Source: Pseudomonadota bacterium (lineage in GTDB: Bacteria; Pseudomonadota; Gammaproteobacteria; Steroidobacterales; Steroidobacteraceae). From it: 64,000 bases of DNA. Each line of letters begins with the position of its first letter. The first letter of the stretch is position 1. Positions 1-64,000 of this stretch are shown one piece after another. The position numbers and the translations under genes were made by a program. The stretch lies in contig JAKARC010000006.1 in the NCBI GenBank assembly GCA_021822385.1, forward strand, positions 1 to 64,000, in the 5' to 3' direction. Below the pieces are notes generated by a model. It did no database searches and was not told the origin of the DNA. It saw only the letters and a list, made by a program, of their open reading frames with translations.

Positions 1-565
1 GCGACGCGCAGAAGAACGACGTAGAGACGGGGAAATCGGAAGAAGACGCGGGCGGACCCAGCACCCGCAGTCGCCTCAAAACCGCGCCCAATCCCCAAAA
101 TCACGCGGTTCCTGGCCACCGTTCACAAAAGTCTTGATCTTCAGATTTTGCTTCAGCGCTTTGAGAAAATTTCGACGGCCCAGCGGTCCTCTTAGATCGC
201 GGCCATGGTTTTGGCGGCGAGTCGGAAATTATTCGTCGACAACAGAAACTCCCGCTTGTGCTCGTCGTCATAAAAGCTAACCAGCCGAAGCGCATGGAGG
301 CAATTCTTCTTTGCCTTGGGAACCACTTAAGCTTTCCCGCCCAGCTGCGCAGCCCTTGCTCGATCTTCCGCGAGATGTGCGCATTACCCAGCTCGCAAAA
401 GAGCATCGAGTCGAGCCGCCGCCATCAGCTCACTCCTCGCGCATGCCGCCGGGCATGGAGCCGACGCACCTCGCTCTCGAATTCCGAGCGCGGAATAAAC
501 TTGAGAATCTGATTGAATAGGCTGCAAAATCGGTGCACGCTGAGCCTGTCTTTGTATGCCGAATC
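1..565 (-). pseudogene. Decayed IS4-type (DUF4372 + DDE) transposase relic
   Basis: Read on the minus strand, the start encodes FCSLFNQILKFIPRSEFE and then MLFCELGNAHISRKIEQGLRSWAGKLK. This is the N-terminal DUF4372 pattern of IS4-group transposases. It jumps directly to VVPKAKKNCLHALRLVSFYDDEHKRE and STNNFRLAAKTMAAI, which belong near the C-terminal end of the DDE domain. Most of the catalytic domain is therefore missing. The remnant also has an in-frame TAA where families of this type usually read IYKDRW (here ATC TAA GAG GAC CGC TGG). A single-base loss follows in the SKALKQNLKIKTF stretch, and there are further frame breaks near position 425. It cannot make an active enzyme. I found no clear terminal inverted repeats, and the 3' end may continue beyond the window. 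Confidence 0.75.
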
Positions 566-677
566 GAGGTGTTGCTCGCTCAATCTTACGTGGAGAGGCT
601 CGGCGGCTCTCCAGCTAATTTGGACGAAGATGGTGTAATAGACAGGTCCTGTACAGGTAACGGAAGGAGTTTTAGTG

Positions 678-2327
678 ATGGCGATTGACCCACGTGCCGG
701 CCAGCCGGCATCCACGCAGATGCTGGTTGACGTGGCAGAACTCACGACTGCCTATTATCAGCGTAGTCCCGATCCTACAGTCGTGGACCAGCGGGTGCGA
801 TTCGGGACTAGCGGGCACCGCGGCTCGTCACTAGACCTGACGTTTAACGAAGCGCATATTCTCGCAATTACCCAGGCGGTATGTGATTATCGCCGCGCTC
901 ATGCTATTGATGGTCCGGTCTTTCTGGCCAAGGACACGCATGCACTATCAATGCCGGCGGAGCGCACAGCGCTTGAGGTTCTCGCGGGCAATGGAGCCGA
1001 GGCCGTGCTGGCACAGGCGCCGGGCATCACTCCCGTACCGGTCATATCCCGCGCGATTGTTGTGCATAATCGCGGGCGCACCGATCACCTCGCGGACGGA
1101 TTGATCGCCACCCCGTCCCATAACCCGCCGCGTGACGGAGGCTTCAAATATAATCCGCCGCACGGGGGGCCGGCGGGAACAGAAGTGACGGCGTGGATTG
1201 AGCGACGAGCAAACGAGTTACTGATGTCCGATAATCGCGACGTCAAACGCATCGCGTATTCTGCGGCCGTGCATGCGACAACGACACATGTAAGAGACTT
1301 TATAGCGCCCTATGTTGACGAGCTCGGGCTTGTGATCGACATGGAAGCAATTCGAAACGCACATATGACGCTCGGTGTTGATCCACTCGGTGGCGCAGCG
1401 TTGTATTGCTGGGCACCAATTAACGAGCGCTATGGTCTCGACATCGAAATTGTGAATCCAGTGGTAGATCCACAGTTTGCCTTCATGACATTAGATCACG
1501 ACGGACAGATTCGCATGGACTGCTCAAGCCCGTATGCCATGGCGCGACTCGTGCAGCTCAAGGACCGGTTCAGGCTTGCATTTGGTAATGATCCGGATTC
1601 CGATCGCCACGGCATTGTTACGCCATCGCAAGGTCTTATGAGTCCGAATCAGTTTCTGGCGGTTGCCATAGACTATTTGCTAACGCATCGACCGTTGTGG
1701 AGCTCCGGGATGGCCGTGGGCAAAACGGTTGTCAGCAGCAGTCTGATTGATAGGGTCGTGTCCCGACTCGGCCGCGCCATCTATGAGGTTCCGGTCGGGT
1801 TCAAATGGTTTGCACCCGGACTGCTTGCGAGTTCGCTTTGCTTCGGCGGAGAGGAGAGTGCGGGTGCAAGTCTTTTGCAGCGGGATGGACTGCCGTGGAC
1901 GACCGACAAGGATGGGCCGGTGATGGATTTGCTTGCAGCTGAGATTACCGCAACGACGGGTCATGACCCGAGCGAGCATGCGCGGCGACTCGCTGAGCTC
2001 TTGGGAGCGTCGTACTATACACGCATTGACGTTTCAGCCGATGAAAATGTGAGAGCGGCACTTGCAAAACTGACTCCGGCGGCGGTATCGGAGACACAAC
2101 TGGGAGGCGCATCAATTACCGGCAAGTTGACGCATGCGCCCGGTAACGGAGCGGCAATCGGTGGTCTGAAGGTGATCGCGGAAAATTGCTGGTTTGCTGC
2201 ACGCCCATCAGGTACGGAGAATTTGTATAAGATCTATGCGGAAAGTTTCCTGGGTGCTTCCCATCTTGAGAGCGTGGTAGAGGAAGCACAGCAAATCGTT
2301 TCCCGTGCCTTAGCGCGGCTTGCTTGA
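678..2327 (+). CDS. pgm: Phosphoglucomutase (alpha-D-glucose phosphate-specific)
   Basis: Interconverts glucose-1-phosphate and glucose-6-phosphate, linking glycogen turnover to central metabolism in the cytosol. About 549 residues, full length for the Pgm family. Visible motifs are the active-site phosphoserine loop ATPSHNPPRDGG near residue 148, the metal-binding DPDSDR near 306, the sugar-binding GGEESAG near 392 and the phosphate-binding RPSGTEN near the C-terminus. I chose ATG 678 because GGAAGGAG ends 8 nt before it; an in-frame GTG sits one codon upstream. glgX starts on the base after the stop, so the two form an operon. Third-position A/T is much more frequent than in genes to the right, which suggests a different origin from the core chromosome. 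Confidence 0.95.
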   Translation: MAIDPRAGQPASTQMLVDVAELTTAYYQRSPDPTVVDQRVRFGTSGHRGSSLDLTFNEAHILAITQAVCDYRRAHAIDGPVFLAKDTHALSMPAERTALEVLAGNGAEAVLAQAPGITPVPVISRAIVVHNRGRTDHLADGLIATPSHNPPRDGGFKYNPPHGGPAGTEVTAWIERRANELLMSDNRDVKRIAYSAAVHATTTHVRDFIAPYVDELGLVIDMEAIRNAHMTLGVDPLGGAALYCWAPINERYGLDIEIVNPVVDPQFAFMTLDHDGQIRMDCSSPYAMARLVQLKDRFRLAFGNDPDSDRHGIVTPSQGLMSPNQFLAVAIDYLLTHRPLWSSGMAVGKTVVSSSLIDRVVSRLGRAIYEVPVGFKWFAPGLLASSLCFGGEESAGASLLQRDGLPWTTDKDGPVMDLLAAEITATTGHDPSEHARRLAELLGASYYTRIDVSADENVRAALAKLTPAAVSETQLGGASITGKLTHAPGNGAAIGGLKVIAENCWFAARPSGTENLYKIYAESFLGASHLESVVEEAQQIVSRALARLA

Positions 2328-4391
2328 GTGAACGCCGCTGAAGGCAGCGCGCAGCCGCTTGGCGCGACTTGGTGTGAGCATGAGAAAGCTTGGAACTTTG
2401 CGCTATATTCCGAGCATGCCTGCGCAGTGAGACTGCTGCTCTACGGAGTAAATAATGTCGCCGAACCGATTCTGAGCTACAGTCTAGATCATCTACGCAA
2501 TAAAACGGGCCCGATCTGGCATTGTCGCATTGCTGCTGAATCGGCCCCTGGCGTTCGGTATTACGCGTATTCCATTAGTGGTCCGACTGCCAAAGGTCGG
2601 ACCGATCGTGACAGTTTCGTTCCGAAAAAGCTGCTGCTCGATCCGTATGCGACCGCAATATTATTTCCACCGACATTTGATCGAAAAGCCGCCTGTGGTA
2701 CGGAGTCGAATGCAGGAAAAGCGGCGCTCGGCGTATTGCCGACTGCTGTCAAGGCATACGACTGGGGCGAAGAGCGAAGGCCGCGTCACACTCACGATAC
2801 GGTAATATACGAGCTGCACGTTCGCGGATTCACTCGTAGCGAGAGCTCTGGCGTTGATACTCGTCGGCGCGGAACCTATTTGGGATTGATCGACAAGATC
2901 CCGTACTTAAAACACCTTGGCGTCACTGTGGTGGAGCTGATGCCGGTGTTCCAATTTGATCCACAGGATGGAAACTATTGGGGTTATATGCCGATCAGTT
3001 TTTTTGCGGCACATCGAGGATATAGTGCTGGGGTGCTCGAGGACAGCGCGCGCGAAGAATTTCGAGAGATGGTCAGGGCATTTCATGCGGCGGATATCGA
3101 AGTAATTCTGGATGTCGTATATAACCATACTGCGGAAGGTGATGAATCGGGACCAACCTATAGTTACAAGGGGATAGACAACAGTAACTATTACATATTA
3201 ACCGAAGAATGTGGACATGTTTACGCGGATTTTTCCGGTACCGGCAACACTTTGAAGACCGCAAGCCGCTACGTGCGAAAACTGATTGTCGATAGTCTGC
3301 GGTACTGGGTGCGCGAAATGCACGTCGATGGATTTCGCTTTGATCTTGCCTCGGTGCTGGCGCGCGGTCCCGATGGCGCACTTAATTCCACCGACCCGCC
3401 TATCTTCGGTGACATTCTGTGCGATCCGGAGTTGGCACAGATACGGCTAATTGCCGAACCGTGGGACGCGGCGGGTGCCTATCAGTTAGGTCATCAGTTT
3501 CCGGGCACAGATTGGCTGCAATGGAACGGTAAATTTCGCGATGACATTCGTCGTTTCGTGCGCGGAGACTGCGGCATGATGGGTGCTCTCATGCAGCGCC
3601 TGTATGGCAGCGACGATCTGTTTCCGGATAGCATGAAGTATTCATGTCGTCCGTATCAAAGCGTTAATTTCATCACGTCGCATGACGGCTTCACGCTTTA
3701 TGATCTTGTCTCGTATAACAAAAAGAACAATTTGGCGAATGGTCACGACGATACTGACGGAGCCAGCGAGAATTACAGTTGGAATTGTGGTGTCGAAGGC
3801 GAGGAAGGGGTCTCGCTCGCGATACGAGCGCTGCGATTGCGGCAGGTGAAAAACTTTTGTGCGCTGCTGTTTCTCGCCAATGGAACGCCTATGCTTCGTG
3901 CTGGCGATGAGTTTCTGCAAACACAAGGCGGTAACAACAATCCATATAATCAAGATACGGCGGCAAGTTGGCTGGATTGGAATCTGTTAAGGAAAAATAA
4001 AGACATATTCCGGTTTTTTAGGAGCATGATTCACTTCAGATCCGCGCATCCGACATTGAGCAGAAATAGATTCTGGCGAGAGGATGTGCGCTGGTATGGA
4101 AGCCGAGGTGCGGTGGACTTGGGGCATGAATCCCGAACTTTGGCGGTGTATATAGATGGGGCTTCGCAGCGGGACGTGAATCTCTACATTATGATTAATG
4201 GGTCCGAGGAGCCGGTGGAATTTGAAAATCAGGTTGCTGACGGGGGTGATTGGCGGCTTATCTTCGACACTGGGCTCAATAGTCCTGAGGACTTTCCAGA
4301 GTCATCTGCGCGCATAATGCTGCAGTCGAAAGTGTATCGCGTGGCGGCTCGCTCGATCGCGATGATAGGTGTGTTCCCACAGGAAATATGA
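2328..4391 (+). CDS. glgX: Glycogen debranching enzyme (isoamylase type, GH13)
   Basis: Hydrolyses alpha-1,6 branches of glycogen or limit dextrin in the cytosol. 687 residues, a usual GlgX/TreX length. An N-terminal carbohydrate-binding beta domain (about 10-110) precedes the GH13 barrel. The barrel carries DVVYNH near 262, DGFRFD with the catalytic Asp near 339, AEPWD with the catalytic Glu near 377 and SHDGFTLYDL with the third carboxylate near 453. The YWGYMP and YNKKNN signatures are typical of the debranching subfamily. The GTG start directly abuts the pgm stop, so translation is probably coupled. Composition is AT-richer than the rest of the window, as in pgm. Neither glgA, glgB, glgC nor glgP is present here, so the pair is a partial glycogen set. 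Confidence 0.94.
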   Translation: MNAAEGSAQPLGATWCEHEKAWNFALYSEHACAVRLLLYGVNNVAEPILSYSLDHLRNKTGPIWHCRIAAESAPGVRYYAYSISGPTAKGRTDRDSFVPKKLLLDPYATAILFPPTFDRKAACGTESNAGKAALGVLPTAVKAYDWGEERRPRHTHDTVIYELHVRGFTRSESSGVDTRRRGTYLGLIDKIPYLKHLGVTVVELMPVFQFDPQDGNYWGYMPISFFAAHRGYSAGVLEDSAREEFREMVRAFHAADIEVILDVVYNHTAEGDESGPTYSYKGIDNSNYYILTEECGHVYADFSGTGNTLKTASRYVRKLIVDSLRYWVREMHVDGFRFDLASVLARGPDGALNSTDPPIFGDILCDPELAQIRLIAEPWDAAGAYQLGHQFPGTDWLQWNGKFRDDIRRFVRGDCGMMGALMQRLYGSDDLFPDSMKYSCRPYQSVNFITSHDGFTLYDLVSYNKKNNLANGHDDTDGASENYSWNCGVEGEEGVSLAIRALRLRQVKNFCALLFLANGTPMLRAGDEFLQTQGGNNNPYNQDTAASWLDWNLLRKNKDIFRFFRSMIHFRSAHPTLSRNRFWREDVRWYGSRGAVDLGHESRTLAVYIDGASQRDVNLYIMINGSEEPVEFENQVADGGDWRLIFDTGLNSPEDFPESSARIMLQSKVYRVAARSIAMIGVFPQEI

Positions 4392-4786
4392 TGCGGATGA
4401 TGACAAAAGTGCAGCTGTTGTGGGGCGCAACGTCCTTGGAAGGCGCGGGAAACCGGGAGTGCGTGCGAGTGGAGGTCTGGAAGATAAGGGTGGTGTGCGG
4501 CGAAAATGTGCGTAATTACAGGGAACGAGTAACGACAGTGGTCTGCGGGTGAATTGTGGTAGAAATCGGCTCCTCGATGCGTGACGCAGAGCGTCTAAGT
4601 CCAGATACTTTCAATGGCAAAGCGGCTCTCCTTTGCATTCAGGACCTATTGCCGTCGCTCCTGTCGGGGTAACTCCGGGCCAAGTTGGCCCCGGCTCGGA
4701 GCGGTGCGGAGAGGGCGATCGTGCTGCCATTCATTCGCCGCTGGGTATTGTCGCGTGGGTGCGTACGCGGCCAGTGGAAGGGATGT
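4392..4786. other. Intergenic stretch between glgX and alkB, no gene seen
   Basis: About 395 nt between the glgX stop and the end of the oppositely oriented alkB. The track ORFs here (4614-4829 and 4633-4821) are short, overlap each other in different frames and resemble no protein family I recognise. No clear terminator hairpin with a T-run is visible. Confidence 0.6.
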
Positions 4787-5434
4787 TCATCGGGATCCAG
4801 CCTTGCGCAGTGTTAAATTGAAGCGGTAGGCGCCGAAATCCTGGTCGGTGCGCGCAGCGACGGGTGCAATGCCGTGGAAGAGCATTCGGGAAGGGCCGCC
4901 CCATACGAGGACGTCACCGTGTTGCAATTGGATGCGCGCAGGCGGATCGGTGCGGCGAGTGCCGCCAAGTAGGAAGAATGCCGGCAGACCCAGGGAGATC
5001 GAGACAATTGGCGCGGTCAAATCACGTTCGTCACGGTCCTGGTGCAATGCCATACGTGCGCCGGGTCGATAACGATTGAGCAGGCAGGCGTCGGGAGAAA
5101 ATCGTGGAAAGCCGGATAATTCGGCAGCGTCGCGACTGAGAGTTGTAAACAGTTCGGGGAGGTCGGGCCACGGGTTTTGACTGTCGGGATCAATGCGGGT
5201 ATAGCGGTACCCCGAACGGTCCGTGACCCAGCCGAACTCGCCGCAATTCGTCATGGCGACGGACATGTAGGTGCCGCGTGGTGTCATCATATGTCTAAAA
5301 GGTGCTGCGGCCACGACAGCGCGGATAGCGTTTTGTAACTGTGCGGAAAACGGTACGGCAAATCCTCTTAGTAGCATGACGCCCGGCTTGAGAAGCAGGT
5401 GCTCAGGGCGTGGGAATAGTTGCTGTTGCATCAC
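4787..5434 (-). CDS. alkB: Alpha-ketoglutarate-dependent DNA dealkylase AlkB
   Basis: Fe(II)/2-oxoglutarate dioxygenase that reverses 1-methyladenine and 3-methylcytosine lesions by oxidative demethylation. 215 residues. The iron ligands HQD (His131, Asp133) and His187 (FHGIAP), and the 2-oxoglutarate-binding arginines in YRFNLTLR (204 and 210), fall at the same numbers as in the E. coli protein. The substrate-lid stretch TPRGTYMSVAMTNCGEFGW is also present. ATG 5434 begins with two Met codons. The gene is monocistronic: glgX converges on it from the left and the upstream 1.2 kb is gene-poor. No ada-like regulator is adjacent. The assignment is firm because both the motifs and their spacing match. 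Confidence 0.93.
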   Translation of the reverse strand: MMQQQLFPRPEHLLLKPGVMLLRGFAVPFSAQLQNAIRAVVAAAPFRHMMTPRGTYMSVAMTNCGEFGWVTDRSGYRYTRIDPDSQNPWPDLPELFTTLSRDAAELSGFPRFSPDACLLNRYRPGARMALHQDRDERDLTAPIVSISLGLPAFFLLGGTRRTDPPARIQLQHGDVLVWGGPSRMLFHGIAPVAARTDQDFGAYRFNLTLRKAGSR

Positions 5435-6633
5435 GTGGAGAGCGGCCAGCGTGTCCGGTCGTGGAGGGGGTGAAAAGTCTGAGTGCGTGTATACGCCGAT
5501 AGTAAATGCGGGACGAATCGCTGCGGTACAGGCGTCGAGACGTTGCGGCTAGGGCAACGGTATCATGGCCTCGAATGATTTGCGCGGAGGGTGCAAGTGG
5601 CTTGCTCCGCCGCAGCAGTGAAGGGTCGCTGCTGGCACCATCCACTTCTACGCAGGCTGAGCGAGCAGGCGGTTGCTGAGGCACGCGCGGCCGCGGCGCT
5701 CGTTTGGTTGGCGGGGAGGCGAAACGATGCTTGAACTGCAGCACGCTGTGTCACGGTGCTTGTCGCCTCGGTACCCGGTAACCGTAAGGGCAATTGGGGA
5801 ATGGTGGTGGTTCGATACGGCAGTGAATTCTGGGAGCGGGCTGTGGCGCTATGACTTCCGGTGTGCGCGAGCGGATATCCGATGTATCCGATGAGTTGCG
5901 CGTGCTGGAAGCGGTGCGAGAACCGGCTGGGAGGATGGTCGAGGGTCAGCCCCGCGCCGGCTTCCGCGCGAAGGGAATTCGGCCCCTCGGACAGCGCGCG
6001 GCTGCGGCGCAGTGGACTCGCCGCCCGGTAGGAGGCGTGCATCTTCGGAAGTGCAAAGACCGGCGTGATACTCCCATGCCGTGTTCGAGTTTGGCGCGGA
6101 TCGGGGATCATGGTGGTTCTTGGCTCCGATGGCCTCTGTGTCTTGGGTGGCGCGCGGATAGCGACGGTTCGCGCAATCGCGAGTGCGTGGAGCAACCGAG
6201 CGGACTGCAAGGGTTTGGCCCGCGTCGCAGCGCAATTGAGGGCTGACTCGAGACTGCTGACTGAAATCCCTCAAGGGCGCTTGATGCGGTGTTCACGAAG
6301 GCGATCATGCCCTGTCGCGTGCGGCCGACACAATCGGAGCCCCGCCCAGGGCTTGGGTGAGTGTCCATCCTGCGGACGCACAGATGAATGGAGATCCGCT
6401 ACAGGCTGCAGATTTCCCTTCGGTAACCGATCGGCTGTCTCCGGGGGTGACCCGTAGGCGTTCGATGTCGGCGATGTACGTGCGACGACGTGACCGACGC
6501 CTAGTGTGTTATGAGAATAGACCGAACTCAGATGGGGTGTGTCACCGGCCCTCTCAAAGCAAGGGTTTCCCGCGGGACACGGCACTGAACCCCGACTCCG
6601 GCCGGCCGTCCCGGAAATCCCTGCAGGGCTCGC
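5435..6633. other. Gene-poor 1.2-kb stretch, possibly decayed sequence
   Basis: Several ORFs of 70-215 codons overlap in all frames here (for example 5563-6210 minus and 5849-6274 minus). Their translations are rich in Arg, Ser, Pro and His without domain motifs, in the manner of random GC-rich DNA. None has a convincing ribosome-binding site and neighbour-consistent codon use. I see no tRNA, no intact insertion-sequence ends and no strong intrinsic terminator. It may be eroded genes at the edge of the accessory segment or an unrecognised RNA; I cannot tell which. Confidence 0.5.
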
Positions 6634-7338
6634 CTAGCCCGGGGTCTGCTGCGGGGTGACCGGCAGCACGAGCGCAATCACGCCGAAGGCTGGGTTATCG
6701 AAGTAATTGCTCTGATAGAAAAAAACCCGCCGCGTCTCGTTCATGACGAAGGTGGTGCGCGGAGGGGCGCCGAGTCCCGCAGGTGGATGCTGCATGGTGT
6801 AATGAATATTCAGTCCGAGATGCAGATACACCCCGCGTTCAAGGTACACCATGCCGTGCAGGCCAGGGATATGGATGCCGAGCTGGCTCAGGTTGAATCC
6901 CGCATGCGTGCCCCAGTCGCTCGCCGTCTGGATCCACGCTGCCTGCACGACCGGATGATAGTCCTCGCTATTGCGCAGTTTCGTCCATACCGGGTCGAGC
7001 TTGTACACCGAGGGTGGCTCGATGCGCACCAGATGGCCAACGCCGGTACCGGTCTGGGCTTCGCCGCCGCTTACGGTGGGAGCCATGTTGAGCTCTGCAT
7101 TCCAGTCCTCAGGGCTGCCGAGGGCAACCAGAGCGCGGAACACGATGATCTCGACGTAATATTCGCCTTGGTAGCCGACCGGCGCGGAGGCGGCGGGCGC
7201 GGCGGCAGTCGATCCGGCCGCGTGGGCATTGATTGGCGTCTTTGCCTGCGATCCGGGTGTGGCGCAGGCGACCGTCGGCAAGGCGAAGGCGAAGGTCGCC
7301 ACGAGAGCGAGCAGCGCCGTTGTGAGCCGGTGCATCAT
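6634..7338 (-). CDS. csiV: CsiV-family periplasmic protein
   Basis: 234 residues. A cleavable signal peptide (MMHRLTTALLALVATFAFALPTVACA) and an Ala/Ser-rich linker lead into a domain starting YQGEYYVEIIVFRAL, the characteristic start of CsiV-type proteins. The pattern continues through DPVWTKLRNSEDYHPVVQAAWIQ and a C-terminal RRVFFYQSNYFDNPAFGVIALV. The founding member in Vibrio binds peptidoglycan and is needed for D-amino-acid-induced signalling and stress tolerance. In many gammaproteobacteria the gene lies next to mfd, as here, about 20 nt downstream of the mfd stop on the same strand. It was probably cotranscribed with the cyclase and mfd. The role in this organism is inferred from family membership only. 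Confidence 0.78.
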   Translation of the reverse strand: MMHRLTTALLALVATFAFALPTVACATPGSQAKTPINAHAAGSTAAAPAASAPVGYQGEYYVEIIVFRALVALGSPEDWNAELNMAPTVSGGEAQTGTGVGHLVRIEPPSVYKLDPVWTKLRNSEDYHPVVQAAWIQTASDWGTHAGFNLSQLGIHIPGLHGMVYLERGVYLHLGLNIHYTMQHPPAGLGAPPRTTFVMNETRRVFFYQSNYFDNPAFGVIALVLPVTPQQTPG

Positions 7339-7358
7339 GGTGGAAAGTTTAATCGAAT

Positions 7359-10300
7359 CTAGCGCGACTCGCCTGCCAGATCCTGCAGGAGCGCGGCGGC
7401 GAACTCGATACGGGCCGCCTCATGGGGCATGGGGCGAGCGATACGCAATTTCATCGCGCCCTCCAGGCGGTAGGTGCGCGGCGCCCGCTGCATCAGCTTG
7501 ATCACCGTGGCCGGAGTGACGGCGGTGCGCTCCTCGAACAGGACCACCCCACCTTGCGGGCCGAGGTCCACACGGCGGATGCCGAGCGCCCGCGCGCTCA
7601 ACTTCAGCTTTGCGATGCGCAGCAGATGCTGGGCCTGCGGTGGCAGCGGGCCGAAGCGATCATAAATTTCAGCGTTCAGGCCGTCCAGGGTGGTGGCATT
7701 CTCGGCTGCCGCAATGCGCTTGTACAAACCGAGCCGCACGTGCACGTCGTCGATGTAGGTTGCAGGCAAAAGCGCCGGCACGCGTAGCTCGACTTCGGTG
7801 GCGGCCGCGAGCGGTCGCTCAAGTTGTGGCTCACGGCCCGCCTTGAGGGCGGTGACCGCCTCGGCGAGCAGATCCAGATAGAGCGCGAGCCCGATTTCCG
7901 ACAGCTGGCCGCTTTGCGCCTCGCCAAGCAGCTCACCGGCGCCGCGGATCTCGAGGTCGTGCGTGGCAAGGGCGAAGCCGGCGCCGAGCTCTTCCATGGC
8001 CTCGATCGCTGCGAGCCGCTTGGCGGCATCGGCATTGAGTGCGCGCCGGGGCGGGGCGATGAGGTAGGCGTAAGCGCGGTGATGCGAGCGCCCGACGCGG
8101 CCGCGCAGCTGGTGTAGCTGCGCAAGTCCCATGTGGTCGGCGCGGTCGATGATGATGGTGTTGGCCGTCGGGACGTCAATGCCGCTTTCGATGATGGTCG
8201 TGCACAGCAGTAGATCGAAGCGACGATGGTAGAAATCGACCATCAATTGCTCCAGATCGCGCTCGCGCATCTGGCCGTGCCCGATGCGTACGCTCGCCTC
8301 GGGCACGAGCGCGGCGATATCGGCGGCGACCTTTTCGATGGTGCGGATCTCGTTGTGGACGAAGTAGATCTGCCCGCCGCGGCGCAGCTCGCGCAGCACC
8401 GCCTCGCGCAGCGTCGGACCGTGCCATTCGATGACGAAGGTCTTGATCGCCAGGCGTTGCGCCGGCGGCGTTGTGATCAGCGACAGGTCGCGCAGACCGC
8501 CGAGGGCCATGTTGAGCGTGCGTGGAATCGGAGTGGCCGTGAGCGTCAGCACGTGCACGTTGGCGCGCAAAGCCTGCAGGCGCTCCTTGTCGCGCACCCC
8601 GAATCGGTGCTCTTCATCAACGATGAGCAGGCCCAGATCCTTGAAACGCGCGTGTGCGTGCAGCAGCCGATGCGTGGCAATGACGATGTCCACGGTTCCG
8701 CGCTCAAGGCCCTCGATCGTTGCGCGGGTCTCCTGCGCGCTGCCGAAGCGTGACAGACCGGCGATGCGCACCGGCCAGTCCGCAAAACGGTCGCGGAAGT
8801 TGGTCAAGTGCTGCTGCGCGAGCAGTGTGGTGGGGGCGAGCACCGCCACCTGCTTGCCCGAGTTCACTGCGGCGAAGGCTGCGCGCATGGCGACCTCGGT
8901 CTTGCCGAAGCCGACATCCCCGCACACGATACGGTCCATGGCGCGCTCGCTGTCGAGGTCGGCAAGTACCTGCGCGATCGCCTGGGACTGGTCCGCAGTC
9001 TCCTCGAACGGGAAGGCAGCGACGAAGGTGCGGTACTCGGCTGGATCGACGCTGAGCTTCAGACCCCGATGCGCCTTGCGCCGCGCGTACAGGTCAAGCA
9101 GTTCCACGGCGATGTCGCGGATCTGCTCCGCGGCCCGCTTGCGCGCCCGGGTCCATTGGTCGGTGCCGAGCTTGTGCAGCGGGGCGCTTTCACTCGGCGC
9201 ACCGGTATACCGGGTGACCAGGTGCAGCGATTGCACCGGGACGTAGATCCGATCACCGCCCTGGTACTCCAGCACGAGGAACTCGCCGGCCTCGCCAGCG
9301 ACTTGCATCGGTTGCAGGCCGACGTAACGGCCGACGCCGTACTGTTCGTGGACCACCGGCGCGCCCGGATTCAGATCCTGCAGGTCGCGTACGATGGCTT
9401 CCGGGTCGGCTGTGGCGCGTGCGCGGCGCCGCTGCTGCGGCGCGCGCGGACCGGACAGCTGCACCTCGGCGATGACCGCGAGTGGCGGATCGATAACCCA
9501 CAGTCCTTGCAGATCCGGGGCGACGGTCAGTGCGAGCGGGCCGCGCGCGGCGAGGAAGGCATCCCAATCGGCAACCGGTTCAACGGGATGTCCCAGTGCG
9601 CGTAGCTGCTCCTGCAGGACCTCGCGTCGACCGGGGGAGTCGGCCGCGATGAGGGCCCGGCCACTGAGCTTGCCGAGAAACGCATCGAGGCGCGCCAGCG
9701 GTTGCGCGGCGCGGGCATCGATGCGCAACTCCTCCGGTTCCCGCGTCGGGAACACGCGCGCCTGGGGATCGGGTGGCGCGGCAGCGCTCGTGAGCGTGAT
9801 GGAGGCAAATCGCTCCAGTTCGCCGGCAAGTGCAGCCGGCGTCAAGAACAGCTCCGCCGGCGCAAGTACCGGGCGCTCGATGTCGTGGCGCCGTTCTTCG
9901 TAGCGTGACTCGATTTCCTGCCAGGCATGGTCGAGCGTCGCGGTGAGCGCTGCATCGCGTACGATGACGGCATTTGCCGGCAGGTAGTCGAACAAGGTCG
10001 CGGTCTGCTCGAAGAACAAGGGCAGGTAGAACTCCACTCCCGCGGGAGCGAGTCCGGCCGAGAGGCTCCGATACAGGCTCGCGCGGGTCGGGTCGCCCTC
10101 GAAGCGGGTCCGAAAGCGCCGGCGGAATTCTTTCACGGCCTCGGCATCGAGCGGCAGCTCGCGCGCGGGCAGAAGTTGCACGCGCTCAAGGGTCTGCGCC
10201 GATCGCTGCGTTTCCGGATCGAAGCTGCGGATGGTCTCGATCTGCTCATCGAACAGGTCGACGCGCAAGGGCTCGGGAGCGCCCATCGGATAGACGTCGA

Positions 10301-10808
10301 ACAGGGAGCCGCGTACCGCAAATTCGCCGGGACTTTGCACCTGACTGACGCTGGCATAGCCGGCATCGATCAGCCGGGTGCGCAACTGCGCCAGGTCGAG
10401 CGACTCCCCGCGGGCGAATTGGAAGGCCCGGGCCTGCACGTACTGCGGCGGCGGCAGCCGCTGCATCAGCGTATCCAGGGTAACGATCAGGCAGCCGTGC
10501 CGTAGCGCCGGCAATTCATAGAGCGCACGCAACCGCTGCGAGACGATGTCCGGGTGCGGAGAGAAGAGGTCATACGGCAGCACTTCCCAATCCGGGAAGG
10601 TGAGCAGCCGCACTCGCGTCCCGGCAAAAAAGGTGAACTCCGCACTCAGGCGCGACAGCTCGCGGGCCGCGTCGGTGACCACGACGTAGAGCTTTTGATC
10701 GGCACGGGCGGCTTCGGCCAGGGCAAGCGCTGCGGCGCTGCCGTGCAGGCCGTGCCAGCACAGGTGCCGCCGGGCAGAGCCCGGAACGGGCGGATCGAGA
10801 ACGTTCAA
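7359..10808 (-). CDS. mfd: Transcription-repair coupling factor Mfd
   Basis: ATP-dependent translocase that removes RNA polymerase stalled at DNA lesions and recruits UvrA. 1149 residues, full length. In order: a UvrB-like N-terminal region (about 1-340), an RNA-polymerase-interacting Tudor-like domain (about 470-550, NPGAPVVHEQYGVGRYVGL), then RecG-like motor domains with Walker A CGDVGFGKTE and Walker B IVDEEHRFG. The TATPIPRTL and LRGRVGRS helicase motifs follow, with the C-terminal regulatory domain after them. The predicted start is TTG at 10808, overlapping the upstream cyclase stop as TTGA, so translation probably depends on coupling. csiV follows. The identification is certain; the start codon is less so. 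Confidence 0.97.
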   Translation of the reverse strand: MNVLDPPVPGSARRHLCWHGLHGSAAALALAEAARADQKLYVVVTDAARELSRLSAEFTFFAGTRVRLLTFPDWEVLPYDLFSPHPDIVSQRLRALYELPALRHGCLIVTLDTLMQRLPPPQYVQARAFQFARGESLDLAQLRTRLIDAGYASVSQVQSPGEFAVRGSLFDVYPMGAPEPLRVDLFDEQIETIRSFDPETQRSAQTLERVQLLPARELPLDAEAVKEFRRRFRTRFEGDPTRASLYRSLSAGLAPAGVEFYLPLFFEQTATLFDYLPANAVIVRDAALTATLDHAWQEIESRYEERRHDIERPVLAPAELFLTPAALAGELERFASITLTSAAAPPDPQARVFPTREPEELRIDARAAQPLARLDAFLGKLSGRALIAADSPGRREVLQEQLRALGHPVEPVADWDAFLAARGPLALTVAPDLQGLWVIDPPLAVIAEVQLSGPRAPQQRRRARATADPEAIVRDLQDLNPGAPVVHEQYGVGRYVGLQPMQVAGEAGEFLVLEYQGGDRIYVPVQSLHLVTRYTGAPSESAPLHKLGTDQWTRARKRAAEQIRDIAVELLDLYARRKAHRGLKLSVDPAEYRTFVAAFPFEETADQSQAIAQVLADLDSERAMDRIVCGDVGFGKTEVAMRAAFAAVNSGKQVAVLAPTTLLAQQHLTNFRDRFADWPVRIAGLSRFGSAQETRATIEGLERGTVDIVIATHRLLHAHARFKDLGLLIVDEEHRFGVRDKERLQALRANVHVLTLTATPIPRTLNMALGGLRDLSLITTPPAQRLAIKTFVIEWHGPTLREAVLRELRRGGQIYFVHNEIRTIEKVAADIAALVPEASVRIGHGQMRERDLEQLMVDFYHRRFDLLLCTTIIESGIDVPTANTIIIDRADHMGLAQLHQLRGRVGRSHHRAYAYLIAPPRRALNADAAKRLAAIEAMEELGAGFALATHDLEIRGAGELLGEAQSGQLSEIGLALYLDLLAEAVTALKAGREPQLERPLAAATEVELRVPALLPATYIDDVHVRLGLYKRIAAAENATTLDGLNAEIYDRFGPLPPQAQHLLRIAKLKLSARALGIRRVDLGPQGGVVLFEERTAVTPATVIKLMQRAPRTYRLEGAMKLRIARPMPHEAARIEFAAALLQDLAGESR

Positions 10809-11614
10809 ACGACGACCGGGACTTCCGTGATGTCGGTACGCACTGCGGCCGGCACGCAGAATATATCGATGCTGCGGCTACGACCGCGCAACTGCATCGG
10901 CGGCAGGGGCGTTGCGCCGACATCGACGCCAAGCGCATCCAGGGACAGCTTGAGAGTGTGCGAGAAGAGCATCTCCCCGGCCCGGGCGCGCTGGCAGAGT
11001 CGGGCGGCCACGTTGACGGTGTCGCCGATGAGTGTATAGCTCATGTAGGAGCTCGAACCGAGGTTGCAGGCGACCACATCACCTTCGTTGATGCCGATGC
11101 CGAGGCCCGCATCGACGCCAAAGCGGGTGTGCCACGAGCCGCTGAGTACCGCGAAGCTGCTCAGCATCTCCTGGGCGGCGCGGACGGCGCGGCCGGCGCT
11201 ATCGGGCTGCTCGAGCGGTACGCCGAAGCCGAGCATCAGGCAATCCCCCGCGAGGTGAAAGACCGTGCCATCGTGACGCAGCGTGATCTCGGTGAGCAAC
11301 GAGAAATATTCGTTCAGCAGGGGTACCACCTGGCGCGGCTCGAGCCGCTCGGAGAGGCTCGTGAACCCGCGCAGGTCGGCGAACAGCACCACCGCGTGCG
11401 TGCGCAGATCATCCGCCGAGAGCAGAGTCTCGCGCAGCTGAACGTCCTCGAGGATCCGCTCGGCAAGCTGCGGGGAGACGTAGCGGCGCACGGCCCGGCG
11501 CAGCACATCCTCGCGCCGGCGAATCTCGGCGTGCAAATGCGCTTGGGCCAGCTCGCGGCGTAGCGCGCCGGCACGGATCAGCTCTTCGATGCTGAGGGGG
11601 TTCTCCAGAGCCAC
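10805..11614 (-). CDS. Class III adenylate/guanylate cyclase domain protein
   Basis: 269 residues. A short N-terminal helical segment (about 1-70, rich in Arg and Glu, likely coiled coil) precedes a class III nucleotidyl cyclase domain. It has FADLRGFTSL (metal Asp80), AGDCLMLGFG (metal Asp124) and YTLIGDTVNVAARL (Asn201 and Arg205 of the transition-state site), so the catalytic carboxylates are intact. The lysine that usually selects adenine, four residues before the second metal Asp, is His120 here. Substrate (ATP or GTP) is therefore uncertain. No transmembrane or sensor domain is visible. The 3' end overlaps the mfd start by 4 nt, so it leads an mfd-csiV operon. The cyclic-nucleotide target is unknown. 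Confidence 0.85.
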   Translation of the reverse strand: MALENPLSIEELIRAGALRRELAQAHLHAEIRRREDVLRRAVRRYVSPQLAERILEDVQLRETLLSADDLRTHAVVLFADLRGFTSLSERLEPRQVVPLLNEYFSLLTEITLRHDGTVFHLAGDCLMLGFGVPLEQPDSAGRAVRAAQEMLSSFAVLSGSWHTRFGVDAGLGIGINEGDVVACNLGSSSYMSYTLIGDTVNVAARLCQRARAGEMLFSHTLKLSLDALGVDVGATPLPPMQLRGRSRSIDIFCVPAAVRTDITEVPVVV

Positions 11615-11739
11615 GGGCAGTTATCCGACCATTCTTGTGTGGAACGTGAGCCTACCATAATCTGCCCTTCGAGCGTCGCTGCGCGCCGACGCCCGCGGCG
11701 GGCCATCGGCTCGCCCGCGGGCACAGGTCTGCAAAAGAA

Positions 11740-12069
11740 TTAACGGCCTGAGGTGGCGGCGCTTGAGTGGCGGGCGCGCGTCCGCGCCGCCGGCGGGTGC
11801 ACGACGGCATGCACGACGCGGGTGTACTCGAAGTAAACCGTAAAATTGCGGTAGTCCCACCACGTCATGGGTGGATGTCCGATGGGCGCGCTGCGCCCGA
11901 GCGGCGTGCCGAAAGCGCGCTCGACCTGCTGCATGGTCTGCCCGCGGTGCGGATGTGGCACTGTCGTCGGGGCGATTTCGAGCCGCCCGCCGACCACAAT
12001 GGTTTCAGCAGCGGCCGTCACACAGACCGCGCATGCGATCAGCATTGCCAAGAAGATTCGCGCACGCAT
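11740..12069 (-). CDS. Small secreted protein of unknown function
   Basis: About 109 residues. I chose the internal ATG (MRARIFLAMLIACAVCVTAAA) because GGGAGG lies about 7 nt upstream; the track ORF extends further without support. The N-terminus is a good signal peptide. The mature part reads TIVVGGRLEIAPTTVPHPHRGQTMQQVERAFGTP, then GHPPMTWWDYRNFTVYFEYTRVVHAVV. The arrangement MxxVxxxFG(T/E)P followed by a W-Y-aromatic strand resembles small SmpA/OmlA-like beta-alpha envelope proteins, but I do not recognise a named family. It is transcribed divergently from lolC. Likely periplasmic or outer-membrane associated. Confidence 0.65.
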   Translation of the reverse strand: MRARIFLAMLIACAVCVTAAAETIVVGGRLEIAPTTVPHPHRGQTMQQVERAFGTPLGRSAPIGHPPMTWWDYRNFTVYFEYTRVVHAVVHPPAARTRARHSSAATSGR

Positions 12070-12195
12070 GTTCCAGCCTCCCATTTGACTATACACCGCG
12101 GCGCATTCTGTCAATGCCGCCTGCGGGGTCGGGGCTGTGAAAGTGTGACGCGCCGCATGCGGCGCAGGGGTCCGGGAATATGGTTAAATCTCCCG

Positions 12196-13461
12196 ATGTT
12201 CCATCCCCTGTCGCTGTTCGTGGGCTGGCGTTACGTGCGCGCCCGGTCCCACAAGTTCTTCGTTTCCTTCATCACCTGGACATCACTCGCCGGAGTGTGC
12301 GTCGGCGTGGCGGCGCTGATCGTCATTCTCTCGGTGATGAACGGGTTCGAGGCTGATCTGCGTCAGCGCCTGCTCGCGCTTGATTCCGATGCACGGGTGG
12401 TGGTCAATCCCACCGCGGAGGCGGCGAGTCCCCCGACACCGGCGACCTGGCGGCGCATTGCGCAATTGGCGCGTACCAGCCCCGGGGTGGTCGGGGTGGC
12501 GCCGTTCGTTCAATCCCAGGCGCTCGCGGTACGCACCCCGCAGATGCTGCCGGTGCTGCTGCGCGGTATCGATCCGGCGGCCGAGCCCGCGGTGACGCGC
12601 CTGCGGCAGGTGAGCACCACCGGCTCGCTGCGGGCGCTGACGCCGGGCAGCGGACGGGTGGTCATTGGGCAGGTGATCGCGCAGCAATTGGGTCTCGAGC
12701 CGGGCAATACCCTGACGCTGCTCATTCCCGGGATAGGCCCAGGCGGGCTGCCACAACCGACGCTGCACCGTTTCCGGGTGGCCGGCGTGTTCTCGATCGG
12801 ACTCGCCGACAAGAACGCAATGCTCGTCTTCGCCAACATCGCCGATGTGCGCGCGCTGCTGCCGGGCGGCGGACTCGATCAGGGACTGCGCCTGCGCTAC
12901 CGCAATCCGCTCGCTGCCCCGCGGATCTCGGCGCGTCTGCGCGCGCGCTTGCCGCCGGGCTTCGAGGTGATCGACTGGACCCAGCAGAACGCCGCCTACT
13001 TTGGCGCGATCCGCATGGAGAAGGTGATGATGGCCTTGATCCTGCTGCTGATCGTGGCCGTTGCGGCATTCAACATCGTGGCCATGCTGGTGATGGTGGT
13101 CACCGACAAGCGCACCGACATTGCCATCCTGCGCACCTTCGGGGCCTCGCCGGCGCGTGTGCTTGCGATCTTCCTTGTGCAAGGGCTCACCATCGGTTGG
13201 CTCGGCGTGGCGCTCGGGATGGGGCTTGGACTCACTCTGGCCTATCACGTCAATGCCGTGGCCGGCTTTCTCGAGCACACCTTCGGTTTTCAGATCTTCA
13301 GCTCCAGTGTGTACTACATCACCGCCATCCCCTCGGTGGTGAAGTGGGAGGATGTGACGCTGATCGGGGTTGCCGCGCTGGTGCTGACGGCCGTCGCGAC
13401 CGTTTATCCGGCGGTGCGTGCGGCGCGGATCGCGCCCGCCGAAGCGTTGCGGTACGAGTAG
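12196..13461 (+). CDS. lolC: Lipoprotein-releasing ABC permease, LolC-like
   Basis: Inner-membrane permease of the LolCDE complex, which extracts outer-membrane lipoproteins and hands them to LolA. About 421 residues from the ATG at MFHPLSLFVGWRYVRAR; the longer track ORF has no family support upstream of this. First transmembrane segment near 25-50 (VCVGVAALIVILSVMNGFE), a periplasmic domain of about 220 residues, then three C-terminal segments. The stretch [24 protein letters not shown] resembles E. coli LolC more than LolE, and the C-terminus PAEALRYE is the classic ending. A second permease and lolD follow at once. The C versus E label rests on this one similarity. Confidence 0.85.
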   Translation: MFHPLSLFVGWRYVRARSHKFFVSFITWTSLAGVCVGVAALIVILSVMNGFEADLRQRLLALDSDARVVVNPTAEAASPPTPATWRRIAQLARTSPGVVGVAPFVQSQALAVRTPQMLPVLLRGIDPAAEPAVTRLRQVSTTGSLRALTPGSGRVVIGQVIAQQLGLEPGNTLTLLIPGIGPGGLPQPTLHRFRVAGVFSIGLADKNAMLVFANIADVRALLPGGGLDQGLRLRYRNPLAAPRISARLRARLPPGFEVIDWTQQNAAYFGAIRMEKVMMALILLLIVAVAAFNIVAMLVMVVTDKRTDIAILRTFGASPARVLAIFLVQGLTIGWLGVALGMGLGLTLAYHVNAVAGFLEHTFGFQIFSSSVYYITAIPSVVKWEDVTLIGVAALVLTAVATVYPAVRAARIAPAEALRYE

Positions 13462-13468
13462 GCGCGTC

Positions 13469-14722
13469 ATGCTGGGTTCCTACGAATGGCGGATCGGCAC
13501 ACGCCACCTGCGCTCGACGCACCGCCGCGGCTTTGTGTCATTCGTGGCGGTGATGTCGGTGTGTGGTCTGGCGCTCGGGATTGCGACGCTGATCGTGGTG
13601 CTGTCGGTGATGAACGGCTTCGGCCACGTGCTGCGCGGGCGCATCCTCGATGTCACGGGGGATGCGACCCTGATGGGGCTGCAGGGCACCACTGCGCACT
13701 GGCGTGCCCTCGAGCGGCGGGTACAAGCACATCGACACGTCGAGGCCGTCTCGCCTTACATCGAGGAGCAGGCGTTGCTCGCGCACGGCGAGTACGTCGC
13801 CGGGGCGTCTGTACGCGGTGTGCTGCCGCGCCAGGCGGCGCGTGTGACGACACTGGCGCACCGGCTCGAGGGCGGGACGCTGGACGCGTTGCGCCCCGGG
13901 CGGTATCGGGTGATCCTCGGGGTCGATCTCGCCCGCGCGCTGCATGTGCGTGTGGGCGGCTCGGTGGTGCTGATCGCCCCGGAGGGCATCGCCACGCCGG
14001 CGGGACTGATGCCGCGTATGCGCCGCTTTCGGGTCGTCGGCCTGTTCGATTCAGGGATGTATCAATACGATCGCGGCTTGGCGCTGATCAATCTCACCGA
14101 CGCGGCGCGGCTGTTCGCGCTGCCGCGGGGACGGGTGACGGGGCTGCGCATGAAATTCACCGATCCCTGGCAGGCCGGGCCCGAAGTGCGTCACATTGCC
14201 TATAGCCTCGGCGGATCGGGCTACTACGTCAGCGATTGGACCGATCACCTGGTCAATTTCTTCCGGTCCATCCAGATCACCAAGTCGATGATGTTCGTCA
14301 TGCTCTCGATGATCGTGGCGGTGGCGGCCTTCAATATCGTGGCGACGCTGGTGATGATCGTGAAGGAAAAACAGTCCGATATTGCGATCCTGCGCACCCT
14401 TGGGGCCGCCCCCGGCAACATCCTGCTGATCTTCGCCGTTCAGGGTCTGCTGATCGGACTGACCGGTACGCTTCTGGGCGCCGGAGTCGGTATCCTGGTT
14501 GCGCAGCATCTGCAGACGCTGGTTGCGCTGCTCGAGCGGGTCTTGCATACCCAGTTCCTCAATCCCAAGGTGTATTACATGAGCGAGCTTCCGGCCTTGG
14601 TGCGCGCGGGCGATGTCCTACGTGTGTGTGGTGTCGCGTTCCTGTTGTGCGTGCTGGCGACGATCTATCCGGCCTGGCGTGCCGCGCGCACCGCTCCGGC
14701 CGAGGCGCTGCGTCATGAGTGA
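13469..14722 (+). CDS. lolE: Lipoprotein-releasing ABC permease, LolE-like
   Basis: Second FtsX-like permease of the LolCDE complex, about 417 residues. Start taken at ATG 13469 ([16 protein letters not shown]), 7 nt after the lolC stop. Same architecture as its neighbour: N-terminal transmembrane segment with [12 protein letters not shown], periplasmic domain, then three C-terminal segments including [32 protein letters not shown]. It ends PAEALRHE. The pair probably arose by duplication and works as a heterodimer with LolD. Its stop overlaps the lolD start (ATGAGTGA), which supports coupled translation. In E. coli the order is C-D-E; here the two permeases are adjacent. Confidence 0.84.
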
Positions 14723-15437
14723 GCCGGTACTCGAGGCGCGCGCGGTCGGGCGCAGTTTCCTCGAAGGCGCGAGTACCCTTGAGGTGCTGAGCGCGGTGGC
14801 ACTGGTGGTGCGCGCCGGCGAGCGGCTCGCGATCGTCGGCGCCTCCGGTTCCGGTAAGACGACGCTGCTGCAGATCCTCGGCGGGCTCGATCGACCGACC
14901 CGCGGCACGGTGCTCATCGATGGTCGCGATATCCACCAGTTGAGCGAGCGTGAGCGGGGCGTGCTGCGCAATCGCACACTCGGATTTGTCTATCAATTTC
15001 ATCATCTGTTGCCGGAGTTCTCCGCCCTCGAGAACGTGGCCATGCCGCTGCTCGTGCGCCGCACGCCCGTGACCGAGGCGCGGGCCGAGGCGCGCCGGCT
15101 GCTCGAGCGGGTTGGCCTCGGCGGGCGGCTCAGCCATCGGCCGCATCAGCTCTCGGGTGGGGAACGGCAGCGTGCCGCGGTGGCGCGCGCGTTGGTGACG
15201 CAGCCGAAGCTCGTACTCGCCGACGAGCCCACCGGTAATCTCGATGGTGCCAACGCCGCGGCGGTCTTTGAGCTGATGCTTGAACTTAACCGAGAGTGCG
15301 GCACCAGTCTGATCGTGGTGACGCACGATATCCGCCTCGCGGCGCGGATGGATCGAGTGTATGAACTTGAGGGCGGGCGGCTGCTCGAACGGGCTGCTAC
15401 GGCGCAGCCAGGTGGCGGGTGCGATAGCGCCGGGTGA
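14715..15437 (+). CDS. lolD: Lipoprotein-releasing ABC transporter ATPase LolD
   Basis: Cytoplasmic ATPase that powers lipoprotein extraction by the two preceding permeases. About 240 residues from the ATG at [15 protein letters not shown]. Walker [13 protein letters not shown] near residue 41, Q-loop [22 protein letters not shown] (the [10 protein letters not shown] segment is typical of LolD), signature [15 protein letters not shown], Walker [13 protein letters not shown] and the switch His in VVTHD are all present. The start lies inside the lolE 3' end. The last 41 nt overlap the 3' end of the convergent DUF2062 gene. Confidence 0.94.
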
Positions 15438-15912
15438 CTTGCCAGCGCCACAGCACGTTCAGACCCAGCCAGCCGGCAAGGCCCGCGAGCGCCGAGCAGA
15501 TCAGGCACCCCAGCAGGAACGGCTCCCACAGGGGGCCCAAGCCGTAATGCAGCCAGTGCCAGCTCAACTGAAAGTGGAATTGCTGGGGCGGCCGGCGCAG
15601 CGCCAGCGCACCGACGCGATACGCCAAGTAGTAGATCGGCACCATGGTGAGGGGATTATTGATGAGAAAGATGGTACCGATGATCGTCGGCACGTTCAGC
15701 CGCCAGGTGAGAGCGGTCACGCCGGCTGTCAGGGTGTGCACGGGCAGGGGGATGAAACAGATCGCAAGACCGGTGCCAAACGCCCCGGCCACGGCGCGCC
15801 GGTGCACCGCCCACAAGCGCGGATCCATCAGCCGGTCGCCGAACACCCGCAGCAGCCTGTGCTGCTCGATGTGATGGCGTTGCGGCAGGATTTTCTTCAG
15901 CGAGCGACGCAT
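15397..15912 (-). CDS. DUF2062 domain membrane protein
   Basis: About 171 residues from the ATG at [15 protein letters not shown]; the track ORF upstream of that is low-complexity and unsupported. The DUF2062 signature is clear: basic N-terminus, [21 protein letters not shown], then hydrophobic stretches with the conserved [18 protein letters not shown]. Two to three membrane segments are likely. The function of the family is not established. In related bacteria it often lies inside the lolCDE-msbA envelope region, as it does here, though on the opposite strand. Its tail overlaps the lolD tail by 41 nt, a convergent antisense overlap. Confidence 0.82.
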
Positions 15913-16022
15913 GCTGTGCCCGACTGTATCATGAGGACGCGGCCGTGTCGGTGTGCGGGTGCGTATCGGCGCCCGGCGCTCTCCGGTATGATGCCGGCTG
16001 AACATGCCGATGGGGTCGTTTG

Positions 16023-16724
16023 ATGTGGGAAATCGTGCGGGCGGGCGGCCCGCTGATGTGGCCGATCATATTCTGCTCGATCGTCGCTGCGGCCATCGTG
16101 CTCGAGCGGCTGTGGACTCTGCAGGACCGGCGTGTGTTGCCGCGGGATCTGCCGCAGAAGGTCTGGCAGCTGATCGAGGCCGGCCAGGTTACCGACAAGG
16201 TCATCGCTGCCCTTGAGCAGCACTCGCCCCTCGGACGGCTGTTGGCCGCGGGACTTGCCAATCGCCACCGGCCGCATGAGATCCTGATGGAACGTCTCGA
16301 GGACGCGGGGCGGCACGTGGTGCACGAGCTCGAGCGTTTTCTCAACACTCTCGGTACGATCGCCGGGATCTCTCCGCTCCTAGGGCTGCTCGGCACTGTG
16401 ACCGGCATTATCCGCGCGTTCGATGCAATTCAGGCGGCGGGCATGGGCAGTCCGCGCACGCTCTCCGGCGGCATCGCCGAGGCGCTTGTGTGCACCGTGG
16501 CGGGGCTGTGCGTCGCCATCCCCTCGCTCATCGCCTACCGGTATTTGCGCGGCCGGGTCGAGAGCATCGTCGTGGAGATGGAAAAGCACGCCCTGCGCAT
16601 GGCCGATGCGCTTGAGGCCGCCGGCGCGGCCGCGCAATCCGTCGCCGGGATCGACGCTGAGGCGCAGGAGCCGGCGGAACGGGTGGCTGCGGTCGGCCGC
16701 ACGCTGCTGCGCAGTTCATCCTGA
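16023..16724 (+). CDS. exbB: ExbB/TolQ-type proton channel subunit
   Basis: Inner-membrane MotA/TolQ/ExbB family protein, about 233 residues. It starts MWEIVRAGGPLMWPIIFCSIVAAAIVLERLW, the usual first membrane helix after a periplasmic tip. It then has a cytoplasmic loop and the channel helices GTIAGISPLLGLLGTVTGIIRAF and GGIAEALVCTVAGLCVAIPSLIAYRYLRG. ATG 16023 was chosen over the TTG one codon earlier. exbD follows 7 nt after the stop, then msbA and lpxK. This placement ahead of msbA is found in several gammaproteobacteria. Its partner could be a TonB-like protein elsewhere; there is none in the window. Confidence 0.9.
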   Translation: MWEIVRAGGPLMWPIIFCSIVAAAIVLERLWTLQDRRVLPRDLPQKVWQLIEAGQVTDKVIAALEQHSPLGRLLAAGLANRHRPHEILMERLEDAGRHVVHELERFLNTLGTIAGISPLLGLLGTVTGIIRAFDAIQAAGMGSPRTLSGGIAEALVCTVAGLCVAIPSLIAYRYLRGRVESIVVEMEKHALRMADALEAAGAAAQSVAGIDAEAQEPAERVAAVGRTLLRSSS

Positions 16725-16731
16725 GCCACCC

Positions 16732-17163
16732 ATGAGGCTCAGTCCGCGGCGCCACGAGGAGCCGGAGATCAACGTCGTGTCGCTGATCGACGTCGTGTTG
16801 CTCCTCGTCGTGTTCTTCATGCTCTCGACCCACTTCACCCGCGAGGGCCGCCTGCACGTCGAGCTGCCGCGCGCGAGCGCGGTGCCGGCGGCCCGCGGCC
16901 GACCGAAGGCGGTGGTCATCACCGTGACCGAAAGCGGCGCATACCTCGTCAACGGTCGGGAGCTGCTGAACAACAGCCCTGATACGCTGCGCGCGGCACT
17001 CGCAGCCGAGCCGGCCGCCACGCGTAAACACACCGTATTGATCCGTGCCGATGCGCGCGCGACGCAACAGTCCGTGGTAACGGCCATGGACGTGCTCGGT
17101 GAGCTCGGTTTTGCCAAGCTCGACATCGCGACCATTCGCGCCCGGGTCGAGGGTGGCTCGTGA
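16732..17163 (+). CDS. exbD: ExbD/TolR-type proton channel subunit
   Basis: About 143 residues: short cytoplasmic N-terminus, one membrane helix INVVSLIDVVLLLVVFFMLSTHF with the proton-carrying Asp, and a periplasmic ExbD/TolR domain ending near IRARVEGGS. Works with the upstream ExbB to convert proton-motive force into mechanical work in the envelope. The start is the ATG at MRLSPRRHEEPEI, just after the exbB stop. The stop overlaps the GTG start of msbA (GTGA), so the three are coupled. ExbD and TolR cannot be separated by sequence alone, but the lack of tolA, tolB or pal nearby favours ExbD. Confidence 0.9.
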   Translation: MRLSPRRHEEPEINVVSLIDVVLLLVVFFMLSTHFTREGRLHVELPRASAVPAARGRPKAVVITVTESGAYLVNGRELLNNSPDTLRAALAAEPAATRKHTVLIRADARATQQSVVTAMDVLGELGFAKLDIATIRARVEGGS

Positions 17164-18908
17164 GCCGCCAGCGCGCCGACGAGGAACGTGAGGCGGCGCG
17201 CATCTACGGGCGTCTGTTCGCCTATGTGCGCCCCTACAAGGGTCCCTTTGCGCTCGGCATCCTCGGCGGCGTCATCTATGCGGCCAGCTCCACCGCGCTG
17301 GTCGAGCTTGCGCGCGAGGTTGGCGGGCTGCTGCATCATCCGCAGGCGCGCCTGATCGTGTTGCTGCCGCTTGCGCTGGTGGTGCTGTTCGCGGTGCGCG
17401 GGCTCGGCAATCTCATCCAGACCTATTTCATGGGCTTTGCCGGCCGGGCCGTGGTCAAGCGGCTGCGCGGGCAAGTGTATGAGCGGGTGCTCGATCTGCC
17501 GGTCGCCTTTTACGACCGTCAGGCCGTCGGCGCGCTGCTCTCGCGCCTGACCTACAACTGTGAGCAGGTGGGACGTGCCGTCACCACCTCCACGGTGACG
17601 GTGGTCCGCGCTGCGCTGACTGTGGTCTTCCTGATCGGCTGGATGGTCTGGATCAACTGGGAGCTGACGCTGATTTCCCTCATCGTCGGTCCGTTGGTCG
17701 TCTGGCTGGTTGCGCTCATCAATCGTCTGTTTCGCCGCTACGGCCGGCGGATCCAGCATTCGATGGAGGATGTGACACGGCTCGCCAAGGAGAGTTTCGA
17801 GGCGCCGCGCCTGGTAAAGGTGTACGGCGCGCAACGACATCTCGCCGCGCGCTTCGAAAGCGTCAACGAGCACAACCGCCGCTCGAACATGAAGGCCATT
17901 CTCACCACGGGGCTCGCCAACCCGACGGTGCAGCTGGTGAGCGTGCTTGGCGGCGCGGTGGTGCTCGGCATGGCCATCCGCGATGCGGTCAATGGCACCA
18001 TGACGGCGCAGAACCTGGTCGGATTCTTTGCCGCCCTCGGTATGATCAGCCAGCCGTTGCGCGAGGTGGTCGGGCAGTTCGGTCCCATCCAGCAGGGCGT
18101 CGCCGCCGCGCAGAGCTTGTTCGAGATTCTCGATGAGCCGGCTGAGACGTCCGGCGGTGATTATCGGCCGACGCGCGTGCGCGGTGATGTGGCCTATGGC
18201 GAGGTTGCCTTCAGCTACACGCAGAGCGCGCGGCCGGCGCTGCACGCGGTGTCCTTCGCCGTGCCCGCCGGCACCCGCCTGGCGATCGTGGGGCGATCGG
18301 GCAGCGGCAAATCGACGCTCGTGAACCTCTTGCCGCGCTTTTACGACCTGGACAGCGGCTCGATCCGCATCGATGGGCGCGACGTGCGCGAATTCGATCT
18401 CGGCGCTCTGCGCGAGCAGATCGCCGTGGTCAGTCAGGAAGTGACACTGTTCGATGACAGCATTCGCAACAACATCGCCTTCGGTCGCGAGGTCCGTCCC
18501 GAGGCGTTGATGCGCGTGGCGGAGGCCGCCCATGTGATGGAATTTGCCGCCGCGCTGCCGGAGGGCCTGGATACCGTGGTCGGCGACCAGGGGGTGTTGC
18601 TCTCCGGCGGACAGCGGCAGCGGATTGCCATTGCGCGCGCACTGCTGAAGGACGCGCCCATTCTCATCCTCGATGAAGCCACTTCCGCACTCGATACCGA
18701 GGCCGAGCGGCACATTCAGGCAGCCCTCGCCGAGCTGATGAGCAACCGCACCACGTTCGTGATCGCACACCGTCTCTCGACGGTCGAGCAGGCCGATCTG
18801 ATCCTCGTGCTTGATGCCGGCACGGTGGTCGAGCGCGGCACCCATGCCGAGCTGCTGGCGCAGGACGGGCTGTACGCGCAACTCTACCGCCTGCAATTCA
18901 GTGACTGA
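17160..18908 (+). CDS. msbA: Lipid A flippase MsbA (ABC exporter)
   Basis: Half-transporter of 582 residues that flips core-lipid A across the inner membrane. The N-terminal six-helix domain (about 20-310) contains FYDRQAVGALLSRLTYN and ESFEAPRLVKVYGAQ. The ATPase domain has Walker A GRSGSGKSTL, Q-loop VSQEVTLFDDSIRNNIAFG, signature LSGGQRQRIAIARALL, Walker B ILILDEATSALD and switch His IAHRLST. The GTG start overlaps the exbD stop. lpxK, the lipid A 4'-kinase, follows 6 nt downstream. This msbA-lpxK pairing is standard and supports MsbA over a generic ABC exporter. Confidence 0.94.
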   Translation: MSRQRADEEREAARIYGRLFAYVRPYKGPFALGILGGVIYAASSTALVELAREVGGLLHHPQARLIVLLPLALVVLFAVRGLGNLIQTYFMGFAGRAVVKRLRGQVYERVLDLPVAFYDRQAVGALLSRLTYNCEQVGRAVTTSTVTVVRAALTVVFLIGWMVWINWELTLISLIVGPLVVWLVALINRLFRRYGRRIQHSMEDVTRLAKESFEAPRLVKVYGAQRHLAARFESVNEHNRRSNMKAILTTGLANPTVQLVSVLGGAVVLGMAIRDAVNGTMTAQNLVGFFAALGMISQPLREVVGQFGPIQQGVAAAQSLFEILDEPAETSGGDYRPTRVRGDVAYGEVAFSYTQSARPALHAVSFAVPAGTRLAIVGRSGSGKSTLVNLLPRFYDLDSGSIRIDGRDVREFDLGALREQIAVVSQEVTLFDDSIRNNIAFGREVRPEALMRVAEAAHVMEFAAALPEGLDTVVGDQGVLLSGGQRQRIAIARALLKDAPILILDEATSALDTEAERHIQAALAELMSNRTTFVIAHRLSTVEQADLILVLDAGTVVERGTHAELLAQDGLYAQLYRLQFSD

Positions 18909-18914
18909 TGCCCG

Positions 18915-19937
18915 ATGCAACAGTGGCTCAACCGCAGGTGGTACGAGGCCGCCAGCCCATTGCCGGGTCTCGGGCCGCTCGCATGGCTGTATGGGAAGGC
19001 GGTGCAGCGCCGGCGGGCGCGTGCGCGGCCGGTACAGCACCTGCCCGCCCCCGTGATTGTCGTTGGTAATCTTACGGTCGGAGGCACCGGCAAGACACCC
19101 TTGGTGGCGTGGATTGCCCGGGCGCTGACGGAGCGCGGACTGCCCGTCGGGGTGATCTCGCGCGGCTATGGTCGTGCGGGTCACGCGGTGCGCGTCGTGT
19201 CCGGGCAATCGAATTGGCGGTCGGTTGGGGATGAGCCGCTGCTCCTATACCGACACGGCGGTTGCGTTACGGTCGTTGGACGCGACCGAGTGGCCGCCGC
19301 GCGCGCCGCGATCACGCACGGCGCGCGCGTCATCGTCGCCGATGACGGGCTGCAGCACTTCGCGCTCGTGCGCGATTGCGCCATTGTCGTGGCCGATGGC
19401 GAGCGCGGGTTCGGCAACGGCAGGTTGCTGCCGGCAGGTCCTTTGCGCGAACCGCTCGAGCGGCTCGCGGCCGCCGACGTGCTGGTGCTCAATGGCCCGC
19501 CGGAACATCTGTCGCTGCAGGCCGCCGCGATCCATTACCCGCCGCTCGTACTGCACATGGCACTCGAACTCGGCGAGGCAAGGGCGGTTTGCGGCGCCGA
19601 GCGGCGGGATTTACGGGCCTTTCTCGGCACTCCCGTGCATGCCGTGGCCGGCATCGGCAATCCCCATCGGTTCTTCCGCGCACTGCGGCAGAGGGGTCTG
19701 TCGCTGATCGAGCATCCGTTCTCCGATCATCGGCCGCTCGGGGCGGCGGAACTTGATTTTGGCGATGATAGACCGGTGCTCATGACGGAGAAGGATGCCG
19801 TAAAATGTGAGCATCTGGCCGAACGCCGGCTGTGGTTCGTACCGGTCGAGGCGACCTTCGACGTGAGCGAGGCAGCCCGATTGCTCGAGCGGCTGGTGCG
19901 CGCGGTCGATGCATTTCAAGGTTCTTGCGGAGGTTAG
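18915..19937 (+). CDS. lpxK: Tetraacyldisaccharide 4'-kinase LpxK
   Basis: Phosphorylates the 4' position of tetraacyldisaccharide-1-phosphate to form lipid IVA at the inner membrane. 340 residues. It begins MQQWLNRRWYEAASPLPGLGPLAWLYG, the amphipathic N-terminus of the family. The unusual P-loop VGNLTVGGTGKTPLVAWIA lies near 52-70, followed by the conserved ISRGYG, VGDEPLLLYRH and VIVADDGLQH (the catalytic Asp region). Later LMTEKDAVKC is also a family signature. It sits between msbA and the Trm112-kdsB pair, so lipid A and Kdo genes are grouped. Confidence 0.95.
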   Translation: MQQWLNRRWYEAASPLPGLGPLAWLYGKAVQRRRARARPVQHLPAPVIVVGNLTVGGTGKTPLVAWIARALTERGLPVGVISRGYGRAGHAVRVVSGQSNWRSVGDEPLLLYRHGGCVTVVGRDRVAAARAAITHGARVIVADDGLQHFALVRDCAIVVADGERGFGNGRLLPAGPLREPLERLAAADVLVLNGPPEHLSLQAAAIHYPPLVLHMALELGEARAVCGAERRDLRAFLGTPVHAVAGIGNPHRFFRALRQRGLSLIEHPFSDHRPLGAAELDFGDDRPVLMTEKDAVKCEHLAERRLWFVPVEATFDVSEAARLLERLVRAVDAFQGSCGG

Positions 19938-19940
19938 CTG

Positions 19941-20129
19941 GTGGATGCCCATCTGCTCGAGATCCTGGCCTGTCCGATCTGCAAGGGCACGCTGATCTAC
20001 CGGCGCGAGCCGGATGTGCTGGTCTGCCGGCTGGACCGGCTCGCCTATCCGGTGCGCGATGGCGTGCCGGTCATGCTGGAGGAAGAGGCGCGTCAGCTCG
20101 CCAGTGACGATCCGCTGCTCGAGCATTGA
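19941..20129 (+). CDS. ycaR: Trm112/YcaR-family small protein
   Basis: 62 residues, from GTG 19941 (MDAHLLEILACPICKGTLIYR). The start LLEILACPICKG and the end YPVRDGVPVMLEEEAR are diagnostic of the Trm112/YcaR/UPF0434 family, which adopts a zinc-ribbon-like fold. Only two of the four possible ligands (CPIC) are cysteines here, as is usual in bacterial members. It is conserved between lpxK and kdsB in many Gram-negatives. The exact function in bacteria is not established. kdsB starts on the next base after the stop. Confidence 0.9.
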   Translation: MDAHLLEILACPICKGTLIYRREPDVLVCRLDRLAYPVRDGVPVMLEEEARQLASDDPLLEH

Positions 20130-20876
20130 ATGCCCGGCGGCGGATTTTACGTGGCCATTCCGGCGCGGGCGGCCTCGAGCCGCCTGCCGGGCAAGGCGCT
20201 TGCCGACCTCGGCGGCAAGCCGATGCTGCAGTGGGTGTACGAGAAGGCGTGCGCGGCGGGTGCCCGCGCCGTGATCATTGCCACCGACGACGTGGCCATT
20301 GCGGCCGCGGCCCGGCGCTTCGGCGCTACGGCGCGCCTGACTTCCACCACCCATGTCTCGGGGACCGATCGGATCGGCGAGCTCGCGGCCATGGAGGGCT
20401 GGGCGGATGAGGAGATTGTCGTCAACGTACAGGGCGATGAGCCGCTCATTCCGCCGGTGAATATCGTCCAGGTGGCACAGCTGCTCGCGACCCATCCGCA
20501 GGCGGCGCTCGCCACGCTGTCGACACCGGTGACCTCGCAGCAGGAGTTCCTCGATCCGAATGCGGTGAAGGTTGTGACTGACGGAGGGGGACGGGCATTA
20601 TATTTTTCGCGCGCGCCGATTCCCGTGCAGCGCGATGGTGTCGCGGGCGGATTTGCGGGGGCACGGCGTCATGTGGGTCTCTACGCGTATCGCGTGGCGG
20701 CCTTGCGCCGGCTGACGGCTCTGGCGCCGAGTCCGCTCGAGCGCGCCGAGAAGCTCGAGCAGCTGCGCGCGCTCGAGCACGGATTGATCATTCAGGTTGC
20801 GGAGGCCTGCGCGCCGCCCGGGCCGGATGTCAATACTGCGGAGGATCTGCGCCGGGTTGCGGCATTGATCGGTTGA
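20130..20876 (+). CDS. kdsB: CMP-Kdo synthetase (3-deoxy-manno-octulosonate cytidylyltransferase)
   Basis: Activates Kdo with CTP to CMP-Kdo for transfer to lipid A. 248 residues. Family signatures are IPARAASSRLPGKALADLGGKPML (CTP-binding), IIATDDVAI, THVSGTDRI, VNVQGDEPLIPP, ALYFSRAPIP and HVGLYAYRV, in the expected order. It starts with ATG immediately after the ycaR stop. Together with lpxK and msbA it makes this a lipid A/Kdo module. Confidence 0.96.
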   Translation: MPGGGFYVAIPARAASSRLPGKALADLGGKPMLQWVYEKACAAGARAVIIATDDVAIAAAARRFGATARLTSTTHVSGTDRIGELAAMEGWADEEIVVNVQGDEPLIPPVNIVQVAQLLATHPQAALATLSTPVTSQQEFLDPNAVKVVTDGGGRALYFSRAPIPVQRDGVAGGFAGARRHVGLYAYRVAALRRLTALAPSPLERAEKLEQLRALEHGLIIQVAEACAPPGPDVNTAEDLRRVAALIG

Positions 20877-21032
20877 GAAGGCGGCCTGCCGCCTTGTGAT
20901 ATCTTTAAGCGCATTGCAGGATCCATGAGGTTCGGGCCCGGCGAGGAACTTCGCGGCGGGCTGACGCGTCAACGGAAAGTGCGCACGGGCGTTTCTGCGC
21001 ATTCGACTCGACCGGGAACGAGACCACGACCG

Positions 21033-21623
21033 ATGTCACGCATGACGATGCATTTGCCGAGATTACCGGTAGTGCGGCGCGCTGTTGCCGTGCTCGGGGT
21101 CTGCATCGCGGGGCTGGCCTTGTCTTCTTGTGCAACGGTGCAACCGCAACCGCCACCTGAGCCGGTTGCGTATATCCGGCCGCCGAGCACCACGGTCTAT
21201 GCGTACCCGTTGCATGGACAGTCGGCGGCGCAACAGCGCCGCGATCGCTATGAGTGCACGGTGTGGGCGGTTCATCAGACTGGCTTTGATCCCAGCGCAC
21301 CTGGCGTTCCGGTGTATGACCGTGTGGCCGTCCAAGGTCCGCCCCCGGGCACGGATACTGCCATTGGCGCGGTCGCAGGGGCGCTGCTCGGTGCGGCGGT
21401 ATCCAATCCCTGGAATCGGGGCGCCGGCGTCATGTTCGGAGCGGTGACCGGCGCACTGATCGGTAATGCGGCCGACCAGGCCAATGCCGCAGCGAACGCC
21501 GAGAATGCCAATGCTACGGCCGCCGAAGTGCAGCAGGAGCAGCGTGCACTTGATCATCGCGCCCGCGATTTTCGCGAGGCGGTCAGCGCCTGCCTCGAGG
21601 CACGGGGCTACAGCGTGCGCTGA
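21033..21623 (+). CDS. Glycine-zipper outer-membrane lipoprotein
   Basis: About 196 residues from the internal ATG at MSRMTMHLPRLPVVRR; the track start at 20925 adds an unsupported basic stretch. The signal peptide ends LALSSC, a lipobox, so the protein is probably lipidated at that Cys. A Pro-rich linker and a Tyr/Cys-containing domain (RDRYECTVWAVHQTGFDPS) follow. Then comes a glycine-zipper segment GAVAGALLGAAVSNPWNRGAGVMFGAVTGALIG, which usually inserts into membranes. The C-terminus has an Ala/Asn/Glu helix and FREAVSACLEARGYSV. The role is unknown; the family includes outer-membrane stress lipoproteins. It stands alone between kdsB and the phosphatase gene. Confidence 0.72.
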   Translation: MSRMTMHLPRLPVVRRAVAVLGVCIAGLALSSCATVQPQPPPEPVAYIRPPSTTVYAYPLHGQSAAQQRRDRYECTVWAVHQTGFDPSAPGVPVYDRVAVQGPPPGTDTAIGAVAGALLGAAVSNPWNRGAGVMFGAVTGALIGNAADQANAAANAENANATAAEVQQEQRALDHRARDFREAVSACLEARGYSVR

Positions 21624-21644
21624 GTCACCACGCGCGAGGGCCGG

Positions 21645-22139
21645 ATGCGTGTTCTGTTTGTCTGTTTGGGCAATATCTGTCGTTCGCCGGCGGCCGAGAG
21701 CGTCATGCGCACCCTTGCGGCGCGTGCAGCTCCGCACGTGGCGCTGACCGTCGATTCGGCGGGCACGGCCGCCTATCACGTCGGTGAACCGCCTGACCGG
21801 CGGATGTGCGCGGCAGCGGCGCGGCGCGGCTATGACCTTTCGGGCCTGCGCGCCCGCAGTGTGGAACCGCAGGATTTCGAAATTTTCGATCTGATTCTGG
21901 CGATGGACCGGCAGAATTTGCGCACCCTGGAGCAACGCGCGCCGGCCACTGCGCGCGCGCGGCTCGGGCTGTTTCTCGCCTACGCGCCCGACGTCGGCTT
22001 CAGTGAAGTGCCGGATCCGTATTACGGGGGCGAGAACGGCTTTGAGCAGGTGCTCGATTTAATCGAGACGGCCGCGCGGGGGTTGTGCGCTGCATTGAAC
22101 ACCACAACCGGGCCGGCGCGCATCCCGCGCGCCGGCTGA
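21645..22139 (+). CDS. Low-molecular-weight protein tyrosine phosphatase
   Basis: 164 residues. The P-loop VCLGNICRSPAAE near residue 7 (C-X5-R) and the general-acid loop DPYYGG near 125 are intact, so it should be active. In Gram-negatives these enzymes (Wzb/Etp type) often act with tyrosine kinases in polysaccharide export, but no kinase or export genes are nearby. The gene lies downstream of the kdsB region in several gammaproteobacteria. The last codons form part of a GC-rich hairpin shared with the end of rne, which converges from the right with 6 nt between the stops. Confidence 0.88.
   Translation: MRVLFVCLGNICRSPAAESVMRTLAARAAPHVALTVDSAGTAAYHVGEPPDRRMCAAAARRGYDLSGLRARSVEPQDFEIFDLILAMDRQNLRTLEQRAPATARARLGLFLAYAPDVGFSEVPDPYYGGENGFEQVLDLIETAARGLCAALNTTTGPARIPRAG
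22112..22136. terminator. Hairpin between convergent phosphatase and rne genes
   Basis: GCCGGCGCG, a 7-nt loop, then CGCGCCGGC: a perfect 9-bp stem ending at the phosphatase stop codon and about 10 nt past the rne stop. It could act on both transcripts. Neither side has a convincing U-run, so it may be a 3'-end stabiliser rather than a strong intrinsic terminator. Confidence 0.4.
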
Positions 22140-22145
22140 TTGGTT

Positions 22146-24605
22146 TCACTCGTCCGCGCTCCCGTCGGGCGTGCGCGGCGGTGCCGAAGACCACACCACA
22201 TACGGCTTGGTCTGCGCGCTGGCGTTTGCGACCGCAGGTGCGGGCGGCGTAAATGAGTCCGAACGTTCCGCGCGCTCTTCCTGGGGGCGCTCCGAAGCCC
22301 CACGGCGGACTGCCGTCGGTTGATCGGGTGGGTTCGCCGGTGGCACGGCATGCGCCTGCGAGGACGCGCGCTCCTGCGGTGCCCGGTCGGGCCCTGCTGA
22401 TCCTGTCTGTTCGGCACCACCGGAGTCCGCCGTCTGTGCAGTGTTCGCTGGCGCCGCCGGTGGCTGCAGCGCGCCTAGGCTGCTGCCCGATCCGCTCTCA
22501 CCTGCAGAGTGTTCCCGGCCCCCCCCTCGTCGGCCGCCACGGCGACCGCGACGCCGGCCGCGTCGCTCGCCGCGCTCAGATTGCGGTCGCGGTGCGCCTC
22601 CCCGGGCCGCCGGTTCAGCCGGCCCCGCGGCCGTGAGGGGTACGGCGGTTTGAGGAGGGGAAGTCCGCTCGGAGTCCTGTTCCTGAGGACGCCGTTCCGG
22701 ACGTTCACGCCCGCGGCTTTCCGCGCCGCGGCGCTCGCTTGGGGGTCTGCGACTCCGGTCGCCGCGCCGTGGCTGACCGTGGCGCCCGAACTCACGCCGC
22801 GTGTCGTGGCTGCGTTCATGCATACGCGCCTGCGGGGCGCTCGGAGCCGGCTCGGCGCGATGTTCGAGCCCCGACCCGTCTTCCTTCACCGCGGGAGAAA
22901 ACAGTCCCTTCAAACGCGACCACAGGCCCGTGCCCGAGCGCTCCTGCGCGGCGGGCGCTGGCGCGCGCGGCGCCGATGGCACCGCAACGACCGGCGCGGT
23001 GGTGGGTGGGAGGATGGGAGCGACGGCGGCGACTTCTGCAGCGGGACGCTTCTCACGGGTACTGCCCGGTTCGATCACTTCCGGCGGACTCGGAATGAGA
23101 TAACTTGTCTGGCGGTTTTCCGGCAGCTCGATCTCGTCATCGCGTACCCGCTTGATCGAGTACTCGGGCGTTTGAATGTGGGGATTCGGAACGATGATGA
23201 GTTCCGCCTCGGCCTTGCTTTCAAGCGTGCGCAGCCATTCGCGCTTCTCGTTGAACAGGAACGTCGCCACGTCCACCGGCAGCTGGGTGATCACCTTCGC
23301 AGTTCGATCCTTGCGCAGTTCCTCCCCGATCAGGCGCAGGACCGCAAGCGCCATGGATTCGACGCTGCGGATGCTGCCAATGCCAAGGCAGCGCGGGCAG
23401 ACGATGTGGCTCGATTCGCCGAGCGAGGGCCGCAGCCGCTGCCGGGACATCTCGAGCAGACCGAAACGGGAGAGCTTGCCAATCTGGATGCGCGCACGGT
23501 CCATGCGCATGGCATCGCGCAGCCGGTCCTCGACCTCGCGCTGGTTCTTGCTCGACTCCATGTCGATGAAGTCGATGACAATCAACCCGCCGATGTCGCG
23601 GATGCGCAGCTGCCGGGCGACCTCTTCGGCGGCCTCGAGATTGGTGTTGAGCGCGGTGGTCTCGATGTCGCTGCCCTTGGTCGCACGCGCCGAGTTGATG
23701 TCGATGGACACCAGCGCCTCGGTGTAGTCGATGACGATGCTGCCGCCGGAGGGCAGGTTGACTTTGTGCGCGTATGCCGACTCGATCTGGCTCTCGATCT
23801 GATAGCGCGTGAACAACGGGACGTCATCGGCATAGCGCTTCAGACGCCGCTGGGCATCGGCTGGCATGAAGCGCTGCATGTACTCCTGTGCCTTCTCGAA
23901 CGCGGCCGTATCGTCGACCAGCACTTCGGCGATATCATCGGAGAGGTAGTCGCGCAGGGCGCGGGTGACCGCATCGCTCTCACGGTAGACCAGAAACGGT
24001 GCACTGCGGCCCTCGGCGGCCGCGACGATCTGATCCCATTGAGTCTTGAGATTGTCGAGATCCCATTGCAGTTCCTCGACACTGCGCCCGACACCCGCGG
24101 TGCGCACGATCGCACCCATGCCCTCGGGAATGCGCAGCTGGCCCATCACCTCGCGCATCTGGTCGCGCTCCTCGCCCTCGATGCGGCGCGAGACTCCGCC
24201 GGCGCGTGGATTGTTCGGCATCAGCACGAGGAAGCGGCCGGCGAGACTGATGAAGGTGGTGAGCGCGGCACCTTTGTTGCCGCGCTCCTCCTTCTCGACT
24301 TGCACCATCAGTTCCTGCCCCTCGGCGAGCAACTCGCGGATATTCAGCCGCCCGCCCTGGGGACTCTGGCGGAAGTAGTCCCGGGTGACTTCCTTCAGCG
24401 GCAGGAAGCCGTGACGGGCGGCGCCGTAATCGACGAAACAGGCCTCCAGCGACGGCTCGACCCGGGAGATGCGGCCTTTGTAGATGTTCGCCTTCTTCTG
24501 TTCGCGCGACGGGATTTCGATACTGAGGTCAAAGAGCTTCTGTCCATCGACCAGAGCGACCCGCAGCTCCTCTTCCTGGGTCGCATTGACGAGCATTCTT
24601 TTCAT
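22146..24605 (-). CDS. rne: Ribonuclease E
   Basis: Endoribonuclease that starts mRNA decay and matures rRNA and tRNA; scaffold of the degradosome at the inner membrane. 819 residues. The catalytic half begins [24 protein letters not shown], with an S1 domain (about 35-125), a 5'-sensor/RNase H region and a DNase I-like domain holding the metal Asp in VIDFIDME. A Zn-link CPRCLGIG near 405 follows. The C-terminal part is long, Pro/Arg/Glu-rich and of low complexity ([18 protein letters not shown]), as expected for the RNA- and partner-binding scaffold. It ends [11 protein letters not shown]. It is divergent from rluC, with a structured 370-nt leader. Confidence 0.96.
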
Positions 24606-24978
24606 GTGCCCCTACTGTTTTAAGATGAAGGGCCGGCAAGCGCACGGGAGACCGCGGCACCCGCGTACCGCAGTGGCGAAGATTCCTGGGACTCGGCGCG
24701 CTGGCGCGAGTCTCGACGATCACGTTGCACACCACGACATCGGCGGGTGCCGGAAATCCTTCGATGGTCTCAACCGGAGGCGCCACCCGCGGAACCCGTT
24801 GCGGGGTTCAACGCCGGCGGCGATCTTGTCGGCCCAATACGATGGCCTCTGCCTAAAGAGGACCAACTAACATGCGGCGCGTGGCGCCGCTAACCATTGG
24901 CGCGTCCGCTCTGGGACGGCGAACGGAGTATACTGCAATGATTGCTGTAGAAACAGTATCTTAGGGCGAAATAGGATC
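24606..24978. promoter_or_regulatory. rne 5' leader and divergent rne/rluC promoter region
   Basis: A palindromic AGTATACT at 24927-24934 supplies a TATACT -10-like box on both strands. If used for rne, the leader is about 315 nt, comparable to the long autoregulatory rne leader of E. coli. The region holds several stems: GAACCC-6 nt-GGGTTC, GCGGCGC-GTG-GCGCCGC, CGTCC-6 nt-GGACG and GACTCG...CGAGTC. ATACTG...CAGTAT lies next to the -10 boxes. No ORF with family support is present. Autoregulation by RNase E cleavage is inferred from the family. Confidence 0.5.
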
Positions 24979-25953
24979 GTGGCAGAGGAATCAGGGGCCG
25001 CAGAGCGGACGGACGTTCGCTACGTCGATGTGTCCCCCCAGCAGGTCGGGCTCAGGCTTGACAAGTTTCTCGCCGAACAGCTGCCCGGTGTGCCGCGGAC
25101 CCGGGTTTTCCGCATGATTCGCAAGGGCGAGGTGCGAGTGAACGGGGGGCGCACCACGCCCCAGATCCGGCTGGGCGCGGGTGATCGGGTGCGCATACCG
25201 CCGGTGCGGCTCATGGCCGAGTCCCCGCCCGCCGGGCCGCGGGGGCGCGTGCTCGAGATCATTCGGCATGCCATCATTCACGAGGACGAGCGCCTGCTGG
25301 TGCTCGACAAGCCCGCCGGCGTCGCGGTGCATGGCGGCAGCGGCATTGAATTCGGCGTCATCGAGGCGCTGCGGGCGCTGCGTCCCACGGAGTCCTTCGA
25401 ACTCGTTCATCGGCTTGATCGGGACACCAGCGGTTGTCTGCTGGTGGCACGCACGCGTGCGGCCTTACGCGAGGCGCATGCGGTGCTGCGCGAAGGGCGG
25501 AGCCAAAAGCGCTATCTGGCACTGGTGGCCGGACGTTGGACACTCGGCCAGAAGCGCATCGAGGCCCCGCTGCGGACCGATACCCGTGTCAATGGCGAGC
25601 GGACCGTACGAGTCGATGTCAACGGTAAGGCGTCGGTGAGCGAGTTCCGGCCGGTGCAGCTGTTCGGGACGCGGACTCGCGGGGCGCCGAGCGCAAGCCT
25701 GCTCGAGGTGACCTTGCACACGGGCCGCACGCATCAGATCCGCGTGCACGCCGCATACGCCGGACACCCGGTGGCGGGCGATGACAAATACGGCGACGCG
25801 ACCTGCAATGCGGCGCTGCGGGCCCGTGGGCTCGAGCGGATGTTTCTGCATGCCCACAGCATCAGCTTCGAGTGGGCGAACGGCGTGCCGTTTAGCGCCA
25901 GTACGCCGTTGCCGCCCGATCTGGCGGCGGTGCTCGAGCGACTGCCCCCCTAG
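24979..25953 (+). CDS. rluC: 23S rRNA pseudouridine synthase RluC
   Basis: 324 residues. An N-terminal S4 RNA-binding domain (QQVGLRLDKFLAEQLPGVPRTRVFRMIRKGEVRVNG, about 20-60) precedes the RluA-type catalytic domain with HRLDRDTSGCLL; Asp147 is the nucleophile. Later LHTGRTHQIRVHAAYAGHPVAGDDKYG is the family signature. Probably modifies 23S rRNA positions 955, 2504 and 2580. Starts with GTG 24979. Its location divergent from rne and upstream of maf-yceD-rpmF is the same as in E. coli, supporting RluC over RluD or RluA. Ends overlap those of maf by 4 nt. Confidence 0.93.
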   Translation: MAEESGAAERTDVRYVDVSPQQVGLRLDKFLAEQLPGVPRTRVFRMIRKGEVRVNGGRTTPQIRLGAGDRVRIPPVRLMAESPPAGPRGRVLEIIRHAIIHEDERLLVLDKPAGVAVHGGSGIEFGVIEALRALRPTESFELVHRLDRDTSGCLLVARTRAALREAHAVLREGRSQKRYLALVAGRWTLGQKRIEAPLRTDTRVNGERTVRVDVNGKASVSEFRPVQLFGTRTRGAPSASLLEVTLHTGRTHQIRVHAAYAGHPVAGDDKYGDATCNAALRARGLERMFLHAHSISFEWANGVPFSASTPLPPDLAAVLERLPP

Positions 25954-26528
25954 GGTACGCGCCAGCCGGCGCGCCGCAGCACCTCGGCGAGCCAGATGAG
26001 CGGCAGGCCAATGAGCGCCGTTGGATCGACACTCTCGATGCGCTCGAACAAGGCGATGCCGAGCCCCTCGGCGCGAAAACCGCCGGCACAGTCGAAGGGC
26101 TGTTCGCTCTCGATGTAGCGGTCGATCTGGCTTGTTTCAAGCGCTCGAAATACCACCGTGGTGGTGTCGAGGTGCAGCACCCGCGTTGCGTCTCGCATGC
26201 AGAGCGCGGCGCAACCGGTGTGAAAGCGCACGCTCGAGCCACTGGCGCCGAGCAGTTGCGCGCGGCAGACGGCCGCATTAAGCGGCTTGTGCAGCACGCG
26301 CTGATCTTGAGCTGCGACCTGGTCGCTGCCGATGACCAGCGCATCCGGATGAGCCCGCGAGACGGCCTGCGCTTTCTCGAGTGCAAGCCGAGCGGCGCGG
26401 TCGGCAGGCGATTCCCGCACGCGGTCGGACTCGTCAACGCCCGGCGCGATCACGGAAAATGGCACGCGCAGTCGCTCGAGCAGTGCGCGGCGGTGGGGCG
26501 AGGTCGAGGCCAGGATGAGTTCAGGCAT
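25950..26528 (-). CDS. yceF: Maf-family nucleotide pyrophosphatase (YceF type)
   Basis: 192 residues. Begins MPELILASTSPHRRALLERL, the Maf signature, with VIGSDQVA (catalytic Asp region) and the C-terminal pattern FDCAGGFRAEGLGIALFERIESVDPTALIGLPL. The YceF subgroup hydrolyses 7-methyl-GTP and related modified nucleotides, probably to clean the pool. Subgroup assignment rests on SPHRR and on the conserved position between rluC and yceD. Transcribed divergently from yceD with 52 nt between start codons. Confidence 0.9.
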   Translation of the reverse strand: MPELILASTSPHRRALLERLRVPFSVIAPGVDESDRVRESPADRAARLALEKAQAVSRAHPDALVIGSDQVAAQDQRVLHKPLNAAVCRAQLLGASGSSVRFHTGCAALCMRDATRVLHLDTTTVVFRALETSQIDRYIESEQPFDCAGGFRAEGLGIALFERIESVDPTALIGLPLIWLAEVLRRAGWRVP

Positions 26529-26580
26529 ACGCGTCGTGCACCGGTTGCACTATCCAATTTCCATAAACCGCAAGGGCATC

Positions 26581-27141
26581 ATGAGCGATCCGGTCTTTGA
26601 CTTGCCCGGAGCGGATACCTATTATACGCGCCCCATGCCGCCGCCCTGGTTCAAGCCGCTCGAGATCGAGCGGGTTTCCCGCGATGCGGCCGTGTTCGGA
26701 TTCGATGTCGCTCTGGCGGATCTGCCACGCGTGGCCTCTCGAGCCGATCAAATGGGCGGTAACGTTGCGGGCACCGTGCGGTTTGGGCGTCATGAGCGCA
26801 CGGCGGTCGCGCATGTCCTGATGCAAGGGACGGCGGTGATGTGCTGTCAGCGCTGCATGCGACCGGTGGAGCTGCCTGTCAGCAGTTCCGTGCGCCTCGC
26901 ACTGCTCGAGAGCGCCGAGGATGTGCGCACTGTCACCGACCCGTTCGAGCCGGTGCTCGCACTGCGGGGGCGCATCAGTGTCGGCGAGCTGGTCGAGGAG
27001 GAGTTGCTGCTCAGTCTACCGATCGTGCCGCTGCATGCAGTGGGCGATCCGTGCCCGCGCGATCCGCGTGGGCCGCCGCGGCCGGCGGTGGTGACGCAGC
27101 GCCCGCTGGCCGAGTTGGGCAAGCTGTTGAGTCAAAAGTGA
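26581..27141 (+). CDS. yceD: DUF177 / YceD-family protein, 23S rRNA accumulation
   Basis: About 186 residues from ATG 26581 (MSDPVFDLPGADTYY); the longer track ORF has no homologous N-terminus. The core CCQRCMRPVELPVSSSVRLALLES contains the CxxC pair, and ISVGELVEEELLLSLPIVPLH is the strongly conserved DUF177 block. The protein is needed for normal 23S rRNA levels in plants and bacteria and is almost always encoded just upstream of rpmF, as here. Mechanism is not known. Confidence 0.92.
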   Translation: MSDPVFDLPGADTYYTRPMPPPWFKPLEIERVSRDAAVFGFDVALADLPRVASRADQMGGNVAGTVRFGRHERTAVAHVLMQGTAVMCCQRCMRPVELPVSSSVRLALLESAEDVRTVTDPFEPVLALRGRISVGELVEEELLLSLPIVPLHAVGDPCPRDPRGPPRPAVVTQRPLAELGKLLSQK

Positions 27142-27171
27142 GTTTTCGCGCCGCGAGCGCATGAGGATATT

Positions 27172-27363
27172 ATGGCCGTTCAAAAAAGCCGCAAGACCCC
27201 TTCCAAGCGTGGCATGCACCGCTCCCACGATGGGCTGGCCATGCCGGCACTTTCGACCGATCCGCAGTCCGGCGAGACTCACTTGCGGCATCGCATCACG
27301 CCGGATGGCTTTTATCGCGGCCGACGCGTGCTCGAGAAGGCCGCCGAGTCCGAGCAGGAATAA
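27172..27363 (+). CDS. rpmF: 50S ribosomal protein L32
   Basis: 63 residues, beginning [22 protein letters not shown], the canonical bL32 N-terminus, and containing [17 protein letters not shown]. No zinc cysteines are present, which is the C-minus form usual in gammaproteobacteria. It lies 30 nt after yceD and 14 nt before plsX in the widely conserved yceD-rpmF-plsX-fabH order. Confidence 0.96.
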
Positions 27364-27377
27364 CCGGGCCCGGTCCG

Positions 27378-28391
27378 GTGTTGCCGATCGCCATCGATGT
27401 GATGAGCGGCGATCGCCAGCCGCGCGAGTACATAGCCGGTGCCTTGCGGGCCCTGGCCGAGCAGCCCGACGTGCGCGCGCTGTTGGTGGGCCAGAAACCG
27501 CTGCTCGAGGCGGTGCTGGCTGAAGCGCTGCCGGACCTGCGCGCTCGGATCGAGATCGTGCCGGCCGCGCAGGTGGTTGGCATGAGCGAGCATCCGCGCG
27601 AGGCAATACGGCGCAAGAAGGACTCCTCGATGCGCGTGGCCGTCGACCTGGTCAAGGGTGCCCGGGCGGCCGCCTGCGTGAGCGCCGGCAACACCGGGGC
27701 GCTCACGGCAATCGCACATTTCGTCCTTAAGACTCTGCCGGGCGTCGAGCGCGCCGCGATCATTTCCGCAATTCCCGCCGTGCACGGCCATACCCATATG
27801 CTCGACCTTGGCGCCAACACCAAGGCGACGCCCGAGCAGTTGCGCCAGTTCGCAGCCATGGGCATGGTCATCTCGCGCGACCTGTACGGCGTCGCCGATC
27901 CGCGTGTCGGGCTGCTCAATATCGGCGAAGAGGATATCAAGGGCCACGAGGTCGTACAGGCGGCGCACGCGCTGCTGCTGGCAAGCGACCTCAACTACGT
28001 CGGGTTCGTCGAGGGCGATGACATCTTCTCCGGTGATGTCGATGTGGTCGTGACCGATGGCTTTACCGGCAATGTGGCGCTGAAGACCATGGAAGGGGTT
28101 GCGGCATTGATCGCCCGACGTATGCGCGAGGAATTCCGCGCGACGTGGCCCTCGCGCCTCGCGGGTCTTGCCGCCCGCGGCGTGCTCACCCGCGTTGGTG
28201 CACGTCTGGATCCGCGCCGCTACAACGGCGCGTGCATGGTCGGCTTGAACGGGGTCGTGGTAAAAAGCCATGGGGGGGCCGATGGCATGGCATTCTCGAG
28301 AGCCGTCCTGACAGCCGCGCGAGCGGCTCGGCACGGACTGACAGAGCATATTGCGCGGGCGCTGGCGGCACCGCAAATCACGGGGGCGTGA
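27378..28391 (+). CDS. plsX: Phosphate acyltransferase PlsX
   Basis: Makes acyl-phosphate from acyl-ACP, feeding phospholipid synthesis at the membrane. 337 residues. Signatures are IAIDVMSGDRQPREYIAGAL at the N-terminus, SSMRVAVDLVKGARAAACVSAGNTGALTAIAHFVLKTLPGVER in the middle, LLNIGEEDIKGHEVVQ, and DGFTGNVALKTMEGVA. Start taken at GTG 27378, 14 nt after rpmF. fabH follows 4 nt after the stop. Confidence 0.94.
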   Translation: MLPIAIDVMSGDRQPREYIAGALRALAEQPDVRALLVGQKPLLEAVLAEALPDLRARIEIVPAAQVVGMSEHPREAIRRKKDSSMRVAVDLVKGARAAACVSAGNTGALTAIAHFVLKTLPGVERAAIISAIPAVHGHTHMLDLGANTKATPEQLRQFAAMGMVISRDLYGVADPRVGLLNIGEEDIKGHEVVQAAHALLLASDLNYVGFVEGDDIFSGDVDVVVTDGFTGNVALKTMEGVAALIARRMREEFRATWPSRLAGLAARGVLTRVGARLDPRRYNGACMVGLNGVVVKSHGGADGMAFSRAVLTAARAARHGLTEHIARALAAPQITGA

Positions 28392-28395
28392 CACT

Positions 28396-29349
28396 TTGAA
28401 ATATTCACGCATTGTTGCGACCGGTTCTTATCTGCCGGCGAAGGTCCTGACGAACTTCGACCTGGAGAAAATACTCGATACCAATGATCAATGGATCCGG
28501 GAGCGTACCGGCATCGAGCGCCGGCATATCGCCGCGGATGATGAGACCACCGTCGATCTGGCCGAACGCGCAGTGCGTGCCGCGCTCGAGAGCGTACAGT
28601 GCAAACCCGAGGACGTCGATCTTATCGTGTTCGGCACGACGACGCCCAACCTGCTGTTCCCAAACTGTGGTGTGTTGCTGCAGGCACGGCTCGGTTGTCG
28701 CGGTGCACCCGCCTTCAGCGTGGAAACGGCCTGCAGCGGCTTCATGTACGCGCTGGCGGTGGCCGACAAGTTCGTGCGCGCCGGGGAGGCGAAGCGTGCG
28801 CTCGCGATCGGCGCGGAAACGCTGTCGCGCATTACCGATTGGACGGATCGGTCCACTGCGGTGCTGTTCGCCGATGGTGCCGGCGCGGTGCTGCTCGAGC
28901 CGGCCGAGGCACCGGGCATCCTCTCGACCCATCTGCACGCCGATGGCACCTATTGGGATCTGCTCTACAGCGGCGGCGGTACGGACCCGGCCAGGCCGCG
29001 CCGGGCGATCACCATGACCGGAAACGATGTCTTCAAGATCGCGGTGAATACGCTCTGCAAGTCGATCGAGGAGGCGCTCGCGGCCAACGGGCTCACTTGC
29101 GCGGCGCTCGACTGGCTGGTGCCCCATCAGGCGAATCTGCGCATCATTCAGGCGACCGCGCGTCGGCTCGAGCTGCCGATGGAGCGGGTGATCACGACGG
29201 TCCAGGATCATGGCAATACCTCGGCGGCCTCCGTGCCGCTTGCGCTCGATGTCGGGGTGCGCTCGGGCAAGATTCGCCGTGGGGATTTGATCCTGCTCGA
29301 GGCCTTCGGCGGCGGATTCACCTGGGGGTCGGCCCTGATCCGTTATTGA
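28396..29349 (+). CDS. fabH: 3-oxoacyl-ACP synthase III FabH
   Basis: Condenses acetyl-CoA with malonyl-ACP to start fatty-acid synthesis. About 317 residues, the family length, if translation starts at TTG 28396 (LKYSRIVATGSYLPAKVLTN); the upstream in-frame ATG lies inside plsX and adds non-homologous residues. Catalytic triad visible: Cys113 in VETACSGFMYALA, His in LVPHQANLRII and Asn in HGNTSAASVPLAL. The C-terminal GGGFTWGSALIRY is typical. In most gammaproteobacteria fabD, fabG, acpP and fabF follow; here the cluster stops. Confidence 0.94.
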   Translation: MKYSRIVATGSYLPAKVLTNFDLEKILDTNDQWIRERTGIERRHIAADDETTVDLAERAVRAALESVQCKPEDVDLIVFGTTTPNLLFPNCGVLLQARLGCRGAPAFSVETACSGFMYALAVADKFVRAGEAKRALAIGAETLSRITDWTDRSTAVLFADGAGAVLLEPAEAPGILSTHLHADGTYWDLLYSGGGTDPARPRRAITMTGNDVFKIAVNTLCKSIEEALAANGLTCAALDWLVPHQANLRIIQATARRLELPMERVITTVQDHGNTSAASVPLALDVGVRSGKIRRGDLILLEAFGGGFTWGSALIRY

Positions 29350-29640
29350 GCAACGCGTGTCGTTGCGCTCGAGCGGCGGAGTTTTCGGTTCCGACCGGCG
29401 CGCGGCCGTGCCCCGCAATGTTCCGGTAGGCGCGTTCGAGGCGCTGAGTGAATGTGTGGTCACGCGCCGGATCGAGAAACTGCACTGGGCATTCCCCGGC
29501 CATCCTCGCCAATGGTTGCATACCGTGCCGCTGAGGTTCGGTTCGGGCAGACACCGTGCGGAGTCGTCCCGCAGGCCTTGAGGCAGGGTGGGTCGATCAA
29601 AAAATGAGCAACCGTCGTCCGTACTAAGATTGCCTGTGCC
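29350..29640. other. Noncoding stretch where the fab cluster is interrupted
   Basis: Between the fabH stop and the terminator there are only short overlapping ORFs (29357-29581 plus, 29318-29554 minus) with no family resemblance or good ribosome-binding site. The fabD/fabG/acpP/fabF genes expected after fabH are absent. I see no tRNA or insertion-sequence ends here. Confidence 0.55.
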
Positions 29641-29673
29641 AAAAAAAAACGCCGCGCATAGCGCGGCGTTTTT
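29641..29673 (-). terminator. Strong intrinsic terminator of the lpp-like gene, possibly bidirectional
   Basis: CGCCGCGC-ATA-GCGCGGCG is a perfect 8-bp stem with a 3-nt loop, flanked on the plus strand by nine A residues before it and five T residues after it. On the minus strand it follows the lipoprotein stop by about 20 nt and ends in a long U-run. It could also stop transcripts coming from fabH. Confidence 0.9.
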
Positions 29674-29690
29674 GTAGGAGCAGCTCGCTC

Positions 29691-30020
29691 TTACTTGGAG
29701 ATCGAGCGCTTGAACATGCGATCGATCTTCTCGTTGGTGGCTTCGATGGCCGCCTTGTTCGATTGCGCCAGTGAAAGCGCCTCATTGGCCGTGCTCTGGG
29801 CAGCAGCGGACTTCTGATCCGCGGCGTTCTTGGCAGCCCGCGCCTCGCTCTCGGCCTTGCTGGCCGCGCTCTGATTCGCGGCCACCTGCGTTTGCAGCTG
29901 GGCGACCTGCGATTTCAGGTTGGCGACATCAGTTTTGATGGGAGTCAGGTTCTGGCAGCCGGCGAGACCGACCACAAGCGCCGCGGCCGCGGCCACCTTC
30001 ATTACGCTCGCGTACTTCAT
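29691..30020 (-). CDS. lpp: Lpp/OprI-like murein lipoprotein
   Basis: 109 residues. Signal peptide MKYASVMKVAAAAALVVG ends in the lipobox LAGC, so Cys22 should be triacylated and sent to the outer membrane. The mature part is an Ala-rich heptad coiled coil (VANLKSQVAQLQTQVAANQSAASKAESEARAAKNAADQKSAAAQ) that would trimerise. The chain ends in Lys (KRSISK), as in Lpp, where the terminal lysine is joined to peptidoglycan. It is longer than E. coli Lpp (78 residues). It is a single-gene unit with a strong terminator and GGGGA before the ATG, suggesting high expression. It is presumably a client of the Lol system in this window. Confidence 0.85.
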   Translation of the reverse strand: MKYASVMKVAAAAALVVGLAGCQNLTPIKTDVANLKSQVAQLQTQVAANQSAASKAESEARAAKNAADQKSAAAQSTANEALSLAQSNKAAIEATNEKIDRMFKRSISK

Positions 30021-30325
30021 AAGGTCCCCTTAGGGTTGTTCATTGAGGAAGTCTTGAAAAAACTGCAAACGAATCGAGGTGGAATTTGCCCTACGACTCG
30101 AGTGCGCAAGTCCAACAAATTTATTCAGGGAATGCAACCCCATCCGAGCTGTTTTTATTGGATTTTTGGAGCCCAGGGGCGATCCGGATGACAGCTGAAT
30201 GCAAGCTGAACGCGGCGGCGCCCCAGTCACCCGACCACACCCGTGGTATGTGCGATTTTGGGGCGTGCGCAACAGCCGTTGTCCCGCTGCCGTCGCGCCG
30301 GGGGGCTGCGATCGAGGGCAGGGGC
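30021..30325. other. Divergent lpp/lexA intergenic region, upstream part
   Basis: Holds the promoter of the lpp-like gene on the minus strand, which I could not place with confidence, and the far-upstream part of the lexA promoter. It is AT-richer than its flanks near 30050-30170. The plus ORF 30086-30355 and the minus ORF 30030-30401 have no family resemblance. Confidence 0.5.
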
Positions 30326-30356
30326 TTGCCAATGAGGCAGCGTTTGTGGATATAAT
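30326..30356 (+). promoter_or_regulatory. Probable sigma70 promoter of the lexA operon
   Basis: TTGCCA (30326-30331) and a perfect TATAAT (30351-30356) are separated by 19 nt, slightly longer than ideal. The -10 box ends 31 nt before the lexA ATG and just upstream of the LexA-box-like site. Confidence 0.6.
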
Positions 30357-30363
30357 TACAGCA

Positions 30364-30379
30364 TTGTATAAACAAACAG
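30364..30379 (+). promoter_or_regulatory. LexA-box-like operator (SOS box)
   Basis: TTGTATAAACAAACAG matches the gammaproteobacterial CTGT-N8-ACAG consensus at seven of eight fixed positions (first base T instead of C). It lies between the -10 box and the lexA start codon, an expected place for autorepression of the lexA-imuA-imuB-dnaE2 operon. Confidence 0.6.
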
Positions 30380-30387
30380 ATACGCAC

Positions 30388-31011
30388 ATGTCCGACCTCA
30401 CACCCCGTCAACTCCAGGTTCTGCGCCTCATCCAGCGCTTCATCACCCACGAGGGCATGCCACCTACACGAGCCGAAATTGCCCGTGAGCTCGGCTTTCG
30501 CTCGCCCAATGCGGCCGAGGACCATCTGCGCGCCCTGGCCCGCAAGGGGGTCATCGCACTGGTGCCGGGCGCTTCGCGCGGCATCCAGCTCAAGGACACG
30601 ATTCGCGAGCAGATCGGCTTGCCGCTGATCGGGCGGGTGGCCGCCGGGCGTCCGATCTTCTCCGAAGAGAATATCGAGGCGCGCCTCGACATCGATCCGG
30701 GACTGTTCCAACCTAAGCCGCATTACCTGCTCAAAGTCACCGGCATGAGCATGCAGGGGGCGGGGATCCTCGATGGGGACCTGGTCGCGGTGCACCGCAC
30801 CGCGGATGTGCGTAGCCGGCAGATCGTCGTGGCACGCCTCGAGAACGAGGTGACGGTGAAGCGGTACCGTCAAGAAGGATCGATCGTCTGGCTGTTGCCG
30901 GAGAACAGCGATTTCGAGCCCATCCGGGTCGATTTGAAGGATCAATCGCTGCTTATCGAGGGCATCGTGGTCGGAGTGCTGCGACGCGGCAAGTCGCAGG
31001 GGTTGATGTAA
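30388..31011 (+). CDS. lexA: SOS repressor LexA
   Basis: Represses DNA-damage genes and self-cleaves when RecA filaments form. About 207 residues from ATG 30388 ([19 protein letters not shown]). The winged helix-turn-helix spans about 1-65 ([31 protein letters not shown]). The cleavage site is Ala86-Gly87 in GRVAAGRP, and the catalytic dyad is Ser121 ([10 protein letters not shown]) and Lys158 (EVTVKRY). The track ORF begins upstream but lacks homology there. It heads an operon with imuA, imuB and dnaE2, so the repressor controls its own mutasome. Confidence 0.96.
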
Positions 31012-31034
31012 GTTCATGCGCGGAAGTCATCCGC

Positions 31035-31730
31035 ATGCCGATCAATCTGCCGGGCGAAGGCGCGCCGCCGACGAGACTGCGGGACGGACGCGAGCGTCGG
31101 CTCGAGGGTCTGCTGACGCATCCTCTGCTCTGGCGCGCCGGCCATGCCGCCCGAGCGCCGGTCTGGCCGAGTGGATTCGCACGCCTTGATGAACGCTTAC
31201 CGGGGGGAGGCTGGCCGCGCAGCGGTCTGATCGAGGTTCTGCCGTCCCGCTTCGGAGTGGGTGAGCTGAAACTGCTGCTGCCGCTGCTGGCCGCGCTCAG
31301 CGCCCGGCCAGCGGCGCGCTGGTGCGCGTGGGTGGCGCCACCGCTGGTGCCCTTCACACCGGCGCTGGCCGCCGCAGGCATCGATCTGGCGCGCGTGTTG
31401 ATCGTGCATGCTCAAGGCCGGCACGGTCTGTGGGCCGTCGAGCAGGCGCTCGGCTCGGGGGACTGCGACAGCGTGCTCGCCTGGACGCGGCACGCGGTGC
31501 CACGTCAGATCCGGCGGCTGCATTTGGCTGCTCAGCGCGGCGGCACCCTCGGGGTGTTGTTTCGGCCGGCGGCTGCGGCCCGTGAGGCATCGGCAGCGAT
31601 GTTGCGCGTGGCTGTCGAACCGATCGAGTTCGGCGTGCGCGTCACCCTGATCAAGAGCCGTGGTGGCGTGCGCGCGCCGCTCGATCTGATGTGGGACGCC
31701 GCGCTCCTGAAGGCCGAGGAGCGGTCGTGA
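31035..31730 (+). CDS. imuA: Mutasome accessory protein ImuA
   Basis: 231 residues, RecA-like/SulA-like fold. The opening FARLDERLPGGGWPRSGLIEVLPSRFGVGELKLLLPLLAAL is the family signature. WVAPPLVPFTPALAAAGIDLARVLIVHA and QALGSGDCDSVLAW follow, with a basic C-terminus ending DLMWDAALLKAEERS. ImuA acts with ImuB and DnaE2 in damage-induced translesion synthesis. It starts 23 nt after lexA. Its stop overlaps a possible GTG start of imuB. Confidence 0.9.
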   Translation: MPINLPGEGAPPTRLRDGRERRLEGLLTHPLLWRAGHAARAPVWPSGFARLDERLPGGGWPRSGLIEVLPSRFGVGELKLLLPLLAALSARPAARWCAWVAPPLVPFTPALAAAGIDLARVLIVHAQGRHGLWAVEQALGSGDCDSVLAWTRHAVPRQIRRLHLAAQRGGTLGVLFRPAAAAREASAAMLRVAVEPIEFGVRVTLIKSRGGVRAPLDLMWDAALLKAEERS

Positions 31731-33280
31731 GCGCGCGAGGAACGCGGTGCGACCGCAACATACCGCCCAGTTCCGGCCTGGGCCGGGTTGTGCAACTGCC
31801 TGGCACGCACGTGCAGGGCCGTTCCGTTCGGCAGCGTCCCTTACCTCCTGCCGCGCAGCCCCGCAGCGTACCGGGAACCGGCGGGTCCACGCACAGCGCA
31901 GGGGAGGCGAGTACATCGCCGGTGGCCCCGCTGTGGGTGGGCGTGCACCTGACCGAGACGGCGCGGCAGCCCATGCCGCAGGCGCTGTGGCGTCTGGCCA
32001 TCCGGGCGCAGCGCTTCACGCCTTGCGTCAGTCTGGAGCCACCCGATGGGCTGTTGCTCGAGGTGTGCGCCAGCCTGCCTCTGTTCGGAGGGGTGCAGGG
32101 GGTGCAGCGCGCCCTGTGGCGCGAGTGCGCGCAGCTGGCGATCAGCGCCCATGTGGCGTTTGCGCCGACGCCCCTGGCAGCACTTGCAGCTGCCCGGTGC
32201 GCCGGTGTGCCAGTGGTGCGGGAGACCTCGCGGCTCATCGGTGCGCTCGCGCCGTTGCCGCTCGCCGCTCTGCGATGGCCCGAGCCACTGCTTGAGCGGC
32301 TCGTCGCGATCGGCGTGCGCACGATTGGTCAGGCGCTGCGTCTGCCCCGCGCCGGGTTCGCGCAGCGTTTCGGTACCGCGGCCCTGGCCGATCTGGATCG
32401 GCTGACGGGGCGAGCGCCCGATCTGCGCGAGTGGTTCTCGTCGCCGGCGCGATTCCGCTGCTGCCGGGAGCTGCCGTATGAATCGGCGAGCCACGCCCAG
32501 CTGACCGCGGCGCTGACACCGCTGCTCGAGGCGCTCGGACGTTTCCTCGCGGCCCGACAGTGCGGGGTGTTGGAGCTGGAGTGCCGTCTGTGGCATCGGC
32601 ATGCCGAGCCTACCCGCTGCGTGCTGCGTCTGGCGAGTCCGTCGGCCGATGCGGCGCGGCTTGCCGAGCTTCTCGGCGAGCGTTTACGCACGCTGACACT
32701 GCCTGAGCCGGTGCGAGTCTGTGAGTTGCGCGCCGGTGAGCCGGTGACGCGGGCCTTGTGTACCGCGCAGTTGTGGGCGAGCGGCGAGCACGGTGGCACG
32801 CCCGAGGGTCCAGGCGCCGGGCTGATCGAGCGGCTGCGTGCCCGGCTGGGTTCCGAGGCGGTGCAGGGTGTGGCGATCGTGTCCGATCCTCGCCCGGAGG
32901 CGGCGTGGCGGATGAGGGCACCGGAGGAACTCCTGGCCAGTACAGGCGCCTGCGGCCTGTCGGCCTGGGGCCCGGCCGCCGGTCGCCCTGGGATGATCCC
33001 GCGGCCAGGCCAGGCCTGGCCGGTCGCGCGCCGCTTCACGGCCCGCCCGTTCTGGCTGTTGTCCATGCCACGACCGCTGCGCGACGGCGAGGGCCTGCCG
33101 CGCTATCGCGGCGCGTTGCGTCTGGTGAGCGAGCCGGAGCGGATCGAGACCGGCTGGTGGGATGACCGCGATGTCGAGCGGGATTACTACGAAGCCGTGG
33201 ATGCGTACGGTCGGCGGCTGTGGCTGTTTCGTGAACGAGCGCCGCCACATCGCTGGTTTCTGCAGGGCGTGTTCGCGTGA
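31727..33280 (+). CDS. imuB: ImuB, catalytically inactive Y-family polymerase-like protein
   Basis: Hub protein linking DnaE2 to the beta clamp. 517 residues from GTG 31727, which overlaps the imuA stop; GTG 31922 (PLWVGVHLTE) is an alternative. The region from RFTPCVSLEPPDGLLLEVCASLPLFGG onward is a normal ImuB palm, finger and little-finger sequence, and the C-terminal GWWDDRDVERDYYEAVDAYGRRLWLFRE is diagnostic. The first 80 or so residues are Arg/Pro/Ser-rich and unlike the family. Between LWVGVHLTE and RFTPCVSL only about 22 residues occur where other ImuBs have about 90. The N-terminal palm is therefore shortened or replaced. Overlaps dnaE2 by GTGA. Confidence 0.88.
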   Translation: MSARGTRCDRNIPPSSGLGRVVQLPGTHVQGRSVRQRPLPPAAQPRSVPGTGGSTHSAGEASTSPVAPLWVGVHLTETARQPMPQALWRLAIRAQRFTPCVSLEPPDGLLLEVCASLPLFGGVQGVQRALWRECAQLAISAHVAFAPTPLAALAAARCAGVPVVRETSRLIGALAPLPLAALRWPEPLLERLVAIGVRTIGQALRLPRAGFAQRFGTAALADLDRLTGRAPDLREWFSSPARFRCCRELPYESASHAQLTAALTPLLEALGRFLAARQCGVLELECRLWHRHAEPTRCVLRLASPSADAARLAELLGERLRTLTLPEPVRVCELRAGEPVTRALCTAQLWASGEHGGTPEGPGAGLIERLRARLGSEAVQGVAIVSDPRPEAAWRMRAPEELLASTGACGLSAWGPAAGRPGMIPRPGQAWPVARRFTARPFWLLSMPRPLRDGEGLPRYRGALRLVSEPERIETGWWDDRDVERDYYEAVDAYGRRLWLFRERAPPHRWFLQGVFA

Positions 33281-36200
33281 GTGCCGTCGCCGTGCCCGCG
33301 TATGCCGAGCTGCACTGCCTGAGCAACTTCACCTTTCTGCGCGGGGCCTCGCATCCACAGGAACTCATCGCCCGGGCCGCCGAGCTTGGCTACAGCGCCC
33401 TGGCGCTCACCGACGAATGTTCGCTCTCGGGCGTGGTGCGCGCGCATGTGGCCGCCAAGGAGCACGGTGTGCAGTTGATCATCGGCTCAGAGCTGAGGCT
33501 CGAGTGCGGCCTCGCCGTGGTGGTGCTCGCAACCGATCGGCATGGCTACGGCCGCCTGTGCCGGTTGATCACCCGTGGCCGCCGTGCCGCAGGCAAAGGC
33601 GGTTATCGGTTGACACGGCAGGATCTGACCGACACGCTCGCGCACTGTCTGCTCCTGTGGCTGCCCGGGGAGGTGCCGCAGGCGCAGGAAGCGTATTGGC
33701 TGGCCGAGCATTTTCCCGGTGCGGTATGGATCGCCGTGGAACTGCAGCGCGGTGGCACCGACCGTGCGCGGCTCGAGGCGCTGGCGCGCATCGGGCGACA
33801 GACCGGACTTGCGCAGGTGGCGAGCGGCGATGTGCACATGCATGTGCGCGCGCGGCGCAAGCTCCAGGATGCGCTGACGGCCATCCGGCTGAACACGCCC
33901 ATCGCCGCGCTCGCCGGGACCCTGTACCCCAATGGTGAGCGCCATCTGCGCGAACGCGGTCGTCTCGCCAAGCTCTATCCTGCGCCACTGCTCGAGGCGA
34001 CAGTGCGGATCGCGGCACGCTGCACGTTTTCTCTTGATGAGCTGCGGTACGAGTATCCGAGCGAGCTGGTGCCGCCGGGGCAGACCCCGGCGAGCCATCT
34101 GCGCCAGCTCACCGAAGCCGGTGCGCAGCAGCGCTGGCCGCAAGGCGTGCCGCCGCGTGAGCGCGCCGCGCTCGAGCACGAGCTGCAGGTGATCAGGGCA
34201 CTCGGTTACGAGCCGTATTTTCTCACCGTGCACGATCTGGTTGCCTTTGCACGCAGCCGCGGCATCGTCTGTCAGGGCAGGGGGTCGGCCGCAAATTCGC
34301 GGGTGTGTTATTGCCTCGGCGTGAGCGCGGTCGACCCCGAGCGCGGCGCGGGCTTGTTGTTCGAGCGGTTCATTTCCAAGGAGCGCAACGAGCCGCCCGA
34401 TATTGACATCGATTTCGAGCATGAGCGGCGCGAGGAAGTCATCCAGTACGTCTACGACAAATATGGGCGCGAGCGCGCCGCGCTTGCCGCCACGGTGATT
34501 GTCTATCGGGCGCGCAGCGCGCTGCGCGATCTCGGCAAGGCCCTCGGACTCGAGCCCGACAGGTGCGCGCGGCTCGCCCAGGTGATGCAGGGGTGGGAGG
34601 GGAGCGAGACCTTGCCCGAGCGGCTCGCCGCGGCGGGGTTCGCACCCGCGGAGCCGGTGCTCGCGCGGCTGCTGCCGCTCGCGCAGGCGCTGCTCGCGTT
34701 TCCAGGCTTTCCCCGCCATCTGTCCCAGCATGTCGGTGGTCTGGTGATCGCGGCCGGACGGCTCGATGAGTTGGTGCCGATCGAGAACGCGGCCATGCCC
34801 GAGCGGACCGTCGTGCAGTGGGACAAGGACGATCTGAACACCTTGGGACTGCTCAAGGTGGACGTGCTCGCGCTCGGGATGTTGAGCGCGCTCAGGAAAG
34901 CCTTCGCTCTGGTCAATACTCTGCGCGGTACGCACTGGGCGCTCGGGACGCTGCCGGCGGAGGATCCGCAGGTCTATGCCATGATCTCGAAGGCCGATAC
35001 AGTCGGGGTGTTTCAGATCGAATCACGCGCGCAGATGGCGATGTTGCCGCGGCTGCGGCCGCAGTGCTATTACGATCTGATCATCGAGGTGGCGATCGTG
35101 CGTCCCGGGCCGATTCAAGGTGACATGGTCCATCCCTATCTCAGGCGTCGCCAGGGTCTCGAGCCGGTCAGCTACCCGAACCGGGAAGTCGAGGCGGTGC
35201 TGCAGCGCACACTCGGAGTACCGATCTTCCAGGAGCAGGTGATGCAGCTGGCGATGGTGGCCGCGGGCTTCACCCCCGGGCAGGCCGATCAGCTGCGGCG
35301 CGCGATGGGCGCCTGGAAGCGCAGCGGCGGGATCGAGCACTTGCGCACGCAGCTCCTCGAGGGTATGGCCGCGCGCGGTTATCCACGGGAATTTGCCGAA
35401 CGGATCTACCAGCAGATACGCGGGTTCGGCGATTATGGCTTTCCGTTGGCGCACGCCGCCAGTTTCGCGTTGCTGGTGTACGACTCGGCCTGGCTGAAAT
35501 GTTACGAACCGGCGGCGTTCACCGCAGCGCTGCTCAACAGCCAGCCGATGGGTTTTTATGCCCCCGCGCAACTGGTGCGCGATGCGCGCGAGCATGGCGT
35601 CGAGGTGCGTCCCGTCGACGTATGTGCCAGCGACTGGGATTGCACCCTTGAGCCCCGGGGGAACGGGCAGCCGGCGCTGCGGCTGGGCTTGCGCTTGGTG
35701 AAAGGGCTCTCGCAGACGGGGGTCACACGGCTGCTTGCCGCGCGGACGGAGGCCGGCTTTGCCACTGTGGCAGAACTTACCCGGCGTGCCCGACTCGAGC
35801 GCAGGGATTTGGAGGCATTGGCCGCGGCCGGAGCGTTCGCGGCGCTGAGCGGCAACCGTCACCGGGCGTTCTGGGACGTGGCGGGAACGGACCGGTCGCT
35901 GCCCATCGAGCAGGCGCCGAGCAAACTCGGCGAGGCCGCGCCGTTGCTGTCGGCGCCGACCGAAGGTGAGACTGTCGTGGCCGATTACGCGGCCGTGGGG
36001 CTGACTCTGGGGCCGCATCCGCTGGCGTTGCTGCGACCAACGTTGCGCGCGCGGGGGTTGTGCAGGGCCGCGGACATCGGTCCGCTGGCGGATGGCAGCC
36101 GCGTGCGCATCGCCGGTATCGTTCTGTTGCGGCAACGGCCCGCGGCGGCCGGTGGCGTCACCTTTGTGACCCTGGAGGACGAGAGCGGACAGGTCAATAT

Positions 36201-36378
36201 CATCGTCTGGGAGCGCATCGGCCGCGCCTGCCGCGAGGCGCTCGTGTCCGCACGGCTGCTCGAAGTGCAGGGCCGGCTGCAGCGCCAGGCGGGAGTGACA
36301 CACCTCATTGCCGGGCGGTTGCTCGATCGCACCGCGCTCCTCGGGGCGCTGCGTATACGCGTGCGCGAGTTCCATTGA
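33277..36378 (+). CDS. dnaE2: Error-prone DNA polymerase DnaE2 (ImuC)
   Basis: Damage-inducible C-family polymerase for translesion synthesis. 1033 residues. PHP domain at the start (YAELHCLSNFTFLRGASHPQELIARAAELGYSALALTDE), then the polymerase core with GRGSAANSRVCYCLGVSAVDP and the catalytic Asp motif PPDIDIDFEHERREEVIQYVYDKYG. QWDKDDLNTLGLLKVDVLALGML follows, then a helix-hairpin-helix segment. A C-terminal OB domain covers about 930-1010 (VRIAGIVLLRQRP). It lacks the extra C-terminal tau-binding part of DnaE1, which fits DnaE2. Last gene of the lexA-imuA-imuB operon; the GTG start overlaps the imuB stop. Confidence 0.96.
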   Translation: MSAVAVPAYAELHCLSNFTFLRGASHPQELIARAAELGYSALALTDECSLSGVVRAHVAAKEHGVQLIIGSELRLECGLAVVVLATDRHGYGRLCRLITRGRRAAGKGGYRLTRQDLTDTLAHCLLLWLPGEVPQAQEAYWLAEHFPGAVWIAVELQRGGTDRARLEALARIGRQTGLAQVASGDVHMHVRARRKLQDALTAIRLNTPIAALAGTLYPNGERHLRERGRLAKLYPAPLLEATVRIAARCTFSLDELRYEYPSELVPPGQTPASHLRQLTEAGAQQRWPQGVPPRERAALEHELQVIRALGYEPYFLTVHDLVAFARSRGIVCQGRGSAANSRVCYCLGVSAVDPERGAGLLFERFISKERNEPPDIDIDFEHERREEVIQYVYDKYGRERAALAATVIVYRARSALRDLGKALGLEPDRCARLAQVMQGWEGSETLPERLAAAGFAPAEPVLARLLPLAQALLAFPGFPRHLSQHVGGLVIAAGRLDELVPIENAAMPERTVVQWDKDDLNTLGLLKVDVLALGMLSALRKAFALVNTLRGTHWALGTLPAEDPQVYAMISKADTVGVFQIESRAQMAMLPRLRPQCYYDLIIEVAIVRPGPIQGDMVHPYLRRRQGLEPVSYPNREVEAVLQRTLGVPIFQEQVMQLAMVAAGFTPGQADQLRRAMGAWKRSGGIEHLRTQLLEGMAARGYPREFAERIYQQIRGFGDYGFPLAHAASFALLVYDSAWLKCYEPAAFTAALLNSQPMGFYAPAQLVRDAREHGVEVRPVDVCASDWDCTLEPRGNGQPALRLGLRLVKGLSQTGVTRLLAARTEAGFATVAELTRRARLERRDLEALAAAGAFAALSGNRHRAFWDVAGTDRSLPIEQAPSKLGEAAPLLSAPTEGETVVADYAAVGLTLGPHPLALLRPTLRARGLCRAADIGPLADGSRVRIAGIVLLRQRPAAAGGVTFVTLEDESGQVNIIVWERIGRACREALVSARLLEVQGRLQRQAGVTHLIAGRLLDRTALLGALRIRVREFH

Positions 36379-36422
36379 GCGGCGGGTCGCGCGCGCGGCA
36401 CGCCCCGGGCCCAACCCATGCA

Positions 36423-36671
36423 CTATTTCTTCCGTCGCCGCGGCCGCTCCGTCCCGTCGATTTCGTAGTCCTCGAAATCGCTGGTGAGTTCGGCGGTGTG
36501 CTTTTCCTCGATCAGACGCTCAAGCCGCCGCCAGGCAGGATCGGCGCTGCGCTGCGGACGATGCTTGGCGATATCGAGGTCCTGAATCACGTGCTCGAGA
36601 TCGACATCATCGTCCTCGGCAACCGGTTCGTCTTCCTCGTCAAAGTCTTCCGATTCTGATTTCTCACTCAT
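36423..36671 (-). CDS. Small acidic PA3496-like protein
   Basis: 82 residues. Very acidic N-terminal half (SEDFDEEDEPVAEDDDVDLEHV), a central stretch RSADPAWRRLERLIEEKHTAELTSDFEDYEID and a basic C-terminus RPRRRKK. The pattern RRLERLIEEK...L..DFEDYE recalls the PA3496 family proposed to act in envelope integrity, but that link is from memory and unproven here. It lies 73 nt downstream of gspF on the same strand. No signal peptide or membrane helix is visible. The codon pattern and the convergent position to dnaE2 support a real gene. Confidence 0.7.
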   Translation of the reverse strand: MSEKSESEDFDEEDEPVAEDDDVDLEHVIQDLDIAKHRPQRSADPAWRRLERLIEEKHTAELTSDFEDYEIDGTERPRRRKK

Positions 36672-36744
36672 GCGGCACGTCGGGTTCCCGCGAGAGAGGG
36701 TGGGAAAAAATTAATGCAAAGGTCCGCCGGACGCAATGTCCCAA

Positions 36745-37959
36745 TCAGTGAATCAGATCATCCAAACGGAAGATGGGCAGGAGCATTGCAAAAACGATGC
36801 CCATGACGAACAGTCCCATCACTACAATCAACATCGGCCCGAGCAGACCGACCATGGCCGCCATGAGTGCATCGAGCTCGCGCTCCTGGCTGGCGGCGGC
36901 CTGATCGAGCATGGCATCGAGCTCCCCGCTCGCCTCCCCGCTCGAGATGAGGTGGATGGTCATCGGCGGGAACAGCTTGCTCACGGCGAGCGAGCGGCCG
37001 ATCGGAGCCCCCTCGCGCACCCGGTCGGCCGCCGCGAGCACGGCATCGCGCATCGGCAGGCTCGTGACGACTTCGCCCGAGATCCGCAGCGCATCGAGCA
37101 CCGGCACCGCGCTCGAGGAGAGGATGCTGAAAGTGCGGGTGAAGCGCGCCGTATTGAAGCCGCGCACCAGCTTGCCGGCGAGCGGCAGGCGCAACAACAC
37201 GCGGTGAAAGCGCCGGCGGGCCTGAGGGTCCCTGAGGCGTCGCCGCCACAGGAACACGGCCACGGCGATCCCGAGCACCAGCCAGATACCCTCGGTGCGC
37301 AGAAAACCGCTGGTGCCGATCAGGATGCGGGTGATGAGCGGCAGCTGCGCCTTATTGGCCTCGAATACGCCCACGACTTTGGGCACCACCCACACCATCA
37401 GGGCCGAGACGATGATGAAGCACATCACCGTGAGCACGATCGGGTAGAGCATCGCGGCGAGGACCTTCTGGTGGATTTCTTCGCGCCGCTCGGTGTAATC
37501 GGCGAGCCGTTCGAGCACCGCATCGAGGTGGCCGGCCTGCTCGCCGGCGCTGACGGTCGCGCGATAGATTTCCGGGAACACGCGCGGGTACTCGTTCAGA
37601 CCCTCGGCCAGGGTATGCCCCTCCATCACCTTGGCGCGTACGCCGAGCAGGATGCTTTGCAGGCGTGGTTTGTCGGTCTGCTGCGAGACGGCGAGAAGTG
37701 ACTCCTCGAGCGGCAGGCCGGCGCGCACCAAGGTGGCGAGCTGGCGCGTGAGCAGCGTCACGTCCGCAGCCGAAACCCGCCGCAGAAACGCGAAGGATTG
37801 CTGGCGGCTCGCCTCGCGCTCGGCCACCTCGCTGACACGCACCGGCAGCAGCTGCTGATCGCGCAGCTGCTGGCGGATGTGCCGCGGCGTGTCGCCCTCC
37901 AGGATGCCCTTGCGCTCCTTGCCGCTGGCATCGAGCGCCGTGTATTCGAAGGCGCCCAC
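36745..37959 (-). CDS. gspF: Type II secretion inner-membrane protein GspF
   Basis: 404 residues, polytopic platform protein of the type II secretion system. Starts GTG 37959 (MGAFEYTALDASGKERKGILEGDTPRHIRQQLRDQQL), the standard GspF opening. Two F domains (about 70-190 and 270-395) each precede hydrophobic segments: ILTVMCFIIVSALMVWVVPKVVGVF and LMAAMVGLLGPMLIVVMGLFVMGIVFAMLLPIF. GGAGG lies before the start, just downstream of the gspE stop. Pseudopilin genes gspG-K, which usually follow, are absent. Confidence 0.94.
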   Translation of the reverse strand: MGAFEYTALDASGKERKGILEGDTPRHIRQQLRDQQLLPVRVSEVAEREASRQQSFAFLRRVSAADVTLLTRQLATLVRAGLPLEESLLAVSQQTDKPRLQSILLGVRAKVMEGHTLAEGLNEYPRVFPEIYRATVSAGEQAGHLDAVLERLADYTERREEIHQKVLAAMLYPIVLTVMCFIIVSALMVWVVPKVVGVFEANKAQLPLITRILIGTSGFLRTEGIWLVLGIAVAVFLWRRRLRDPQARRRFHRVLLRLPLAGKLVRGFNTARFTRTFSILSSSAVPVLDALRISGEVVTSLPMRDAVLAAADRVREGAPIGRSLAVSKLFPPMTIHLISSGEASGELDAMLDQAAASQERELDALMAAMVGLLGPMLIVVMGLFVMGIVFAMLLPIFRLDDLIH

Positions 37960-37960
37960 C

Positions 37961-39466
37961 TCAATCCTCCCGCGTCACGCGCAGCACTTCCTCGAGCGTG
38001 GTCTCCCCGCGCAGGATACGCTCCCGGCCGTGATCGCGGATCGAGGGGGTGGTGCGGCGGGCGTGGTGCTCGATTTGCTGTTCGCTTGCGCCGTCATGGA
38101 TCATGGTGCGCAGCGTCTCATCAACGAGGATGAGTTCGTAGATGCCCGAGCGGCCACGGTAGCCGCCCATGGCGTCGGCGCCCGGCCGGTAGAGCGTCGG
38201 GGCGGGATCGCCCGCGGGCAGATGCAGCAGCCGCCGTTCGGCTTCCCCGGCCGTGAAGGGCTGCTTGGTGGCCGGATTGAGTACCCGCACCAGGCGCTGG
38301 GCCAGCACACCGATGAGGCTCGAGGAGAGCAGGAACGGCTCGATACCCATGTCGCGCAGGCGAGTGACGGCGCCGGCGGCGGTATTTGTGTGCAGCGTCG
38401 AGAGCACGAGATGGCCGGTGAGACTTGCCTGGACGGCAATCTGAGCGGTTTCAAGGTCGCGGATTTCCCCGATCATCACCACATCCGGATCCTGACGCAG
38501 GATGGCGCGCAAACCACGTGCGAAGGTCATCTCTACCTTGGTGTTGACCTGAGTCTGGCCGATGCCGTCGATGTAGTACTCGATCGGATCCTCGACCGTC
38601 ATGATATTGCGGGTGTCGTCGTTCAACCGCTCGAGCGCCGCGTACAGGGTCGTGGTCTTGCCCGAGCCGGTCGGCCCCGTCACGAGCAGAATGCCGTGCG
38701 GCTTGTGAATGAGCTCATCGACCCGGCGCTCGGTCTGCGCATCCATCCCGAGGGCATGCAGGTCGAGCCGTCCGGCCTGCTTATCGAGGATGCGCAGCAC
38801 CACCCGCTCGCCGTAACCGGCCGGAATGGTCGAGACGCGCACATCGACGGCGCGGCCGGCAATGCGCAGGCTGATGCGCCCATCCTGCGGCAGGCGCTTC
38901 TCGGCGATATCGAGCTTGGACATGACTTTGACGCGCGAGACGACCAGCGGCGCGACCGCGCGCCGGGACTGCAGCACCTCACGCAGCACTCCATCGACGC
39001 GAAAGCGCACCACCAGACGGTTTTCGAACGGCTCGATGTGGATGTCGGAGGCATTCTCCTTGACCGCCTGGGTGAGCACGGCATTGATCAGGCGGATGAT
39101 GGGTGCATCGTCGTCGCTGTCGAGCAGATCGGCCTGCTCGGGCAGCTCCTGGGCGAGATGCGCTAGATCCTCCGTCCCGTTCAACCCCTCGACGGCCTGC
39201 ATGGCGTCGGAGCCGGCCTCGTACACCTGCTGCAGCAGCTGGTCGAATTCGGCCGCGGTGACGCGGGTGAGCCGGATCGGGCGGCCGAGCACCCGCCGGG
39301 CTTCGGCGAGCCCGAGCGCGGAGGCCTGCTCGCGGCAGACGCACTCGGCGCTCTCGGGCGTGAGGGTCCGCACGAGCACGCCGTGGCGCTTGGCGAACGC
39401 GAAGGGCAGGCGCGGCGCCGCCGCGATGACCTCGGCCTTGGCATCGATGGGTCGCGGTTCGCTCAC
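37961..39466 (-). CDS. gspE: Type II secretion ATPase GspE
   Basis: Cytoplasmic secretion ATPase, about 501 residues from GTG 39466 ([12 protein letters not shown]), which overlaps the gspD stop as GTGA; the longer track ORF would run into gspD. N1E/N2 domains precede the motor. Walker A is [15 protein letters not shown], with Asp box [16 protein letters not shown], Walker [17 protein letters not shown] and His box [11 protein letters not shown]. The C-terminal part reads [16 protein letters not shown] and then [17 protein letters not shown]. Most GspE proteins carry two CxxC pairs at these points, so the zinc-binding tetracysteine is missing here. Confidence 0.94.
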
Positions 39467-41514
39467 GGCGTGGGCGGGCTCGCGGTGCTTGCGGCGGCCG
39501 GTTTCCTCGGCGCGCGCGTGGTCTGCGTCATCTTCCGGGCCGGATGGCGGGCGCGGGTCGTGGCGGGCAGCGGCGGTAACTGCGGCAGGGGTTGGCCGGA
39601 GAGCAGCGGCGGCCATTGACTCGGCGGCTGGGCCCGCTCCTGCTCGAGCATGTACCGGTATGTGCCGCTGGTCTGGCTGTTGGCCTCAGCCTGATTGCGC
39701 AGAATCGTCGGTTTGATGAAGATCATGAGATTGGTGCGTGTCGAGCTGTCATTGCGCGCCTTGAACAGCCAGCCGATGATCGGAATGTCCCCGACGTAGG
39801 GTATGCCGGTATTGGCACGGTCCTGCTCGTTCTCGATCAGGCCGCCGAGAACGACGACACCCTTGTTGCGGATCAGCACGTTGGTCGTGATGCTGCGCTT
39901 GAGCGTGGTCGGATTGACCTCGGAGGTGGAGGTGGGCAGTACGCTCGAGCTCTCCACGGCGATTTTCAGCAGCACCGAGTTGCCGGTGGCCGAAATCGTC
40001 GGGGTGACCTTGAGAATGGTGCCGACCGCAATCTGCTGATAGGTCTGAAACGGCGTGACCGAGCCGTTGGTGACCGTGGAGGCACTGGTGTACTGGCCGG
40101 TCACGTACGGCACCTCTTCGACCGACTTCAGCACCGCGGCGTGATTGTCCAGAGTCACCGCCGAGGGTGTCGCCACGATGTTGGTGCCGCTGTTGGAACG
40201 TAGCGCGCGCAACATAGCGGCGAACGACACCCCGCCGGCGCTCACCTCGCCGATGCCGATGGTCGTGCCCTCGAGCAGCGATGTGGTCAGATTCGTGGGG
40301 TTCTGCGCCGCCGCGGCGAGATCGACGATGCTGGTGTTGCCGACCGGAGCGACGAAGCCGCCGAGCGGCAGCTTGTCTACCTGCGAATACGCAGCCCAAT
40401 TGACGCCGAGGTCGTCGGTCTTGTCGACATCCACCTCGGCGATGATGGCTTGCACGAGGACCTGGGGCTGGCGGATATCGAGCTGATGGACGATGTGCAA
40501 GATCGTGCGCATCACTTTCGGGGGGGCAGTGATTACGAGCGCATTGTCCTGCGTGTCGGCCCACACGAGCGCATTCTTTTCGGCAGCGGCCTGCGCGGCG
40601 CCCTTGACACCGCCGCCGGTGGAGATCTCGGCGAGTTCGCGCATCTGTTTCTCGAGCTGCGGGGCGAGGACTTTGGCGCTGGCGTAATGCAGGTACACTA
40701 CGCGCGTGTCGCCGCCGCCGGCGGCGCGTGTGTCGAGCTCCGCCACGAGCGCGCGAATGCGCAGCCGCTCGGCCGGGTCGCCGCTGATCAGCACGCTGTT
40801 GGTACGCGGGTCCGCGACGATCTTGAACGTGCGGCCCATCTGCGTCTGGGCCGCCCCCTGATAGAGCTCATCGATCACCTGCACGACCTGCGTCGCCGAG
40901 GCGTTCCGCAACGGTATGACGTCGACGTCCTGATTGCCGACGCGGTCCATGCGCTCGACGATGCGGATGATGCGGTGCACGTTACTCGCCCGGTCCGAAA
41001 TAATGAGCAGATTCGAGGGCGGATAGGCGGCGAGGTGTCCCCACTCGGGCACCAGCGGGCGCAGGATGGGCACGAGCTCCGCGGCGCTCACGTTCTGCAC
41101 CGGGATGACATCGGTCACGATCTCATCCGAGGTCGCGCTCACTTTTTTCGGCAGGTTGATTCCGGGCATGATGCGCTCATCGGCATTGGGCACGATGTCG
41201 ATGATGTTGTGTCCGGACGGCACCGCGATGTATCCATAGACCGACAGGATCGAGAGGAACGCCTGGTAGAAGGCCTTGGGCGACAACGGGGTTGCCGAGT
41301 ACATCGTCACTTCTGCGTTCACCCGCGGGTCGACGATGATGTCCTTGCCGGTTGCGGCGCTGACCGCCTGGATGATCTGGCGGATGTTGGCGTCCTTGAA
41401 GTTCGGCGTGATGCGCGTTGCCGCCGGCTCGGCCGCGCGGCAGATGAGGGGAATGCCGGCGAGGATGCCGAGCGCGAGTACGCGTAAGCCTCTGATCAAC
41501 GGAAGGCTCCTCAT
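39463..41514 (-). CDS. gspD: Type II secretion secretin GspD
   Basis: 683 residues; forms the outer-membrane secretion pore. Signal peptide [28 protein letters not shown]0 domain ([29 protein letters not shown]), then repeated N1-N3 ring domains ([60 protein letters not shown]). The C-terminal secretin domain has [10 protein letters not shown] and [14 protein letters not shown]. The last 60 residues are Pro/Ala/Thr-rich. The start overlaps the gspC stop (ATGA) and the stop overlaps the gspE start. No GspS pilotin gene is recognisable nearby. Confidence 0.95.
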
Positions 41515-42482
41515 GGCGATGGCGGTGGTGCGGCCGGTGCGGCCCCGAAGGGCAGGGGGGTAGGGGCGCTTGCAGCCGGCTGAGCGGCGGCGGGGATCCG
41601 AAGTGACTGCGCGGCAGACTCCACCTGAGCCAGATTGAGCGTCAGGACGCGCTGTACGCCGTGGCGCAGGATGGTCACCGTCGCCTGGCTCGAGGAGCCG
41701 AGCGTGTCGAAGACCTCCTGGTCCTGTGCGGGGTTGTCGAGCGGTGTGCCGTTGATGGCCATGACGAGATCCCCGGATTTAAGTCCGAGGCGCGCGAACG
41801 CCTGCGGGTCGCTGCCCGGATACACCCGATAGCCACGCAGCCGGCCGTCGGCGAACACTGGCTCGGGACGCAGCAGTTCAGCGAGCACTGCCGGGTGGCG
41901 CGCAACCAGGGCACGCATGTGCGCGGCAAACTGCGGCGCCCGGGTCGCCGACAGCGGCAGCGCTGCGCGCGGCGGCGGTGTGTTGATGGGCGATTGCCGG
42001 GGTAACGACAGCGATTGCAATTGTCCATTGCGCCGCAGCAGGACTTTTTCGGGCAGCACCGCATCGAGCTCGGCTCCGCCCGGTACGCTGTCGCCGACCG
42101 CGTAGACCTTGGCCGTCTGGGCGTTCGGACCGAGAATGGCCAGGCCGCCAAAGGGGTCGGGCACGGCCATGACGCCGGTGAGGACCAGCGGCAGGGATGT
42201 CTGCGGAGCGTCCGCGCCGAGGGGACCTGTGCCCGGGGCGGCTCGACCGAACAGGTGACTTGAGACGATTTGCGCCACGTCCGGCGCTTGGGCATGCGGG
42301 TGCCAGACCGCCGGCGCCGGCGGCGGCGGCCCGCCGCTCGCAAAGCCGGTTACAAGCAGCGCCAATTGCCCGGCGACCGCCAGCGCGAGGAGCGCGGTGG
42401 TCCAGCCGGGACCGCGCTGCGCGAGCAGCGTGCGCCAGTGGTCACTTGCCCGAAATCCCTCGAGCCAGGACGCGGTGTTCAT
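41511..42482 (-). CDS. gspC: Type II secretion protein GspC
   Basis: 323 residues. Cytoplasmic N-terminus, a membrane helix TALLALAVAGQLALLVTGFA (about 29-48), a Pro-rich linker, then the homology region IVSSHLFG...PLVLTGVMAVPDPFGGLAILGPNAQTAKVYAVGDSVPGGAELDAVLPEKVLLRRNG that contacts GspD. A C-terminal PDZ domain follows (GYRVYPGSDPQAFARLGLKSGDLVMAINGTPLDNP). First gene of the gspC-D-E-F operon; its stop overlaps the gspD start. It links the inner-membrane platform to the secretin. Confidence 0.92.
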   Translation of the reverse strand: MNTASWLEGFRASDHWRTLLAQRGPGWTTALLALAVAGQLALLVTGFASGGPPPPAPAVWHPHAQAPDVAQIVSSHLFGRAAPGTGPLGADAPQTSLPLVLTGVMAVPDPFGGLAILGPNAQTAKVYAVGDSVPGGAELDAVLPEKVLLRRNGQLQSLSLPRQSPINTPPPRAALPLSATRAPQFAAHMRALVARHPAVLAELLRPEPVFADGRLRGYRVYPGSDPQAFARLGLKSGDLVMAINGTPLDNPAQDQEVFDTLGSSSQATVTILRHGVQRVLTLNLAQVESAAQSLRIPAAAQPAASAPTPLPFGAAPAAPPPSP

Positions 42483-42672
42483 TCGGTGTGTCGATCGGGT
42501 CCGAGACGGTTAGACCAGCCAGAGGTTCATGGCGTTCAGCATCGTTCAATGGATGATACGAGTCCGTCGGCCGCGCTCACAAGCGCTTGTTTCTCAAATA
42601 TCAGCGGCGGTCCGCAGGGCGCAGGCGCTTGCCGCACTTGTGTTGCGCGCAGCCGCCCCCTATAAAGACTGC

Positions 42673-42993
42673 ATGTCCGACCCCCATCCTACCCGACCCG
42701 AAACCGGGGCGATCGTCGAGGAGGCGCGGCCCGAGGTCAAGCCCCCGCCGCTGTTCCGGGTCGTGCTGCTGAACGACGATTACACACCCATGGAATTCGT
42801 CGTCGACGTGCTGGAGAAATTCTTCGCACTCGACCGTTCCACCGCGACGCGTATCATGCTGGAAGTGCACACGCAGGGTAAGGGTGTGTGCGGGATTTTC
42901 ACCTTCCAAATTGCCGAGACGAAGGTTGCGCAGGTGACCACCTATGCCCGCGACAACCAACATCCCCTGATGTGCACGATGGAAGAGGCTTAG
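42673..42993 (+). CDS. clpS: ClpA adaptor ClpS
   Basis: 106 residues from ATG 42673 ([12 protein letters not shown]); the upstream extension in the track is unsupported. After a flexible N-terminus the core reads [28 protein letters not shown], which forms the N-degron pocket, and [40 protein letters not shown]. ClpS delivers proteins with N-terminal Leu, Phe, Tyr or Trp to ClpAP. It is followed 21 nt later by clpA, and Aat, which adds Leu or Phe to N-termini, is also in this block, so the N-end-rule pathway is grouped. Confidence 0.95.
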
Positions 42994-43014
42994 GCGGTAA
43001 GAGGCTCGAGTAAA

Positions 43015-45279
43015 GTGCTGTCCAACGAGCTTGAATATTGTTTGAACGATGCATTCCATCAGGCACGCGAGGCTCGCCACGAGTACCTGACGGTCGAGCA
43101 TCTGTTGCTGGCCATCCTCGATACGCCGCGGGTGCGCGAGGTGCTGCGCGCCTGTGGCGCGGACTTGGCGCGGCTGCGTCAGGAGCTGAAAGAGCACATC
43201 GAGCAGTCCACGCCACGGGTGAGCGAGGGCCTGGAGCGCGAGGTGCAGCCGACGCTCGGCTTCCAGCGCGTGCTACAGCGCGCGGTCTATCACGTGCAAT
43301 CGAGCAGCCGCAAGGAAGTCGGTGTCGCGGATGTGCTGGTCGCGATCTTCAGCGAGAAGCAGAGTCACGCGGTGTTTCTGCTCAATCGCCGGCACGTCAC
43401 ACGCCTGGACGTGGTGAATTACATCGCGCACGGACTGTCGAAGCTCGCCGAAGAGAAATCGGCCGACGAGCCGTCGGCGGCCGAGGAGCGCGAGGCCGAC
43501 GGGAGCAGCGCGCTTGAGAAATACACCACCAATTTGAACCGGATGGCGCAGGAGGGACGCATCGATCCGCTGATCGGGCGGGCGCTCGAGGTCGAGCGCA
43601 CGATCGAGATCCTGTGCCGGCGCCGCAAGAACAATCCGCTCTACGTGGGCGAGGCAGGAGTTGGCAAGACCGCCATCGCCGAGGGTCTGGCGCGGTTGAT
43701 CGTCGAGGAAAAAGTGCCCGAAGTGCTCGCGGAGTGCACGCTTTACGCGCTCGACATGGGTGCGCTCATCGCCGGTACCAAATATCGCGGGGATTTCGAG
43801 AAGCGCCTGAAAGGGGTGATCGGTGAGCTAAAGAAGCTCCCGGGGGCGATCCTGTTCATCGACGAGATTCACACGGTGATCGGCGCTGGTGCGGCCTCGG
43901 GGGGCGTCATGGACGCCTCCAATCTGATCAAGCCGGTGCTCACCAATGGCGAACTGCGCTGCATTGGCTCGACCACTTATCAGGAATATCGCGGCATCTT
44001 CGAGAAGGATCACGCGCTGGCGCGCCGATTCCAGAAGATCGATGTCACCGAGCCCTCGGTCCAGGAAACCGTGGAAATCCTGCTCGGCCTGAAGGGTCGG
44101 TTCGAGGCGCATCATGGCATCCCCTACACCACCGCGGCGCTGCAGGCGGCCGCCGAGCTTGCGGCACGGCACATCAACGAGCGCCACCTGCCGGACAAAG
44201 CCATCGATGTCGTCGATGAGGCCGGTGCGCGCCAGCGCTTGAAGCCCGCGCCGGAGCGTCCGGCGGCCATCGAGGTGAGCCATATCGAGGATGTGGTGGC
44301 GCGCATGGCGCGCATCCCGCCGAAGAGCGTGTCATCGTCCGATCGGGAGGCGCTGCGCAGCCTCGAGCGCAACCTGAAGCTGGTGATCTTTGGTCAGGAC
44401 CGTGCCGTCGAGGCGCTGGCCGCGGCCATCAAGATGGCGCGCTCCGGGCTGGGCGATCAGCGCAAACCGGTTGGCAGCTTCCTGTTCGCCGGTCCGACCG
44501 GCGTTGGCAAGACGGAGGTGACCCGGCAGCTCGCCCTCATCCTCGGGGTGCAGTTCTTGCGCTTCGACATGTCTGAATACATGGAGCGGCACACCGTCTC
44601 ACGCCTGGTGGGCGCACCGCCCGGTTACGTCGGCTTCGATCAGGGCGGGCTGCTCACCGAGGCGGTGACCCAGCATCCGCACTGCGTGCTGCTGTTCGAT
44701 GAGATCGAGAAGGCCCATCCCGACGTGTTCAATCTGTTGCTGCAGGTGATGGATCACGGCACGCTGACGGATAACAACGGCCGCAAGGCCGATTTCCGCC
44801 ATGTCATCATCGTCATGACCACGAACGCCGGTGCGCAGGAGATGGCCCGTCCCTCCATCGGCTTCACGACCCAGGACCATGCCAGCGACGGCATGGAGGC
44901 GATCCGGCGGCTGTTCACGCCCGAGTTCAGAAATCGCCTGGATGCCATCATTCCATTTGCGCCGCTCGATCGGCCCACCATCGAGCGCGTGGTGGACAAG
45001 CTGATCCTCGAGGTGGAGATGCAACTCGAGCAAAAGGGCGTGCAGATCTCTCTCGACGAGGCCGCGCGGCGCTGGATTGCCGAGAAGGGCTGGGATCCGA
45101 AGATGGGCGCGCGGCCGATGGCCCGTACGCTGCAGGAGTACATCAAACGCCCGCTGGCCGAGGAACTCCTGTTCGGGCGTCTGGTCGGCGGCGGGCAGGT
45201 GCGTGTATCGGTGGCTTCGGACAGCTCGCATCTGGAGCTGACGTGCACGAGCGCAGCGCAGCCGGAGGTGGCTGTTTAG
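43015..45279 (+). CDS. clpA: ClpAP protease ATPase subunit ClpA
   Basis: 754 residues. The N domain (about 1-145; [34 protein letters not shown]) binds ClpS. First AAA module Walker A is [15 protein letters not shown] with Walker [15 protein letters not shown]. The second module has [15 protein letters not shown] and [23 protein letters not shown]. The ClpP-binding loop IGF lies in [10 protein letters not shown]. Starts GTG 43015. The last 4 nt overlap the end of convergent infA. The acidic linker [21 protein letters not shown] between N domain and motor is characteristic. Confidence 0.96.
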
Positions 45280-45494
45280 CGCCCGCGATAGATGATGCGT
45301 CCCTTGGTGAGATCGTACGGGGTCAGTTCTACCGTAACCTGATCGCCGGTGAGGATGCGGATGTAGTTCTTGCGCATCTTGCCGGAGATATGGGCGGTCA
45401 CGATGTGCCCGTTCTTGAGCTTCACGCGGAAGGTGGTGTTGGGTAGGGTTTCTACCACTTCACCCTCCATCTGGATGGCGTCTTCTTTGGACAT
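45276..45494 (-). CDS. infA: Translation initiation factor IF-1
   Basis: 72 residues, exactly the usual length: [73 protein letters not shown] single OB fold that binds the ribosomal A site during initiation. The track ORF extends upstream without homology; ATG 45494 is the conserved start. Its place next to clpA and aat matches E. coli. It is 100 nt downstream of aat on the same strand. Confidence 0.97.
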
Positions 45495-45594
45495 ATGACC
45501 CTTTGCATTGCGGGGGCGCGAATTGCAGCACAAAAGGCCGCGTCGACGCAATTTGAAACGCGCAGTCGCTCGGGGTGGGTCGGACGCCTGGACC

Positions 45595-46299
45595 TCACCG
45601 GACCGGGTTGGCTGCGGCGAGCGGTAGCGGCAGGGGCGCGATCCAGCGCTCGAGCAGGCGCTGGAACTCGGCGCGGCTGATCGAACGGGCACCCAGGCTC
45701 GCCAGGTGCGCCGAGGGCATTTGGCAGTCGATGAGCGCAATGTCGTTGCCGGCGCACAGCGCAACCAGGTGTGCGAGGGCCACTTTCGAGGCATCGCGCT
45801 GCCGGCTGAACATCGATTCCCCGAAGAAGACTCCACCGAGCCGCACGCCGTACAGCCCGCCGGCAAGGACCCCGGCGCGCATCACTTCCAGACTGTGGGC
45901 AAAGCCGAGGTGATGCAGCCGTACGTAGGCAGCGCGCATCTCGGGGGTGATCCAGGTGCCGGGGCTGCGGGCCCGGGGTGCTGCGCACGCTTCGATCACC
46001 GCCTCGAACTGCTGGTCGATATCCACATGGTAGCCTTTGTTCCGTAAGGTTTTGGCAAGACTGCGGTGACAGCGGAACTCCGCCGGAAACAGGACCGTGC
46101 GCGGATCCGGTGCCCACCACAACACCGGCTGGCCGGGGGCGTACCAGGGGAAGATGCCGCGCCGGTAGGCGGCCAGCAGCCGCCGGATCGACAGATCGGC
46201 GCCCGCGGCGAGCAGTCCGGAGGGCTCGGCCAGCGCATCCTCGAGCGGCGGAAACCACTCGGGCGCATCGTGCGCGGACAGCCAGGTAATGCGCCTCAT
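45595..46299 (-). CDS. aat: Leucyl/phenylalanyl-tRNA-protein transferase
   Basis: Adds Leu or Phe to proteins with N-terminal Arg or Lys, marking them for ClpS/ClpAP. 234 residues. Signatures are [112 protein letters not shown] and [21 protein letters not shown]. The ATG overlaps the stop of the upstream DUF482 gene by 4 nt. Downstream lies infA. Confidence 0.96.
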
Positions 46300-47435
46300 G
46301 AGGGCGCCTTGCGGAAGGGGACGTGCCGGCCGACCTCACCGGCATAGGCGTCCACCCAGTCGGCTTCGTGCGCGAGGAACTCGGCGATGGCGGCGCGAAA
46401 GTCGGTATCGAGGATGTGATGGGCCGACCAGGTGAGGGTGGGCTCGAAGCCGCGGCTGATCTTGTGCTCCCCCTGCGTGCCGGGTTCGAAATGGCCGATG
46501 CCGCGCTCGATGCAGAACTCGATTCCCTGGTGATAGCAGGTCTCGAAGTGCAGGCTGTGGTAGGGGCCCTCGGCACCCCAGTAACGGCCCCAGAGTGTCT
46601 CGGTGGACCAGAAGAATACGGCCGCGGCCACCGGCTGTCCGTGCTGCACGGCGACCTTCACCATCAGGGCGTCCCCGAGCGTGCGCGCAATCTCGGCGAA
46701 GCACTCGGCGCTGAGGTACGGCTCGTGCCCGTGCCGTAGAAACGTCGCACGGTGAAAGGCGTGCACGCGATGGAGCAGCGGGCGATCGATCTCGGAGCCG
46801 AGATAGGTGCGGAACTCGATCCCCGCCTCGGCGACGCGCCGGCGTTCGCGATGCGCTTTCTTGCGCTTCTCGGCCGTGAAGGTGCCGAGATAGTCCTCGA
46901 AGCTGCGATAGCCGCGGTTCGTCCAGTGAAACTGGCAATCACGCCGCAGCAGCCAGCCGGCGGCCGCGCAGGCCGCCCGATCCTGTGCCGTGAGGAACAG
47001 TGCGTGCGCGGATGAGCAGCCGCGCTCGCGCGCGAGGTCCGCAAGCGCCGCCAGCAGCCGCGCGGCGAGCGTCGGCCGGTCGAGATCCGCGCGCACCAGC
47101 AGTCGCGGCCCGCTGGCCGGCGTGAACGGTATCGCCAGGGTGAGCTTCGGATAGTAGTTCTGTCCGTGGCGGGCGTAGGCCTCGGCCCAGGCGAAATCGA
47201 AGACGAATTCACCGAAGGAGTTCGTCTTGAGGTACACCGCCGCAGCGGCAGCCAGACCGTTGGCATCGTGCAGCGTGATCGGGCACGGCAGCCAGCCGCG
47301 CGCCTGCCCGAGGCAGCCGGTGTGCTCGAGCGCGGCCAGAAACTCATGACGCAGGAACGGCTGCGCGGCACCGGCGAGCGTGTTCCACTGCTGCCGATTG
47401 ATCTGATCGATGCTCGAGTGGACGGCGAGCCGCAT
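46296..47435 (-). CDS. DUF482 / GNAT-like peptidogalycan-type acyltransferase
   Basis: 379 residues. Matches the DUF482 pattern: WNTLAGAAQPFLRHEFLAALEHTGC near the start, AAVYLKTNSFGEFVFDFAWAEAYARHGQNYYPKLTLAIPFTPASGPRLLV, FHWTNRGYRSFEDYLGTFTAEKRKKAHRERRRV and FFWSTETLWGRYWGAEGPYHSLHFETCYHQGIEFCIERGIGHFEPGTQGEHKISRGFEP. The fold is related to FemAB/GNAT acyltransferases; the substrate is unknown. It takes the place that cydD/cydC occupy between aat and trxB in E. coli. It overlaps aat by 4 nt and begins 9 nt after the trxB stop, so it is in the trxB-aat-infA operon. Confidence 0.88.
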   Translation of the reverse strand: MRLAVHSSIDQINRQQWNTLAGAAQPFLRHEFLAALEHTGCLGQARGWLPCPITLHDANGLAAAAAVYLKTNSFGEFVFDFAWAEAYARHGQNYYPKLTLAIPFTPASGPRLLVRADLDRPTLAARLLAALADLARERGCSSAHALFLTAQDRAACAAAGWLLRRDCQFHWTNRGYRSFEDYLGTFTAEKRKKAHRERRRVAEAGIEFRTYLGSEIDRPLLHRVHAFHRATFLRHGHEPYLSAECFAEIARTLGDALMVKVAVQHGQPVAAAVFFWSTETLWGRYWGAEGPYHSLHFETCYHQGIEFCIERGIGHFEPGTQGEHKISRGFEPTLTWSAHHILDTDFRAAIAEFLAHEADWVDAYAGEVGRHVPFRKAPS

Positions 47436-47444
47436 GTCACTGCG

Positions 47445-48494
<1,050 letters not shown>

Positions 48495-48525
48495 CTAGAA
48501 TCAGTTTATTGCTTTTTGCTCGATT

Positions 48526-50856
48526 GTGGAGCCGTACCCATTGGCCGATCCGCAGGCGCTCGCGCGTCCATCGTCCCGTCTCACCGCTGCGCTGTCCGGC
48601 GTTTTGCGCGAGAGTGCGGTCATCGCAGTCGCCGCCGCGGCGCTCGTGGTGTTCATCGCGCTCGCCACGTACAGTCCCGCGGATCCGGGTTTCTTCTACC
48701 GTGGCAGCACCGCGGCGGTCCACAATCGCATCGGTCCGGTGGGCGCGTGGCTCGCCGATGCGCTCTTCGGCCTGTTCGGGCGCAGCGCCTATTGGCTGCC
48801 GATTCTGCTCGGCTTTGGCGCCTGGCGGATTCAACGTGGCGCCCACGAGGCGCCGAGTGGGCGCAGCACGCGGCTGGTACGGGCCGCCGGCTGGGCTCTG
48901 CTAGTGCTGTCCACCGCGGCGCTTGCGGCCCTGAACTTCGGTCCCGGTACGCTGCACGAGGGCGCCGGCGGGTTGCTCGGGGAGTTCGCCGGCGCCGGCC
49001 TGCGCGCCGGGCTCGGTTATCTCGGCGCGACGCTGGTCATGCTGGTGGCGTGGATGGCGGGGTTGTCGCTCGGCTTTGGCGTGTCCTGGTTCAGCCTGAT
49101 GGACCGTCTGGGGACGGGAACGTGGGCGCTGGTTGGCTGGGCGCGCACACGCCGGGCTGAAGCCGAAGATCGGGCGCTCGGGCGTGAGCGCCGTCAGGCC
49201 CGCAAGGAGGCGGTCGCCGATGAGACGCGCAGGACCGCCACGCGGGTCCCGCCGCGCATCACGGTGCCGGCGGCGCGGGTCGAGCCGAGCGAGCGCATCG
49301 AGAAGGAGCGTCAGGCGGGACTGTTCGAGCGTGCCGAGGCCGATGAGCTGCCGCCGCTGGCATTGCTCGACGATCCGCCGGCGCGTGAGCCGCTGTACTC
49401 GAGCGAGGCGCTCGAGCGTCTCTCGCGCCTCGTCGAGATGAAGCTGCGCGACTTCGGGATCGAGGTGGAGGTGGTCGCGGTGCAGCCGGGCCCCGTGGTG
49501 ACGTGTTTCGAACTCAGGCCCGCCCCGGGGATCAAGGCGAGTCAGATCACCGGTCTGGCGAAGGATCTGGCGCGCTCGCTGTCGGTGATGAGCGTGCGGG
49601 TGGTCGAGGTGATCCCCGGCAAGAACGTGATGGGACTCGAGATCGCCAACGAGAAGTACGAGACGGTGACCTTGGGGGAAATCATCCGCTCCAAGGCCTA
49701 CGACGAGATGCACTCGCCGCTTGCACTCGTTCTCGGCAAGGATATCGGCGGGGCGCCCGTGGTGGCCGACCTCGCGCGCATGCCCCATCTGTTGATTGCC
49801 GGCACGACCGGTTCCGGCAAGTCCGTGGGCATCAACGCCATGGTGCTCTCGCTGCTTTACAAGTCGACCGCGGAGCATGTCCGCCTGATCATGATCGACC
49901 CGAAGATGCTCGAGCTGTCGGTGTACGAGGGCATCCCGCATCTGCTTTCCCCGGTGGTCACCGACATGAAGCAGGCGGCGAACGCGCTGCGCTGGTGCGT
50001 GGCGGAGATGGAGCGACGCTACCAGCTGATGGCCGCGCTCGGCGTGCGTAATCTCGCCGGCTTCAACCGCCGGGTGAAGGAATCCCTTGCCGCGGGCAAG
50101 CCCATCCTTGACCCGGTGCAGCTTGCCCGCGCCGCCAATGATCCGACCATCGACCAGAGCCAGATCCCGCATCTGGCGACGCTGCCCTACGTGGTCGTGG
50201 TGATCGATGAACTCGCCGATCTGATGATGATCGTCGGCAAGAAGGTCGAGGAGCTCATCACGCGACTGGCGCAGAAGGCGCGCGCCTCGGGTATTCATTT
50301 GCTGCTCGCGACGCAGCGGCCTTCGGTGGACGTGATCACCGGGCTGATCAAGGCGAACATTCCGTGCCGCATAGCCTTCCAGGTCTCGGCCAAGGTCGAC
50401 TCACGCACCATTCTCGATCAGATGGGTGCAGAGACGTTGCTCGGGCACGGGGACATGCTGTATCTGCCGCCGGGCACCTCGATACCGACGCGCGTGCACG
50501 GTGCGTTCGTCTCCGACCAGGAGGTGCATCGGGTCGTGCAGGCCCTGAAGAAGGCCGCACCGCCGAACTACATCGAGGAGGTGCTGAGCGGCCCGCGCAC
50601 ACCAATTCCGGGTCTGCCGGGTGAGGAGGGCGAGGCGGCGGTGGCCGATCCGGAGGAGGATGCGCTCTATGACGAGGCGGTGCGGATCGTCACCACCGAG
50701 CGTAAGCCGTCCATCTCGTACGTGCAGCGGCGGTTGAAAATCGGCTATAACCGCGCTGCGCGACTGCTTGAGGCGATGGAAGCCGCAGGGCTCGTCGGTC
50801 CGTTGCAGTCAAATGGCGCGCGCGAAGTGTTGGTGCCGGCCCGACCGGAGGATTGA
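48526..50856 (+). CDS. ftsK: DNA translocase FtsK
   Basis: 776 residues. Four N-terminal membrane helices (about 20-180) anchor it at the septum. The linker is short. The motor has [27 protein letters not shown], Walker [21 protein letters not shown], Walker [14 protein letters not shown] and the [25 protein letters not shown] region. The C-terminal gamma winged helix ([48 protein letters not shown]) reads KOPS and activates XerD at dif. GTG start. lolA follows after 6 nt. Smaller than E. coli FtsK because the linker is short. Confidence 0.96.
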
Positions 50857-50862
50857 AATCTG

Positions 50863-51533
50863 ATGCGGCAAGTTTACTCGTCCTGGATCCTCGCCGCCGC
50901 GGCGGTGCTGGTGTTCTTTGCGCCGAGTTCGACGGCGATCGCGGCGGTGCGAACGACGCGTGTTCCGACGCCGCTTGATCGGTTTCTGGCTCATCTGCAT
51001 ACGCTGCGCGTGAGCTTCGAGCAGACGCTGGTCGGCGCCCACGGCGCGGTGCTGTCGCACTCGAGCGGTTCGCTGATCGTCGAACGCCCGGGCAAGTTCC
51101 GCTGGAGCATCCATCCGCTGCACTCCCGCGGTGGCGGCCAGCTGATGGTCGCCGACGGACGCAACCTCTGGTTCTACGACCGCACGCTGAAGCAAGTGAC
51201 CGTGCAGCCGCTCACGGCCGCGCTCGCGGCGACTCCGGCGATGCTGCTGTCGGGCACGGTGAGTGTGCAGGCCGCGTTCCACGAGCGGCTCGCCGGCCGG
51301 CGCGAGGGTCTGCGCTGGGTGTACGTGACGCCGCGCCATCGCAGCGGGGCAGACTTCCGCAGTGCGCTGTTTGGATTTCAACACGGGACGCTGAAGAAGA
51401 TGATCCTTGAGGATACCTTGGGGCAGCTCGCCACCATCACGTTCACACACATCCGGGTCAACGTCCCGGTGCCGGCTGCGGCATTGCGGTTCACGCCGCC
51501 ACCGGGCGTGGATGTGATCGGTCACCCGCTGCA

Positions 51534-51537
<4 letters not shown>
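50863..51537 (+). CDS. lolA: Outer-membrane lipoprotein carrier LolA
   Basis: 224 residues. Signal peptide MRQVYSSWILAAAAVLVFFAPSSTAIAA, then the LolA domain: LDRFLAHLHTLRVSFEQTLVGAHGAVLSHSSGSLIVERPGKFRWSI, GGQLMVADGRNLWFYDRTLKQVTVQPL and a C-terminal VRINV-like strand ITFTHIRVNVPVPAAALRFTPPPGVDVI. It ferries lipoproteins released by LolCDE across the periplasm. It sits between ftsK and rarA as in E. coli. The stop overlaps the TTG start of rarA. Confidence 0.92.
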
Positions 51538-54127
<2,590 letters not shown>

Positions 54128-54156
54128 GCCGCCCGCCGATTCCGGGGGAGAAGGCG

Positions 54157-55551
54157 ATGCGCGAGCTCAGCCGATCGCTCAAGCCGCGCCATCTGGAGAT
54201 GATCTCGATTGGCGGGATCATTGGGGCCGGGCTGTTCGTCGGCAGCAGCGCCTCGATCGCCGCGGTCGGGCCGGCTGTCGTCCTGAGTTACCTGATCACC
54301 GGAACACTGGTGCTGCTGGTCATGCGCATGCTCGGGGAGATGTCGCTCGCCACGCCGCACGTGCGCTCATTCACCGAGTTTGCGCGTGCCGGCCTCGGTC
54401 CGTGGGCGGGATTCATCGCCGGCTGGCTGTACTGGTACTTCTGGATCGTCGTGGTGCCGGCCGAAGCGATCGCGGGCGCGAACATCCTGCACGCGTGGAT
54501 GCCGCATGTTCCCGCCGGCGTTCTGGGTTGCGTGTTGATGACGCTGATGACGGGCGTGAATCTGATGTCGGCGCGCTCGTACGGGGAGTTCGAATTCTGG
54601 TTTGCTTCGATCAAGGTCGCGGCCATCATCGTGTTCATTGCCCTTGCCGGCGCGTTTGCCTGCGGCTTGACGTCCGCGCACGGACCGACTTTCGCCAATC
54701 TGTCGGCCTGGGGCGGATTCATGCCGTATGGGGCTGTATCGGTGCTCGCCGGAGCCGTGACGGTGTTCTTTTCCCTCACCGGCGCGGAGATCGTCACGAT
54801 CGCCGCCGCCGAATCGGCCGCGCCGTCGCGAGCCATCGCCCGGCTCGGCAGTTCGATCATCGTGCGCATCCTGCTGTTTTATGTCGGCTCTGTATTCTTC
54901 ATCGTTGCGGTGGTGCCCTGGCGGCGCATCGAGATCGGTCAATCGCCCTTTGCGCTTGCGCTTGCGCGCATGCATTTCCTCTGGGCGGGCCTTGCCATGG
55001 ACGCGATCATCCTCACCGCCGTGCTCTCGTGTCTGAATTCGGCATTCTACGTCTGCTCACGCGTCCTGTTCGTGCTGGCCGAGCGCGGCGATGCACCGCA
55101 GGGGCTGATTCGGCTCAACGCGCGACGCGTGCCCGTGCGCTCGGTGCTGCTGTGCGGCGCCGCCGGGATCGCCGGAATTCTGGCGGCAATCCAGGCGCCG
55201 CAGGGTGTGTTTGCGTTTCTGGTGGATGCCTCGGGGGCGCTCATGGTGATCATCTACGGCATGATCGCGCTGGCGCACCTGCGGCTGCGCCGGGCGCGCG
55301 AGCGCGCCGGTACGCCGCCGCCGCGCGTGCAACTGTGGTTGTTTCCCTGGTCGAGCTATGTCGCGATAGGGGCAATGGCCGCAATCCTGATCGCCATGCA
55401 GTTCGCTCCCGGTCTCGGGCGGGACCTGCACGTGAGCCTGATTTCCGTCGGGGTGGTGACGCTGGCCTATCTGATCGTGCGCTGGCGGCGTGCTCACATC
55501 GGCCCTGGTGGCGTGGGTCTCGTGCCCGACGAATCGGCGCGACACCTTTGA
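54157..55551 (+). CDS. APC-family amino acid permease (AAT/GABA-permease type)
   Basis: 464 residues with about twelve membrane helices. The start LKPRHLEMISIGGIIGAGLFVGSSASIAAVGPAVVLSYLITGTLVLLVMRMLGEM is the classic AAT/GabP opening, including the substrate-binding GGIIGAGLFVGS. Further signatures are FAGVNLMSAR-like TGVNLMSARSYGEFEFWFASIKVAAI and VLSCLNSAFYVCSRVLFVLAERGDAP. Substrate cannot be told; related carriers take proline, aromatic amino acids or GABA by proton symport. GGGGGAG lies upstream of ATG 54157. Probably its own unit after serS. Confidence 0.88.
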   Translation: MRELSRSLKPRHLEMISIGGIIGAGLFVGSSASIAAVGPAVVLSYLITGTLVLLVMRMLGEMSLATPHVRSFTEFARAGLGPWAGFIAGWLYWYFWIVVVPAEAIAGANILHAWMPHVPAGVLGCVLMTLMTGVNLMSARSYGEFEFWFASIKVAAIIVFIALAGAFACGLTSAHGPTFANLSAWGGFMPYGAVSVLAGAVTVFFSLTGAEIVTIAAAESAAPSRAIARLGSSIIVRILLFYVGSVFFIVAVVPWRRIEIGQSPFALALARMHFLWAGLAMDAIILTAVLSCLNSAFYVCSRVLFVLAERGDAPQGLIRLNARRVPVRSVLLCGAAGIAGILAAIQAPQGVFAFLVDASGALMVIIYGMIALAHLRLRRARERAGTPPPRVQLWLFPWSSYVAIGAMAAILIAMQFAPGLGRDLHVSLISVGVVTLAYLIVRWRRAHIGPGGVGLVPDESARHL

Positions 55552-55733
55552 GCGCGCAGGATGAGTGCGCCGAGTCCGGTGACGACGGTGTGTGCAGCCT
55601 CTCCTCGCCATGGGCGATGAGATCTTCGCGCCAATGTCACCGGGGCGGAGGTCGCAGTCGGGCGGGCAGGGCGAGATCTGCACCGCCGGCAACGGCGCTG
55701 CAATCGGAATTTGCTACCATTTCAGCGCCCGGC
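55552..55733. other. Intergenic region upstream of tRNA-Ser
   Basis: 182 nt between the permease stop and the tRNA. Presumably carries the tRNA promoter; I see only a weak TACCAT-like -10 near 55715 and cannot place a -35 box with confidence. No ORF with family support. Confidence 0.4.
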
Positions 55734-56107
<374 letters not shown>

Positions 56108-56758
56108 ATGCGATTGAACACTGACCTTTCGCGTCGCACCGTCGTGCACGCGGGCCGGCTCGACTGGGTGCGCACGCCGGCGGCCGGCGTCGAGCGACGG
56201 ATGCTGTTTCGAATCGGGCAGGAGCAGGCACGGGCAACCTCCATCGTCCGTTACGCCCCCGCGAGCCGGTTTGCGCGGCATACGCACCCCGGAGGGGAGG
56301 AGTTTCTGGTACTGGAGGGTGTGTTTGAAGATGACGCGGGCGCGTATCCGGCCGGGTCCTATGTGCGCAATCCGCCCGGCAGCGCGCACGCGCCTGCAAG
56401 TACCGGCGGCTGCGTCATCTTCGTCAAGCTCTGGCAATTTCGCCAGGATGACTTGCAGCCGCTGGTGTGGCGAGCCGGCGCGGCACAGGCTACCCCTGCC
56501 GTTCTGTTCGATGATTCCGACGAGCGGGTGTGGATCGGCGAGTGGGCCGCGGGTGCCCCGATAGACCTGCCCAATGCCCGCGGGCTCGAGCTGCTGGTGC
56601 TGAGCGGCGGATTTACGCAGCAGGGCGAGCGGTTCAGCCGCTGGTCGTGGCTGCGCCTGCCGGCCGGCAGCGACCTGAAGGCTTGCGCCGCGGGGAGCGG
56701 GGCTCGCATCTGGCTCAAATCTGCGCCGCTGCTGCACGCGACGGTGTGCGCATTCTGA
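56108..56758 (+). CDS. Cupin protein, ChrR anti-sigma C-terminal-like
   Basis: 216 residues. Two cupin halves: the first contains IVRYAPASRFARHTHPGGEEFLVLEGVFEDDAGAYPAGSYVRNPPGSAHAPAS, with the HxH...E...H metal ligands of a ChrR-type cupin. The second (about 140-210, APIDLPNARGLELLVLSGGFTQQGERFSRWSWLRLPAG) is a weaker copy without an evident metal set. The N-terminal zinc-binding anti-sigma domain of ChrR is absent, so this is a stand-alone cupin of unknown role. No sigma factor gene lies next to it. Soluble and probably cytoplasmic. Confidence 0.75.
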   Translation: MRLNTDLSRRTVVHAGRLDWVRTPAAGVERRMLFRIGQEQARATSIVRYAPASRFARHTHPGGEEFLVLEGVFEDDAGAYPAGSYVRNPPGSAHAPASTGGCVIFVKLWQFRQDDLQPLVWRAGAAQATPAVLFDDSDERVWIGEWAAGAPIDLPNARGLELLVLSGGFTQQGERFSRWSWLRLPAGSDLKACAAGSGARIWLKSAPLLHATVCAF

Positions 56759-57071
56759 CACCCGGGCGCCATTGCAACGACCGCGACGGCGGGGCATGGC
56801 CGCAGTCATCGCGAGCGGCGCCCGCCGCGGCGAGCGGCAGCGCCCGCGCCGGCATGAGGCGAACGGGCGAGGAGCCGCGCGGGCGTGGCACAAATGCGTC
56901 CCTAGTGCCGCGCTCGGTACCGCAATCGGGCCGCCGGCGCACGGGCTGGCGGCGGCGGCCGATAAGAACGTTTCACCAAAGCGCCTGCCGAGCAGTAGAC
57001 TGTGCGCGCCGCAGCGGGCCCGGCTGGCATTCCGAGCCTTCGCCTGCGTTATATTTTTGTTATGGGTCAAC
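56759..57071. other. Intergenic stretch upstream of the DUF1634-TSUP gene
   Basis: About 313 nt with no supported gene; the in-frame upstream part of track ORF 56772-58379 is Arg/Ala-rich and unlike the family. The right end is abruptly AT-rich (TTATATTTTTGTTATG) and likely contains the promoter. A TATATT -10-like box lies near 57050. Confidence 0.45.
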
Positions 57072-57087
57072 GTACAAAAGTTTGTAC
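57072..57087. promoter_or_regulatory. Palindromic operator candidate before the DUF1634-TSUP gene
   Basis: GTACAAA-AG-TTTGTAC is a perfect 7-bp inverted repeat with a 2-nt centre. It lies 17 nt upstream of ATG 57105 and just downstream of the AT-rich promoter-like stretch, which is a repressor-type position. A single GTACAAA half-site occurs on the minus strand directly before the start of the convergent UspA-type gene (59216-59222). Confidence 0.45.
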
Positions 57088-57104
57088 ATACTTCTGGTGT
57101 TAGG

Positions 57105-58379
57105 ATGTCGAACGTTACGATAGACAGCGAGCCGGTTCTCCCCAAGCCCGACGATGGCCTGATCCGCAAGACCGAGCTCATCATCAGCGGCGTGTTGCGT
57201 ATTGGTGTGCTGGCCAGCGTTGCGGTGATACTCGGCGGTGTCTTTTACTATTATGCGCTGCGCTTGCTCGGTCGCCTGCCGTCGGCGACCTTTCCGGATA
57301 CGCTGTTCGAGGTGGCCGCGGGCCTGAGGGCCGCGCAGCCGATGGCAATCATCACCGCCGGACTGCTGATCCTGCTCGCCACGCCGGTGTTGCGGGTCGC
57401 GGTGTCGATCATCGCCTTCACTATCGAGAAAGATCGCACCTACATTCTCATCACGGCGATCGTTCTTGCCATTCTGCTGTTCAGCATCTTCGGGATTGGA
57501 TCCTATCTGGGCCGACCCGGGCTCACGGATGCGCCGAACAGCACGGTCGGCGTCATGGTGTTCATCGCGCTGAGCAGCATGTTCGCCGGCTTTGTCGGTG
57601 CACTGGCCGGGCTCGGCGGCGGAGTGTTCATCGTACCGATCCTGACGCTGGTGTTTCACGTCTCGTTCGCCACGGCGATCGGCGCTTCAATTGTATCGGT
57701 GATTGCCACCTCCTCGGGTGCGGCTGCGGCCTATGTGCGTGACCGCATGACCAATCTGCGGGTCGGCATGTTCCTCGAGATCGCCACGACCTCAGGGGCG
57801 ATCTGCGGCGCGCTCATATCGTCGATGCTCGATGATACGGTGCTGTTCATCGTATTTGGCCTCATCCTGCTGTTCTCGGCGGTGCCGCTCGTGATGCGCC
57901 TCGGCGAGGAACTGCCGACCGGCGTGAAGAACCATAAATGGGCCGGCCGGCTGAAATTGCCGGGCACTTACTCGGATCAGCGCACGCACCAGGATGTCTC
58001 CTACCATGTGGCGCACGTGCGCATCGGCTTCGTCATGATGTATGTGGCGGGACTGATATCCGGCCTGCTCGGCATCGGCAGCGGTACGTTCAAGGTGCTG
58101 GCGATGGATACCGCCATGCGATTGCCGATGAAGGTTTCAACCACCACCAGCAATTTCATGATCGGGGTGACGGCGGCGGCCTCCGCCGGGATCTTCTTTC
58201 AGCGCGGGGACATCAACCCGATGATTGCAGCGCCGGTGGCCGTCGGGGTGTTGGGTGGCTCGATGCTCGGGGCGAAGACGCTCTCCCGCATGTCCAATGT
58301 TCACCTGAAGAAGGTGTTCGTGCCCATGATCCTGCTGGTGGCGCTCAGCATGCTCGCGCGCGGGCTCGGCTGGCTTTGA
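57105..58379 (+). CDS. DUF1634-TSUP fusion membrane transporter
   Basis: About 424 residues from ATG 57105 (MSNVTIDSEPVLPKPDDGLIRKTELIISGVLRIGVLASVAVILGGVFYYY). The first 135 residues fit DUF1634: three hydrophobic helices with AAQPMAIITAGLLILLATPVLRVAVSIIAFTIEKDRTYILITAIVLAILLFSI. The remainder is a TSUP (TauE/SafE) carrier: FAGFVGALAGLGGGVFIVPILTLVFHVSFATAIGASIVSVIATSSGAAAAYVRDRMTNLRVGMFLEIATTSGAICGALIS, then the second half with GLISGLLGIGSGTFKVLAMD. TSUP proteins export sulfite, sulfonates or small organic anions; the substrate here is unknown. The two domains are usually separate neighbouring genes. Nine to ten membrane helices are expected. Confidence 0.85.
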   Translation: MSNVTIDSEPVLPKPDDGLIRKTELIISGVLRIGVLASVAVILGGVFYYYALRLLGRLPSATFPDTLFEVAAGLRAAQPMAIITAGLLILLATPVLRVAVSIIAFTIEKDRTYILITAIVLAILLFSIFGIGSYLGRPGLTDAPNSTVGVMVFIALSSMFAGFVGALAGLGGGVFIVPILTLVFHVSFATAIGASIVSVIATSSGAAAAYVRDRMTNLRVGMFLEIATTSGAICGALISSMLDDTVLFIVFGLILLFSAVPLVMRLGEELPTGVKNHKWAGRLKLPGTYSDQRTHQDVSYHVAHVRIGFVMMYVAGLISGLLGIGSGTFKVLAMDTAMRLPMKVSTTTSNFMIGVTAAASAGIFFQRGDINPMIAAPVAVGVLGGSMLGAKTLSRMSNVHLKKVFVPMILLVALSMLARGLGWL

Positions 58380-58405
58380 GCCAGGCGAGCCCGCGACGGA
58401 ACGTC

Positions 58406-59212
58406 TCAGCGCCGCATCATCAGCGGTAGCGCGCTCGACTGAATCAGCCGGCTCGAAGTGCCGGCCGACAGCCAGTTGAGCAGCTCCCCGCGGCGGTAGG
58501 CGCCCATGATCAGCCCGTCGGCCTGATAGGCGGTGGCGGCCTCGAGCAGAGCGGTTGCGGTCTTGCGGCCCTCGGAAGCTATGAGTCGATAGCCGGCCGC
58601 CGGCACGATGGGCGCAATGGTCGCGCGTGCCGCCGCGAGGGCGCTCTCGTCCTGATCAATAGCGACCACCTCGACCTGTTCGGCCACGGCGAGAAACGGC
58701 TGGAAGGCCGCAAGCGCCCGCCGCAGCGGCGCTATGTCGCGCCAGCCGATCATCAGGCGCCGCCCAAAGCTGCCGTCCCAGGTGGGCGGCACCATCACCA
58801 CCGGATGGCGAGCGCGTAACAAGGCGGCGCGCAGCCCCTCGCGATGGCCAACGGGTTGAGTATGGGGGGCAGCGAGCACAACCATGCTGGCCGTGCGTTG
58901 ATAATGGCGCATCACCCGCCATTGATCGCCCGTGTACAGATCGAATTGCGCCGAGATGCCGGTCGAGCGCGTCCATTGCGCCACCGTCGCGCGCAGCTTT
59001 TCGGTTTCCATCCGCTCGCGCTCGGCAAGGTGCTCGACCTCGTACTCGGACAGTTGTTCCTGCGAGGGCAGGATGATGGCGCGCGAACCGATCTCCACGT
59101 GGGCAAGGCGCAGCGGCTGGCCGAGACGCGCGCTCATCTGCTCGCCGATGCGCAGGCACTGCTCGGCGCCGGTGGTGGAGGCGAGCAGCACCAGGATGAA
59201 TTTGGATTCCAT
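58406..59212 (-). CDS. Tandem-domain universal stress protein (UspA family)
   Basis: 268 residues in two Usp-like halves: ILVLLASTTGAEQCLRIGEQMSARLGQPLRLAHVEIG at the start, and RLMIGWRDIAPLRRALAAFQPFLAVAEQVEVVAIDQ in the second. The C-terminal TATALLEAATAYQADGLIMGAYRRGELLNWLSAGTSSRLIQSSALPLMM holds the G-x2-G-x9-G(S/T)-like nucleotide loop in altered form (MGAYRRGELLNWLSAGTSS). It may bind nucleotide weakly or not at all. It is convergent with the DUF1634-TSUP gene (26 nt between stops). Cytoplasmic; role in stress is by family only. Confidence 0.8.
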   Translation of the reverse strand: MESKFILVLLASTTGAEQCLRIGEQMSARLGQPLRLAHVEIGSRAIILPSQEQLSEYEVEHLAERERMETEKLRATVAQWTRSTGISAQFDLYTGDQWRVMRHYQRTASMVVLAAPHTQPVGHREGLRAALLRARHPVVMVPPTWDGSFGRRLMIGWRDIAPLRRALAAFQPFLAVAEQVEVVAIDQDESALAAARATIAPIVPAAGYRLIASEGRKTATALLEAATAYQADGLIMGAYRRGELLNWLSAGTSSRLIQSSALPLMMRR

Positions 59213-59843
59213 GACTTTGTACCTTTTCGAATTGGAATACAGTCTCTAGCAGAGGACTGTACACAAGCATCTTATAACGAGGAAAGCGGCGATGTGCACT
59301 CGAGCTGCGGGTGGTCCGGGGCCGGCGCCCGGCGCCACCGCTTCTTAAGCCCCGTCGTGGGCACCGCGCCCCGCGGGTCCCGCAGTGCAGGGTGAACCAT
59401 GCGCCGCCGCGCATGTGCCCGGATGCGCAGACGCCATGTCTGCGCCGTGCCGGCGACGGCTTCCCGCACCCCTATGGGTACAGGTACGGATGGTCTCCCA
59501 AGCGCATGGGAGAGAATATTTCGGGCGAGTTCCTCCGGCGGAACTTGGGAGGAAACGCCATGCGGTCTCTCGGTTCAAGGAGCTGCCCGTTCCCCCACGG
59601 GCATGCACCCCCGGTGAACGCGGTCGTTGCATGGTTCTCGTCACTGCCCGGAACCGGCTATCGCGAGACGCTGCACAGTGGCAGCGACAACGATCGGAAG
59701 GCGACCTTTTCCTTCTGCGACCCTGCCGGGTTGCGGTGCGGCAGACTCGGGAACGCCCGTGCGCGGACCGTGCTGCAGGGTGCAGTCGCCGCGATGCGTG
59801 TGCGCGCGCCCCGGTTTAGCAACCGAGCATTCCGGATACGCCC
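59213..59843. other. Intergenic stretch between UspA-type and APH-kinase genes
   Basis: 631 nt. The left 60 nt are AT-rich and should contain the UspA-type promoter (minus strand). The rest holds overlapping ORFs without family resemblance (59311-59847, 59385-59819). An ATG at 59561 is preceded by GGGAGG and opens about 95 codons in frame with 59311-59847, but its translation is low-complexity and I do not call it. A hairpin AGTTCC-6 nt-GGAACT lies near 59530. Confidence 0.5.
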
Positions 59844-61454
59844 ATGACCCTCGAGTCGACCGCTAGTGCCGAGGCGTCCGGTGCGCTGCCGGTGCGGCTT
59901 GCCGGTTTACTCAATCCGCGGGCCTACCCGCACCCGCTCGTCAGGGTAAGCCTGCTGCAGACACCCCTCTCCTGGGTGCTTCTCGCCGGGGCATTTGCCT
60001 ACAAGATCAAGCGCCCGGTGCATTACGCGTTTCTCGATCAGCGCACGCTGCAGCGGCGCCGTGAGTTGTGCGAGGAGGAACTGCGGCTCAATCGGCGCTT
60101 CGCGCCGCAGCTGTACCAGGATGTCTGCTCGATCGTGGCGGCGTCCGGAGGAGTCGTCGTGCGCAGCGCCGCGGGCGCGGGCGAGACGGTCATCGAGTAT
60201 GCCGTGCGCATGCTGCGCTTCGGCGCGGCCGAGCGGCTCGACCGGCTGCTCGCCGAGGGTCGAATCGAGCCGGCAGCGCTTGCGGCTTTCGGTCGGGCGC
60301 TCGCCGTCCTGCATGCCACGTTGCCCGTGGTCACGGAGGATGTGCCCTGGGGTCGGCCGGAGCATGTCAGCACGATGCTGCTGCGCAATCTGGATGAGTG
60401 CGCCGCGGCGTCGAGCGTATTTGCAGCGGGTGCTGCGGTGATGGCACTGCGCGCGCGCCTCGAACAGCGCCTGTTTGTCGCGCGGCCCTGGATGGCCCTG
60501 CGCCGCACGAGCGGCCGGGTGCGTGAGTGTCATGGCGATTTGCACAGTCGCAACATCACGCGCTGGGCGGATCAATTGATTGCGTTCGATTGTCTGGAAT
60601 ACGAGCCGACGTTCCGCTGGATCGATGTGGCCGACGAGATCGCCTTTCTCGTAAGCGATCTGGCGGCTCGCCACTATGGCGTGCATGCGCACGCGTTCCG
60701 CAGCGCGTACCTCGAGCACAGCGGGGATTATCACGCGTGCCGGGTGCTTACATTATACGAGGCGCACCGCGCGCTGGTGCGCGCCAAGGTTGCCGCGCTT
60801 GCGGCGGCAAGCACACCGGCGGCAACTGCGCGCGCTGCGTGGCGCAAGGAGCACGCACTGCTGCTCGCGCACGCGCAGCGCGCCTTGTCCGAGCCGCATC
60901 CGCGGCTGGTCCTGATGAGTGGCCTGTCGGGTACGGGAAAGACTTGGCTTGCCCGGCAGCTGGCGGTACGGCTCGATGCGCTCCACATCCGCTCCGACGT
61001 GGAGCGCAAGCGCCGGGCAGGCATGATGCTGCTCGAGCGCTCCGGTGCCGGTGTCGCACAAGGAATGTACGCGAGCGACGCGAGCGCGGACGTCCACGAA
61101 GATATGGCGCGAGCGGCGCGCGATGCACTGATCGGCGGCGTCACAGTCATCATTGATGCGACGCTGCTGCGCCGAGCCGAGCGGCGACGCTTCGCCGATC
61201 TTGGCGCACAGCTCGGAATCAGGCCGTCCGTGGTGTGTTGTCAAGCACCTGTGCCGGTGCTGCGCGCGCGCCTGCTAACGCGCGCCGCGGCGGGAGCGGA
61301 TCCGTCGGAGGCGGATACGTCCGTGTTGGAATGGCAGCGGCTGCGCGCCGAACCTGTGGGTGAGGACGAGCCGCTTGATGTCGTGGTGGTCGACGTCGAG
61401 GATTCGCGCGTCGTTGACGACGTGCTCGAACGTCTACAGGTGGACAGGACCTGA
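59844..61454 (+). CDS. Aminoglycoside-phosphotransferase-like + P-loop kinase fusion
   Basis: 536 residues with two domains. The first (about 20-310) is an APH/choline-kinase-like fold: FAYKIKRPVHYAFLDQRTLQRRRELCEEELRLNRRF (substrate-lysine region), the catalytic loop CHGDLHSRNI with Asp232, and the metal Asp in RWIDVADEIAFL. The second (about 353-520) is a small-molecule kinase domain with Walker A SGLSGTGKTWLARQLA at 360-367, SDVERKR and VIIDATLLRRAERRRFADLG. The same fused architecture is widespread in proteobacteria, usually unstudied. The substrate is unknown; this is not evidence for drug resistance. Flanked by a long upstream gap and the convergent pirin gene. Confidence 0.84.
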   Translation: MTLESTASAEASGALPVRLAGLLNPRAYPHPLVRVSLLQTPLSWVLLAGAFAYKIKRPVHYAFLDQRTLQRRRELCEEELRLNRRFAPQLYQDVCSIVAASGGVVVRSAAGAGETVIEYAVRMLRFGAAERLDRLLAEGRIEPAALAAFGRALAVLHATLPVVTEDVPWGRPEHVSTMLLRNLDECAAASSVFAAGAAVMALRARLEQRLFVARPWMALRRTSGRVRECHGDLHSRNITRWADQLIAFDCLEYEPTFRWIDVADEIAFLVSDLAARHYGVHAHAFRSAYLEHSGDYHACRVLTLYEAHRALVRAKVAALAAASTPAATARAAWRKEHALLLAHAQRALSEPHPRLVLMSGLSGTGKTWLARQLAVRLDALHIRSDVERKRRAGMMLLERSGAGVAQGMYASDASADVHEDMARAARDALIGGVTVIIDATLLRRAERRRFADLGAQLGIRPSVVCCQAPVPVLRARLLTRAAAGADPSEADTSVLEWQRLRAEPVGEDEPLDVVVVDVEDSRVVDDVLERLQVDRT

Positions 61455-61461
61455 CGTTTCG

Positions 61462-62313
61462 TCAAAACCGGCCGTTCTGGAAGTCCTCGAATGCCTGCAT
61501 CAGCTCCGCCCGAGTATTCATGACGAACGGGCCGTATTTGGCCACCGGCTCGCGCAGCGGCCGGCCCGCGACCAGAATCACGCGCGTCCGCGTCTTGGCA
61601 CCGCCCTCGATGCGCACCTCGGTACCATCAGTGAGCACAGCAAGTTCATGCGCGTGCACCGTGTCAGCCTTATCCCCGACACCGATGCGTGCCTCGCCTT
61701 CGTATGCGTAAACGAATGCGGCATGACCGGACGGCAGCGCCTGCGTGAATTCGTGCCCTGCGGGCAACTCGATGTCGAGATACGTCGGATCGGTCGCGGG
61801 CTGGGTCACAGGTCCGACCGAACCTGCAACCGCGCCGGCGATCACCTTGACGCGTACACCGTGAATCTCGAGCTGCGCGATCTGCTCGCGTGCGAATTCC
61901 TGATAACGCGGCGGAGTCATTTTGTCGCGTGCAGGCAGATTGATCCACAGCTGAAAGCCGCGCATGCGGCCGGACTGCTGTTCCGGCATTTCCGAATGCA
62001 CGATGCCACTCCCGGCGGTCATCCATTGCACGCCGCCCGGCTCGAGTACCCCCTCATGGCCGTGGTTGTCGCGATGGCGCATGCGTCCGTCGATCATGTA
62101 GGTGACCGTCTCGAAGCCCCGGTGCGGATGGTCCGGGAAGCCGGCGATGTAGTCATCCGGGTTGTCGGTCCCAAACTCATCGAGCATCAGGAAGGGATCG
62201 AGATCCGGCAGCTGCGGCTGTCCGATGACGCGGGTCAGCTTGACGCCCGCGCCGTCGGCGGTCGGCAGGCCACGCACCAGGCACGCGATGCCACGAGGGG
62301 AAGGAGCATTCAT
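61462..62313 (-). CDS. Pirin-family cupin protein
   Basis: 283 residues. Bicupin with the pirin metal site: LDEFGTDNPDDYIAGFPDHPHRGFETVTYMIDGRMRHRDNHGHEGVLEPGGVQWMTAGSGIVHSEMP, where HPHRGFE, H...H and E are the usual ligands (DHPHRGFETV, RHRDN, HSE). The region LWINLPARDKMTPPRYQEF follows, then a second cupin without metal ligands. Bacterial pirins include quercetinases and redox-responsive proteins. It lies 48 nt after azoR on the same strand, so probably in one operon. A role in quinone or flavonoid response is inferred from the neighbours. Confidence 0.9.
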   Translation of the reverse strand: MNAPSPRGIACLVRGLPTADGAGVKLTRVIGQPQLPDLDPFLMLDEFGTDNPDDYIAGFPDHPHRGFETVTYMIDGRMRHRDNHGHEGVLEPGGVQWMTAGSGIVHSEMPEQQSGRMRGFQLWINLPARDKMTPPRYQEFAREQIAQLEIHGVRVKVIAGAVAGSVGPVTQPATDPTYLDIELPAGHEFTQALPSGHAAFVYAYEGEARIGVGDKADTVHAHELAVLTDGTEVRIEGGAKTRTRVILVAGRPLREPVAKYGPFVMNTRAELMQAFEDFQNGRF

Positions 62314-62361
62314 GGTGTATTCTCCGGACGATGGTGGAATCAGGTGCGGTGGGGCGCAGAC

Positions 62362-62967
62362 TCATGCGCTCAGCTGTGCCGCCTGTGCCGTCGCGGCGGC
62401 GATGCCGGCCGCGCGCTGCTCGGGACCGATGTTCAGGCCCTCGGCCCGCACGAAGGTGAGGTCGGTAATGCCGAGGAACCCGAATAATGCGCGTAGATAC
62501 TGTTCCTGGTGATCGAGGCGCACAGCCGGAGACTGGCCACCGTAGTATCCGCCCCGTGTTGAGGCCACAATCACCTTTTTTGCGCCGGCAAGACCCTCCG
62601 CACCGTTCTCGGTATAGCGAAAGGTTTCGCCGGCCACCGCGATGCGGTCGATCCAGGCTTTCAGCTGCGAGGGAATTGAGAAGTTGTACATCGGCGCTCC
62701 GATGACGATGATGTCCGCAGCAAGGAAGTCCTCGAGGACTTGACGGTCCCGCCGCAGATCGGCGCTGACTGTCGTGGCGTCCGGGGTCCCCCCACGGGCG
62801 GCGAGGTGGGCTGCGGTGAGATGGTCGAGCGGTTCACGGGCAAGGTCAATGTAGCGGACCTGCAGGGCCGGATGGACGCTGCGCATGCGCTCGACGATGG
62901 TCGTGCTCAATTGCCGGCTGACGGAATTGTGGCCGAGAATGCTGGCGTCAATGTGGAGAAGCTTCAT
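62362..62967 (-). CDS. azoR: FMN-dependent NADH-azoreductase / quinone reductase AzoR
   Basis: 201 residues, flavodoxin-like fold. Opening MKLLHIDASILGHNSVSRQLSTTIVERM (FMN phosphate loop), GAPMYNFSIPSQLKAWIDRIAVAGETFRYTENGAEGLAGAKKVIVASTRGGYYGG and the C-terminal YLRALFGFLGITDLTFVRAEGLNIG are all classic AzoR signatures. Reduces quinones and azo compounds by two-electron transfer, which protects against thiol-reactive quinones. First gene of an azoR-pirin unit, divergent from the HxlR regulator with 80 nt between start codons. Confidence 0.94.
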   Translation of the reverse strand: MKLLHIDASILGHNSVSRQLSTTIVERMRSVHPALQVRYIDLAREPLDHLTAAHLAARGGTPDATTVSADLRRDRQVLEDFLAADIIVIGAPMYNFSIPSQLKAWIDRIAVAGETFRYTENGAEGLAGAKKVIVASTRGGYYGGQSPAVRLDHQEQYLRALFGFLGITDLTFVRAEGLNIGPEQRAAGIAAATAQAAQLSA

Positions 62968-62985
62968 GGGCAGTCTCTTGCAGTA

Positions 62986-63005
62986 TATAATAGGAACCTA
63001 CAATA
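62986..63005. promoter_or_regulatory. Imperfect dyad in the azoR/hxlR intergenic region
   Basis: TATAATAGGAACCTACAATA reads as an imperfect palindrome (TAT--TAGG-AA-CCTA--ATA). It lies midway between the divergent start codons and overlaps -10-like TATAAT/TATTAT sequences. It is a plausible operator for the adjacent HxlR protein on both promoters. Confidence 0.45.
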
Positions 63006-63047
63006 AGTATGTAAGTCCTAGTGCCCTGAACACAAGGAGGCACACCG

Positions 63048-63521
63048 ATGCGACCCGGTGAACAAGAGGGAACCGAGGGGGCGTGCGCGGACGCTCTCCT
63101 CAGCATGGAGTGTCCGAAGATCAGTCAGGTGCTGGCGCGAGTGGGCGAGAAATGGAGCGTGCTCATCATCATCATGCTGGCCGGCGGCCCGCGCCGCTTC
63201 TCGGACCTGAAGCGATCGATTGGCGGTATTTCCCAGCGCATGCTCACCTTGTGCCTGCGCGGACTCGAACGCGACGGGCTGGTCCGCCGCACGGTCTTTC
63301 CGGTGGTTCCGCCGCGGGTCGAGTACGAGCTGACGGCGCTCGGTCAGTCGTTGCGCGAACCGGTGACGCAACTGGCGAGCTGGGCGAAGAGCCATCTGGC
63401 GGAGCTCGATGCGGCCCGCGCTGATTTTGACCGGCGGACTCAGTCGGCCGCGAGCCCGCCGGAGCCTCCCGGGGCGCTGATCACGGCGCCGCGCGCCGCC
63501 GGCGCCGTGCGCGGGCGCTAG
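63048..63521 (+). CDS. HxlR-family transcriptional regulator
   Basis: 157 residues with a winged helix-turn-helix of the HxlR class. MECPKISQVLARVGEKWSVLIIIMLAGGPRRFSDLKRSIGGISQRMLTLCLRGLERDGLVRRTVFPVVPPRVEYELTALGQSL covers about 20-105. Cys22 corresponds to the conserved N-terminal Cys that senses electrophiles or quinones in relatives such as YodB and HypR. AAGGAGG precedes ATG 63048. The C-terminal 50 residues are Ala/Pro/Arg-rich and probably disordered. Divergent from azoR-pirin, so likely its regulator. Ends overlap hisIE by 4 nt. Confidence 0.88.
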   Translation: MRPGEQEGTEGACADALLSMECPKISQVLARVGEKWSVLIIIMLAGGPRRFSDLKRSIGGISQRMLTLCLRGLERDGLVRRTVFPVVPPRVEYELTALGQSLREPVTQLASWAKSHLAELDAARADFDRRTQSAASPPEPPGALITAPRAAGAVRGR

Positions 63522-64000
63522 CCGGCGGCGGCATGCCGGGCCTGCAGCTCCGCGCTCACCTGCTCGAGGGACAGGCCGCGGCTCGCCAGCAGCAGGGCTA
63601 GGTGATAAATGAGGTCGGCAGACTCGGCGAGCAGTTTCTGTTCGGATTCGACCGCGGCGGCGAGGGCGACCTCGAGACCTTCCTCGCCCACCTTCTGGGC
63701 CATTCGGGTCACCCCTTCGCCATAAAGCCGGGCGGTGTAGCTGCCCTCGGGCCGCGCCGCGATGCGCTGCGCGATGATGGCCTCGAGTTCGCTCAGGAAG
63801 GCGAGGGGCGCCCGCGTCTGCCCGAAACACCCCGGTGTGCCGAGATGACAGACCGGTCCGGTGGGTCGGGCGGTGATCAACAGCGCATCGCGGTCGCAAT
63901 CGGTGCACGCGCTGATGAATTGCAGCGTGTTGCCCGAAGTTTCCCCCTTCTCCCACAGACGTCGGCGGCTGCGGCTGTAGAACACGACGCGGCCGCGGGC
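63518..64000 (-). CDS. hisI: Histidine biosynthesis bifunctional HisIE (partial, 5' end outside window)
   Basis: The reading frame is open to the window edge (ARGRVVFYSRSRRRLWEKGETSG), so the N-terminus lies beyond 64000. The phosphoribosyl-AMP cyclohydrolase part has the metal site CTDCDRDALL and CHLGTPGCFG. After a linker comes the phosphoribosyl-ATP pyrophosphatase domain LEAIIAQRIAARPEGSYTARLYGEGVTRMAQKVGEEGLEVALAAA. The protein catalyses the second and third steps of histidine synthesis. The bifunctional form is typical of enterics and many other gammaproteobacteria. Other his genes presumably lie to the right. Convergent with hxlR. Confidence 0.93.
   Translation of the reverse strand, partial: ARGRVVFYSRSRRRLWEKGETSGNTLQFISACTDCDRDALLITARPTGPVCHLGTPGCFGQTRAPLAFLSELEAIIAQRIAARPEGSYTARLYGEGVTRMAQKVGEEGLEVALAAAVESEQKLLAESADLIYHLALLLASRGLSLEQVSAELQARHAAAG

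Follow-up and report, generated by a model that had tools for sequence, protein, structure and literature searches.

Here, we show that a membrane carrier gene in a gammaproteobacterial genome is a real fusion of DUF1634 and TauE, two families already known as adjacent separate genes, and that the fused form reverses the operon order of its parts, a point absent from the original prediction. We propose that this TSUP carrier is probably a two-protein carrier made as one chain, with DUF1634 as the dedicated subunit of one TSUP subfamily. To our knowledge no function has been assigned to DUF1634, and we found no mention of the family in the literature searched; TSUP itself is a poorly understood family of anion carriers.

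A DUF1634-TauE fusion in reversed gene order

In the window, meaning the whole 64,000-nucleotide stretch of DNA that was analysed, the fused gene and its parts lie as follows:

57105..58379, plus strand: fused DUF1634-TauE membrane carrier gene, 424 aa, stop included (Pfam, ortholog alignment)
57183..57491, plus strand: DUF1634 part, residues 27-129 (Pfam, AlphaFold2 model, alignment)
57495..57545, plus strand: linker between the DUF1634 and TauE parts, residues 131-147 (AlphaFold2 model)
57567..58352, plus strand: TauE/TSUP part, residues 155-416 (Pfam, AlphaFold2 model, alignment)

The claim that one 424-residue chain carries both domains was borne out by Pfam matches well above their cut-offs, each spanning the whole or nearly the whole of its profile: DUF1634 (PF07843) scored 84.8 bits against a cut-off of 27.5 over the full profile (1-102), and TauE (PF01925) scored 160.2 bits against 32.6. 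DUF1634 was thus detected where it had been expected, within residues 1-135, and the start codon of the fused gene agrees with the ortholog alignment.

Of 58 genomes sampled from the window's genus, 24 carried the fused gene, complete or nearly so, in a single frame. It was also present in a second genus of the family, where four genomes carry it, one copy being broken by a run of N. Across many independent assemblies, with identities of 77-90%, the frame is free of stops, and DUF1634 precedes TauE in all fused copies of both genera. Searches of further genera in the family, of relatives at the level of the order, and of class and phylum samples turned up no fused gene. In the tree, the TauE parts of the fused proteins formed one clade (support 100/99), so that the sequences need only one origin of the fusion, in one gammaproteobacterial family, followed by its retention. 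Some genomes hold two copies of the fused gene, and several contigs (L062, L063, L065, L066, L067; G011, G008, G013, G860, G019) start or end inside it, which suggests that near-identical second copies collapsed in assembly. Two further candidates did not add to this distribution: a Flavobacteriaceae locus (L061) considered as a second fusion proved on inspection to be two genes, TauE then DUF1634, and a 424-aa frame (G692) that resembled DUF1634 weakly was matched by neither model built in the analysis.

The expectation that DUF1634 and TauE are usually neighbouring separate genes held across ~96 linked unfused pairs from several phyla of Bacteria. TauE lay upstream of DUF1634 every time, with no pair reversed and none fused, and the two genes abut or overlap in most pairs. 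This order was found in all 77 linked pairs of Bacteroidota (396 genomes), in eight plasmid-collection records (Bacillota, Cyanobacteriota, Acidobacteriota, Chloroflexota and Pseudomonadota), in nine gammaproteobacterial loci, in one further proteobacterial locus (L069) and, within the family to which the window belongs, in one genome (G1339) whose genes are unfused with TauE first. A genome of that family (L157) carries an ordinary TauE-then-DUF1634 pair of a type known from Enterobacter and Shinella plasmid records. Pairs such as Listeria monocytogenes NCTC7974 EL207_RS02815/RS02820 and Chroococcidiopsis thermalis CHRO_RS27590/RS27585 share both Pfam families with the fused chain, and the TauE parts of fused chain and two-gene pairs are 44-55% identical; the pairs, however, are two proteins with the TauE gene first, whereas the window has one chain in which DUF1634 comes first.

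Because loss of the stop codon in an ordinary pair would give TauE-DUF1634, the fusion is not a simple read-through, and the reversed order requires that the pair had been rearranged or duplicated, or that an ancestor had the genes the other way round; no unfused DUF1634-then-TauE ancestor was present among the linked pairs sampled. The same reasoning bears on whether the fusion could be an assembly or frame error of an ordinary gene pair. The data do come from MAGs, and a run of N interrupts the gene in one relative (G1354), but a stop-free single frame that recurs at the identities given above in many independent assemblies, in an order that read-through of a TauE-then-DUF1634 pair cannot yield, makes such an error barely conceivable. 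G1354 had also been considered as an unfused reversed intermediate and was rejected, as it is the fused gene carrying a run of N.

Proposed partnership and membrane orientation of the two parts

Beyond their linkage, the two families keep strict company. Of 396 Bacteroidota genomes, 50 matched DUF1634 strongly and 50 matched this TauE subfamily strongly, and the two sets are identical, although this correspondence overstates the evidence because the subfamily profile was seeded from copies adjoining DUF1634 and related genomes in the sample are not independent observations. Four of these 50 genomes had no TauE within ~5 kb of DUF1634 and carried a full-length subfamily member elsewhere in the genome; as they still possess both genes, the pairing is independent of linkage. 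The original argument that the fusion speaks for a partnership of DUF1634 and TauE is therefore supported, and is strengthened by the identical genome sets.

We propose that the TauE part, with the eight membrane helices of a TSUP protein, would form the transport path, and that DUF1634, with three membrane helices, would pack next to it, with a role in assembly, stability or gating of the carrier. Most bacteria make the two proteins from a TauE-then-DUF1634 gene pair; in one gammaproteobacterial family the parts were joined once, as DUF1634-TauE, and then kept. It could instead be that DUF1634 is a regulator or assembly factor needed transiently by TauE and that the fusion merely fixes its dose, as might be expected from a part of ~100 residues and three helices, small for a transport path, and from the two genes being unlinked in four Bacteroidota genomes. 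We consider this unlikely, given that the fusion has been retained in 28 genomes of one family and that most pairs are near-abutting or overlapping genes, as is typical of subunits made together. Contact between DUF1634 and TauE, a role for DUF1634 as partner and transport of anions by the joint protein would be features of the dedicated-subunit reading that we prefer.

An AlphaFold2 model of the fused chain, based on an alignment of 84 sequences (mean pLDDT 80.9, pTM 0.82), predicted three membrane helices in the DUF1634 part (15-54, 79-107 and 111-130) and eight in the TauE part, together with two half-helices (173-183 and 327-337), joined by a linker (131-147) that is mostly of low confidence (133-144 below 50). 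The model thus predicts the two repeats of four membrane helices that mark TSUP proteins, with one half-helix in each half. An even number of helices would place both ends of TauE on one side of the membrane and an odd number would place those of DUF1634 on opposite sides, so that, if these helix counts are right, only one fusion order could leave both parts natively oriented; from the order observed, the DUF1634 C-terminus and the TauE N-terminus are predicted to lie on the same side of the membrane. This reading opens the possibility, which we hold tentatively, that this branch of TSUP is an obligate carrier of TauE plus DUF1634 whose fusion order is reversed since no other order keeps both native orientations.

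Positive-inside charges were rejected as proof of topology: they do not decide it and, counted for each part by itself, lean against the orientation reading. Counts of K+R in loops for DUF1634 alone leaned toward N-in/C-out (about 5.4 vs 2.5) and for TauE alone toward N-in/C-in (about 12 vs 5-6), leanings that would be more in keeping with a TauE-DUF1634 order than with the one observed; in the whole fused chain, the N-in orientation of TauE was slightly favoured.

Sequence searches of the Protein Data Bank found no relative of TauE or DUF1634, and a fold search with the model returned no significant match. The only plausible fold match, noted for 57567-58352, was BacA/UppP (PDB 6fmt; Foldseek probability 0.87, TM-score by target 0.55), a weak match (E-value 0.45, 11% identity) that is not evidence of homology, though judging by the model TSUP may have an architecture in common with UppP.

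Gene neighbourhood and the upstream palindrome

Proposed substrates of TSUP members include sulfite, sulfolactate and further sulfur compounds (PMC8873060, PMC5840216), and TauE of Cupriavidus necator is described there as a proposed sulfite exporter (Weinitschke 2007, via PMC8873060 and PMC5840216). That protein and the chain in the window have the PF01925 family and eight predicted helices in common, and differ in the extra N-terminal DUF1634 part of the latter. The neighbour genes do not point to sulfur metabolism: those with Pfam matches in relatives are housekeeping genes (ribosomal protein L13, phospholipase D-like, TldD, ribulose-phosphate epimerase and BamE), and no sulfonate or sulfite genes were identified near the fused gene. 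Some unfused TauE/DUF1634 pairs adjoin genes for GntR or IclR regulators, which hints at regulated organic-anion transport and is not evidence for the fused gene.

Four features surround the presumed control of the fused gene and its convergent neighbour:

56994..57001, plus strand: AGTAGACT, invariant in 19 aligned leaders; contains TAGACT
57072..57087, no strand: unconserved palindrome GTACAAAAGTTTGTAC, within the leader presumed to be untranslated
58406..59212, minus strand: convergent Usp-domain gene, 268 aa (Pfam)
59216..59222, minus strand: GTACAAA 'half-site' (TTTGTAC on plus), 3 nt before the usp ORF

The palindrome, GTACAAA and TTTGTAC arms around AG, is present as described and ends 17 nt before the ATG of the fused gene; it had been proposed to define, with the half-site before the UspA-type gene, a small regulon. 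Exact AT-rich arms of 7 bp within a GC-rich genome do catch the eye, as does the single genomic occurrence of the exact 16-mer against about 0.0007 per genome expected from base composition. However, the palindrome is absent from all homologous loci, and the leaders of relatives are unrelated at its position although AGTAGACT, further upstream, is the only invariant block in the alignment of 19 leaders. A genome-wide scan for the palindrome with at most two mismatches gave three sites per strand, close to the two of a reversed-pattern control, and among bare 7-bp inverted repeats with a 2-nt spacer the palindrome is one of 14 within the 64-kb window. A site neither conserved before orthologs nor enriched in the genome does not bear out the regulon, and we regard a real operator here, even one specific to this lineage, as very improbable; the palindrome before the fused gene is probably due to chance.

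Position tells against an operator as well. AGTAGACT lies about 105 nt before the ATG, and the TAGACT within it is likely a -10 promoter element, with TAGAAT in a similar position and the same presumed role in a second clade. From this presumed -10, the transcript would start near 57008, and the palindrome would fall some 65-80 nt beyond that point. A T-rich tract directly upstream of AGTAGACT occurs in most relatives and is missing from the window. The palindrome was also rejected as an RNA hairpin, since the leader folded no better than shuffles (z 0.44), and no known RNA family was found in the leader of the fused gene.

Convergence of the fused gene and usp is conserved in about 22 loci (usp identity 65-79%), and the Usp match (PF00582) lies just over its cut-off (24.2 vs 24.0) and covers C-terminal residues 214-266 only. 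As for the half-site, GTACAAA does stand before this gene as predicted, and its part in a regulon falls away: the motif occurs in none of 22 aligned usp leaders of relatives, it overlaps the ribosome-binding region of usp, and relatives have (G)AGGTGCC, GAGGTGCC or similar at that position. By this alignment the half-site is an unconserved variant of the usp ribosome-binding region, and no regulatory sequence common to the fused gene and usp was found.

Elsewhere in the window, a tRNA-Ser (tga) at 55734-55823 explains spurious protein-like ORFs on both strands there, and in an ORF of 536 aa at 59844-61454 an APH-like kinase part shares a single chain with an AAA_33 (P-loop kinase) part.

Implications for TSUP carriers

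The single chain offers a convenient target for structural work because no relative of either part was found by sequence in the Protein Data Bank, and its reversed order yields a sharp prediction of membrane topology. Strict pairing across phyla, together with a natural fusion, leads to a specific hypothesis for a family of no known function, namely that DUF1634 would be a small membrane subunit of TSUP anion carriers.
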